Assembly (NCBI RefSeq): GCF_036417845.1
Contig: NC_090020.1
Coordinates: forward strand, 32,038,425 to 32,102,424
Direction: 5' to 3'
Length of the DNA: 64,000 nt
Source of the DNA: Apteryx mantelli
Taxonomy: Eukaryota; Chordata; Aves; Apterygiformes; Apterygidae
Made by a program: the position numbers and the translations under genes. This document shows, piece after piece, positions 1-64,000 of the stretch; the stretch's first letter is position 1; each line of letters starts with the position of its first letter. The notes under the pieces were generated by a model. That model did not search any database, was not told the DNA's origin, and saw only the letters and a list, made by a program, of their open reading frames with translations.

Positions 1-3000
1 GTTTCTTTGCTTTAAAAAAATTAACATGAATAACAATAGCTACTAAGGGATTAACACCTCTCCCTCTCCTTCCTCATAAAAAGGGGAAAAAATGCTCTGG
101 ATATGTTTTCATTAGTTTATTGGAGAAAGGAAGTTATCACTTCAATGTAGGTGCTAAGTTTTGCTAGTGCCTGAGCAATGCAATCAGGTTGTTCCATGAT
201 TATCACCCTAAGGATTTCCTGTTTTGGAATTAGATAATCCTGGCCATTATCAGAAACCATCACTGTAGTAAAAGAAGCATTACAGATGACATGGCAATAT
301 TGAGACCATTTATTTCATTTTGACAGTAAAATGGACAATTGTTAAATGTTTTGCTCTTTAGGATAGCAATGACTGTGACTATCTGAAGCAGAGAAAATAA
401 AATTATTTGCCATTTGAAAAGGAAAAAAATTGCACAACTTGCTCTTTATGGACTGGATACAAAAATCCCTTTCGGCAATGCCACACCAACCCTCTCCAAA
501 CTTGAGACTAAAAGACCATGAAGAAATCATGAAAAGCTACTCAGCTTTTTAACTTGAGTAGAAAATGCTGTTTAATAATTTACGGGGCAATGTTCCAACT
601 GCTGTTCTCCTATCTGACTATATTAATAACTTAAGGCTTTCCATTCTTCCACTTGCTACGCAAACATTAACTAATCTTCACCTCATGGCTGTGAACTAGG
701 CAGTCACTATTTTTCCCCAATTTTTTGCAGGTAGAGAGAGCAGATTGCAGGAAAGCAGACAGCAAATACAAGGCAAAACTCAGATCCAAGAGGCAATTTA
801 GATTTGAAATCTCATTCAGCCCACAAAACAATACCTCTGATCCCTGGGAGTGAGATTTCAGCACTTGGAAAGTCAGTATATCACCATATCAAATTCTGAT
901 CTTACAGTATGGAAGTAACCCTCTAACACTGAACCGGCTTATTACATTTGCCAACACATCTGGACTATCAGAGAGGAAAAACCACTCTCCAGACTGGAGT
1001 CAATGTTGTGGACAGCAACAGGAGTCAGATCAAAAGCCATACTGTCATCAGCAGTGACAGAAAAATCTTGCTCCAGCTGGACAGCAGATGTTTTAATGAC
1101 AACTGCTAGAGATATATTCATTTCTTTACCACAGAACATGTCTGCATAAGTCATTTTCTGCTTGGGAAGCAAAAACGTTAAAGGTATTGTTAAAAAATAC
1201 AGGAACATCTGCTAGGAAGCCAGTCTCTTTTCAGATAATTTATCTCAAAGCACATGTTTAGACCACATACTCTAAACTATGTATGTGAATTTCATCTGGC
1301 TAATTCCATACATAGCAGTCTCCATAACATATTCCTTAGAGGCAAAACTACACTACGCTCCTTCAGCACTGGCTGTATATAGCATTTGCTATCATCATAA
1401 ACCAAGCTATCCCCACCACACAGAACTGACATAGGTGTTTTCTAACACTGACTGTACACAGTGTACCTAAATGCATAATGAGATACTGCAGCAGAAAAAG
1501 GAATAAAATGGCAAAGCAGTTGAGAAAAGTAAAGACTTGTTTCAGAACTAAAACAAACAAACAAACAAAAAAAATGGCTTCCATGTGGCATTCACCAAAA
1601 ACAGCTCTCAAAGAGAAAAAGGAAAGCCACAGCATCAGTAATTTGCTGCTAAGAACAGAACTAAATGAAGGTTCACCCAGTCTCTAGCATCCAGAACAAA
1701 CTGTCTAGGAACAAAACAAGCTGTGGGGGAAAGATTTATACATGCAGAAACCAGCAGAAACAAGCATTTATAATTAATAGGGAGAAGATGGGCACCTATT
1801 TCACAACTAACTCAAGCTGATCCAAGTCCTTCCTGAAAAGAAAGTGAGCAGCCCTGTCGTGCACATTCCTGCTGCTTCCCCCTGCCTCCTGCCCATGCCA
1901 GCAGCACAACGCAAGCCATGTTTTTGTTATCTGTTGTTCATTTTTTAATTTTATCTGGAAATTCCTATCCTTTCTCTGTTCATACAAACACACCTCCCCC
2001 ACCACTTTCTTGGCAACCTGCATCTTCAATTCTTTTGTGTCTTTGTACTTTTCTTTCTCACCATTTTAAAATAATTTTCAAGAGGAAAGAAACCATTCAT
2101 ACTAGCCACAAAAGCTTTTTCATTCTAGGACATGAGATTAATGGTTAACTAAATATTACTTGGTGGAAAAAAAAATCCCTAAGAAAACATTTCCTTTTTA
2201 GGTTGGTCTCTGTGCTGCATATTCATTTAGGCTTCCGTATGAAAGCCCCAAGTGAAGCACATCTAAAGCAAATTTCAAACTCAAAATAGAGCAGAGGTTG
2301 TTTATTTAAAACCTTCTATTTTCCACCGAACTGATTTCCATTTATAAATTATGAACTGTTCTTCTCAATAAAGGAAAAGAAAAAGAATAGCTCTGTTCCC
2401 AAATACTGACCGTGGTAAAGATTTTGGGCTCAATCTTCTATTACATCTTCAGCTAAAAGCAATATAGACTCCCTATTTTGTGATTAAGAGTACCTGTATG
2501 GTGACACAGTGCAGTTCAGTTCTTACACTGCAGAAGCTACCAAAACTGTAAAGTTAACTCACAGTTTCTCACGCTCTCAGCAGAAGAGCCAGGAAGTTGA
2601 CAGAAGAGCCAGGCACGACACAGAAACGACTCAGAGCTGCGGGGCAACAGGGAGTGGGTGAGAGCGAATACGCCCTTTGGGGCTACAGGGTTTTTAAGAC
2701 CATCAACGTATTTCATTAAAACCCAAACATCTGGCAATGTAAACAAAATAGAATTGTATGATAGGAAGATCCTAACTATAAACCATGCACAGATACATAA
2801 TGTACTTTCTGCTTTCTTTTTTGTAAATTCATTTGGCTATGAAGAGAGATAGGAATGTTTCAATAGTTAGCTCTTAAACTACACATACTCTGAATCTCCA
2901 ATCTCAAGGTCCCTACAGTTTACCTAGTTCTGGATTAGCCATTTCTTCCTCCATCACATAAAAATACATTTTAAAACACAGGAAGTCTTCTAGACCTCTA

Positions 3001-6000
3001 CTGTACCAGTTACGAGTAAATGGACTTATTTCTCTTGCTAATTTAGAAACATCATATTATGGCAAGTAGAGCAGTTGGGGGAGGGTGGGGGGAATGGACC
3101 TGTTTTTCCTTAAAGTCCTTCCAAAACCAACCAGAAGATGCAATATTGGTTTGCAAGCAAAACCAAAACACCCATAGGTACCCCTCTTCCTTTTCACTGA
3201 AGGTTTTTTTCTCTCTTCCCCCTACCCACTGTCATTTCTGTCGAGCAGAGCTGACTCTCAGCATACTGACAGGTATTTTGTCTCAGAAGGCCGTGTTGGG
3301 AATTGAGGTTTTCCCCGAGAGGGGAATTTGAGAATAGCTGTGGCCATTGTTAAAAGACAGTGAGCAACAGGGCATGACATATTTCACATATAACATACAA
3401 AGCCTGGTGCCCCTCCTCAGTAAAACAAGATCTGGGCTGTGGAAGAATTACATAAAGCCAAAGAAAATGACAAATTGCAAAAGCATGTTCTAACAGTAAA
3501 AAAAAAAAATAAGACAGACAGATTACATGTACTGTTCTCCAGTTAGTCTTCAAAAAGGCTGCCATGGCAGCTGTGTATATCCCAGAAGCTATTGGTCCTG
3601 AATAACAACCAGAAAGGATCTTGTTCTCCTTCAGAAAATTGTTCACAGATTAGAAACATACCTTTTGCACTTCTGATTCCTTATCTGTTGTTACTGAGAG
3701 TTCATGTAAGTTCTCTTGATCCCCTCAACCTGTTTCTGTATGGATTTCCAGAAGCCATTTGCTAAACCTACATTAATCCTCAAAAATTCAAACAGATTTT
3801 TAAAAACAGACTGGTGATCAACGTGTTTTATACATTTCCAGATCTAAGAGAATAATTATGACAGTAGTTTCTCAGGACTACATCGCCTGAATGAATGGAG
3901 AGCCCATGGGGTATTTCAGGCTCCATCTATCTCCCACCCCCGCTGCCCTTGTTCTTACAGTGGCACGGAGACAATTTTACCAGAAATGAAGACATTAATT
4001 CAGGATGGTTGTCACATTGCCACTGAGACTGACTTTAACCTGTAGAGTATTTTATTAGTGTATTACTTTGGTATTAAACAAAATCAGTGGCATAATTATT
4101 CTGCAATTTGTGAGCAGATGAGTAGTAAAATACAGCAAACAGTGAAGAACTGTAATTAAGATAGGTCTTGAATGTTACTTGAGAGTTACTTTTGGTAAGG
4201 AGTCCCCTAGATTGTTATGGTTTGTTTCCTTATAGATTCCTCTATCACCAGCATTTCTCCCTGAAAAAGAGTTTTTCAGGGACAGACCATTCACTCCAAC
4301 ATATCAGTGGAATACATTTTTGTTTTTCTTTGTTGAGAACAATAACAATAAAAATTAAACAAAATCCCTTCTATCATTCAAAGATCTGTCTAGTTATACT
4401 GAAATAGTTCTACTACTTGGAAAGACAGTCAAAAGACCCAGGGTTTGGATTTTCATTCATGACTTCTGGACTAGGTAAGTATTTGCTGTTATTTCCCCCG
4501 CAGGGATTAACAGTTCAGTCTAAGGGCTCAGTTTCCTGTAACCAGAAAGCGTGACTTTCAGCACTTGCCTCTCAGGAATCTGAGATTCCACTGGAATCTA
4601 CGGAGCAAAAAAACAAGAATACATACATGTATATATACTTATACATAGATACATACACACACACATGAAAAGGCTCATAGACAGTCTTTTCATATATTCT
4701 GCATCCAATTGTCAAATAACCACTGACAATGCAGAGCTTCTTCATATACAGGTCCTTAGTTAACAAAACTAAGCTTTTTTTTTTTTTTTTCATCCTCCCC
4801 ATGTCAGGAGCATTCCTATTTTAGAGTGGATGAATCCAGGCCAACTTGGTCAATGGTATCTTTTGACGAGGTCTCTAAAATACACTGGTCCTCATAAAAA
4901 CAACTCTCCTTACTCTCAAATTGCAGAGTTGGAAGATAAACATCTATGTGGGGTATTTGCTGACCTGTAGCCAAAAGAGTGAATTTTAAATTTGCCATGA
5001 AGCAGCGCACAGACACACACACATTCCTCCTACTACTTCAGTCTCCTAAGGTGTGCTCTTTTCCAACCACAGAAAGCAGCTGAAAGGAAATAAGGAAGCC
5101 TATTATATCACTGTTCATCTAATGTTTCCTAGAGTATTAGCCCCTGGGTCTCAACAGCAAACTTCATAGATTATACCATTCTCAAACACCTGCATTTTAG
5201 GGGGAGGGCAGACAAAGCACTGACAAGGTAGCAACAGCTGTCCCAGATCAGCCCCCAAACCCACCTTGCCTAGCACCGTCTCTAATGCTGGATGCCAAAT
5301 GAACAGCAAGGCAGCCACAAAGGAGTAATTCACCACCAGTCTTCTAACACCAGCAACTTCTGGCTCAGGAACTTCTGGAGCCAGAAACCACATCTTCATA
5401 TTTGTGGGGCAAGGGCAGCAGGTGTTTGTCTGAGTCTACCCAAGTGCTTTTTAACCTGCACAGACCTGCTGCAACCAGGCATTATGGACATTACAAGCTT
5501 GCAGCTTTACTACGCAATGCACGAAGAGCATTTCTGTCGTTTTTTCTGAACTACTACTTGCTGATTTCTTTCATTTGATGTCTACTAGCAAATGGAGAAC
5601 TGCTGTTCCTCGTCTCTTCTAACACCTCTCTCCCTTCCTTTCTCCTGGTCTTCTCACCACACCATTCAGGATTGCAGGAATTTCTGCCACAGCTCTCCCT
5701 CAGCTGTTTCTTGTCCAGGCCAAAGGTCGGCAACCCAGGTAGTAGATTCCTGCACAGAGACTACTCCATTGCTTTGGTTATCCTTCTCGTCCTTCTCCAC
5801 ATGCCATTTCCATCTCTCCAAAACTCCACTGGCATCCTCCCCACAGAACAAAAACTAACCCACTTTATTTCTAAGCTGTTCCGTAACTTCTGCCTGCTTA
5901 TTTGTCCCTGTGATAACACCAACTCTTGTCACACAGTTATGTGATTTCCCCAAGGACCTTTTGTGTGTGGCCTTTTACAATTCCAAGTGTGAGTATGCTC

Positions 6001-7802
6001 ATTAGTCTCCCTTATCCTCATCATTGACTCTTCTAAAAGGAAACTCCCTCAGACTTCAAGAACAGGATTTCCTTTTACAGGAGCTGCTTTGACTCTTCCC
6101 AGTTTATCACATTTTCCTAGTGTCAGGCTTACTGGATGACAGCTCCCACACGTCCTCAAAAAAAAAAACACAGAACAAAACAAACAAACCACACACATCA
6201 CTGGCACAAGCCACCTTTCATTTGGCTGATACCACAGTCTGAAGCAAAAAGGTTACACACCACAGGTTGCTGAAACACCTCCATGCAATTTCTTTAGAAC
6301 TCCTGGGCGAGTTCTTACGACCAGCTCCTGGCGCTTGTGCATTTTGCTAATCTGCTCTATAACCTCTTCTACCAGCACCTCAGGTGATATGTAATAATTG
6401 CTCTATACAGAAGAAGGAAGTATAGCAGAGGAAAATCCGCTACTGAGAAGGAACCATAAAATGCATTTCTCTTGTTAAAAATATATATATATATTATAAA
6501 GTAAATTAAGTAAATATTCAGTTCCACTTTGTCTTTCTCTTTTTTAAAATATTTTTTGATTCATTAATGTGCTCTGTTACTTGCAGGATGGAAATGGAAA
6601 GCAAAAGATGCCAAAACAAAACAAAGGGTTTCTCGAAGGACTAGGGAGCCACAAATTAAATTCCAAGAGACAAACAGGGTTAGTTTCACAAAGGATGGTA
6701 AAGGTAAACAACTTCTGCAGCACTCAGTAGCATCACTCACAACTAGGAGGCTGAAGGGACAATCCCAATTACTTGGTAGAACCCTGTCTGAATATCCAGG
6801 GGTATCTTTTTATTAAGTACATACAGTTAAAAATAACTAAATAAACAAATAAAACACACCTCACTTTTTTTTTAAAGCATACCCAAAGATTGAATTCAAA
6901 GAGGAGAGAGAAATTATCAAAGAAATGTGTCTGTCCCAAAATAGGTAAAAAGAATTGGTTTACTACTTCTTTGAAGAGCTCAGATGAAAATGATTTTAAA
7001 ATAAATTAAAGATATATGCCACTAATGTGCATATTAGTCAAACACTTCCACCTTGATTTTTATTGAGCTTTTCCTTCTCCACGACTTCCAAATATTCATC
7101 TGGTGATGTTTCATTTACAAGAGTTTTAATACAGAAGATGCATATACACCACATATTTTGAGCAGCAAGCCATCACCTAATGGTAAACCTCTTACCACTT
7201 ACTTGGATGTCTCCAAACACTACTGGTTTTGTCAGCAGAAGGCCACACAGTTTGCAATATATTTGGAAACAGACGATCATTTATGCTTGCTTAGGAAGGG
7301 AATACAGATACACCTGTGGGTGCAGCTTCTTCTTTCCTTAAGTTTTAAACCATTAGCAGACAGGAAAGAAAGCCAGAGGCCAACCCAAGGTGATTACACC
7401 ATGTGATGTACCAGTGATTTACAGCAGGGGTAAAGGTATTTTTCAGGAGCGCTGTCACTTGCAGCTTTTAATATTGCACATTTAAAATCTGATGAAGTGG
7501 AATCAAAAATCTAGATTTTGGCTTATTCTGTATGCTTTCATTTCTTTCCCTCGTCCCTCATTTTTCAAATAAACTTCTCCATTACAGACCACTAAACAAG
7601 TCTTTTACCACTCTGAGAGCTACAATATGCAGTCAGTTTCCATTTACTAAATATTATGCAATAGTACACATATTATACATTTCACAACACAAAAATCCAC
7701 TGCAAACCCACTAGCTGGAACATTTAAGTAAACTTATTCTAGCGCAGAGAATGTTGTGATAAACTGCAGTCTCAGGGTAAACAGCAGCTAGAAGAGACCT
7801 AC
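1..7802 (-). other. GOLM1: GOLM1 intron 3 (partial, continues off the left edge)
   Basis: This is the stretch downstream of the third GOLM1 exon on the minus strand. I looked for the next coding exon, which in mammals continues the luminal coiled coil with an ITTGE-like motif, and did not find it, so it probably lies outside the window. I see only scattered short open frames, a (TA)n tract near 6481-6494, A-rich runs, and no recognisable coding exon, RNA gene or full mobile element. Confidence 0.6.
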
Positions 7803-7982
7803 CTTCTCTTCCTGATGTAGTCTGTTGGCATTTTCCATCTGAAAACTGTGCAAGGACTGGATTTTATCAATCTGCTCTCGCTGCTTCTCCAGCTCTCCTT
7901 GGAATTCATTCTTCTTCAGCTCAACTGCGCCTCTCTCCACTGCTGCTCTGCGGACTCGGCCTTCCAGTTCCATGATCCGATT
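7803..7982 (-). CDS. GOLM1: GOLM1 coding exon 3 (coiled coil, residues 44-103)
   Basis: The exon is 180 nt and phase 0 at both ends. The acceptor is tttctctcag just above 7982 and the donor is GAGAAG/gtaggt just below 7803. It encodes NRIMELEGRVRR through HQEEK and contains the RVRR convertase motif at residues 52-55, followed by an amphipathic coiled-coil stretch. Confidence 0.95.
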
Positions 7983-10651
7983 CTGAGAGAAAACAAATCA
8001 GCAAAAAACAAGTAGAAATGCTTTTTGTAAGGGACTGTTTAAAAGAAGAATGTATTCAAACTTTGCAGAGAGAACTGAAATAGATAAAGGGTGAATCCAT
8101 CTTTCTTCTTGCTGACACTTCTCCAACGCGCTTTAGGAACCACCTCACTTGAGGGAAAACAACAGACTAACAATGCTAATCTCATCAAAATATTCTCCCC
8201 AACTAGTTATATCTGCCAGTCACTTACACACACACACAAAACAGTCTTAGACAAATAACCAATAGTTCATATACTGTATGGACCATCAAAATTTCAGTTA
8301 AAGATTTCAGGAGTAATGCAAAGCAGCCTTAATAGTTCAGCTTAAAAAAACAAAACAAAACAAAAACAAAAAAACCCTCTGTTTTCCCAAAAAGCAGTGC
8401 AAAGTTAAAACATGTCTAAATCTCATCCAAACAGTTCTGATATCACTGCACTTCCAGTGTTGATCCTAAGCTAACTCAGAAAGAAAACTCATCTTTCAAA
8501 TAATCAGTAAGTTTTCCTTTAAGATCCGGGAAGGAGCTCAAGAAGGACAACTCTGTCCAACTTTTATGCAAACAACTAACTGCACATACCTGTTACACAA
8601 AGATACACCTGTGAAGAACTCATTTTAAGTGAGAAAGCCTCCCTCCTCTTGATTGCTCAAAGAGCGGTGACAAAAGAAAATTCAACACTGTCTCACAGAT
8701 GCACACACAAATACAGACACATATAACATAAAGGTATCAAGTCAGATGTGGTCAAGGCTCTTCTTTTTTTTCTTTTGAAGTATCAATTTAATTTTTGCAG
8801 GACACTGTTCTCTTCCTTGCTGCCCAAGGGCCGTCAATGTCTTTCTCTTAACCCCAAATTATTAGTAACAAAGATAACTAGGGGGAAAAAAATCTCACCA
8901 GAATTTACCCAGGTAGGAAAACAAGGGGGTTCCTGATAGATTAAAAACTGGATATAATAAAAACCTGTGGCATCTGCCAAGACTCCGAGAAAATGGATGA
9001 ACTTTTGTTATAGCATAGTATGCTGCATATTACTGCCTGTCTACTCCATAGCATTGCCACAGAGAGTAAAAAAAAAAATGGATGAGGGGAGGGGAAGGAA
9101 AAATGTTTGCAGTTGAGCTGAAAGAGCACAGAAGAGCACTTACTCCATTTTAGTCATTACAGTAGCAAAGTCCTGCCAACAAATAAATGCATTAATACTG
9201 CTCCAGAAGCTCCACTTGTATCTTGGGCTGTGCTTTTATTCAGAGTGCATGATTTCACAGAAGTGAAAGCATTTTCAAGCTTACTTTGGGGGAACTGTAC
9301 AACATAATACCATTAATCAATAACAGCAAATGGAACTTTATTCCTCTAGGTTACTGAGATCAAGAATAAGTTGGTATGCTAATGATTTTTTTCCTCACTA
9401 TCAGCTGCAAATATGCTTGCACAGAAAAGCTTCAGTGGTCTTGACACAGCTACTAACAGCTGGTAGCCACTATCCTGAGGCCAGCGACTGAAGGAAAAAT
9501 AGGAGTTGAGCTAAGCCCCAGAATGATGGTATCATACCCCTCCCACCAAGGGAAACCTAAGACATACCCTTAACTGCATGTGCAAAGACATGTAGACTGC
9601 TTGAACAGTGCCAACTCTTAGATTTAACAGGAGTTTGATTTCTACAGCTGTCAAATCAGTTCTAAAATCCAGTTCAATTATGAGAGAATATTAATTCCAT
9701 ACAAAAAACTCTCATCAGCCATGTTTAATTGCCAGGTTTTCAGTTTTATTTTAAAAAAGAACCACCCTGCACACATAATCACAAACCACAAACTTTATTC
9801 ATGTAGTATTCAACTGCAGAATGCACGGTCCTGTAAGGATTACAAACCCAATCTCAAGAGCACAGAAAATACAGTTACCATTACAAAATACCATAGAGAG
9901 TAATTATCCCACATGAGTTTTGTTTGCTTTCCTTAGGAAAGGTTCCTAAGAAATACAATTTCAGATTGTTAGATACTCTCTGAATCAACTGATTTCCTTG
10001 TACTTGGTGGGAAGGAGTGAGTGCATGGAGAAGCTGCCTCGCATCCTTATCTGCCCAGCATATATTGAAAGAAGTTGATCTTACTCTATACTGAGCAAGA
10101 ATGGGTCATATAAGAAAATAATGTAGGGATATGAACAGATAGGTAGAGGCCCATTCAGATTCAAAATTAAGTGCTGATTTGCAACATACTGTGGGGAAAA
10201 ACAAGAAAAACAACAGGACAGCATCTGCCATGTCTGTAAACTGAAACTGAGAGTAAACTGAAATAGCGTAAAACAGTTGAATGCCTTGCATGAAGAGTAA
10301 GCACCACACACACAGGTCTTTTGGGTCCCCCACACCCCTTATAAACAGGCATTGCTCCTTCTCTCTCTACTGAAAAGCAACAACTGTAAAAATTGTGAAC
10401 GTTCCTGCGACACACCAAAGTTTCCAGCTCACCACATGCAGGGGGAAGCAGACGTCCTGCTGTGGGCCATGTTTATTAACCACACAAGTACAAAACCACA
10501 TGCAGAGCAATAGGAACATTACCTGCAAATCCATGCTGCGAGAACTTGCAATCCAGTAATTGAAGCCCAAAACGATGATACATGCCAGGAGCGCAGCTAC
10601 AAGAAGAGGTGGAGACTTCATCCCTCGGCAGCTGTTTCCTAGCCCTATCAT
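7803..10651 (-). CDS. GOLM1: GOLM1 (Golgi membrane protein 1, GP73), N-terminal part
   Basis: GOLM1 is a single-pass type II membrane protein of the cis/medial Golgi with a luminal coiled coil. Two coding exons are in the window: 10523-10651 (43 codons) and 7803-7982 (60 codons). Together they give the first 103 residues; the rest is beyond the left edge. Seen directly: a short cytosolic tail, a hydrophobic segment at about residues 16-35 (VAALLACIIVLGF), then a charged heptad-like region rich in E, K and Q. Residues 52-55 are RVRR, the position of the known furin-type cleavage site that releases soluble human GOLM1. The sequence is close to human throughout (for example MELEGRVRRAA and AVELKKNEFQGELEKQRE). 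Both introns use GT-AG and are phase 0. The start is the ATG at 10649-10651; a second in-frame ATG is at codon 11. Identity is secure; the missing C-terminus prevents any statement on the whole protein. Confidence 0.95.
7983..10522 (-). other. GOLM1: GOLM1 intron 2
   Basis: GT-AG intron of about 2.5 kb between the membrane-anchor exon and the coiled-coil exon. I see A-rich runs near 8345-8375 and no coding exon or recognisable repeat family. Confidence 0.8.
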
Positions 10652-10677
10652 TTCAAAAAAAACAACAGTGTGGAAAC
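10523..10677 (-). CDS. GOLM1: GOLM1 exon 2: start codon, cytosolic tail and membrane anchor
   Basis: The acceptor (ttttttaatttgcag) ends at 10678, so the exon starts at 10677 with 26 nt of 5' UTR before the ATG at 10649-10651. Coding runs 43 codons to DLQ/gtaatg at 10523. It encodes a short positively charged tail and the signal-anchor helix that fixes the type II topology. The transcription start lies in the CpG island near 19.4 kb, which puts about 8.7 kb of intron 1 in between. Confidence 0.93.
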
Positions 10678-12218
10678 CTGCAAATTAAAAAATATATGTT
10701 ACACTACATCCTTTGCTACGACTACTTTACGCATACAATCAAACTTCTACTATAATTCCACAACAGCCCTCAGTTCAAAGGACTGCACCTAGCAAGGAGA
10801 GCATTCTGTCAGGATATTTCCATCTGAAGGATGAAAAAAGGCCATATCATACTATTACTTCCACATAAAAGCTTCACATGGGCTATGAGTGAGAAGGCTT
10901 GCAAACTTTTTACAATATAATAAAACCAGCAGTAAAGAGAACAAATAAGCCATTTTCCTATCATGTATTCCATCCAGCAAGTTAATTAGACAATACTGGT
11001 CTACATATAGAAAATTAACTCCTTGTTATCTCATTCTAGTCAGTAATCAAATTCAGTCTCTCAGTTTCAGGAGTAATTTCCACTCTGCTTTCCAAGCTTG
11101 GGTGGTTTCATTTTTTTACCCTGAAAAATACTATTTTAACTTTTTGGATCCAAACTTGAAAAAAAAAAATCAGATTGAATGAACTAACTTCAATAATAAT
11201 CTTAAAGAAAAAAATTAAATAAATACTTCTATTGTTTTCAAAGGGAAATTTTACTAGCTTTCTTCTGCTTCTAACAGAAGTTAAATAACCTTGCTTTGAC
11301 AAATCAGCAGGTACTGCTTGCTTTTGAGCCTTGGGTTGTTTCTGTGGAGCAGCACATTTTAAGAAAAAAGTGGGGTCAACGGGCAATTGCAATTCTGTCT
11401 GAAACAGGCTGAATCTGTTCTGTCAGAAGAGAAAATCTGGTCTTAATGAATGTATTAGCACCTAGCTCAACAAATCCTCAAACTCCACTGGGAGCCTTCA
11501 GCACAATTTGTAATACAAATTGCTTTCTCGCAAGTAGAGATCAACTTTTTTTACTTTTTGCACTGCTGCAGACAAAAGCCAGAAATAATAGCGCAGAAAA
11601 TCAAATAGCAAACACTGATGCATTGCAAGACACTAACTCAATATGAAATAGGTGGATTTACTATTAATACATTGCACAGTCTCACAAGGTGCATGCTCTT
11701 AATAAATTAACTTCTTTTTCCCTATGGATGCAATTCACAGCTTGTAATGTATTTAAAAATTAATAATGGTAGCAACTCTCAAAAGGTTTACAGGAGCACA
11801 TATTGCAGGAGGAGAAGAAAATGTTGGCAGCTAGCAAGCAACAGAGATGTTGGTTTTACTACAAGCCCAGTACTCAATGCTTCAATAGCTCAACTACATT
11901 TAATATGCACATGCATCCAGAGCAAAGCCTCCTCTGAAACACCCCCTCGTTGGATTCAAACTGAGTTACAACTGTTCCTCCTCTTTCCTCAGCAGGGTGT
12001 GCACACACTGACAGACCAGTAAATATTTCAAATCTGTTTGTTCATTTGAAATGGTTACATGCACTTATTCACAGTTGGGGATGGGGCATACACTGAGCCA
12101 AAAAGTAAAACGTGGCCTACTAAAAATGCTGCCTCCTTATTCAGGCTGCAGCTTCTGCAGCAGCTGGCTGGGTTGCAAGTCCATGACTTCGTGTGCATAC
12201 ACCATGAGCACACACATG

Positions 12219-12238
12219 CACACACACACACACACACA
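12219..12238. repeat. (CA)n microsatellite
   Basis: Ten uninterrupted CA units, preceded by shorter CA-rich stretches from about 12200 and followed immediately by cgtgtgtgt. The alternating purine-pyrimidine run is of a kind that can adopt Z-DNA and is likely polymorphic. Confidence 0.9.
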
Positions 12239-14314
12239 CGTGTGTAGGTGTACAGGCTCAACACCCAAAGCCTCGGCTTCTCACTCCAGCAAAATTCAGA
12301 CACATAGCGCACAGTCCCTGTGGACAGCCATAGGGCCGCAGAGGTAACTGCAATGCATCAAGCAAAAGGGGTGGGGGGACATATTTCTCTTGTAAAGCAC
12401 AAAAACAAGACCAACTAGATTTAAAAATAATACACAATGATGTACAAATTGCCAATATACAAGCATAAGAAGTACGGAAACGTACACATCCTTTGCACAG
12501 ACTGCTTTCCTGCTGTCCCATCTCAAGAGGAGCTCCCAGAGAACTACACCACCTCCTCATCTTACACAGATTCCCTGAAAACCACGAACCACAGATCTCC
12601 AAAGCGACAAAAATGAGAGGTAGAAAAAGGGGATGAATAGCATTCCCACATCCGCTAAGAACAAGATAATCCATTTCTTTGCGCTTACCAGAATAAAATA
12701 CTGCATTTCATGAGAGATTTCAATATTTTTTTTTCTTCAAAAAAGTAATTTATATCCTGTTCGTCCTTGTAAAAATACTAGTTGGTACACTTGAAAACAT
12801 TGTAAAATTACTAAATATAATACTGAAAGATGCATTGCATCACTCCGAGCTTTATTTAAATGAAACAATTGATATTTTTCTCCTGGCAGTTAGAAGTAGA
12901 GGAAGCAAGCCATTTTATTAGCAATACTGGACAAATATATTGGACTACCTATCCAGTTTGAAAAGACTCAGAGGTAACAATACTGTGCAAAACAAGAATG
13001 ATTAATCTACTACCAGCCTTAAAGCACAGGCTTGAAACAATATTTAAGGAATGCTGAAAAACATTTCCAGTGCACAAACTGAGTAGCCTAAGTGACTCTT
13101 CTGCTGCTTTTAGTTATAAATAAGCAAGCATTGATCTCACTAAAAAATGTTTTCTTCTATACATTTTCACCCCTAGAAAATCCAGATTTTGTCCTTAAAT
13201 AATTTATGTCAGTTAGAAATATGTTTTTATACTTAACAGAAGGAAAAGTAAAAGGAGGAAGAAAGAGAAGGAATATGAAGCTGAAACACAAAAAAATCTC
13301 CCATCTAATCTAAATAGTGCAGACCCAAAAGATTACCTCAATTGCAATATTTATATCTCCTTCCTCACCAGTAAAAAACAAACAAAAGAAAATTCTGTTT
13401 AATTTTCTATCACAAACAAATGCACATACACACACATGCTGTTACAAAGATAAGCACATTAGCTTAATAAATACATTTATATGGAAATGTATTTGTACAG
13501 CCAGTTTTCCAGGAAAACTGGTTTGGCACAGTTATTTAAGTTGCAAAAAAAATATGTTTCTGATTTTATGGATAAGAAAGTGATTTTACTGAACATGAAG
13601 GAATCCATCTTTCACAAATGTTGACTACAGAGGTGAAAAACAGATGCTGGATCACATGTATATTTGGTAGCTCATAAAATGCCTGATTTCTGAGCAGCAG
13701 ATTTCAGTCTTCGGCTTTGCTATCTTTATAAGTTATGTCCAAGATTAAGCACACTGTCTGAGCCGTTCCTGTTTTACTGTACTCTACTGGATACCAACAA
13801 GCCTGCTTCAGGTATCTCCCACTACAGTTAAGATCAACTAATGCACTGACTCAAGACTCAGACTTTATAGGCAAAGACAAGGCAAAATTTTTGTGTGTTT
13901 CAAACTTCCGACCAGAAAGTGGAGACTCCCTGCTCGCAGGTCCATCTCCGTGTATCTGTAGGAGACTCTGTGAGCAGGAACAAACAGAACAGACAAAATA
14001 CTCAGAAAAAACGAAGGCTTGCTGGGTAACACTTCTGCCCTCCCCCCAACCATGGCAATCCAGAAAAAACATTGAAGACTCGCAGAATTGACATCCTAAT
14101 TTCTTATTGAATGAGCCAGTTTATCTACTTTGAGAAAAATCATATAATGGATTATGGATGAAAAAAGATCAGATGAAAATAGAAAAATTTCTGTATCAGG
14201 TGTTCTGGTCCATCAAGACCAGTTGCTGTCATTTCAGTGGCATACCCACACCCGTAAGCTATACCCAGACACGACCAGATGAGACTAAAAGGTAGTAGAA
14301 ACTTGAGCTTGATT

Positions 14315-14351
14315 AAAAAAAAAAAAGTTTTTTTTTTTTTTTTTTTTTTTT
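14315..14351. repeat. A12-G-T24 homopolymer pair
   Basis: Twelve A, one G and twenty-four T in a row. Read on the minus strand this is an A24 tract about 130 nt beyond the 3' breakpoint of the neighbouring CR1 copy, so it could be an old retroposition tail or simply a simple repeat. Confidence 0.85.
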
Positions 14352-14477
14352 ACCCAAGTCAAACAGATGGCAAATGTTTGTGCAATCACTCTTCCAGAAA
14401 AAGCTGAGGACTGGGGGTAAAAGGAGAGAGGTGATAAAACGGGTCAGACATAGAATTTTATTTTTAGTTTCATATAT

Positions 14478-15784
14478 AGATTTCTCATGTTCAGATGGAA
14501 GTGTCTGTGTTTCAGTTTGTGCCTGTTGCCTCGTGTCCTGTTGCTGGGCACCACTGAAAAGAGTCTGGTCCCATCCTCTCGACACCCTCCCTTCAGATAC
14601 TTGTACACGTTGATAAGATCTCCTCTCAGTCTTCTCTTCTCCAGGCTAAACAGGCCCAGCTCTCTCAGCCTTTCCTCATAAGAGAGATGCTCCAGGCCCC
14701 TAATCATCTTTGTAGCCCTTCGCTGGACTTGCTCCAGTAGTGCCACATCCCTCTTGTACTGGGGAGCCCAGAACTGGACGCAGTACTCCAGATGTGGCCT
14801 CACCAGGGCTGAGTAGAGGGGGAGAATCACCTCCCTCGACCTGCTGGCAACACTCTTCCTGATGCACCCCAGGATACCATTGGCCTTCTTGGCCACAGGG
14901 GCACATTGCTGCCTCATGCTTAACTTGGTGTCCACCAGCACTCCCAGGTCCTTCTCTGCAGAGCTGCTTTCCAGCAGGTCAACCCCCAACCTGTCCTGGT
15001 GCATGGGGTTATTCCTCCCTAGGTGCAGGACCCTGCACTTGCCTTTGTTGAACTTCATGAGGTTCCTCTCCGCCCACCTCTCCAGCCTGTCCAGGTCTCT
15101 CTGACTGGCAGCACAGCCCTCTGGTGTATCGGCCACTCCTCCGAGTTTTGTATCGTCAGCAAACTTGCTGAGGGTGCACTCTGTCCCTTCATCCAGGTCA
15201 TTGATGAAGAAGTTGAACAAGACTGGACCCAGTACTGACCCCTGGGGGACACCGCTAGCTACAGGCCTCCAACTAGACTCTCCACATCAGTGGATCACAA
15301 CCCTCTGAGCTCTGCCATTCAGCCAGTTCTCAAGCCACCTCACTGTCCACTCATCTAACCCACACTTCCTGAGCTTGTCTATGAGGATGTCATGGGAGAC
15401 AGTGCCAAAAGCCTTGCTGAAGTCAAGGTAGACAACATCCACTGCTCTCCCCTCATCTACCCAGCCAGTCATCCCATCATAGAAGGCTATCAGATTGGTT
15501 AGGCATGATTTCCCCTTGGTGAAGCCATGCTGACTACTCCTGATCACCTTCTTGTCCTCCACATGCTTGGAGATGGCCTCCAGGATGAGCTGCTCTATCA
15601 CCTTTCCAGGGATGGAGGTGAGGCTGACTGGCCTGTAGTTCCCTGGGTCCTCCTTCTTGCCCTTTTTGAAGACTGGGGTGACACTGGCTTTCTTCCAGTC
15701 TTCAGGCACCTCTCCTGTTCTCCATGACCTTTCCAAGATGATGGAGAGTGGCCTAGCAATGACATCCGCCAGCTCCCTCAGCAC
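14478..15784 (-). pseudogene. CR1 ORF2 reverse transcriptase domain (inactivated)
   Basis: Palm and fingers lie at 15784-15287 and the thumb region at 15220-14478. They are in the same frame and separated by one TGA. The catalytic FADD is intact in FADDTKLGG, whereas the first conserved aspartate block reads AFGTVSH instead of AFDTVSH. The frame runs into unrelated sequence at 14478, so the C-terminal end of ORF2 is missing. Confidence 0.9.
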
Positions 15785-16262
15785 TCATGGGTGCATCCCA
15801 TCAGGGCCCATGGATTTGTGGGTGTCAAGTTTGCTTAAATGATCTCTAACCCACTCCTCCTCCACCAAGGGAAAGTCTTCCTTTCTCCAGACTTCCTCTC
15901 TTGCCTCCAGGGTCTGGGGTTCCCGAGGGCTGGCCTGAGCAGTAAAGACCGAAGCAAGGAAGGCATCCAGTAACTCTGCCTTCTCTGCATCCTTCGTCAC
16001 CAGGGCACCCACCCCATCCAGCCAATGGGCCCACGTTTTCCCTAGTCTTCCTCTTGCTACTGATGTATTTGAAGAATCCCTTCTTGTTGTCCTTGACATC
16101 CCTTGCCAGATTTAATTCCAAACGGGCCTTAGCCTTCCTCATCACATCTCTGCATACTCTGACAACGTTCCTATATTCCTTCCAAGTGGCCTGTCCCCCT
16201 TTCCACTTTCTGTAGACTTCCTTCTTCTGGTTGAGTTTTGCCAGAGCTCCTTGCTCATCCAT
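15785..16262 (-). pseudogene. CR1 ORF2 linker between endonuclease and reverse transcriptase
   Basis: The upper part (16262 down to about 16030) reads [20 protein letters not shown]. The lower part continues one frame away with [20 protein letters not shown] and SMGPDGMHP, ending at a TGA at 15785. A single small indel near 16025-16040 explains the frame change. Confidence 0.8.
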
Positions 16263-16480
16263 GCAGGTCTCCTGCCTCCTTTGCTTGACTTCCTACTCAT
16301 AGGGATGCACCGCTCTTGAGCCTGGAGGAGGTTAAGTTTGAATATTAACCAGCTCTCTTGGACTCCCCTTCCTCCTAGGGCCCTAACCCATGGGATTCCT
16401 CCAAGTAGGTCCCTGAAGAGGCCAAAGTTTGCTCTCCTGAAGTCCAGGGTTGCGATCCTACTTGGTGCCCTGCTGCCTCC

Positions 16481-17040
16481 TCACAGGATCCTGAACTCCG
16501 CCATCTCATGGTCCCTGCAGCCAAGGCTGCCCCCGACCTTCACACCTTCCACCAGTCCTTCTTTGTTTGTTAGTACGAGGTCCAGCAGCACACCTCTCCT
16601 TGTTGGCTCCTCCACCACCTGTGTCAAGAAGTTGTCACCAATGCTCTGCAGGAACCTCCAGGACTGTTTGTGCCTAGCTGTGTTGTCTTTCCAGCAGATA
16701 TTGGGGTGGTTGAAGTCACCCATGAGAACCAGGGCCTGGGATTGTGAGGCTACTTCCAGCTGTCTGTAGAAGGCCTCATCGACTTCCTCTTCCTGATCAG
16801 GTGGCCTGTAGTAAACACCCACAACAGTGTCACCCATGCTAGCCTGCCCTTTAATTCTTACCCAGAAGCTCTCGACTCGCTCTTCATCCACCCCTAGGCA
16901 CAGCTCAATACATTCCAGTTTCTCTCTCACATGAAGAGCAACTCCACCACCTCGCTTTCCTGGTCTGTCTTTCCTGGCCTGTCTTTCCTGAAAAGCACGT
17001 AGCCATCCACGACAGCACTCCAGTTAACATGAAAGCGATC
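16481..17040 (-). pseudogene. CR1 ORF2 endonuclease domain fragment
   Basis: Contains [47 protein letters not shown] and [12 protein letters not shown], typical of the CR1 endonuclease. The reading frame is broken near 16956-16983 by a 14-nt tandem duplication. The N-terminal part of the domain is absent (5' truncation). Confidence 0.88.
16956..16983 (-). repeat. 14-nt tandem duplication within CR1
   Basis: tttcctggtctgtc is followed directly by tttcctggcctgtc and then a partial third copy (tttcctg). The unit is not a multiple of three, so the duplication shifts the endonuclease frame. Confidence 0.9.
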
Positions 17041-17050
17041 ACCACAGAAA

Positions 17051-18749
17051 AACAAATGTAACTGCCCATTTCCTTCACAGCTAGATGTTAATGACAAGTA
17101 TCAGCATTCATAATTACGCTGTCTCAAACTAGTTACAGCCAGTAACAATCTTCATGATTTCAAGGGTACGCTGACTACCAATAGGGATCAGAGAATATGT
17201 CTAATATGCTGTCATAAAATGTGGCACTCAGATTTGCTGTCTTCTTCTAGAGCAGGAGTGTTTCTGGGATTTTCTTTTAGTTATTTAGTTTCTTTTTCCC
17301 TTGAATTTACAAGTCAAAAGAGGTTGAATAAATGTTTTTCCAGTGGAGATTTAAAGCCTGCTGGTAACAGGCTCTCCCCTCCTAGTTATCTTTTACAGGA
17401 ATCCACAAACTGCAGGCTGAAAGATAAAACACTTTCCTACAGCATCTAGCAACGGCCACTTTTCAAAGTTCAGTACTTTGGACAACTGGTTTGTTTCAAA
17501 CTGGCAACCAATCAAAGAAAATTTAAACACAGATGCCGCAGGATGTCATTGAGTCACTATTTGTTTGAATTATCAAGTTACTCTTTTTATAAGGAACAGA
17601 AAAAGAAGGAGTAGCATTTACAGCCTAACAGGTTCAGCAACTGCATTTTCATCATTCTCAGGAAAAAAAAAAAGCATCATTTGATACTTCTCAATTCCAG
17701 TCTTAGGTCTTCCTGTTCTAATGTATCTTAAAACATAAATACCAGATCATAAAAGTATGAAAATACAGAAAAAGCATATCTGTTGAGGGAGAGAGTGATT
17801 GTTACCTTACTCCACTAATTATTTTCCAGATCAGGGAGTATATCTTTCCTCTTCTAACTGACTACTTCACAAGAAGCTAATAAACAAAACTCACTGATCA
17901 CCCACAATATGCTACATTTGATGAATTCTAAAGAATATAAACAATAATTTACACATTATATTAAATACACTTAAACCCCCAAAGGTTTGTAGTCAAAAAA
18001 ATCCTACAGGTATTGAAGGCAGCTGTCTATTCTGATGAAAGAAACTATATAATCAAAGGTAGTTTGACAAAAAAAATCTTCTAAATTATCCACATATAAG
18101 AGTTTTGAAACATGCTCTCTGGCTGTACTTGTAGATAACACTACTACTACCTGAAAAAAGTTGTGTATGAAAACAAAATTAAACAAAAAACTACATATGA
18201 GAAGGATCTCAATGAGTAGTCAGAGATAAATTTAAGAAAACAGTTTGTGTTAGATATTTTCTCCATACTATGTGAATTATCTTGTTCACATCACAATTAA
18301 AAGTACCCACTCACAATCTTAAAAAACAAGGTTAGGAAAAGGAGTAGAGTAGGTTTAGATATTCAGCGAGAAAAATCACAAAACTGCTACAGTTTCTCCA
18401 CCCAGTAACACTCTATGTGTTATCTTACTGGAAAACACCCAAACATCCCCTCAGGGAAAAAGAAAATCATTGTTACCAACACCTCTTCCTGAGCAAAGTG
18501 CTGTCAAAACACAAGATGAAGGGCCACTTAGAAAGATTCATCCCAAGATCAAGGTTAATTAAAAACCTGAACAAATATTCCCATCTTTGAACTTTCGGGG
18601 AAATCTAACATATGCAAAGCAAGAGGCACCTCCTGATCAAGGTTCAGGAAACGAAGCCGGTATCCAGCAACCGAACAGAAATTCCCGAGGAGGGCAACAC
18701 GCTGTGTCAGGCAGACGGAGGGTCTCACAGGTCCGGAGCAGGGAAACCC
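17051..18749 (-). other. GOLM1: GOLM1 intron 1, promoter-proximal part
   Basis: AT-rich sequence between the CR1 copy and the CpG island. I see no coding exon, RNA gene or further mobile element that I can name. Confidence 0.6.
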
Positions 18750-19570
18750 AGAAGCCGCCCATCAGCTGTGCGGCGGCGGAGGTCTCGGCACCTCCGCTCT
18801 CAAGGGGCTACGCAGAACTAGAAGAACAAAATCAAGTGACCTGCAGTTCAGGAAGAGGCAGACGAGTGGTTTCAGACGTCGTTACTGCCCTCTGTGATTT
18901 TTCCACCCTCCGGTGAGCACCAGGAGCTGCCGCGGTTCCAAGGCGCTGCTGCCGCGCGACAGACCGGCACGGCGAGGCCGCGGGCGGCGGAGCGCGCTGC
19001 GCTGCTCTGCGCCGCTCTGCGCTGCCTCCGCCCTCCCAGCTGCCTCCCCGCGGCCCGGGCGCGCCCCGCCCCGCGCCGCGCCGCGGAGCCCCGCTGCCCC
19101 CAGCCGGCCCGTCCCGCCGCCTGCCCCGCTTCGGCCAGCCGCGAGCAGGCGCGGCCTGCGGCCCCAAGGGCTCAGCGCTCGCAGCCGCCAGCGCCCGGCC
19201 CCAGACCCGGCCCGGCGCAGCCGGCGCTGCCCGCCGCGGCACGGCGCGGCGCGGCGCGGCACGGGGCCGCCCAGCGCGCCGACCCCCGCAGCCCCGCGCC
19301 GCCGAGCCGGACCCCGCGGAGCCGCTCGGCTGCGCTCCCGCCCCGGCGCCCTCCGCTCCGCTCCGCTCCCCGCGGGCGGCCGCTGCGCCGCAGAGGCCTC
19401 ACCTGCGGCGGGCTGGCACGGGACGCGCCGCCAGGAGGCCGCCGGGGCTGCGCTCAACGCGCCGTGCCCCTGCGCCGCCGCCCCGCGGCGCGGCACGGCG
19501 CGGGCAGCCGCTGCTCCCCGCGGCGGCGCCGGGCAGCGCAGCGCAGGAAGCGGGGCGGGCAGGGGGCGGC

Positions 19571-19640
19571 GGGCAGCAGCGGCGGCGCCGCGGGCAGCAG
19601 CGGCGGCGCCGCGGGCAGCAGCGGCGGCGCCGCGGGCAGC
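19571..19640. repeat. 21-nt GC-rich tandem repeat, 3.3 copies
   Basis: The unit gggcagcagcggcggcgccg(c) occurs three times without change at 19571-19633, followed by a partial fourth copy. It lies inside the GOLM1 CpG island, probably at or just upstream of the transcription start. Confidence 0.9.
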
Positions 19641-19792
19641 GCGGCAGCCCGGTGGCCGCGGCTTCCCCGCGCGGGCCGCGCTCCGCCCCGCGCCCCCCGC
19701 TCCGCGCTCGTACCTCCACGGCGTGTGCGCGGCAAGTGAGGGGGTCCTCCGCCCGCGCGCCGTGCTGGCGGCTGCGCTCTGCCCCCGCGGGC

Positions 19793-19836
19793 TGGGGCGG
19801 GGGCGGGGGCGGGGGCGGGGCGGGGCGGGGCGGGGT
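19793..19836 (+). promoter_or_regulatory. G-rich tract with overlapping GC boxes, G-quadruplex-prone
   Basis: A run of ggggc units with G-runs of four to five on the plus strand. It contains many GGGCGG cores of the SP1/KLF type and enough G-runs to fold into G-quadruplexes. It sits at the upstream side of the GOLM1 island. Confidence 0.75.
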
Positions 19837-22800
19837 GGCGCCGCCGGGCCCGCGCGCGGGGAGGTCGCGGCCGGCTTCGCCGAGCTCCTCGTGTCCCGGC
19901 GTCACTTGCAGATCCCGGAAAGCCACGGGGGGGGAAAAGCACGGTGTCCAGCATCGGAGGCAAAATAAAACTGAAAAAGACCCGTCGGTACAGTCTTGGG
20001 AACAGCCAGACGGATGAAGCTTCTCTTAGTTCAAAAATGTTGCAATAAAAAATATTAGCCATTTCTTCCATTATTATTAACCCAGTTGAATGCTTTACAC
20101 CATCTAGTTATGAATATTGTTTCTGGGTGTTAGCTTTTCTAAGTGGAATGTAAACAATCAGAGGGAAAGCAGAGTATAAAAACTGCTGTAATGTCATTTG
20201 CAGGCTATGAAATACGCAAAGGAATCTAAGCATCTTTGGTAGAAGCAATTATTTTGAGATTAAATATCCTTGATGGATTTGATCTGCTAGATTTAATAAG
20301 TAAATTGAAATTTCTAACTGAACAAAGGGTGCAAACTTAATAAAAGTGATCTTTCACATATGTCAGATTTCAAGAAAGATGAGGCTGAATTTAAACCTTT
20401 CTTCCATTTCTTACTCAAAAACCATTTTAAAATGGATAAACCCCCCATTCTAGCATTCACCAGAGAACAGATTTCCTTTTTTAAAAATATATACAACAGC
20501 TTCGTCTAAATCAGAAACAGGACTTTGGTTACAAATTTAAAACCATGTTGGGTTACATTCTTTTTCTCACCTACTTAAGGAGATATGTAATTTCCTGAGT
20601 GGGAGCTTTCTTCTTTTTTTAAGGAAAAACGGATCCTTTTTCAGCAGCCCAGCACATCTACAGTTATATTATGACTAAAAACAGGGTTTCAAATGGTTAG
20701 GGAACTGAATTGCTTGTGAGATTCATAAAAACACAGTGAGAGTCAGAAAATGGCTCATTCATCTTTGTCATTAAGACAAGATGATGTTAAAAATAAAAGC
20801 TAGTAAAACTATTCATTAGGAATTATTGTGCAAGCAGAAAACACGAGGACTGTCTGCAGCTGTGATCATTGATTAACTAATTTTGCCCTGCTTGCTTACA
20901 GCCAGCTAAAAATTCTGGAGACATAACCCCATTGTTTTCGGAGTCTTAGGAGGCTGTGTTGAAGAGCAGCAGCTCTGTCCAAAAGATCAGGGGAAAAAAG
21001 CAAAAAAATCACTTAGATATAGACCTATATATAAATCTTATAAGACTGAAAACCCTATTGACTATAAAACCTATCTTTAACAGGGATGGATTAAGTCCAT
21101 CACTGTCTGCTATATGGATCCAAGAAGAAATTAACTTACCAGAGCTGAAAGATACAACATTATGCAGTTTGTGACAAGTGATTCTAAGAACATTTAAACA
21201 CACTAATAGTGATGACTCGTTCAAAATATTTATCTGCAGTCCTTACCAGTGTTTCAGAAAATATCAGTAACTGATACTCACAAAGAGGAATTTGTGAAAA
21301 GCTCAGACACTGCAGAAAATTGTTCCTATGTAAAAAACTGCTCTATTTATGCTTCATAGCCATCCCTACTTTCCTTTTAAGTTAATACTTTAAACTAGAA
21401 TTAAAACCCATCTTGTACAAAAATTAGTAGAATATGCAACATTAAAGTTTATTTTTATTTAAAAAATGAAGTCATCTATTTTAACAAAGACGACAGAAAA
21501 ATAGAAGTTTTGTGAGTTTGTCTTTAAATATATTTTGGTTTTGTCTTTAAACGTAAATGTGGTAAAGCAAAGAATTCTTGAAAGAAAACCACACATTTTT
21601 GTTCAGAAGAGCAAAATGGATGGAATACAGCAGCCAGACAACTCAACATGAGCTCCTGTTATATATGCACAAGAATGCTGTGATCTTTAAGAACGATATT
21701 CTAACACTTCTTTGGAGCCAGTAAGAATGCACATCTAAATGCATTAAACTGCAATAAAGTTAAGTGTCTCAGCAAGATCTGTTTGGCCCGGTACTAGAAG
21801 CGATAAATTTAATAATGGATTGTTTGTATAGGCTTCATGAGACAGAGGGACCCTCAATCAGGGACAGAGCTGGAGTTGAGAATGAAGCCAAATTTGTACT
21901 TGAGACCACTATACACTAGAGCTGTGTGTTAGGCACTTACTGCTGCCAAAATAGTGCATCTGAAGAGCATGGTCTAGAAGTAGTGTAATTTACAGAGGGT
22001 GATGGAAGTGGATCACCTGCATAATTTGTACATTCAACAGATATTTGTGAAAATCAAAACTACTGATTATGCTGAAGTAAGAAAATTAGACATGTATTGA
22101 GATAGAGGGATTAGAAGTACCCAAATCTGTAAAATACCAGCTACTGGTAGCTGGCATAATCAAGGAAACCAGGATGTGTTCACATGGGAAAAAGTCAACA
22201 AAACAATGTAAAAGAAAAAATATTGTTTTATCCTTGTTGGAAAAATTAAAACTGACTGTACTGCACATTTTTTAAACACTAAGAGTTACCACGTGAAAGA
22301 TAACAGTATTCAATGCAAGTTTTTATTAAATAAGTCTTTGTCATGTTGCTAGGACTCTGCATGGGAACTTTACCATAAGCAGTAGGTTCTGATAGATGTT
22401 AAAATGTCCCTAAAAAAACACCTGAGGTACAAAGTACTTTGCAGCTGATGTTATGGAAAGAGTACATCTAGTCTTTCTTAAACCCCTGGACAAATAGATC
22501 AGAAGAGTTAATCCATGTGAAAAAATTGTTCTGAAGTGTAGAAGTACTATGTCTCCAGGGAGTAACTGACATATAACTGCTTGACATGTCCACTCTACTG
22601 TTTTAAATATTACCAAGCCAGTGTTATGTGGCTGTGCTTTATGTAGCATTCTGATATTTCTATTAACGAACAAAATTAATGCAGAAAGAAGTACATATTT
22701 CTCTTTTCTATTTTAGAAAATATCCCTTCTGATTTTGCACTGACCTTATCTTATTAACATAATTAAGCAGAAGGCTGCAAATTATTTATGTTTCTAACAC

Positions 22801-25800
22801 ATGGGGAAAACAGCATTTTTAAGAACTACGTGTATAAAGGGTGTAGTTCTTGGATGGGTCCAGCCCTTCTGGAAGTTTTGATAAGATATAGTACCTCAGT
22901 GGCTTGGATGTAGAGTACATCTCAAACATAGAAAGTGTTTTCTTTTCCATGGCATGAATGCAATCTTACATGTATTCTGAATTCCCTGATAAAATGAACT
23001 GTAACCATAATCATAAAATCTTTTGACCACAGAAGTAGCTCATCTCTTCTTTGATCTGTGTTGTTTATAAATGTGCATGAGAGACATGGATGTAGCCTTT
23101 ACTTCAAATTCTGTAACCCTCTGCCTATGTGTGAGGAAGTTTATATTGTTAAATTATCCTTCTTTGCAGATAGGAGAGAAAAATAAGACTTCTTAGTGTC
23201 ACTTGCACAACTAGCAGTTTAATAACCTCGATCCTGAGGAGTTCACTCATAACTTTTATTTTTTCCTAACCTTCATTATGATCATTTTTGCATATGCACA
23301 GGTAATAGGTAACTTCTGTAAACAAATTTTCCCATGAATGCTAAAGCATTCATATTTGAATACATACACTCCCACAGATTCAGTTAGATGTGAGCTGCAC
23401 CTCTCCTGTCACCTCTCCAATAACACAGAAAGACTGCTTCTTCATCTTCTTCTTCTAAAAAAAAAAAGTTTTCTTTCAGCAGCGTTGATCAGGTAAGACA
23501 GCATTGGTCTAGCAGAAAGAGATCAGGTTTTAAGAACTTTTATACTAATCCTGTCCTTGCCATTGGTTTCCAGGCAGCCTGAAGGCAAATAATATAAAAT
23601 CTCAGGTTTGAAAATGAGTATCCATCTCATAGCCAGAGAAATGATGTACCATTGCTCTAGAGTGAGTTTTGGTGTTTGCTTTTCACTTTTTTATATATAT
23701 ATATATGTATGTATATATACACATTAATAATATCCTCGGATTTTTTTTTTTTTTAATAAAAGTAGAAAATCCAATACTTCAATGTCATTTTAACCATTTC
23801 CCTTGCTCCCATGTACTTCATATGCCTCGTACCTTTTTGAAACTCCTTGAACTGTTTCAGATGATCTTTCATGGTGTTACTGGAACAAACGGATTGAAAG
23901 GGTTAGGTTTTTATGGTAACTTTCACAGCACTAGTTATTGAAATTTGGTACTGTTTCTTCTTATTACAAAAACACAATCCATTCAAAGGAAAAGATAAGC
24001 CACAACAGTTGATGAGAAAAGGCAGTGTTTGACAGTCGCAGTGATTCCTAAGTGCTGAAAAACTGTAACTCCAAGTTCTGGCCTAGATGAAGCAAGATTT
24101 CAGACATTATTTTTAACTCACCTTTTTGGTCACACAAAATAGCATTGTATTGATAGATTTGTTTTGGCTGTCCAGGCTGAATTCATTTTCATTTTAAGCA
24201 CAGTCCTCCCCCTGCTCTCTCCTTCATCCCTCTCCTTCCCACCTCCCCCCCCCCCCAAAAAAAAAACAAAACTAAAAAAGGATTACAGCATAGAGGAAAT
24301 AAATTTATGAGAATTTCAGTTGAAGTAGATCAGCTGGGATTTAACTGAAGCTATTGAAATACGTTATTAGTTGGGCCCACCTTTCTGTCAGTAAAATCCT
24401 GTCCCTCCTGAAGCCCAGAGAACTTCAGTCACTCACTTGATCAAGGCCAAGATTTCATTTTGTGCCTGTTCTAGTCAAAACATCTTACCCAGATCACAGG
24501 GAAAAAAGATCTTAAAGGACCAAGCTTTAATAAACAGTGCTTCACTGTGCTAAAGGTGCTGATTGCGCTTTTTGACCCTGACAGACTTGTTGCTGTGCTC
24601 TTCACTTTTTGCTCTCCAAAGCAATTTGAGAAAAAGGGAATCAGCAAATCAGTCTACATGCATGTATATCTTACCTGAAAGGTCTACCATCGTCTACTAG
24701 TAACTGAAAAAAGGAAATCTGAAGAAGTGAGACCTATCAGGATCTATATCCCAGTCTCTCTTCTGCTTCATCCTTAAGGATCTATTTTCAATAGATCTTT
24801 TGAAGTTTGTATTCTTTTACCTTTTCTATCATATGAGAGATAAGGAGCAATCCTCAAAATTTTGCAGAGAAATAGATTATCTTGAACCATTTTTTCTAAT
24901 ACGCTTTTTCCTGCCAAATGATAAGCTAAAACAATCCAAGTCTCATTAGCTTTTCATTAAAACCAATAATCAAATCAGAAAAATCTAATATGTTGTTCTG
25001 CTTCCTTAAAGTTACTGAAAACATTGTGGTAAACACTAAAACCAATCATGAGATCATGCTCTGGAGACCTATAACCAAAGTACTGTCAGAAGGTCACTAT
25101 CAACCATCAAAGGCATAAAAATTCAAACTACTGGAGGAAGACATTAACCACGCATTGGGGGGAGCAGGGTCAACTGCTTTACCATACTATTAGTCCTAAA
25201 GATACCAAGCAACAGGACTATAAGTCCCCAGAGCATCCAATGAAGTTCAAGATGTAACACATTCCATTTTCTCCATATATCATTAACTTAAATTGCCAGA
25301 CATGTCTCTTTACTCTGGACAACACTTACCATGCAACATCATGCACTGTAAAGTTTGAGGATCCCACCTCTGAGGGTGTGAGTTTCTTGAGCATCTGATC
25401 TCTAAACTGAAAAAATGAAGTTTTGTACACTGAAGAGCCAGAAGTTTTATAAAATTACAAAAAAGAGTTAACATGAAGGCACAATGTGGGTGGAATACGT
25501 ATGGTGTAAGTGTGGTTTCACTTTTTTTTTTTTATGTTAGTAAGTCATGGTCATACACCAACACCAGAGAGGGCTGAGATGCTGAAGGCAGCTGCTGGGA
25601 GATGGATACGCTCCCGTTTCCTGTCTCCCTCCTCCCTGTCTCTGAAGGGAAGGCATGTAAAATCCAGGGTACAACCTCAGAGGTGCTGAGCATCTGACAA
25701 GGTAGAAAAGACCACATTTGCACATTTCTAAATAGTAGACAAAAAGGAATATGAATTTATATCTTTTCTGTGCAATGTGTAAATGCACACTGACTTAAGT

Positions 25801-26495
25801 GTACATGTAGGGTCTGATTTTGTACCAAAGAATCTTATGGCTGTCCAACCACCTAATGTCATCCTGTGGCCTGCACGTTACAGAAAACACATCTTAACGA
25901 TCTCATTTGGCCTTGAAAACATATCCAACAAATCTTCAACTAAAATGGGTGCAGGCTGAAGCCCTGAATAAAACTTAACCCTTTCACAAACTAATTAACC
26001 TACATAATGAAAGCTCTGAAAATCAGTTACGAAGTGAGAATTTTCTAGTATTAATACTGTGAAAATGGAATTACTATTCACTATTTAGTTCAAGTAGCAT
26101 ACACATTCTGGTGTTTTTAATTCTCTTACTCATTAGAAACTGGATTTACGTGCAGTGCTTTGTATTGAGCTGGAATTCAGTTGCTAATTGGAAATGGGAG
26201 TAATTATGTGCTACAAGAATTAGTATCAGGTAGTGTTTTCTACTTTCATTTTACAAGAAATCCCTCTGAGTATTTCATCTGGATTCTAACCAGTCTCTGG
26301 GTTTGCACAGATAGAAACCTTCTATTTGGGTAATAATTCTGTCATGTTAAAAACAAAACAAAGCATGCACAAACAAAACAACAATTAGAAAGCAAGGAAC
26401 AGTTAATTTGCCACTACAATGGTTTTCAGAAGAACTGTCAGCTGAAATTAAAACTGTGGTCTTGCATTACTAAAGCCCAGACATATTATTACCAA

Positions 26496-26661
26496 TTAAT
26501 ACCAACGGGTTTTCTTTGCCTGTTCCAGCCTTTGTATAGTCTCCCTGAGTAACCTTGTATGCTGGTCCTGGGCATAGTTTCTGCAAGTGGCAGCTTCATA
26601 CTTCTTCAGCTCTTGAGAGTTTGCCTCCAAGTATCAGCCCTCTTGTTTAATTGCATAGCCT
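26496..26661 (-). pseudogene. Exon-like coiled-coil fragment with an internal stop, unidentified
   Basis: On the minus strand a good acceptor (tttttctctaacag) ends at 26662. The following frame reads GYAIKQEG, a TGA at 26634-26636, then YLEANSQELKKYE, a short stretch, and TRLLRETIQRLEQAKK before a stop at 26496-26498. The composition is that of a charged helical or coiled-coil protein, not random AT-rich sequence. The TGA could be a decayed TGG codon. No clear donor is present; gtatta near 26503 is weak. I do not recognise the family. It may be a relic exon or chance. Confidence 0.3.
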
Positions 26662-29600
26662 CTGTTAGAGAAAAAGCTCAATATGCTCTGATGCAATAAC
26701 ATAACCCTCATGGTAAATGTGGGCTAGCTGTAATAATTACAGTTAGGCAGGCTCATCTTTCTAGAACAAAACCAACTTCTATTAGTCATTTGGAAAAGCA
26801 GTAAAAAGCCAAGCTGGCAAGGAACGTGTTGGCTTTGAGAGCTGGATAGCTGTCCAGCTTCCTCACCAGATTATCTGTCAGCTTCACTGCATGACAATTT
26901 CCTGTCCACTTTGTTTCTGTCTTTGGCATGTTGGCAGCTTCCTTGACCTGCTCTGGGAAACAGGATTTTAATCATAAGATTTCTCTGAAAGTTGCTTCAG
27001 GGGGTTCATTTTTTAATGTTTTTCTTCAACACTGGTTTCTGCCATTTTCTCTGAAAAAGCAATACCCATTGGCAATTGCTGTATTCACTCTTGATAGTTC
27101 ACTCGAGATACCTACGTAGCAAGAGTTAACTCATTCTTTTCTAAAACAATATATGAAAAGTGGAGGAAGAGAAGGCACACATCACTGTTACAAAATTAAA
27201 GCATTACAAAATTAGTCCCCAATTTTCAACATTTTTAGCTTCCATATGTGCAAGCCAGTAAGAGGAATACAACACACTCTTTCCTGTGTATGTTATACTG
27301 CTGGACGGATTCCTGTGATACCAGCTGCATATGTGGTAAAGGATGCCAGATGTACAAGCATGTGCCACAACCTTGCGTATAGATGTATAGTCACACACAC
27401 AGGTCACAGGCTGAGCCTGTTTCTCCTCACATACGGACTGCTATTTGCAACACTTCAGCTATTCGACTGAATTTCAGGAAGTGCAAGTTCTATCCTTACC
27501 TCTGCTGCATACAGTCAAAATAGAAGTCAATCTCTCTATGCCTCAATAGATCAGAACAGTAATGCTTTTTTCACCTAATAAGGGCACTGAGAGGCTTAAT
27601 TTATTAGGGAGAGCACGTGGCTAGTCTGATATAAATACACAAAGCTGGATAAAGGTTACAAAAGCTCTCCCCAGGTCTTGAATGTCCTCCTAGAAACAAT
27701 GATCTTGGTCTGTATTTTCTAGAGAAACTGTCAGTGACACAGAGCAATTCTGCAGGGAATGGCAGTGATAACTAATGTGGTAACTAAGCACAGTATTGGC
27801 TAGCTTTCCTCATTTCAGCTTAGAAGAAGCTATAAAGTGTAAAGATCAACTTATCACTGCTTTGTGCCAGAGTTTGCGTTGTGTAACAGGATATGGTAAT
27901 GCATAATAAAGTGCCTGTGTAATTACCTGTGAGCCACAGTACTTCGCTCTGATGATGCATCTTGGTACAGAGGATTGGTCTCTAGAAAGTATAGGCTGAT
28001 TTACACCTCTTTATATAAACTCCGCACTACTTTGTACACAGTATATGTACTGTGTATGCAGGTGTAGGGAGGAAAGAGAAACAATGATAGAGGAAATTGC
28101 TAGAACTGAAAATGCTGGTGGGAAATTGAGGATTATCTAGTAAGGCAATCTACCTATGAACGCAGGAGTACTAGCAAGGCAAAAGAAAAAATATTTTTTG
28201 TTGGCTTTACAGAAGTTCAAAACACAAGTTTCATACTGTGGTATTCGTTTGAGAAGGCAATTCTTTGTTTGCTGGGACTGGTGCCTGGGAGGCACAAGTG
28301 CCTGTGCGTGAACCTGATTTGCTATCTCAGGGGTCACAACAGGGGGCTAATAGAGAATGACAGCCTTACAAGTGATTTAGCACCAAGACAAAGCACAGCA
28401 TTTCTACCATGGCTGCTGGCTAATTGTCCGCACTTGTGCTGCAACTGCTGCCAAAATTAACTCATTGGCTGCATTAGTCAAATCTCCTTTTGCCACCAGC
28501 CGTTCAAAGATGGTATTTACAAGATGTCACTGAAACTGAGAGAAGGGTGATTCTGCACTGCCAACATGGCAGCAGGAATACGATACCTCTGGAATGTGTG
28601 ATGACAACAGTATTTCCATTTTTGCACTGTAGCAGTATGGGTACCACGATAAATCTGAAGGTTCAGATTAGGCATAGCTTTTGTGGCATTCTGCCTCTTC
28701 TAGAGACTTACAAGAATTGATACTCCACAACAGGCACATTTTCATAAAATCCACTGATTTTGCATCATTCTTATTTGAAGGGACAGAAGCAATTAGGAAA
28801 TAAAAGTACAGTGTATGAAGATAGCCACCAGATGGTAGCAACCACACAGCATGGGTATCTGTTGAATTTCTCAATTATATGGGATTTCTTGAAACCATTA
28901 AAACTTGCACATTTGTTTATACATAAGAATTCAACAGGATGATCTGTAAAAATACTACATACATGAGAAAACTGCTCAGACTCTGCTGCACCAAAAGCAC
29001 CAATGAGAAGCGTCTTCCATGGTCATTCTGTTCCTGTTCACAGAACACACCCCTGTGTCCATTCTGACAAACAGGTGATGTTTACACATTAGGATGTTTG
29101 CAAAACTCAGAAATATAGGTGACTGTTGCATTCAATCAACTGGTTGTTGTATTGTCAGATTTAATCTAGGGTCAAAGAGCCTCTAGTATTTACTAAACTC
29201 TTTTGCCTGGAAGTCTCTGCATAAAGGTTGGAAGAGTGAACAGTGAGCAGTGGAAGAACTTTTTTGAGGACGTTCATCCACTACTCTACGGCAATATCAT
29301 CTGCCCACCACAGCAACAGTGACACTGGCCTCTACACTGTTCTAGGCTGACATGTAAAAATATGCACTGTCCCACAGAAAAACAAATACACAAATTCTAA
29401 TAAAATACTGTAGTTTGTTATATTTTAGACTCTGATTTAAAAGCTGTAAGGGACAGATCTTTCCCTACAGTCACAATCTCCCCGAGCACCAGATCAAGGT
29501 AACCTTTAGGAAACACAGGCTTCCAAAACTGAGTGCATGTATAAGGGAGAGAGCATCAGGCCTTTTTGGAGGTTCCTTGGGTCTGTGTTCCTAGGTGAAG

Positions 29601-29962
29601 CTCAAAAGCTTACATCTCTGTTGATTATCGTCAGTCTAGGTCAGGTGACAAAACCCAAAATGGTGGACAGGTTGCCTTGTCAGCACTCCAATGCTGTGCC
29701 ATCACTGCTATGCAAATTACTGTTATTTTGTTTTTAGAACTTCCTCGTTTAGGAACTGAGACACTAATAGGAAAGAAGATGCTAGATTTTGAAGAATTCA
29801 TGATGTCTCTGCCAGCTCTGCACAAGGATGGCCAAGCTACCTTGCCTAAGTGACACATGCTTCTGAAACACTCATGTTTTGCATCAGAACCATGAGATGT
29901 CATTTGTGATCACTATGGTTTGCATGCAAAGTATGTAAAACCAGCAGTTTTGGTTTCCATAC

Positions 29963-30158
29963 CTGGAGGTAACTTCCCTGCTAACTTCAAGTTCTTCTTC
30001 ATCCTGATGTTGGTCCTCTCTTGGGCCTGATCTCCACCTCTTCCCTTGATATAGCAGTAGCAGCTGGTAATTCTGTGGTGGAAGTATATATCCCTCCTGA
30101 GAAGATCCCATCAGTGCCTCCAGGTTAATACACTCTGTCTGGATTCCTTTGTTGGTTT
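29963..30158 (-). CDS. Candidate internal exon of unknown gene
   Basis: An open 196-nt segment lies between a plausible acceptor (catcactgttcag) above 30158 and a strong donor (TCCAG/gtatgg) below 29963. The frame consistent with an internal exon has 64 uninterrupted codons: an N-terminal part around ECINLEALMGSSQEG, a hydrophobic NYQLLLLYQ, and an acidic REDQHQDEEELEVSREV. Upstream on the same strand, 30170-30340, there are further protein-like stretches (for example EKSGEEEKTRADV), but in shifting frames and with stops. The whole could therefore be a decayed gene or retrocopy. No family is recognised. Chance remains possible. Confidence 0.25.
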
Positions 30159-33100
30159 CTGAACAGTGATGATAGTAGTGGAAGCAGCAAAGACACTGAC
30201 TTTATCATAGTTAATCCTTTGCTCCTGCTTCTACCACCACCTTTGTCATGATGGAAATAAAGGCACATCCGCACGTGTCTTCTCCTCTTCACCAGATTTT
30301 TCTGCCACAGGGGCTATAGTTTTCAGTGATAAGAGCTATTAAGTTTAATAGTGTTCCATCTTTCCTTCAGAAGATTAGATGATTTCACTAGGACAAGTGA
30401 TGCAGAGAGAAGTAGTGGTGGAAAAAATAATATTAGCAATGATAGGACAGAATTTGCACAGGAAACAGTAGACAAAGGACTAGTTGGAACAGCAATAATG
30501 AAGATATCATGCATAGTGCAGAGATGTGGACCCACTGATGTATCTTGGAAGAGGAAGCAGCACTACAGTTGAAACACAACTATGTGTGGGGCTCTGCTAT
30601 CTTTTGCCTGCCTATGGCATGCTAAAGCTAACTCCTGAAATGACTTCATATTCCTTTGCACAGCCAGGGATTCCTTTAGGTCTACTAGTAAACTGCACAT
30701 GAGCACCATTCATGAGCTGGCTGCCCTACAGCACAGGGGAACGTGAATGGCCCAAAACAGTCTTGGAGCTCATCAGATCTACATGCCATTCACTGCACCA
30801 TCTTGAGTAGCTCTTTGTGGCCAACCTCTGTAGAATTGCAGTCAAAGGTGGCCCTGATCCAACATCCATAGTCCTTTATAGACTTGAGGGCTCTAAAAAT
30901 AATGCAATTGAAATAATACACTCAAAACCAGAAAGAGATAGCCAGCTGGAGCAAAGCTCAGCACAGACTGTGTCACCCAGTGCCTGAGGAGCAGTTAACT
31001 GGGGACTAATTGCATTGATCACTTCTCTTCCCTGATTGTATGAACATAATTTTTAACAGTCTGGGATCAGCTGCAGGTACAAGTGATTACAGACCTGAGA
31101 ACCATTTCCCAGGCTACTGCTGACAACAAATTTGTGCCTGCCCCAGACTACACCAGGATGTAAGAAGAATGCAAATGTTACTTTTTTTGCAATAGCTTCT
31201 CAACAGTTCTCTGAGTCTACAGACCCAGTGCTGGGCATGATCTTTGTGCTGCCCTCCCCATTAACATTATTCTCCCACCACACAAAGAAGGAATTTTCCA
31301 GAATCGTCCAACAAAACAACCTAGCAGAAAAACAAAAAGCATTAAAGAAAATAACTATTTCCTAGCTAGACCTGTAACTCTGCCACTCCTATGTCTAATT
31401 CCCAAGTGGTTGCCATTTCAGGTGGGAAGCATGATCCAAGCCATCTACATTCAATTTTAATCACCCTCCTCTCTCTACACAAAGCAATCCCTGAAGCAAT
31501 TGGAAGAACAGCCTGGCAGCTGTTCTTTTGTGAATCTCAGTGTCTCTGCTGTGATTTGTCCCACATCCCCTACTTCTACCATGCTTCAGGCTCTAGCATT
31601 TTTTCAGAAACATGCAGGCTTTTAAACTATGCAATCTCTTAAAAAAAACCCACAGAAACAGAACTTGCATCACAAAGAATTTATAACTGTCTGCTGTGAC
31701 AGTCATTTACACATAGCCCCATTCATGCTACTCTGGCAATGCGCAAGACCCTTACCAATCAAGGGAAGCATAATTTATATCTGCTTCAGGGCAATACATG
31801 TTTTACAAGGCATAATAAAAGAGATTAAAGGCAAGAGCTCTTGAATATTGTTTCCAGCTGTGATACTGTGTCCATCTGACCTTGGGAGATCAGACTCTAT
31901 ACTTAAGTTTCCATACATGTACTTGCTTTTTATAGTGTCTCCAATGCTTTTTAGCTGGTGAGGTCAGTAACTGAGCAGTGTGTACATGTGCACCACGCAT
32001 ATAACACAACTGAAGTTTTAGAGAACAATATGAAACAAAACAAGTATCTTATCAAGATAACACTAATAAGATAGTAACATTTACTTGCTATGCATTGGGA
32101 AAAAAACAAACAAAAATGTCCATTACCCTGTAAAAGTTCTTGCAGCTTTCTCTTACACTGCCCTCTTTGTGCTCACAGCGTGAGCTGCCATGTGCCTGTT
32201 TCTGAGAGCTTGGGGATAGCCCGTAAAATCCCCACTGAGGGCTTTAAACAGGTGGATGAATGCAGAACACCATCATTGTCAAGCATTACTTAAAAAAACT
32301 ATTGATACAAAATACAAATAAGAGCTTCTTCTCATTTACTTTCCCTCCACTAACTTCTCAAAAGACTCTTACAATAATTTTACATGTTTTAGCTCATCCA
32401 ATTTTAAGCATCAGAAATAATGACAGCCTAAGGTGACCTCCTTGACATTGACCAATCCTTGTTTTGTCCTAGGAAACCTTCAAAGACCTCAAGAAAGCTT
32501 GTCTTTCCTGCAAATTACAGACAGTGAACCATTATAATATTGCTTCCACTGAAACACATGCACTACCAGTGCTGTTTCCTTTTGTTTTACAGGCACTTGT
32601 TCTAAGATCTACATGCGCTTTAATCTGTGTTAGAAATTCTACTCCAGCAGTATGAAGCACATTGTGAGTGCATTACTAGGTGCAGGAGGAAAGAGAGGTA
32701 TAGAATCTGCATTATTGTTCTGTAGATCACTTTGTGGTGGACAACATGCCTCCATCAGCTTGTGATGCAGAGTCTCCAGGAGCTGTTAGAATTTAAAGCA
32801 CAGTCTTGCCTTTGGGCCACATTAAAATATCTCCTTCTTTTTAAAGGAATCATTTCTATAGTAAATTTCTATTATCCTTCTTCAGCTAATACCCTTTTGC
32901 AGGCTATTTTTCAGAAGCAGTGCTTTCTCCCAGCAGTACATGTCTGGGGAATCAAGCTACATGTCCTTTCAAACCAAAATTCTATAGCAGGAACAGCTTT
33001 TATCAGAAAATAGCCAGGAAGCTCAGTGAATAGTTATCTTTCTCAAGTCAGAAGAAATCCATTTCATGCTTTATAGTTCTAATCCAAAGTTCACTGAAGC

Positions 33101-34477
33101 CTGTGGGTTTTCATTGCCTTTGATGGGTTTCAGATCACTGAAAAGTAACATGAAGGAGTACACCACCACCTAGCTGCAAGTCTCTGGGTGGTGATACTAC
33201 AAAGCCATGCAAAGCACAACCCAGCTGAGGTTTTCACTCAGTTCCTTCCCACACTGCCTTGTGCTTCTGAAAAGAACTCTTTACAGCTTTAGAGTAAATC
33301 TGAAATCCTTACATAGCTCTCACAAAGTGGGGTTTCTGTGAGAATGACTAGAGCTGGGTAGCTAAGGGAGCTTTAGCCCTTTTTCCTCACATATCTTCAG
33401 AAACACCATCTGGTGCAGCAGAGGTTCATCCAGGCTTGGTATCTCAGCCATGCAGAAATGACTGTCCTCATCTGCTGTGTTTAACAGTCACATAGGTCTC
33501 CAGGGAATCACCTACTTGCATGATGAAGACAGAGAAAGAGCACAATTAGGTAACTACCAGAAGCAGAGACCTCTGAGCAGCTTGGAGAGAACAGCCATGG
33601 GTGTTATGGGCACCCATAAAGAGGGGAGTCTTTGTGGACAGGCAACACCTCCAAGGCTAATCAAAACTGACAATCAGGCAAGACAGATATGTTGCTAACA
33701 CTTAGGGATGGGGCTGTGAGTTTGGCAGAGAAATCTTCTCTCTAATCCAGACTGAGGGAATCCTGTTGTAAAACAGGAGAGCCTACTGGATGAAAGGAGA
33801 AGGGACAGCAAGAAAGAGAAATACAGCTGCGAAATTCACCTCTGAGGCAAGTAAAGCTGAAAGAGGGGCTGTCCCCTCAGTATTTGCAAGTGAAGGCTGA
33901 CAAGAACAGACAGTGAGAGAAAAAGTGATTAAAAAACCCTCAAGGTAACATTTGGAAAGTAGGTAGAAGATAATGTAGAAACAGAGAAGCAAGAAATAAG
34001 AAAACATGAGGAGTGAGAGAAATGAAAAGACGGAAGAGGAAGGATAGACTTGAGTTCCTCAGTCTGGGGAGGATTGCACAGCACAGGGCACAACCTGTCT
34101 AGGCAAGTGAGCAGTCTGACCTAGAACATACCTGCGCTCAGGATCACATCTGACCAGGGACATCTCAGACAACTGAGCCAAGCTCCCTAAACTGGAAATT
34201 ATGTATCAACAGAAAGACATACTTGTTATATAAACAGTAACTGTTATTTTCTTGGAGAGACAAAGAAACATGTGCAGCTTGTTTGTCTGAAGGCTTAGAT
34301 TTCCCTCGAGCTACTCTATTTCAGGGGAACAGTGAAATCTTTGGGAAAGAGAGTCATTTTTTTTCTGCTCTATTTGTACAGCATGAGGAGGTTATGCTCT
34401 AGGCTCAATTTCAAGCTACCACCACAGTCTAAAGAATAATTAATAATAACTTTTTAATTCCATAAGGCACTTACAGT

Positions 34478-34483
34478 TTTATT
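34478..34483 (-). terminator. Polyadenylation signal AATAAA for the unknown gene
   Basis: The minus-strand hexamer AATAAA lies 17 nt past the stop codon at 34501-34503. If used, the 3' UTR would be very short. Its position supports 34501 being the true 3' end of the gene. Confidence 0.45.
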
Positions 34484-34500
34484 TGCTTTGTCTGCAGCAG

Positions 34501-34748
34501 TCATTCCCATTTAAATTGACGACATAGAACAGGATATGCAGGATAAACAGAGACAATTATTGAATCCTTAAAAATCAAAGGCAGGATGTAGTCTGTCTTC
34601 TTAGGTGTTCTCTTTAATATCTTGAAAGATCTGTAATTTGCTTCTCTCCAAACAATCTGGAAAGGCTTCTTCCTCTTCACCATGCTTTTATACAATTTCC
34701 ATTGCAGTCCCCTCAGATTGTGGAAAAACACATATGGTGTTTCTGACA
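34501..34748 (-). CDS. Unknown gene, terminal coding exon
   Basis: The acceptor is ccttattgccag ending at 34749. The exon opens with TG, which completes a GTG codon with the G left by the previous exon, then 81 codons and a TGA at 34501-34503. It encodes SETPYVFFHNLRGLQWKLYK, then a strongly basic stretch (KRKKPFQ, KRTPKK), and ends in CRQFKWE. Confidence 0.6.
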
Positions 34749-37700
34749 CTGGCAATAAGGTATGTATTATGTTAGCATATATGTAAAACTACTGTTTCTC
34801 AGAAAAAGTAGAAGTACACTGTAACAATGCACAACACTGACTTCCACATGCTAGAACTTAAATTGAAGCTCAGACCCAAGTCTGAAGTGAGGTATCCACT
34901 CTAGTAGGTTTTTTTTTTTTTTAAAGCAACATAGGTCTAGTCCTGCTCCCACTGAAATGGGTGGAGAAATTCTTACTGATTACAAAGTCAGGAGGAAAAA
35001 TAATTCACACATCATCATTATCAACACCACTGTTTGGCATCCGTGTTGCCAGTTTCAGCCAGTAGGTCAAAAAAGTAACTAGACATCAAAACTTACTGAC
35101 TGCACCCCCTCATGGATGTGGAATGATGGCACATCCGTGAAGACACATTTGTACTGATGCTGCCTATGTTACATCTGTTATTGGAAGTTAAAAATTGATC
35201 TTATCTCAGCTCAGCCCTGTTTCATCCTGTTCCCATGTTAAATCCTCCTTGGTCATCTAGGTATGGATTTTGTTGCTGTTGGCCTCCAGGGAACATCTTG
35301 ATGGAGAAAGCATGAGAACCAATCGAAACCTGCTGCCTAAATGTTCATCTGCTTCTTGAGGACCATAAGGAAGTCATTACTATGGCAGTCTTCAAGTGCA
35401 AAGTATCCTCCCTCAAAATTACTGTAACTCATGGTAGAAACCATTTTGTGTCTCCTCTAAATTGTTCCTTGGAGATTTCAGGTTATATCTGAGAATTCAG
35501 AAGCTATAAAGACGGCTTTAATTTTTCCTGAGTTAAGTAGGAAGGCCACCCAGTGCCATTAAACTGGCATTTTTCTTAGACACACATACAAAGAGGAAGA
35601 GTAAGATGTGAAACAATTACAAAGCCCAAAAGTACTTTGAAATCATGGGTATGGGGCAGGGAGTAATATGGTTAGTGCTGCTTTGGCATAGATTCTCCAC
35701 TCTTACATTCAAGTGGGAGCAAAGACTGTCTACTATGGGAGATTCTCCAAGCAGAATGGTCACAGTGTATGGAAACCATCAGCTGTAGCAAATCCACACA
35801 CACACAAAAAAAGTCTCTTTAAAATACTTCAGTGCAGAAGTAAGAGTTAACAACAAGGCGACGACATTCAAGCACTACTGATTTGAGAATCCACTGCTTT
35901 GCTTAAACCAGGCCAAAATTGTTTATAAGGATCCAACTCCCACTGATACCCAAGTAAAGATTCTTACTGAATTCAGTGTCAGGAGCAACTAACAAGCTTA
36001 GGAGAATTACTCGACTTTGTGCACAAGGACCAAACATAGTACACCATGGATGTAAGCAAATTCCCAAATGCCTATCATGCTATTGTTTACCTTTTAGATA
36101 TTTGTTACAAGTTTTTTTTTTTTTTACAGAAAAATAAATATTTGGTTTAAATAAATATAGCAGATTTATTGTTTACTTTTGCTTTGACAAGCCTATTTTT
36201 CCATTTTCCAAATATTCAGGCTTCTATTATTTGGAAATGATCTCAGAGTATATCATCTTAGTTCTCATATTCAGGAACTGTCTCTTGAAAGTCAGTCTCA
36301 TTATTTTCCTTCTTTTAATTTTTATTCTGTTGTTCCTGGCTAATCCTATATATGCTATTCAGAGACATCCATAAATAAATATCAGTACAGACTGCTCACC
36401 TTCAGAAGTGTGTACTTTAGAAATGGAAGAAGTCTCAAATGACGGCTGGGTTTTTTTCTCCTTCCTGAAATGCTGCATCTTGCATAATATCTCCCCATTG
36501 AAACATTTGTGTTGGATCAAAGAAACTGGCATAGGAAGGCAATTTTTGATCAAAAACACATATGGGAGTATAAGCTTTTGCAGCGGGTCACAAACGTAAG
36601 ATTTTTTGTGTCCTCCAGCAACAGTTATTTTTGACTTTGATTTAGACAGCTGTTTGAAGTCCTCAGATAAGCAACCGTCTGGGATTCTCATTTCTGTTCT
36701 TGGTGATTCAGCATTTTCCTTTGCAACATCTATTTGTGAACAACTGTTACTAATAGCCTCACCAGAGAACAAGCTTTGTTTTTCACATGCTGCAGTATCC
36801 CAGTGGTTAGATTTTACTGCTGACTGTATAGTATGGAAGAGAGAGATGTGTGTTTGCTCCAAAATTAACTGGTACCTTTGCTGCTCATTTTTAATATTTG
36901 TGAGAGATGACAACAATTTTGACACCTGAAAAAATACAGGACATTTTCCACATTAATGGCCTGGACTGTAAAAATGAACTCTGTGGATGAATTTCAAGTT
37001 TTCTTTTTCAGTTATTACTACTTATATTTTTTTAAAAAGCAGAAATTCTGATAAGAGTCACAGTTTTGTAGCCATTGATCTGTATACAATACCAAAGAAT
37101 CATCCTTGCCACAAAGATCTTGCAATCTAAACATCGGCTAGAAAATAATGAAAGGCTAGAGATGAAGATAAGAGCAAGATGATCATATAAGATATAATGA
37201 GCAGTGCCCCCAGCACTCCACAGTAATGACAGTATTGACAAAGGCAAGCTCTTTCGATTGCCTTTGTACCATCATACAAAGATGTTTCTTTTCTGATGTT
37301 TGTAACAGACTGCAAATGTCAACTACTCCATGAAAAATCTCTAATATTTCTACTATATGCCTCAATTAATAAAATTGTTCAAAACTAGTTTAAAAACATA
37401 ATTTGTCTGGAACAATGTGTAAGGCTACTTGTATAAAACAGATCACTAAGGGTGAGAAAGGGAACCTAAGGAAACTGTACCATTTTGTATCCCACGTAGC
37501 TTGTGTCAGTACCCAGTGCCAGTCAAACCCTTATAGGAGGTTGTAAAGATGATGACCTAAATAACAAGCAGGATGTGCTATCTGCTTGCTGGCATACACT
37601 ATGAGATACTGGATCCAAATATTATTCATTACAAGTCATGTTATGTCACAGGAAACTCAGAGAAACTGAGCCTTTCTATATAGACATAAACAGCATTTTT

Positions 37701-38431
37701 AGATTAGAAACTAGTCAAAGCAGAATGCTTGTTTTCTGGATTGCAACTGAAAAAAAAAAGTAATTTTAGTTTATTCAGATAGGACTCAAAGTTTATGAAA
37801 CGAAAAAACAAGCAAGCTGCTTCCATTAAGATCAAAGTGCATTGAATTGCAAAGAATCTAAGGTAAAAAGCAGAATCAGATACCTGGCTCTTACTGAGCT
37901 TGTGACCAAATGTACTGATACATCAGCACCACTGAGAAAGAAACAAAATGATCATTCAGTACTTACTAAGCACATACCACAAAAAAATATTTTTCTCAGA
38001 ACAGACGCAAGTGATAGGAGCTGAAATACTGTGCTCATTAATACTGAACTTGTAAGAGTAAATTGCTGTAAGTTCTGATAGGAATTCTTTTTGACTATAA
38101 AAATCAGCACAAATGTACTTGTGATTTAAAAATTCATTTGTATTTTCTTGTTAAACATTGTTACATCAAAGCCTAGAATTTTCTCACTCTGACAATGTCG
38201 CTATATACACTGAAGAGGGTTTTGAACAAATAATCATTCAGTACTGTAGCCAATGTAGCCAATCATTTGGCATCTAGCCATCATACAAAAAAAAAAAAGA
38301 AAGGAAGTAGATGACAAAAAACCTACAAACTAATTTTATACTGTTAAAGTATTCACTTTCCAATCAGGAAAGAATAATTGTTTCTTTTGCTCTATATCTT
38401 CTGATAGTACATCATTCCTAGTTTGACCCAT
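34501..38431 (-). CDS. Uncharacterised three-exon gene (about 282 residues)
   Basis: I assembled this gene from three minus-strand exons: 38357-38431 (start), 36400-36925 and 34501-34748 (stop). Each intron has GT-AG ends. The phases agree without adjustment: exon 1 ends in phase 0, exon 2 leaves one base, and exon 3 opens with the two bases needed. The product would have about 282 residues: MGQTRNDVLSEDIEQKK at the start, a helical LLSSLTNIKNEQQRYQLILE segment, a Ser-rich middle, and a basic C-terminal region (SMVKRKKPFQIVWREANYRS). It has no signal peptide or membrane segment that I can see, and no recognised domain. A CpG island lies just upstream and an AATAAA 17 nt after the stop. Human C9orf153 sits in the same position between GOLM1 and ISCA1, but I see no sequence resemblance. 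The start context lacks a purine at -3. Gene reality is likely; function is unknown. Confidence 0.6.
34749..36399 (-). other. Intron 2 of the unknown gene
   Basis: GT-AG intron of about 1.65 kb with donor GAAG/gtgagc at 36399. No further exon is needed to keep phase, and I see none. Confidence 0.5.
36400..36925 (-). CDS. Unknown gene, large internal exon
   Basis: The acceptor cctgtattttttcag abuts 36925 and the donor TCTGAAG/gtgagc follows 36400. The exon is 526 nt: 175 open codons plus one base. The open frame starts exactly at the acceptor, not at an ATG, which argues for a real exon. It contains SKLLSSLTNIKNEQQRYQL, LFHTIQSAVKSNHWD, KQLSKSKSKITVAGG and KLILPYVFLIKNCLP. Confidence 0.62.
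36926..38356 (-). other. Intron 1 of the unknown gene
   Basis: GT-AG intron of about 1.4 kb with donor GGAAA/gtgaat at 38356. No other coding segment is apparent inside it. Confidence 0.5.
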
Positions 38432-38446
38432 TGGACCTTCACTGTG
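38357..38446 (-). CDS. Unknown gene, exon with the start codon
   Basis: The acceptor ttttcttttttcag ends at 38447 and the exon is exactly 90 nt. The whole exon is open in the coding frame. I place the start at the ATG at 38429-38431 (MGQTRNDVLSED), with +4 G but C at -3. Five codons (HSEGP) lie upstream of the ATG without a stop, so an upstream coding exon cannot be excluded. A non-coding first exon would lie in the CpG island above 38.76 kb; a candidate donor is TTTGTG/gtgagc near 38740. Confidence 0.58.
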
Positions 38447-38759
38447 CTGAAAAAAGAAAAGCAACTCTAATTAGTACATAAAAACGTGAAAATGATAGAG
38501 AAACAGGATTAAGAGGAAAAGATGAACAGCAAAAATACAAATGTCCCGAATTAGGTAGAGAGTGAGTGAGTCAATTTCATATTTCCCAGACAGGCTCACA
38601 GGAGTTAATTACGGCCCTTTTCTGTTACACATCATAGATCTTCGCCCATCAGAGTCTAAAACCTTCTCAAGAAAGGCAGAACTTCTCACTGTCCTCGTGA
38701 GGTGATTCCCAGGCCAAGGGACTTCAGCACCAAGCTCACCACAAAGCACTAAATCTTTC

Positions 38760-39390
38760 TTTCCTGGCCTCCCCCCCCCCCCCCCGCGCATGCAGCTCTC
38801 CCGCACCGGGAGCTGGGGGCAAGCCGAGGAGCCCCCAGCAGCCTCTCGCCCAGGGAGCGGGCCCGCGGGACGCCCACAGCCCGCGGCCCGTCCCGCCCGC
38901 CGTGGCCACAGCCCCGGGCGCCGCCGCCCGCCGCGCGCCCCGAGGGAGGGGCGGGGCTGAGCTAATGAGGCGGGGCGGAAGGCCACCTCTGCAAGGAGCC
39001 GCCGGGCAGAGCCCCGCCACCCCGCGCCCGGCGCGCCCGGCTCCCCCCCAGCCGCCGCCGGAGCCGCCGCGGCTGCCGGCCGACGCCGCCGCCGCCTCCC
39101 TCACAGAGCCCGCGCCGCGGGGGCGGGGCTGCGGGCGAGGGAGCGCCCCGATTGGTGCCCCAGGGGGAGGGGAGGGGCCGGAGCGTCAGGGAGCCAATAG
39201 CTGCTCGGGGCGGTCCGGCGGGGCGCCGGAGGGAGCCCAGGTGCCGTTGGGGCAGCGCGGCCCGGGGAGGAGAAGGGCGGACGCCATGGCTGCCGCTGGC
39301 GGCGCCGTGGTGGTCCGGCGCCTCCTTGCCTCCGTTTGGCTGCAGTCCTTCCTCTCCGTCCCCTCCCGCAGGAGGGAAGGGTGAGGCGTG
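38760..39390. promoter_or_regulatory. CpG island, probable bidirectional promoter
   Basis: Dense CpG, repeated GC boxes (ggggcgggg near 38950 and 39120), CCAAT elements in both orientations (attggt near 39150, ccaat near 39195), and a C15 tract at 38771-38785. It is about 300 nt upstream of the first identified exon of the minus-strand unknown gene. It also contains a plus-strand ATG in an excellent context followed by a donor. Islands of this kind mark constitutive promoters in birds as in mammals. Confidence 0.7.
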
Positions 39391-39747
39391 GTCCCTCCTA
39401 CACATCCAGCAGCAAAGGGAGCTCCTGCCTTAGGGCAATGTGGTTCCCAGCTCCTATTTAATGGGTGTAACCGAACAGGCTTCGCCTGGGGGAGTAACAC
39501 TGCAGGCTTCTGGGCTATGAAAAATGAGCTTCAGTAAACGGCAGAGCAGATTGCCACGAGGACGGATACAATACTTAGTATTGTCAGCTGACGTTTGGTA
39601 TTTATTTGGCCAAATATTTTACCTGGCATGCACCCTCAGGCTAAAAATTCCTAATTTTCTGTATATTTTCACTCTCCTCCCATCTCCAGCCCAAGAGGCC
39701 GGTTTCTTGAATTAAGAGGGCCACGCTCTGCACTGAACCTCCTTTAA
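39286..39747 (+). CDS. Candidate spliced short ORF with a mitochondrial-presequence-like start
   Basis: Inside the CpG island the ATG at 39286-39288 sits in a near-ideal context (gcggacgccATGG). It opens 31 codons beginning MAAAGGAVVVRRLLASVW, Arg-rich with no acidic residue until the last codon, ending at the donor GAAGG/gtgagg at 39380. A plausible second exon begins after catctccag at 39690 and keeps the frame for 18 codons to a TAA at 39745-39747, giving 50 residues in total. The first exon resembles a mitochondrial targeting sequence. I cannot name a gene, find no nearby polyadenylation signal, and the second exon may be chance. It could equally be the start of a divergent non-coding transcript. 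Confidence 0.3.
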
Positions 39748-42700
39748 ACAGCAAGTGACAACACAGAAACTTATTGAGCTAACACGGCCAGAGGTATTAG
39801 CAAACCAGGAATGAAGCCACAGCCGATGCAGTGCACCAAACTCCCTCAAATCAACACTCAGCCCAAGCAGGTTCCCACCTGAGTGCTATTTTCCAGGAAA
39901 TGCTTTTCTAATTCATAGTATCTTAAGAGTTGCATTTTCAGAAGTGCATGGGGGCAATTCCTCTTTGTTACAACATATGGGCCTAATTATACACAACGCT
40001 GTTGTAATTAGCTTAACTAATGCCCTGGTAGCAAATTGCAGTAACATGCAGGATGACACGTGTAGATCCACCATGAATAATTTTCTTTGAAAGGTTCAAA
40101 ACCTGCAATACGCAACCATCACTCTAAATCTTTTTATATTACTTACAGTTCTGCTGTGGGCCATGTCCATCCAATGAGAAAAGCAAAATCTTTGTTAAAC
40201 ATTCAACGGTCTTTAGATTTAAGAGTTATAAGATCATTTAAAAATTCTAAACTATTTGTAGAAGCCAGAAGTTCTTTATGAAAAGAATATTTTAAGAGGC
40301 AGCTCACAAGGTCCTTGCAGCAGATATTTCAGACTCCCTAGGACACGAGCAGATGCTCTCTAGCTCATCTTGATGTGGTGATTTAAGAAACCCACACTCA
40401 CTATACAGCCATTTATCACACCACTAGAGTTATCTGGCTTTCAGCAAAACAAGACAGGTGCCTTTCTTGGAGCAACTAAGTGCATGACACAACATAAACT
40501 CACCCTCACTACTTAGGATGCAGGAACTCGCTTTCTGAATCTGCTGTAGGAGCAGCAGTGTCAAACAGCGGGGACAAGTAGACAGGAACTTCTCAAAATC
40601 ATTTCAGCAGGATTTGCCAGAGTTTGTTTGGTGAAATCTCAGTTCATAGCTTGAACAATAAGGGCAAAATTTTTGGAAACATATCTCAAAGGAAAGCAAT
40701 GTGCCTTCTCTTTTCAATAGTTTCCAAACAGCGGTTTTTTATTACTATTTACATTCAAGTACTGAATTTTATAAATGTTTTTGATATTCAATTCATTGAA
40801 AATTCACTAGAAAAGAAGCTTTGACATTACACTTCAAACAGCTCTGATTTGCAGAATAGGACTGCAGTCTAACATCTCTTATGAAAATGGAGAATGACAG
40901 CTTCCAGGAGGGACTGGTTCCTATTCCTACCACCTATGTGCTTCAGAGGATCTGGCAACATTAAGTTCATTAGCACCTTGCCTTTTCTCATCATTCAAAT
41001 GCTTGTTTGCATTTAAGCCTCTTATGTGAGACAAGTACAAGGTGGGAAAGAATATAATTAACAACAAAGCAAGCCAATTTAAACACAGTTTTGCTGCACT
41101 TTATACAATTATTTAGTGTTGGATCAGAAAGAATACTGTGATTAGGTACGACAGGTTTATGTGAATGAATCACCATGAACAAATGAAAGATTAACATAGA
41201 TGTCTGAAAAAGGAAGTAGCTGGCTGGAAATCCTCTGTGTGAAATGAATTCTACTACTCAGATTATTTCAAATTTTTTGAGCCGTGGTCATTGTTTCATT
41301 AGATAATAGGTGGAATTATTTCTGCTATCTAGACTTAGTTTCAGTAAGCTATAGAAGGAAATGAGTATAAAATCATACACAATAAATCATTATGCAAACA
41401 GCAAAAAAAACAAGTAAGGTAGAGCAGATGAGGGTACTTCTGCTATGAATGGACACTACATAGTCTCATTAGATTCTTCACCCCAGTGGATCATTCCAAC
41501 AGGGAACTGCTGTTATCCTACAGGTTAAAGCTAACAATCAGAAACAAATCTGCAATAATTTTGAGTCATATGTAACAGTAATGAACTACAGCACACTACT
41601 AGCACATAAAGGAATCCCTCCCCCTAGCCCCAAACAATACTTTAATAGAAAAAACACCGTCCTTAACGGCAGTTGGTCAGCAAAGCTATGCTCTACTTGT
41701 CTGGTACTCTTTGCATCAGGAGGTCTAAAGTGATTTGGCTTTCCACACTTCTACAGCCATCTGTCTCTCTCTCCAAGAGCGGAGAAAAAGCACAGAAAGA
41801 AATACATAAAAGGACAAACAGCACAACTTCACAAGTTATCATAACTATAAGCAAAAGTACTCCAATACACATGAAATACGATAGAAAACTTAGAGCATGG
41901 GTGTCAAGAGAGAAGTGATTCTTGTTTTGAGATGGATGCACTGAAAACTTGCTGCTACCCTGTGGCAATAGGTATTTTTTCCCCCATGAACTACTATTTA
42001 CAGTTGAGCCTATGAAGAGGAGTTAGGACAGTGCAGCTGGATATGGTCTAGGACTCCTGGGTTCCACAGTTTGGCTGGGGGAAAGCAATTACTGGTTAAA
42101 ACACATACATGCTCTTAAATAGCCCACCAAAGGGGACTGTAAAAGATGAGGTTGAAGACTTTGCTTAAATTCAGCAGATATCTTCTAGCACTGCACTTCT
42201 ACTTAAGAAAAATATTTAAGGAATATATTTAAGATATTTGCGTGTAAGAATTACTGTTCTAGAGCTGCTCAAACCCAAATACCTGTGGAATTGTGCTAAC
42301 TACTTGCATTTTAGCTCATCATGTTGAAGCAACATTATCTCACTTACCTTAAAAGTGGAAGTTATGAATAAAGAGGGCCAAACTGCTTATTTGAGAATTT
42401 GCACTATACAGCTGATCACTTTATAGACAAAAAGCTGTACAGGCCATGACTAAAATTAATTTTTCAAGTAGTCTTTTGAGTGCTCTTTTGGGACAAACAC
42501 ACACAAGTACGTACTCTGCCACATTAGACACCTATCAAATTCTTCTGCCAGAAGGGACTGCAAAGTTCTAGTTATTTAAATAAATGGAGAGAATAATGAT
42601 CATAATAAGAAACAAATAAATTGAAACAATCAACAGGATTTAACTCAAAAAACTGTTTATTAAACATTAAATTTTACAGTCCCACTACCTGCATATTATT

Positions 42701-45700
42701 CCTTTTTGAGGCTCAAATTCACTGTCCCATCAACTGTTGTCAGAAGGACTTGCATACTGAACTTTTCAACATTTTCCTCAACAAGTTTTTCTTCTTGAGC
42801 CAAAGAGTGCTATAAAGAGGTGGATCAAGTACAGACTTGGTGCAATTAACCCTTTACAAGTAGCAATTATTACAAATTCTGTAATAATTCCAACACAGAG
42901 ATAGCTGTTGCATTTCCAGGCTCCTGACTATATGAAATATTTCGCTCACTCACACCAGCACCATGAATATACAACTTCATTGATGAACCCTAGCATATTT
43001 ACAGTGTGTTTTGCTTTCTACCCATCATTCAGAATCTTCACATAACAGGAAAAGGGAATTTAGCTTTAGAGGTAAAAAGACCATATCTAAGAAAAAGACC
43101 CAAAATGTAGCATAAACATGATAGACTAAGGCATATTAGTATCATTATACAGCACTGTTGTGGAATGGTCAGGATATTTTGTTAATTCTCCCACTCAAAT
43201 TGCCTAGCTGTGTGTGTGTGTGGGGGGGGGACCTTTTATGCCAACAGTTACTTTGATCAGAATCATTTTCCCTCACTGAAATGTACCAAAATAAAATTTT
43301 GGTATATGGAAGTTTTTGAAATAAGCCTCTGCCTAATAGAATTCTACCCTAAGAATAGTGTGTGGAGAAGTTTAATAACTTTAAGCATTCACCGCCAACC
43401 TTTCCAAGTAAGATGTGAAAATACCTTCCTGTACATAGTTAATTTAGTAAACAAATTTTCATAATACATTCCTAAACTAATCCAGCATTGTTAATACTTG
43501 GAAATATTTAATATTTCACAAAAATATTAGTTTAGGTAATAATAATGTTTTACCTCTTTGTGATTTCCTGAATAGAAGCCTGATCTCCTCCATGCTTCCT
43601 CCCACTCCCCAGTGGCACTTTTTTATTATTATAAACAGAATCATTTCAAGAGGAGTATTTCATGTTTACCAACAGGCAATATTTATTATTATAATCAAGA
43701 ACTCTACATACAGTATTGTACAAAATTATAATGGACCAATCAACAAAACAATGCTCCTATGTAACTGTTACCAGCACTTCCACAGAAGTTTACTTTAACA
43801 CATTGTGCGTTAAGTGTTTTAGTAAACTGACAACTCTTAGGAGATTATTTCATGGAGTATGAAAGTGCAAGCTTTCATTCAAGGCATACACACAACACAC
43901 ATGAAAAGGAATGCTAAATATGCTAAAGGCCTAAACCCCCCCCCCCCACCATATTAAATGAATAAAACAGCAGCACTCTTGGCAAACACCAGTGCTACAT
44001 TCATAGTCTTTATCTTCTAATAAGAAACAGAGAAATGCAATTTGAAGAAATGCCCTCAACTTGGAGTTTTAGACATAGGAGCTCAACTCTGTCACATTCA
44101 CCAGATTTTTTTGGCAAGACTGAAGGACTTATGGCATTATAAATTCACCTAGCCCCTGTATTACCAGCTCTTCCTGAATTACTATATAAAACAAAGCAAT
44201 TGTGTACAACAGTTGACTAATAAAAGAAAATCAGTGTTTTTGCATCAAAAGGTGATATACAATTAAATTCAAGTATTAATATTAAACTATACCTGTGGAA
44301 ATTCTATCCTTCTGTTCCTGTGCACTACATAAGATATATCAAGAATGATTTTGTTGTTTTTTCATTTTTAGTTTTCCCTCTACACCTTTACCCCAAACCA
44401 GGTCTACCTAGCTGCATCCCTATGCCTTCAGCATGTTACTCTTCCAAAGCTGTCAAGCACACATGCCTATGAACAACTCTCCAGACCAACATGACCTCTG
44501 GATTTTCAACCTCCTGTCTTAATAGTCTGTTCACTCCCACGTCAATGTCCTATCTTTGACTATAATATCCTTGTCCCTGTTGTCCACTACTTTTTATTTC
44601 TACCTTTTGAGTAACTGTTGAGATCAGTTGCCCAGACAGATACAGTATCTCTTCTTCTGCACAAGTGAGTAACCTAGCTGCACATCCTCTTTGGACAGTC
44701 AGGGAAAGAGGAGGATAAAAGGATGGAAAGCTATTTCTATCATACCAGCCTGTGAGAAGCCCAGGAGAGAGGTTTACACTTCTGCCTGAGCACCAGTGGA
44801 ATAAGTGCTGAAGACTGTTACCATCTTGAAAAACACTGGTTTTGAAAAGAAGATTCTTGTTTCCAAAGAGAAAATGACCTCCTATTAAAAATTTTTATTT
44901 ATTACTGATAGGATTAATTTTAAACAAGTTTTAAATAGAAACCTTTTTAATTATAAATGGTTTTCCTGTTACCAAGTTAATCTCAAGACAGAAGTCAAAC
45001 AGAAATTACCACAGGTTTTATAAGTGAAAAACCCTGGTTCCTACACAGTTACTAAATAAAGGTCAAGTTGTAACAACATTAGGAACAAACATGACTACAA
45101 AAAGCTAATGAAAATTATTTCCTCTCTCAAAAATAGCTTCTGGTGCAGACAGCATAGGAGAACACATAAATTCTGTGAACACTAGGAATCAGAGTTTGGA
45201 AACAGTTTTACCAGTTTGGCAATTTAAATCAAGCAAGATGAAGAGAAACAACAGAAATGTGAGAAACAAGGCCTGTGTGTATTCTGCTTTAATACTTCTA
45301 TGCCTGAATATATTTTAACTTTATGTTTTCAAAAGCCACTTTTCAACTACATCAGAGACCTGCCTTCAACAAAGCAAGGTACAGGATTGGGTTAGCACAT
45401 TTTAAACCGCTGCTGAAATAGCACATGAACTTCTTTTCTGGACTTGCCTAGACTTATGGGAAAATAAACCACGAGAAAACCTATGCATAGAAACATGAAA
45501 GCATCTGAAACCTAATAAAGCAGAATATGCATCTACATAATCACAGTGAATTATGAAGCTGAGGAGCGTGTGTCTGTGTATATTAGTATCCATAAACACA
45601 CAAACATATAAATGGTATTTCTTTTCAGATCAAAGCAGAATACATAGGCAATATATTCTTGCAAATGGGTTTTGGATTGGGAAGTACGAGGGAAGTGGAC

Positions 45701-45877
45701 AAAGAAAACAACAAAGGAAAAGAACAGTGAGATTTTATTTCCTTTGTATATGAAAATACAGAAATGCTACAGCACCTACTGTTCTTACCTTCTGGATCCC
45801 AATTCATCACAAATTACAGCATAAATACATCAGTGCTGGAATTTAACACGCAATTTACTTTTTCAAAATGAATTAGC
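39748..45877. other. Intergenic region between the 38.8-39.4 kb island and the ISCA1 3' end
   Basis: About 6 kb of AT-rich sequence. I see simple tracts only: a (TG)n-G8 run near 43210-43230 and a C10 tract near 43937-43947. A hydrophobic open frame at 41693-41968 (minus) has no splice or conservation support. Part of the right-hand end may be ISCA1 3' UTR if distal polyadenylation sites are used. Confidence 0.55.
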
Positions 45878-45883
45878 TTTATT
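45878..45883 (-). terminator. ISCA1: Candidate ISCA1 polyadenylation signal AATAAA
   Basis: First AATAAA on the minus strand below the ISCA1 stop codon, about 120 nt downstream. Another is at 45734-45739. Which is used cannot be told from sequence. Confidence 0.4.
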
Positions 45884-46005
45884 TTCCTTAAAGCATCCAC
45901 ACTTTACACAGCCTAAGAACCTGAAGAAAACACATTTGCTTTTGAAAGCCACATACTCAGCAAGTGTTTTGTGGTGTTCAAAGTCAAAGTAACAGTCCTG
46001 AGATT

Positions 46006-46154
46006 TCATATGTTAAAGCTTTCTCCACAGCCACACGTTCCTTTGATGTTTGGATTATTGAAGACAAATTCACTGGACAGTTTGTCTTCTACATAGTCCA
46101 TTTCTGTTCCTAGAAGTGTCAGCTGTGCTTTCTTCTCAATAAACACTCTAACCC
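46006..46154 (-). CDS. ISCA1: ISCA1 coding exon 4
   Basis: The acceptor is ttttcaag ending at 46155. The exon opens with GG completing a Gly codon, then 48 codons from VRVFIEKKAQLTLLG to CGESFNI, and a TGA at 46006-46008. It carries Cys121 and Cys123. Confidence 0.96.
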
Positions 46155-49100
46155 CTTGAAAACAACAACAACAAAATTACATACAGACAAACTGATCATC
46201 ATTTACTTTGAACTTGTGCTTCAACCAGTGATTAAAATGAAAGCTAGATACGAAGTCCATCAGTATAACTTGATTTCACCAGTCTAAGATGAGACTTTTT
46301 TTTTTTTCCTTTTGCTCTTCCTATAAAACTATGAACAGTATAGTACTGGTATTCATGTGTGTATGTATGCCCGTATTTTTTGTATGGATTTAAAATCGTG
46401 ATACCTAGGCCAAAAGGTGTAGAACTTGGGAATTAAATTCACCTTTAATACCTGCTTTCCCATGCATTAATCAGTAACCTATTCCCTAATGTTCTTAAAG
46501 TCTGTGCCTCCAACAAAATGCCAAAAAAACTCCTAAGTGAAGAGCACCTATCTCAAAGACAGTCCTTTGCTCTGCCAAAATTATTAGGTCTAAGCAAATC
46601 ATTAGTGACATGCAGTCTTACACCAAGGCAAATGTGTGAACTTTCGAAGATACAATTACCTTTAAGGATTGAGAATCAGTAATTCATTTTAGAAGCTAAA
46701 AAAAGCTCCCTTTAACGTATGCAAAGTATCTACCAGCCTGGAAAGTTACTGAACTTTAAAACTGTGAGTCTGATATGAAATGGTTAGCATGAATGGACTG
46801 GTTTAGTTGACCACAGACTAGGAAATAATAAAAATAAAAAATAGTATCAGTAGCAGCAACAACAACAAAAAAAACATTAAGTTCCATGAAATATTTTTGG
46901 AAAGCTATTTCATCATAGAAATTGAGATGGAACATGTTACTAACACAGCTCAAGTTTGTGGGCAACCAAGTTGAACCTCCACAATTTTTGGCCAACTTGG
47001 ACAAAGTAATAGACAGGGAAGGATAAATCTAATGAAAGATTTCATGGACTTGGTCCTCAAAGCAGATTCACAATTCTTTATTAAGCATCAGCGCTTGCTA
47101 TTTAGAAGTCAGGAAAGCTAGGCTGAGATCCAAAGCCACCAGCTCACTGAGCACAGAGCTATACAAAAGTCAGTCTTCAGCCAAAAGATATCTTGAAGTA
47201 ACCACAATAAAACAGAAACACACAGGCATATCTGAAACACTGTCTGGCTCTGGAGTTTAAGGCCTCTGTTACAACAGTGGCAAAATGCTTTCATCTCCCT
47301 GAAGATCCAAGCCAGGAACTGCCTTCCAAATAGTGTTTTCAACCCCCTAAAGCCAGAGCAGCTCTGGAGTCCAGCAGAAGAGGAAACTAAGGAGCCAGCT
47401 AAATTTGAAGTTAGGACTAGAGTGAAATTAGGCACCTGCAAAATTAGATGGCATTCGCGATGTCATCTACTCCAGCTCAATTTAGTTATTTGCACAAGTT
47501 CCAACTAATTCTCTCTGTAAGAGAATAAAATTTATGATTTGGTCACAGATACTTTCAAAGCAGCTAAAAGATGTGCTCTGCCAAGAAGCACAGCTTCTGT
47601 ATGAAAGAAACTGTGATATCCCACTCTTACTCTCATCTCCGACTTTGCCACCAGATTAAAAATAATCTTCCTGGACCTAAACATAGCAAAGTTCAAATAG
47701 GTCTTAAAAAAAAAAAAAAAGAATTTTAGGAATTTTTAGAAAAGAAACAGAGATCAAATGGATCAAGACAAACATTATTATGCCTCTGTAAAAATCCAAG
47801 CTTGACAAAAAGACCACCAATAGAAGTTTCTATAAAAATTAAGAAGATTATGGTACCACTATCAGTACTTTAACAACAGACCTATGATGGGAGGCTCAAT
47901 GAAATTATCAGACGGCAAGCTTAAATGCCAGCATAAAAAAAGTTTTCAACACATTGCTTAATTAAAATTATAGAATTCATTGTCACCATGTCAAGATCAA
48001 AAGCATAAAGAGATTAAAACTACATTTTAAGTTAATGAAGGATAAGGCTAGTTATTAGAGAAGACTGACTGGGAAACTCCTTGCAGAAAATCTTTATCTT
48101 GCCAAGATTATTTTAGGTATGCTGATGAAGTATTTTTCTAGATATGCCTTGTTTTATACTCTAAGTATCTGCTTTTGGCTACCTCCAAAGATGGGACTAA
48201 TAGCCTAGACCATCTATTCTGACCCAGTACACAGACTCTTTTGTTGTTATCCTAGAGAATTCCAACTTAATCCAACATGGGCATGAAATGCGGTTTATCC
48301 TTGATCCAACTCTTGTTTCCACTGCATATCTACAGATTTTAACTAACTAGTTACTTCTACATCTTCACAACAAAACTAAGGCAACAATTCCTTTAACAGA
48401 ATGCTAAGACTTCTGCCTCTATAACTTGTTACTTCAAAGAATTTCTAACCTGTCCCTTGGCAAACTTGTAATTAAGTTATTCTTCCCTCCCACCACCACA
48501 CAGTTTTGCTTTACTCTGTCAGAAACTCACCATCTTGAACGACTTCTTCATCAGAGTCTCCTTTTGATTTCGTATATTCTAACGTGTAAGAAAGTCCATT
48601 GCATCCTCTTGTACGAACACCTACTTTCACGCCTACCTGAAATAAAACATTAATGACGTTTCAAACATCTTCTGGAACATGAAGATAAAAAGTATGCATA
48701 GCAACAAAATATTGATATTTATTCTTTCCTGCCTCAAATTCAGTGCTAAAACAGAAGCCTAATGGATTAGAAGGTAACATTTTCCTCTTTTACAAACTGA
48801 TTACCAAGATAAAAAGTTAGACCACAAATCATAAATATTTATTACGCATTTTAAAACTCTTATCTGGGTTGGTACTGGTAAAAACCTGGCTCTTCATTCC
48901 ATGCTATGCTTGTTCTATGTTATTGCACACTTTACGTGAAAGTAACAGTATTGCAAGAATGCATCCATTGAGTCTACAGTTATACTTGTCATTACCACTT
49001 CTGCTATTATTAATAATCATTTCATTTATACTAGCAATAAGTCCCACATCAGATGTTTGCTATTGCGGACAAAGTCCTCAAGTCTGTTAAAAAAAGTTTT

Positions 49101-51932
49101 AAAGTAATAACTATCAGCACTTCTGTAGGTGCTCGGTATCATAAAAGTCAGAGTTAAATTTCAAAGACAGACGTTTTTGTGACTTCAAATCAAAGTTTAT
49201 TCAAATGCTAGGTCAGACGCTATTTTAAGATTACTGACAGTAACTTAATTATGAAGTTGCGACACCAAGCCAAGGGCAGTTACTAAATTTTCATGGAACT
49301 CCTATAACGGCTACCAGAAAACTTTCATTTGATCCGAAGTTCTGAAAAAATTGCTTTGTTTGTGATCTTCATTACCTAAAAATCAGTCTTCTCCCTCTCC
49401 TTTTTGGCAAGTATGTTTATTCATTTATTGCAGTAACCAATGTAAAAGGCCAGCCTAGTCAATATGTTTTAACTATTTGCCATTATACAACATTATGCTG
49501 TATGTCAGACAAAAAGAACATCTGTGTAAGTAAAGACCTGAGAAATGGCTGTAGGGACACATGAACTGGAAACCTAAGTCTTCCAAAAGTATCTGCACCT
49601 CTGCTCAAACATGTATGTTTCACTATATAATTAGAGAGGAAAAGTACAGTAGCCTCTGTAAAAGTATTATGATAAAAATGTATCAATAGTTGTCATCAAA
49701 TGGGATCTCAGACAAGTAGCATTTGTTCTTTTCAGATTAAATACCCTTCTCTACAAGGGCAGCTAGAAACAATAGGTTAGGAAACAAAAAACAAAAAACC
49801 AAAACCCCACCATTTTATAACAAGGGTATGACTGATCAGCTAAGCTGCAGGCTCAGGGCTTCCTTAGGATGGTTTCAAATGTTAAAAAGAAGAGTCTATT
49901 CAGTTGCCATCACGCAGGAAGAGAAACAATACGTCTTGTACAAAAGTTAAATAAGACATAATCTTCCTCTTGCTGTGGAAAAAAAAACCTAGTGCTTGTT
50001 TTTACGATGCTAAGAAGGAAAATGGTATGTGTTTTTTCCCAAGAAGAAAAGATGACAAGTTCAATCAGTTACTTGGTGAAAAGTGTATTATCATTTACAA
50101 AAATACACTGTCTGGCAAGGTTCGTAAAAGTTACATCTGTTTTCAATGGGTATGAATCTAATATTATAGTTATATATTTCACAGCCAGAATTCCTTCAAG
50201 AACTTAATTACATCTTCAAATCAACAGTTGGAGATCTCTGGCCCTACCAGAAGTTACCACCTAAGCCATGCTAGAATAGTTAATTAAAATCTAGATTAGA
50301 AATATTTTGAAGTTTGAATAAATTTTTAAATTTTACCTATTTCAAAAATAACTGTAAAGTGAAGTGTCATCACAGTAAGTCATTTCCTGGATTTCATTTT
50401 TATATAAAAGTAAAGCTTGACAGATAAACAAGCTGGTACATTCCCCTCCAAAAAGAGGCATCAACATCTCTAAATTGTTCGGTATTTATTTCAAGCTACT
50501 AGATGAGCCAGAAATGCTTCACAATCATGAATAGTGCTAATACCTTAACACAATCTACAAGATGGCTCTGTTTGCACTTACATGGTCAGGTTTATCTTTA
50601 AGAAGCTGTTTTATCTTCTGAACTGCTGATGGGGTCTGAAAAACAGAAGTGTATTCATCAGTTTGAAACTCTCTCTTTTTTTTTTAATAGACCTAAGTAT
50701 ATTACACATGCTGTAATACATGTAAGTCACACACTGCAAATAATGCAAGAAATTTTAATTCCAACATCATGCAATCAAATTTTATCTTAGTTTACAGTTA
50801 AGTTTTGTCTCCTGCCTGCAAAGTCCACTTACAGAATCAGCCATCTGTCAGTGCAGACTAGCCTTTGTTCTACCTGAAACTGATGCCTGATCTCAAGTTA
50901 ACATATTCTTCTATAAAAAAGTAAATGCTGGATCTAATCCATGCAAAATACAGTAACTGTTTACTCCCCTCCCCATCCCTGCTGGCAGCAGATAGTTCAA
51001 GAATTTCAGCCCTTAATATTGCCTTTTTTTTTTTTTTTGGCAAAACTACTACTACAGTTTAACTAAGTAGTTCAATTCTAGCCAAACTTCTGCCGCATAA
51101 ACATTTCTGTGCCATACTGATTTTTGTCTGTAACGTATATCTCCTTCTCCTCTCTTCCCATTGACTTAGAGGTGAGCTGTGACTTTACAGCAGAGAATCT
51201 CATAGCTCATGTAGATCTGGTTGCTGCAGAAATGCCAGACTACATACACAAGTATATATAAAGGCTTCCCTTGCATACAAGTTTCCAAGTTACTAAAAGC
51301 TTCGGCTAGATTTACCTTTCCTAGTTAGCAGTATTAGAAACCCTTTTCTAGCTAACAGTGCTAACGTTCAATTGCTACAGAATCGCTGGCTACAGGACCG
51401 ACCCGCACTGACAAATCACTGAACCAGGCACGCTCTGTCCGCCCCGTCAGTGCGGGTACCGTACCTCCCTCCGCAGTAAGCCCTCCCGGCAGCACAACAC
51501 AGCCGCAACGAGCAAATGCCCTTCCTCAGGTAGCAGAGGGACACGGAGTGCCCTTGCCAACAACCTACCCGCCCGTTTCTGCAGACACGGGATTTCTGCC
51601 CTCCGACACGGGACGGAGCTCTCGGGGTGACCGCGCACGCCCCCCCCCCCGCCCCAGCGCGCCCCCGGGCCCCCCACCGACAGCCCCGCGCGGCTAACGG
51701 CGCCCCGCCGCCTCCGGCCTGGCGCGGCGCGGCCCGCCCGGGGGAGGCCCCGCTCCCCGGCCCGTGGCGCAGCTCCGGCGCCCGCTGCTCGGGGGCGGAG
51801 GCAGAGGCCGGAGGGGCCGGGGCCCGCGCCCGCGCCCGCCGCCGCACTGACCAGGGTGAGGGCGGCGCGCGTGGCCTGGAGCTTCCTCTTGCTCACGGCG
51901 CGCACCGTGGCCCGCACCACCGAGGAGGCCAT
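46006..51932 (-). CDS. ISCA1: ISCA1, mitochondrial iron-sulfur cluster assembly protein 1 (complete)
   Basis: ISCA1 is an A-type carrier that acts with ISCA2 and IBA57 in late mitochondrial assembly of [4Fe-4S] clusters. All four coding exons are present: 51852-51932, 50582-50635, 48531-48636 and 46006-46154. They give 129 residues, the same length as human, with consistent phases and GT-AG introns. The three conserved cluster-binding cysteines are present at 57 (RTRGCNG), 121 and 123 (GTCGCGESFNI at the C-terminus). The Arg/Lys-rich N-terminus (VRATVRAVSKRKLQ) is the mitochondrial targeting region. The protein is nearly identical to human outside the first residues. The start ATG is 51930-51932, in a CpG island. 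Identity is secure. Confidence 0.97.
46155..48530 (-). other. ISCA1: ISCA1 intron 3
   Basis: GT-AG intron of about 2.4 kb. It has short A-rich runs, for example near 47706-47720, and no recognisable exon or repeat family. Confidence 0.7.
48531..48636 (-). CDS. ISCA1: ISCA1 coding exon 3
   Basis: The exon is 106 nt, 35 codons plus one base, between ttttatttcag and CAAGATG/gtgagt. It encodes VGVKVGVRTRGCNGLSYTLE onward through DSDEEVVQD and carries Cys57. Confidence 0.97.
48637..50581 (-). other. ISCA1: ISCA1 intron 2
   Basis: GT-AG intron of about 1.9 kb. I see nothing supportable inside it. Confidence 0.7.
50582..50635 (-). CDS. ISCA1: ISCA1 coding exon 2 (54-nt microexon)
   Basis: An 18-codon exon, phase 0 at both ends, between ctgtttttcag and GACCAT/gtaagt. 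It encodes TPSAVQKIKQLLKDKPDH. It is too short to appear as a separate open frame but is nearly identical to the human segment. Confidence 0.97.
50636..51851 (-). other. ISCA1: ISCA1 intron 1
   Basis: GT-AG intron of about 1.2 kb whose first part lies in the CpG island. A T15 tract is near 51025-51039. The long frames near 51416-51847 reflect GC composition. Confidence 0.7.
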
Positions 51933-52480
51933 GGCCCCCGCCCTCCCCCTCAGCCCCGTCCGCGCTCCTCTGCCATGAGCACCGCCCACGTGACGCCGTG
52001 ACGTCGCAGCGCCCGCCGCGCCCCCTGCGCCCGCCCCTATTGGGCAGCAGCACGTGATTGGCAGCCGCCGCCGGCCCCGCCTCCCGCCGCCGGCCCCGCC
52101 TCCCGCCGCCGGCGCTGCGGCGGAGGCGGCCTTCGGCCCGCCGGCCGCGGGCTCCCGCGGCGGGGGCGGCTCGCCGAAGGTCCGGCCCCGCAGAGCAGTT
52201 AGCTTGCGGCAGAGTCGGTCGTAGCGCATCGCTAAGACAGTGACTAGGCTGTGCGCGCAGCCAAGGCAGCCGGGCCGGGCAGCGCCCCGCCAGAGGCCCC
52301 GGGGGGAGGCGGCCTGAGCCGTTACGGCCCGCTGCCAGGCCGGAGGAGGGGCCGCTCCGCGCTACAAGCGGCGCCCGGCCGTTGGGCGCCGCAGGAGGGC
52401 TGCGCGCAGAGATAAGCGAGCGGCGGGAGGGCCGCGGGAGCGGCGCCCGGCACTCGTTCCTAACCCTATCCCAATCCCCC
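51600..52480 (-). promoter_or_regulatory. ISCA1: CpG-island promoter of ISCA1
   Basis: A GC-rich island around the ISCA1 start codon. Within 60-130 nt upstream of the ATG are two CACGTG E-boxes (51987-51992 and 52051-52056), a CRE-like TGACGTC (51999-52005), and two inverted CCAAT boxes (ATTGG at 52039-52043 and 52057-52061). There is no TATA box at a sensible distance. An 18-nt GC repeat (ccgccgccggccccgcct type) lies near 52065-52110. Confidence 0.8.
51852..51932 (-). CDS. ISCA1: ISCA1 coding exon 1
   Basis: 27 codons, phase 0, beginning MASSVVRATVRAVSKRKLQ and ending ALTL at the donor CTG/gtcagt. Human ISCA1 differs mainly at residues 2-5. The region has the charge pattern of a mitochondrial presequence. 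Confidence 0.96.
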
Positions 52481-52928
52481 CCGCCAGCTCCCATCAAAAC
52501 CCCGGCAGTAATCCTGAACCCGTAGTCCCCCGCTGGGAGAGAGTCAGCGTCATCAAAGAACACGCACAGTCATTGGAGATAACAGACGTTATTTCAACAC
52601 AGCGTAGAATAAAGCTATTCAGTTTAAGCGCTGGACCTCAGGGAAAACGCATGCACGGGACAGCTAAGCTTCAGACAAACTGCAGTAAAATACCTAAAAG
52701 CAGGAAACTAACCTGTGTGACAGGTTGAAGTTGATGGATCACAACTGGATAATGAATGTGCATACACACACAGCATCATTCTTACTCTGTTCTCTTCCCC
52801 TTCAGAATTCCTCTGTTCTCACTCCCCTCCTGGATTTAGGCCCAGCAGTGGCATAGTGACTGCTACCTGGTCTCCGAGCTCAGGCATGCTTTTCACCTCT
52901 GGTGCCTGCCCAAGGTGCACGGCAGGGG

Positions 52929-52965
52929 CAGGTTGGTCAGACCTCCTTTGGGTCTGACCAACCTG
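52929..52965. repeat. Perfect 15-bp inverted repeat with a 7-nt loop
   Basis: The arm caggttggtcagacc (52929-52943) and its exact complement ggtctgaccaacctg (52951-52965) are separated by tcctttg. The RNA from either strand would form a stable hairpin. It is intergenic, about 1 kb upstream of ISCA1. Confidence 0.9.
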
Positions 52966-54646
52966 AAAGACTGGCAAGCTTGAAGCCAGAAAGATGGTCA
53001 ACTGTGCTGCATATCTGACACACAGAGCTTCCTCCGTCTCCCTTTTTTCAGCACTGTTAGCTACTTATAGCACAAGACACATATACTGACTTTGGAAAAA
53101 GAGACATGAAGAGCATGGGGAATTGCTATGAAGCAAGGCAATAGCACCTTTAAAAAAAATAATAAAGGCAGCACCAATGAATAGTACTATCGGCTCACTT
53201 ACTCACTGTCCCACCATGTTATTTGAGGGACAGTATAGGGGTAGTATGGATCTTTCTGCAGCCTCCCAAAGGCTGAAAAAGGCTCCTAAAAAGCAGCACA
53301 GTTGTTCCAGAGAGACCCTTCAAAGATTAATGCATCACAGTAAATTGAGTGAAGATGCAGGGGCTTCTATGGCTAGGCCATCTGACTTCCCTAAATGTAA
53401 CATTTTCCAGAAGATAACAAAAGGAAAGTAGTAAGTTAGAAACGTCTAATTGATTAAAAGAGACATAGTGATGCTACAGAATTATGAGCATCTCAAAATT
53501 TTAACACGAATGCTAAACACAGGCTAGCTACTGAGTGGGCACTAAGTGTCTGTTCTGTCCCCAGGAGCGTTTATTACTGATATTTGTCAGAGGGAAATGT
53601 TAGGAGCGATCTGACTGTATATATTCTGTTCAACAAACTGTTTGTTTTTAGATCTTCTAAACTATTAGTATTCATTACTATTAGCCATAGCTTAATTGTA
53701 AACTATTAGAATTAGCTTATTACTATTAGTTTTGATACCGCTCTTTCTAGAAACTTTGTTTTAATACAGTAGTCTCTTTTCAGAATTTTTTAAAAGTGTG
53801 GAGAGTTGCTCCCTTGAAAATACACTCACATGAGGCAAGCAGGATCTTGGATATCAAGAATGTTATGAATAATTAACTCACTTTTCTTCTATTTAAGTTT
53901 TCAATCAATCCCTTTCCTAAGATTTTCCAATAAACTAAGCTTTAACAATCAATCCAGCAGATGAGTATGTCTCATCAACTGTGTTTATTCTGTGTTACAG
54001 ATCATTCTGTTATAAGTTATCACTACATTATTTAAATATTGCTAGACAAACAAATGCACTTATTAGTTACTGGTTTAAGACTTTAATATATAACTCAAGT
54101 GTGTGGGGGGGGTTATTTTAGGACTATGAGATAATAACAATATAAAACTTGTAGTTTTATAAGGAAATGGCAGCTTCAAAGTGAGAGGACTGGGAATCTG
54201 CAGAATTAGTTTTCATCCAAATGTCAGTTCAGAGATTTCATAGTTGAAAGCTTCACAGTTAAACTACAAAATAACAGAAATGGAAGAGGGTATGTATATA
54301 TCTGATTTTTGTTGTTGTTAAGACATGTCCTCCCTCTTTACATGCTATGATGCTGTTGTCCCTTACAGGTTTATACATTTCATTCCCATCAGCAAAAACT
54401 GAAGATAGCTCTGAACAGAGGGCTAAATAAGCCATTGTGTACACAAGCTCAGCAGCTGCATCAGTTGGTTATGAATAAAAGTAAAGAAACAACTTACTTT
54501 TTGAGAGGGAAAAATAACTTATTTTTGTATGAAAAAATACGCTATAGAATAAAGCTGAAATTATTTTCTGTTTTTTGCTGGCTAAGATTTTTGCTTGAAA
54601 ATATGGTGAGGAAGAAATACAAAAGAATTTTTTGGGGAAAGTTGCA

Positions 54647-54666
54647 CATCTATAAATTTATAGATG
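54647..54666. repeat. Perfect 20-bp palindrome
   Basis: catctataaatttatagatg equals its own reverse complement. It is AT-rich and located about 1.2 kb past the TUT7 stop codon. Confidence 0.9.
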
Positions 54667-54919
54667 GATGGTTGCAGAGGGTGAAACCCAAAGCAAGAGT
54701 TTGGATCCCAGTTCCCTAAGGCCTCTTTGGAAATTCCAGCTTTTACCTTTATTAAAAATAGACAGTTAAGGAAAAAAAAAATCATTAAAAAAAGACGTTG
54801 CAAAGAACAGAGATAAAATTCTAATAAGTTATAATTAATTTTGCATTTAAATCAAGAATACTGCAAACTAAGTATAGTGTAAGAAGAAATTCAAAAACTT
54901 GTCTGAATTTTGATTCTTT

Positions 54920-55876
54920 TTTATTTCAAAATCATAAATAACAGTGGTTTCCATTTTACCATGTAAATAATTCTTTCCTGAACAGGATAAGACAGTACAT
55001 TACCAGCTATGGCAGGACTTCAAGTAAGGTTCGAGTTGATAACATTAATTAAATTATTGGCTGGTAGAAGGATCCTCTTCACATTTTATGAAAATGAAAA
55101 TGCGTTTCCCCGAATTGCCAAATATTTTTTTTAATCCTTAAAGCAATTTTGTCTGTCTTCAAGGCCATGAAAAAAGATTCCTAGCAGCAAACAGGACTGA
55201 CCTGTTTCTTATTCTTTTTTTTTCCCCTGTACACAAGCGCAGCAGCAAATGAACTCATAAAATCACATAAGGGATAAAAAAAAGAAAACTCAATGGCACT
55301 GCTTGTCTACAGAGATTTTTTTTTAAAATAAGTTTACTTATGTCCATCTTTTCAGTTGTCTACAGAAAAGTTTGCAAACACAGCTGTAGCAGTCTACAAA
55401 CATTTCAAACACTTTTACACAAGGATTCAATAAGCAATCAACATTAATAAATACTATTTCCTCCTTCAAAAAAAACATTTTTGAAGAAAATAGATTATTT
55501 ATTTGGCTTGCACACAATTTTAGTGCATTTTGAAAGGATCAGGTTGAATGATAAAACCTTGAAAATGGTCCATTATTAGTACCTGCCCTTATCAACATGT
55601 TTTACCTAGTAAACAAATACAAAACATCATGGCTTTCTATTAAAATGCTCAAACAATCTATTTAAGAGCAGGGGTCCATGGTAGGTGATGGTATTAAAAG
55701 CCGTAGGTTTTTTGGACTAGCAATCTAAAATATAATACCCATGTCTCTTTAAAGTTAAGCTGAAGATCATTTATGCTGCTGTCCTGTGAATCCAGATGCT
55801 TTAGCCAAAGGGAAAAAAAAAGTTTTTTTAAATGAATGAATGGCCTGTATTGCAATTTAACAGTGCTTCATATCCC
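54920..55876 (-). other. TUT7: Probable TUT7 3' UTR
   Basis: Sequence downstream of the TUT7 stop codon. AATAAA signals on the minus strand are at 55498-55503 (about 375 nt past the stop) and 54920-54925 (about 955 nt past). The exact end cannot be decided from sequence. Confidence 0.5.
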
Positions 55877-55944
55877 TCACGATTCTTGCTGGGTCCTCTT
55901 CTGTGAGGCTTTTCCCTGAGTCATGTATTTATTGGAAAGGCTGC
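55877..55944 (-). CDS. TUT7: TUT7 last coding exon
   Basis: The acceptor cttccccaatcttag ends at 55945. The exon opens with GC, completing the Gly codon split with the preceding exon. It encodes SLSNKYMTQGKASQKRTQQE-S and a TGA at 55877-55879. It is too short to stand out as an open frame but matches the human C-terminus at nearly every position. Confidence 0.93.
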
Positions 55945-58900
55945 CTAAGATTGGGGAAGGGGGAAAAAAGCATTACACTTCAAAAGTTAAAAAAAAAAAA
56001 GACATAAAATAACTGAAACATTCAAACATCAGTCAGGAGAAAAACTGTCAAACTACGATGAAAGCAAGCACAAGTCAGTTTTATATTATTGCTAATGTTG
56101 CTAATGGACATCACAGTTGCATTCAAGACTCAAGGTAATTAAAAAAGCAGTTTTTAAAATCTTCATTGTACTAATAAGTTAAGTGCGTAAAATTGCTGTA
56201 AGCAAGCTGCAGTTGCAACCATGCATCTAACACAATACATCTCTGATCCAGAGACAGTACATAAAGGTCTTTACGTCATGATCTGACTTCTACTTGTCAG
56301 TAAAAGTAACTTTCATGCATGCTGGAAGCTCAGACAAAGGGCATGCTTTCATAGTCTCTCCTAAGTTAGCTGATCATGTGGAATTCTAGACGATTACTCT
56401 GAGGAAGCCTCACAAGAAAGCGTTCCACATGTGGTCTCTGAAGAGAAACACAGAATCCCATGTACGCCAAAATATGAAGGAGAAGAGAGATGGATAAAAA
56501 TCAATCCATCTGCAAAATAAATCTATCAGAGTTCACTAAAGAACAATTTGCAGAGAGAACTGGCAGGCCTTACAAGTTTCACTTCCAAAACAAAACCAAA
56601 AAAACCTACACACTTTTTCAGCAAAACAAAAATTGGCTTCACTTCAGAATTATCTAGCAACCTACCTGGACTGGTGCTGTGTTCAACATATTGGGCAGAG
56701 TTCCCATACAGATTGATAGGGAAAGCAGGTTAAAGAGACATGCTTTTATACTGAATTTCTGAATTAAGAGATACAAACCTGATTGGGGACTCAAAAACAC
56801 TTTTCCTTTTTGTTTCTTTTTTTCTTCATGTGTAAGCATTCCCTATAAACAACATATACAGAGTGATAAATAAAAATTGAATTATGGCATTCCACAAACA
56901 AAAGTAAAAGGATCTCCTTGAAAGCTTATGTAAATCTAGTTTTATGTAAAGCCAGTTACTTTATATGGTCTTTAGTACATTTAAAGAGAAAGAGGTCTGA
57001 GAAAATAGGTATTTGGTGTTTACCTGATTTAATCTACCAGCATGTTTGGCAGCACTGGGTAAAGAAGGGGATCCACACAATACTTCGGATTTTGAACTAC
57101 CTGAAAAGGTTGTAATGTAACAAAGATTTACTAATTTGAAACTCAGTTTCTCTCTCAGATACTGTAAGATATAAAAATACCAGAATACTTAAAATCTACC
57201 TTCATAACACATAGAAGATAAGACATTATTTTAATTAATTTTATAATATGGAAAATGGGCACAATAAGGCAAGATCCATCTCACCTACAACTAAGCATCT
57301 AAGTTTGTAACTGACAGTAAGTTAAGCTCTGTATCTTCTTGTAGAATCAACCAAAACAAATAGGGACCTTCAGAGAAAGACTGAAGATGATACGGGGGTA
57401 GTGTGAATTGTCCATAGTCCCACAAAATGGTTATAGTACAGCAAGGAAGAAAAAAAAAAAATCAGATCCCTTAGGTCCTCTAAACTAGAGGGAACACTTT
57501 GCACACAATGCAAGAAAGGGGAAGAAAAAAAAGAAAAAGAAAAAAAGACCCAATCCACAGTAATACTCCGCTTCCTCAAATTCAGTCTTTCCCAAAATAC
57601 AAATAATAGACAAAAACTCCTGCTCCAGAATTAGTGATTTTTGGACACATGTACAGTCTCAGCACCATTCCGATATACTGAATGGTATAAAATACAGCAG
57701 TGTCAGTCACTCTAGTTACTGTCACGGTCGGACATACTGTCTTTCATCTTAGTAGACTGATATCATAGCAAATGGAATGGTAACAAGAAATGCCCACACA
57801 GACTGGGTCAAAAATACAGAAATTCAAAAGTTAAATTTAAATTTGACTTAAACCTTTAAAAGGTCAGCAAATAAATGCAATGTAGCTTGATTTTTTAAGC
57901 ATTTTTGTCCACCCAATACTTCTAGTGGTTTGATAAAATTGTGAATACTTTTCAGTATCTTGAACATTCTTAATATATTTGTACCGTTTTCCTCCCACTT
58001 CCAGTATCTAGTTATAGCATACTCTTATGCCCTCTTACACTGCATACATCTGATATATAAGGAGAGTCTGTTTATCTAAGCAGGACATAATATTTTCGCT
58101 GGTAGAGAAGAGCTGGTCTAAAATTATGTTTATGCAAAGGACTCCTATTATTACTTGGTCTCTTAAAGTAACAGAGTAATCTGTACAGCACATTTTTCTA
58201 GCATGAATTTAAATGTCTCTAGGTATATCTAAAGAAAAACTGTAATACTGTGTTCATTTGGAAGCTAACTAAAGGTACCATCTTATGGACTCTCATTTTT
58301 CTCTTACAGTGATCTTCATTTACAAGGCAGATGATAATAAATCTTTCTGATCTGAAGGATGACTTAGCTACTGTTCAGTAGTTCACTGTTGCTTACAAGT
58401 CTTTCGGTCAGGATCTGTGTTTGGGGACATTTTTGTAATTTTTGGATTTATTTTTAAGCAAAATTTGCGAGTTGCATTAGAGAAAAAATAAGACATTGCT
58501 GTGAAGAGTATCCCTCTGACAGCTAAGCTGGGAGGAATTTTTTTTATTCTATTTCATTCACAATATCCTATTAGAGCAATTATACACTGTCACAATGACT
58601 TGAGTATGGGAGAAGTCTGTTTCAGGTGATGGGAAGAACTACAGGCTAGCTTCTATTGCTATTATGATGTAATGAAATGGAATTTATAGTTTGAAATGTT
58701 AGCAAACTATGGTGAAGGCAATGGAAGCAGTTTCAAGATAACTAGAAGCTATACAAGTATCTTTCCTGCTTTCTATACAAGTATCTTACCTGCTACAAGA
58801 AACCACATCATATCTCTCAGACTACAACAATGTTCCGAAAAGTAGGTGAGGATAAAGGGAGAACTGACTAAGTGCGACTACATTTTAAAATAAAGTAACT

Positions 58901-61900
58901 TTGAATGACATGACGTAAATGCAGAAACCTTATCCCCTGGTCAACCCTGTTAAATAAACCAAAAAAATGTGAATTGTTTAAACTACTCAACTATATTGGT
59001 TCCATACCTGTAGCTCCTTTATACTGTGGGCATTCTTTTTTAATGTGACCTTCTCTTCCACAGATAAAGCAACGTTTTTCTCTCAAGTCTCTGTCTTCCA
59101 GACGCTTCCACTTTTCTGCTGACTGCCTGGGAGTCTTGTCTCTTCCAGTGTCTACTGTTGCCCTTGCTAGTTTGCTCTTCTGAGGTGTGCATAGCTGCAA
59201 CTTTCCCTCCTTAATTGAGCTCTCTCTTTCTGTTGTTTTATTCTGAATTTCTTTTTCCTCTTTGCTTCTTTTCTCTTTTTCTGTGTACCTTTGGTTTTTG
59301 ATATCTTCATAATCATGTCGTCGCCTCAGTCTGCAGAAGAAAAAGGCTGCAGGTTTCATAGGTCTTACATCCACACACAAAGGAAAAAGAGTTGCATACA
59401 GATTACATAATCCTCATGTATTTCTTCAGTGGGTTAGATAAATTGAATTAATGCATCCATCCCTTTACTATAGCACTGTTTGGTAGGAGAGTGAATGTAA
59501 TGTATCCTCAATCACGTAACTTTACAGTTAGATTACACTATAGCACTAAAATCTAATAGCTACACTCAAGAAATATAAACAAAGAGCTAGATGCTGGAGT
59601 TCCAAGAGACAAGCAGAAGAGAAGAAACACCAAGTAAAATGCTAAGAAGCTATAAAAATGGGACTATAGTTTTTTTTTCCTTTTTGTACACTTCCATCAG
59701 AAATCTTGCTTCCCACTAGTCTGAAACTGTGTATATTCACAGTATTTCTAAAAATCTTTCCTACAGGAGAAGCTTCTAACATTCTATGTGACTTAAAGAT
59801 CCAGCAATGGGAACCAAGGTATTACTGCTGGACAGGTTTTATTCCACCTCTTCATCCATTATCTAGAGGAGACATCAGTGAAACCTCCAAGTCTAGGCTC
59901 TTTCAGTCAGTCACATACAGCACTAATGTCTAGCGACTTGAAAATAACCTCAAAAAAACTGAGTGAATGAGCAAAAAGGCAGCAGATGAACTTCAGTGTA
60001 GCTAAATGTAAGGTAATACATCCAGGGAAAAATAACCTAAACCATATCTATATGATGTTGAACTGGGAGCTGGCAGTTAGAAGTAAGGAAAGAGATCCTG
60101 AAATAATTTCAGAGAAATCCCCCAAATTAACAGATTGACAAACAGTAGCAGCCGAAAAGGCTAACAGGATATTGGTATCATCAGATAAAATACTGAGAAC
60201 AAGGCAGAAAGCATTTTGTTGCTGTATAAAAACCATGGCGTGCCTACATGTGAATACTGCATGTTGGTCTCGTCTCCTTAACTTAAAAAGGAAGTAGTCG
60301 AGTTAGAGAAGGTACAGAGAAAGGTAGCTAAAATGATCAAAGGAACAACTGCCTTAGGAGGAGGTACTGAAGGATTCTTCACCTCACAGAAGGTGGCAGA
60401 AAGGGGGACTCAGTCATAGCTTACAAACTCCAGATCCAGAATTATTACTAACTAAATCCAGAATTATTACTAACTAAATCCCACAATAGTATGGAATGCT
60501 TGATGAAACTAAAGTGAGTTTGGGTTAAAACAGATAAAGTACTACTTTAAACAGCAGTTAGCATAATTCTGGAACTGGATGCCATAAGAGATTGGTAAGG
60601 AAGATAGAAGAAGCAGGTTCAAAAAAAAAAAAAAAGATTAGACAAAATCAGGTACAACTCTGGTCCACAAATGACTACTACAAGACCAGGGCAGGTATGT
60701 GGTCTCATTCAGCAACTGTGGATGCTGGGGGAATACAAGAGACAAGATTGCAGAAGACAACCAACTAGCACACCCTCCATAAACAGCATCTCCTATTGCA
60801 AGTGCTGGACAGAGGATTCATCTAGATGGACCGGCAGTCTGACCCCAGAAGGCATTTATGTTCTTAGAAGCAAAATCTCATTGCCTTCTGCTCTAGTGTT
60901 GCACAGAGCATAGCTGCATACGTGAAATGAACTGGGGTTTCACTCCAGAATGCAGCATTAAGTGTATCCAAAACAGCAATTTAGACAGAGTGGATTTTCA
61001 AAATGCCTTCAGCATTCTTTAAGTTCAAACCATCATCAGCTACTATACTTAAATTTACTGAAGTTTACTAGATTACTAAGGTAATGATCTCAGCAATATT
61101 AATTCAATTTCCTACAATGTATCAAAAAGGCAACTTTATCTAATTTTTCTACGCCAGCTTTTTAGCTACTTACCTAAAAGTGGAGGTGATTTTTAATTAC
61201 AATTTAAGATAATACAGACTCTAAACAAAGGTTAGATTTTCCATTCACCTTTAAAAATGAGCACAAAGGCTTTCATGATTTCCTCCTATTGAGGTTTTAT
61301 TTGCTGGTTTTCACTCTCGTATAAATATGAAGTCTTTAAAGTGCTTTAGTGTTTTTACTAGAAAAAAATTCAGTGGATCAGTTTTAAGTTTAGACTGTCA
61401 CGTAAAGAGCAGGAAAATCAATTTAGCATTCATTTGCTGTAGGAAGGTATTTACTGAATTTTGAATATTTGGTGACTGAGAATCAGAAAGCCTTGCTCTT
61501 AGATACAGACAGGACACTATTCCGATCTGTAAGTGCTTAAAAAAAGTCATGCTGTCATTACATTATTTTGCTTTTGGACATGAATGGCATGATTCTGCAA
61601 ACATGACAAAAAAATGCATCTCTTGCTGGGAGCACCAGGATTCTAGAAACAGACGCTATTTAATGAAAATATGTAAAAAGCTCTCATGAGTGCTCTTCAC
61701 AGCACACAGCTATTCAGCTTTGCATTTAGATTCTCTTCAATTACTGCTTTCCTACATAAAGTCCAGAATCAGCATCTACCAGCCTTAAGCTAAGTGGAGA
61801 GGGCCAAAGTGTGTATTGTAGTCTTCAATGAAAAAGATTCTGTTAAACACTCAAGAAGATGCTGGCAAAAAGTTAAGTGGTGATTCAACACTGACTAAAA

Positions 61901-63831
61901 ACAGCCCCTTCTGCCCCCACTGCCAAAGCTCATATTGATACATAATCACCTTAATAGTAAAGAAATCATTTGCAGTATGTACAATTTTTGCTTTAGCATT
62001 ACTATTCTAATATTTTTTCCAAACAATGCTAAGGAAATGTTCCACACAGATCCCAAATACTCACTTTCTTCTCATGGGACAATCCTTCATGAAATGGCCA
62101 ATTTTACCACAAATCCTGCAGCACCTATCATTTGGTGCCAATTCTCCTTCTGTCAGTACCTCTGGATCAAAGAAATACTCCTGAAAAAGAAATCAGGCAT
62201 TCAAAAAACAAATCGCACTTGGGAATTTAAGACAGATAAACAAGAGTTAAACTACATTGAGTTATGGAAAAGGATAAACATGTGTGTGTAGCTGAACTCC
62301 TGAAAGACCAGATGAGATAACTGGCCACTGCTGCCTCTTCTTCACAGGAGACCTGCTGACCACGAGGTCTGCAAGCTGTTTTTTAATTGCAGTTTTAAAA
62401 AAATGGTAAGCTGTTTTGATAGGAACTAAAATTTCTGATAAGCCTATACCATGAAGCCCTGACTTGACTGGTATGCTGCACGTTACCACTTTCCATGTGC
62501 AAACAACTCGAAAACAATACTCAGTAATAACTCTCACAATAAAGATTTGTTAGAGTACCATTTAAATTTAAATGAGAAGCGCATAAAGAGAGTGCAGCCA
62601 TACTCCCACATGTGATACTTTATATACTATAAGAGCACACCCATGGTACACACTGCCCTTTTAAAACTGCCACATCCTTTAAAGCAACTTACCATTTTTG
62701 AGGGATATTCTTTAGGAAATATTTTTATAGGGGTACCAAATACCCTCCTCCCATTGATAAAAGCCTTCATTATAAAGTTTGTCACTGAAGAGAAAAAAAA
62801 GAAGAAAAAAATCATCCAAATATGAAACAAACCATCAAAACAAGATCTAAGATAAATTCATCACTTTATGCCCAAATTTTTGAATAGAAAACTTACTTTT
62901 TCTTGATAATCCAGCTCCAAGATTGTGGTTCAGATCAAAGGGATCTGTATAAAAAGCATTACAAGGCATTACTCAAGTCCAGGGCAAAATCAGGATTGCA
63001 TACATACATGAAAAATTCAAGGCAGAATTCCTAATGCAGAATTAGTATACAAATTACATTCTTTGCAAGTTTATTGAACGCACATTCACTCCAAGGACAA
63101 AGGATCACAGCAGTTCAGCTCTGAACTGACTGAAATATTATAAAAGAATAAGTTTTGTGTGGGGGCAGGAGAGTAGAAATCCCTCCTGTGAAAATCAGAT
63201 GGGCCAGAGAATTGTGGCTTAAGGAAATTTTCTAAAATGTGTCTGTATATTTTCTTCATACCATGGTATTACTTAACAGTGTAACACATGCATATGGTAC
63301 AATCAGTTATACAAATACGGAGTCACCTAAAAATAAGTTAGGGTAAAACCTCAATTGCAATACAAATAAGTTCTTCTCCAAAGCATTTGGTTAAATTCAT
63401 TTTTAAGTCAGTTATTGTCATTTTGCAAAGTATGAAGTTTAGTTTACATCTTTTTTTCAGAGGAGGGAAAAAATTGAAGAATTTCTAGCAGTACTGAAAT
63501 TCAATGGGAATTTTGCCAAGATTTCAAAACAGGCACAAATAGCAGTTTATAATCTAGCAATAGAAAAATGAGACAAGACATGTGAAAAGACCAAATTTTT
63601 CATAGGGGCATTAAAAGGAATTCCACATATTCATTTGCTTTATGTGCTTTTACCTTCAATTACAATGTATTTGGAAGTCCACTGCTTTTTGAAAGTTGTG
63701 AGCAGATTTTTTCTCCTAATGCATATGACATGCTCTTTAAAATCGAATTCCTCTGTGTAGAAACGGAGAAGTCCAAGCCACAGCTGCCCAACAGATTCAG
63801 TGTTTTTGCCACATTCTGGCCAGACGACAGA
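55877..63831 (-). CDS. TUT7: TUT7 (ZCCHC6), terminal uridylyltransferase 7, C-terminal part
   Basis: TUT7 adds uridines to RNA 3' ends: pre-let-7 (mono- or LIN28-dependent oligouridylation) and deadenylated mRNAs marked for decay. Six exons are present: 63654-63831, 62897-62944, 62693-62784, 62065-62180, 59008-59330 and 55877-55944. They total 825 nt, 274 residues plus stop, all GT-AG with matching phases. The product contains the PAP-associated part of the catalytic fold (VGQLWLGLLRFYTEEFDF, DPFDLNHNLGAGLSRK), then two CCHC zinc knuckles (CRICGKIGHFMKDC and CFICGREGHIKKEC) joined by a highly charged linker, and a C-terminus ending in KRTQQES as in human. The nucleotidyltransferase catalytic residues and N-terminal half lie beyond the right edge. 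Identity is secure. Confidence 0.96.
55945..59007 (-). other. TUT7: TUT7 last intron
   Basis: GT-AG intron of about 3.1 kb. A 24-nt imperfect tandem duplication (ctatacaagtatct...) is at about 58749-58793. No other feature is supportable. Confidence 0.65.
59008..59330 (-). CDS. TUT7: TUT7 exon with the last CCHC zinc knuckle
   Basis: 323 nt between ttcttctgcag and GCTACAG/gtatgg. It encodes LRRRHDYEDIKNQRY, a long Lys/Glu-rich low-complexity linker, then CFICGREGHIKKEC (knuckle residues C, C, H, C intact) and PQYKGAT. The charged linker is expected to be disordered. Confidence 0.95.
59780..60870 (+). mobile_element. Ancient CR1-like LINE remnant
   Basis: Plus-strand translation in shifting frames shows the C-terminal part of a CR1-type ORF2: a FSVAKCKVIHPGKNN-like segment near 59990-60040, VELEKVQRKVAKMIKGT at about 60300-60350, and a 3' part whose DNA (ctagatggaccggcagtctgacccc, then ttatgttctta, near 60820-60870) resembles the 3' end of old sauropsid CR1 subfamilies. 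It has many stops and indels. It is much more diverged than the copy at 14.5-17 kb. Confidence 0.7.
60435..60478. repeat. 22-nt exact tandem duplication
   Basis: The unit tccagaattattactaacta(aa) is present twice head to tail without a mismatch, inside the old CR1 remnant. The perfect identity shows that the duplication is recent compared with the element. Confidence 0.92.
62065..62180 (-). CDS. TUT7: TUT7 exon with a CCHC zinc knuckle
   Basis: 116 nt (38 codons plus two bases) between ttctttttcag and AGAAGAAA/gtgagt. It encodes EYFFDPEVLTEGELAPNDR followed by CCRICGKIGHFMKDCPMRR, with the knuckle cysteines and histidine intact. Confidence 0.96.
62181..62692 (-). other. TUT7: TUT7 intron
   Basis: Short GT-AG intron of about 0.5 kb with nothing else visible. 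Confidence 0.8.
62693..62784 (-). CDS. TUT7: TUT7 exon, end of the PAP-associated region
   Basis: 92 nt between tttctcttcag and AAAATG/gtaagt. It opens with TG completing a Met codon. It encodes TNFIMKAFINGRRVFGTPIK and IFPKEYPSKM, matching human closely. Confidence 0.96.
62897..62944 (-). CDS. TUT7: TUT7 48-nt microexon
   Basis: 48 nt between ctttttatacag and AGAAAAA/gtaagt, split codons at both ends. It encodes D-PFDLNHNLGAGLSRK, a conserved block of TUT4/TUT7 catalytic domains. Confidence 0.96.
62945..63653 (-). other. TUT7: TUT7 intron
   Basis: GT-AG intron of about 0.7 kb with nothing else visible. Confidence 0.8.
63654..63831 (-). CDS. TUT7: TUT7 exon, PAP-associated domain
   Basis: 178 nt (59 codons plus one base) between catttctag and ATTGAAG/gtaaaa. 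It encodes WPECGKNTESVGQLWLGLL and RFYTEEFDFKEHVICIRRK through WTSKYIVIE. It is the most upstream TUT7 exon in the window; earlier exons lie to the right. Confidence 0.95.
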
Positions 63832-64000
63832 CTAGAAATGATAGAAATATTTATTTTTCCAATACTTACATTGTTTGAATTTCAAATAATGAAAATAATT
63901 ATACTTAGTATAAATTTTATTTTATAGAGAAACATGATTGAGTTATTCTAGAATACCTCCCTTTTCTTCATAATTAGTATTAGTAATCCAGTTTGGACTT
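63832..64000 (-). other. TUT7: TUT7 intron, runs off the right edge
   Basis: Sequence upstream of the last recognisable exon, AT-rich, with no exon visible. Confidence 0.7.

Follow-up and report, generated by a model that had tools for sequence, protein, structure and literature searches.

The locus between ISCA1 and GOLM1 raises two questions: whether three open segments on the minus strand belong to a protein gene, and, if so, whether that gene is the bird counterpart of C9orf153, which we take to be the mammalian gene of this slot (Pfam PF17673, DUF5532; human order presumably ISCA1-C9orf153-GOLM1). The window, that is, the whole stretch of DNA analysed here, comprises 64,000 nucleotides at C44:32038425-32102424 in a genome of 1.5 Gb, and the features discussed below are collected in Table 1.

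Table 1. Candidate exons, their flanking signals and the matches to neighbouring genes in the window, listed in the direction of the minus strand (a slash marks the exon-intron boundary).
Feature	Position	Strand	Details
Presumed ISCA1, protein matches	51932-51852, 50677-50561, 48639-48529, 46155-46009	minus	
CpG island, probable promoter	about 38701-39400	.	200-base windows with GC 0.72-0.85 and CpG o/e 0.62-0.94
Island-edge donor GTG/GTGAGC	last exon base 38740	minus	score 4.8; downstream edge of the CpG island
Putative first coding exon (exon 1)	38446-38357	minus	strong acceptor, ATG at 38431-38429, weak donor AAA/GTGAAT
Putative exon 2, core of the finding	36925-36400	minus	526 nt, 175 stop-free codons, 38% GC, strong acceptor, very strong donor
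Putative last coding exon (exon 3)	34748-34501	minus	weak acceptor, basic 82-residue C-terminus, TGA at 34503-34501
AATAAA poly(A) signal	34483-34478	minus	17 nt past the stop
Presumed GOLM1, protein matches	10651-10505, 7985-7803	minus	

The three minus-strand segments join in frame, in phases 0 and then 1 and at the boundaries given in the initial annotation, to encode 282 amino acids. The AATAAA signal shortly after the stop and the CpG island upstream, both reported earlier, were also recovered. The predicted protein has a mass of 32.9 kDa and a pI of 9.5, which rises to 10.2 in residues 201-282; these C-terminal 82 residues contain 17 K+R versus 5 D+E. The earlier claim that the frame of exon 2 opens exactly at its acceptor was wrong, as the frame opens 27 nt upstream and extends 38 nt beyond the donor (36952-36362, 197 codons). 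Exon 2 is present as a single copy in its own genome. It contains a second good donor (last exon base 36763, score 6.3), and a shorter form is possible. The island-edge donor lies 293 nt before the exon 1 acceptor, to which it could splice a non-coding first exon; if it were used, an in-frame TAG, read by hand, would stand just 5' of the ATG. A donor-like site, ACT/GTAAGT (score 2.3, last exon base 34475), was also seen immediately after the AATAAA.

The placement between GOLM1 and ISCA1 stands, both neighbours having been located by presumed matches to their proteins. The candidate is the next gene downstream of ISCA1 (51932-46009), on the same strand and before GOLM1 (from 10651). A third neighbour, which we take to be TUT7, shows a frame with zinc knuckles at about 59 kb and, beyond the window, an exon of 1,139 nt (stretch L033). 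Under these presumed identities, ISCA1, GOLM1 and TUT7 all surround the candidate on the minus strand. Judging by this gene block, by the CR1 elements and by its length of 88.1 Mb, the contig (C44) may be the Z chromosome of a bird. No RNA families were found across the window at gathering scores.

Splice sites were scored with generic matrices. Good splice sites had been credited to every segment, which holds for three of the five: the exon 1 acceptor (score 6.6, equalled or bettered once per 2,262 bases), the exon 2 acceptor (5.2, once per 1,071 bases) and the exon 2 donor (7.1, once per 22,000 bases). It does not hold for the exon 1 donor (0.4, once per 230 bases) or the exon 3 acceptor (-0.9, once per 73 bases), which are both poor. 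Among 12,014 GT sites in the AT-rich sequence of stretches L013-L032, 11 equal or beat the donor of exon 2; for its acceptor the count is 226 of 16,315 AG sites.

The rate at which such exons arise by chance was estimated from 102.2 Mb of simulated strand, produced with a fourth-order Markov model trained on the AT-rich stretches of L013-L032. Strict thresholds called for exons of at least 500 nt with an acceptor of at least 5.0 and a donor of at least 7.0, and lax thresholds for an acceptor of 2.0 and a donor of 3.5; every threshold was chosen post hoc, with the candidate already seen, and the candidate itself was selected from a scan of many windows. No strict exon arose in the simulated strand. 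The lax thresholds yielded seven exon models and four chains, the models lying at four separate places. When exon 2 was taken as given and 600 downstream stretches were simulated, 7 of them contained a comparable exon 3 within the observed distance and 16 did so when up to 4 kb was allowed; the number rose to 65 when the poly(A) signal was not required. An exon 1 like the observed one appeared in 23 of 600 simulated stretches, and in 176 of 600 with a laxer acceptor. In the joint simulation, two of the four lax chance places also had an exon 3, a share that is based on small numbers and is higher than in the conditional simulation for reasons that are unexplained. The joint simulation thus cuts both ways, in that chance exons are fewer but a larger share of them comes with an exon 3.

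By our own arithmetic, multiplying an upper bound of 3 per 102.2 Mb by the simulated fractions for exons 3 and 1, chance should produce the strict whole chain fewer than about 0.1 times genome-wide. With the lax thresholds, or with the exon 3 fraction of two in four, a chance origin somewhere in the genome is possible. Exon 2 is well outside chance, the support for exon 3 is moderate and that for exon 1 is weak.

The real strand was screened with the lax thresholds over 628 kb, consisting of the window and stretches L013-L037 on both strands. The screen returned 44 exon models at any GC content. Two of them had less than 45% GC, namely candidate exon 2 and the 1,139-nt TUT7 exon. The reversed-sequence control gave seven models at any GC content and none under 45%. 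Within the window, candidate exon 2 is the sole internal exon of at least 500 nt and less than 45% GC that passes the lax screen.

No codon-usage or codon-position signature was detected in the candidate frame, and its composition is like that of chance AT-rich ORFs. Against composition-matched stop-free sequences the candidate had a z of -0.07 in one run and -0.08 in another, versus 4.77 for the 1,139-nt TUT7 exon. Among the yardsticks, z lay between -0.21 and 1.6 in five stretches of ISCA1, GOLM1, TUT7 and ISOC1 and between -0.89 and 1.17 in three stretches of kinase sequence. As these eight other known stretches span only -0.89 to 1.6, the test has little power for exons that are short or GC-rich. 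The mean z of 141 AT-rich ORFs, real exons being left in, was -0.34 (sd 0.80). At codon position 1 the candidate has T 0.27 and G 0.21, and the TUT7 exon T 0.15 and G 0.38; the weighted means of chance ORFs are 0.285 and 0.193, respectively (168 ORFs of at least 80 codons and less than 43% GC from L013-L037, real exons left in).

The raw codon score ranked the claimed frame best only in exon 1. Another frame scored better in exon 2 (-0.082 versus -0.119 for the claimed frame) and in exon 3 (-0.031 versus -0.154). The antisense frame across exon 2 is nearly open, with one stop in 174 codons, so the stretch is stop-poor on both strands. An antisense ORF of 109 codons on exon 2 was considered as a coding frame and rejected, its score of -0.171 being worse than that of the sense frame. 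The noise-like composition may reflect either a young gene, or drift under fast evolution, or a frame that is not translated.

The last of these readings would make the locus the source of a spliced long non-coding RNA, starting from the CpG island and with exon 2 open by accident, or else of no transcript at all, the chain being a coincidence. The absent codon signal, the two weak splice sites, the ease with which an exon 1 arises with the laxer acceptor and the stop-poor state of exon 2 on both strands all agree with it. So does the lax simulated rate, which on our own scaling corresponds to about 120 places per 1.5-Gb genome if the genome were entirely AT-rich. It is, however, improbable in view of the complete lack of simulated exons at the observed splice strengths, the real-strand screen, where the candidate is accompanied under 45% GC by the TUT7 exon alone and the reversed control is empty, and exon 3, which adds a factor of about 0.01-0.03 in the conditional simulation.

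Homology searches agreed with the earlier statement that the protein matches no known family. At the Pfam cut-offs nothing was found for the whole protein, the exon 2 part, the exon 3 part or five fragments, and the solved structures of the PDB gave no significant match. The best Pfam match, DUF3496 (E 0.082; 13.7 bits against a cut-off of 23.3), and the best solved structure, Ran (E 0.12 over 43 residues), were both judged to be due to chance. There was no paralogue in the own genome, the one animal genome covered, the next best match having an E-value of 1.9. A viral origin was rejected with 0 matches in viral_contigs. AlphaFold2 models made without an alignment reached a mean pLDDT of 36.1 (exon 2) and 49.6 (exon 3), a quality insufficient for comparing folds.

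Such a lack of relatives could point to an unrelated young, lineage-specific gene, born out of non-coding sequence that lay downstream of a promoter in a CpG island and encoding a protein that still resembles translated AT-rich DNA. Exon 2 lying beyond chance while its codon-position composition is noise-like fits this origin, as do the low share of G+A+D+E+V, which make up only 20.9% of the residues, and the lack of a Pfam match at cut-off, a significant PDB relative, a paralogue and a DUF5532 match (see below). Nevertheless, the candidate shares the slot and orientation of C9orf153, and 282 residues in three coding exons are, from general knowledge, large for a newborn gene. We consider this origin less likely than not.

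The alternative is that the candidate and C9orf153 are the same gene. The DUF5532 model did not match the candidate at E-values up to 10, whether the whole protein, the exon 2 and exon 3 parts or the five fragments were searched. The same model detects the sequence taken as human C9orf153 with 144.6 bits over residues 1-90. In the own genome it gave four matches at E-values up to 10, the best with 20.2 bits, all below the cut-off of 26.4 and none in the window. As the profile match that defines DUF5532 was sought and not found, the candidate is not assigned to that family. When the window was searched for C9orf153-like exons with this presumed human query, the best match (E 0.81) fell within a CR1 element, and the best between 17 and 46 kb had an E-value of 3.5.

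Pairwise comparison with the presumed human sequence gave E-values of 0.004 with blastp and 0.005 with phmmer, the database being this one protein. The best local alignment pairs C9orf153 residues 20-61 of that query with candidate residues 165-212, spanning the junction of exons 2 and 3, with a score of 45 that was matched by 19 of 2000 shuffles. None of 329 controls, pieces of AT-rich ORFs, reached the observed score; when the scoring was changed in two ways, 15 of the 329 did so under one scheme and 3 under the other. In end-free global alignments the score was reached by 44 of 2000 shuffles for query residues 1-90, by 435 of 2000 for all 107 residues and by 22 of 2000 for the C-terminal parts; two other parts gave 984 and 653 of 2000, the latter being the N-terminal comparison. 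The initial annotation had held that the protein does not look similar to C9orf153. The DUF5532 result agrees with this, but the pairwise alignment is borderline, and the possible similarity that it suggests at the sequence level is a lead and no demonstration.

A literature search found no paper mentioning both C9orf153 and chicken. In human, PMC10257997 locates C9orf153 to spermatids, and the review PMC11961434 cites the same study. PMC11919593 lists a human chimeric RNA of ISCA1 and C9orf153 as validated, and hence C9orf153 appears to lie near ISCA1 in human, in agreement with the presumed order. The same chimera lends some weight to the candidate being a piece of a longer or different gene, either a read-through isoform of ISCA1 or a gene with other true first and last exons, as do the weak sites at the end of exon 1 and the start of exon 3, the extra donor at 36763 and the donor-like site at 34475. 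Against this, the window has no other internal exon of at least 500 nt and less than 45% GC that passes the screen, and splicing from the island donor at 38740 would place an in-frame stop just 5' of the ATG at 38431. We regard this arrangement as very improbable.

An uncharacterised protein gene, as first proposed, is the best reading of the locus, because exon 2 lies far outside chance, although the case is weaker than presented at first, two of the five splice sites being poor and the codon composition resembling that of non-coding AT-rich DNA. The candidate is probably a real gene, either fast-evolving or young. Its leading identity, unproven and held with slightly less than even confidence, is a heavily diverged bird counterpart of the mammalian C9orf153. 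Minus-strand transcription would then start from the CpG island, and a non-coding first exon would be followed by the three coding exons. The product would be a basic protein of 282 residues, the bird version of C9orf153, with slot and orientation kept directly downstream of ISCA1. A role in spermatids may be expected by analogy with C9orf153. Analogy and composition alone suggest that the lysine-rich C-terminus might bind nucleic acid or another acidic partner, and the N-terminal part might, by similar analogy, contact another protein. More tentatively, C9orf153 may be a germline gene that is found across amniotes, evolves extremely fast and stays at the ISCA1 locus, with a bird form that is nearly three times as long, beyond profile recognition and Z-linked.

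If real, the candidate adds an unnamed gene to the well-studied block of TUT7, ISCA1 and GOLM1, and the gene would be Z-linked if the contig is the Z chromosome, as its gene content suggests. It would also offer a clean example of orthology by position in which no sequence similarity can be recognised, of the kind that tells a gene absent from birds from one too diverged to see. Being close to random in composition, it is well suited for testing how young genes can be told from fast-evolving old ones. If the candidate is truly the counterpart of C9orf153, what is now classed as a small spermatid protein of mammals would become an amniote-wide germline gene.

Among the systems used for comparison, the candidate resembles the large acidic exon presumed to belong to TUT7, which served as a local yardstick, in being a long, open, AT-rich internal exon (39% GC in TUT7) of the same neighbourhood that was caught by the same screen, and differs from it in being without the strong coding signature of that exon. 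With the de novo or lineage-specific orphan genes of vertebrates it shares the lack of detected relatives, the non-coding-like composition and the single copy, whereas such genes are usually shorter and have fewer exons. The human C9orf153 protein is small, basic and uncharacterised. The slot and orientation are common to C9orf153 and the candidate, and both proteins are basic; the candidate has about 2.8 times the length presumed for the human one.

Apart from the candidate frame itself, the only AT-rich frame of comparable length in the 200 kb sampled was that in L029, one of the random 10-kb samples from the same contig. Its codon score was chance-like, and the screen for splice-bounded exons of at least 500 nt found none on it. 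At the 3' end of the candidate gene, the GT of a donor-like site lies 3 nt downstream of the AATAAA, and U1 binding at this site could lead to suppression of the poly(A) site or to a longer last exon.

Features around the candidate gene and the comparison frame
Feature	Position	Strand	Basis
Donor-like ACT/GTAAGT with AATAAA	34470-34483	minus	sequence
Donor AGG/GTGAGG, score 6.0	39378-39386	plus	splice-donor scoring
Very GC-rich block	18900-20100		base composition, tandem repeats
CR1-type LINE remnant	14447-17023	minus	open frames, by eye
Open frame, 194 codons, 33% GC	L029:2519-3100	minus	random-sample ORF scan

The CpG island at ~38.7-39.4 kb may be bidirectional: its plus-strand donor, the sole one scoring at least 3.5 on that strand at 38.6-39.7 kb, is immediately preceded by a short ATG-initiated frame (MAAAGGAVVVRRLL...).

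In the CR1-type remnant, four frames (280, 165, 148 and 180 codons) look by eye like reverse transcriptase and endonuclease; the element is flanked by the first coding exon of GOLM1 and the GC-rich block near 19 kb. Frames resembling it, also judged by eye, were present in 5 of the 20 random samples (L015, L019, L020, L030 and L032). The GC-rich block, reaching 84% GC at 19001-20000 and including 21-bp tandem repeats at 19569-19645, is probably the promoter region of GOLM1.
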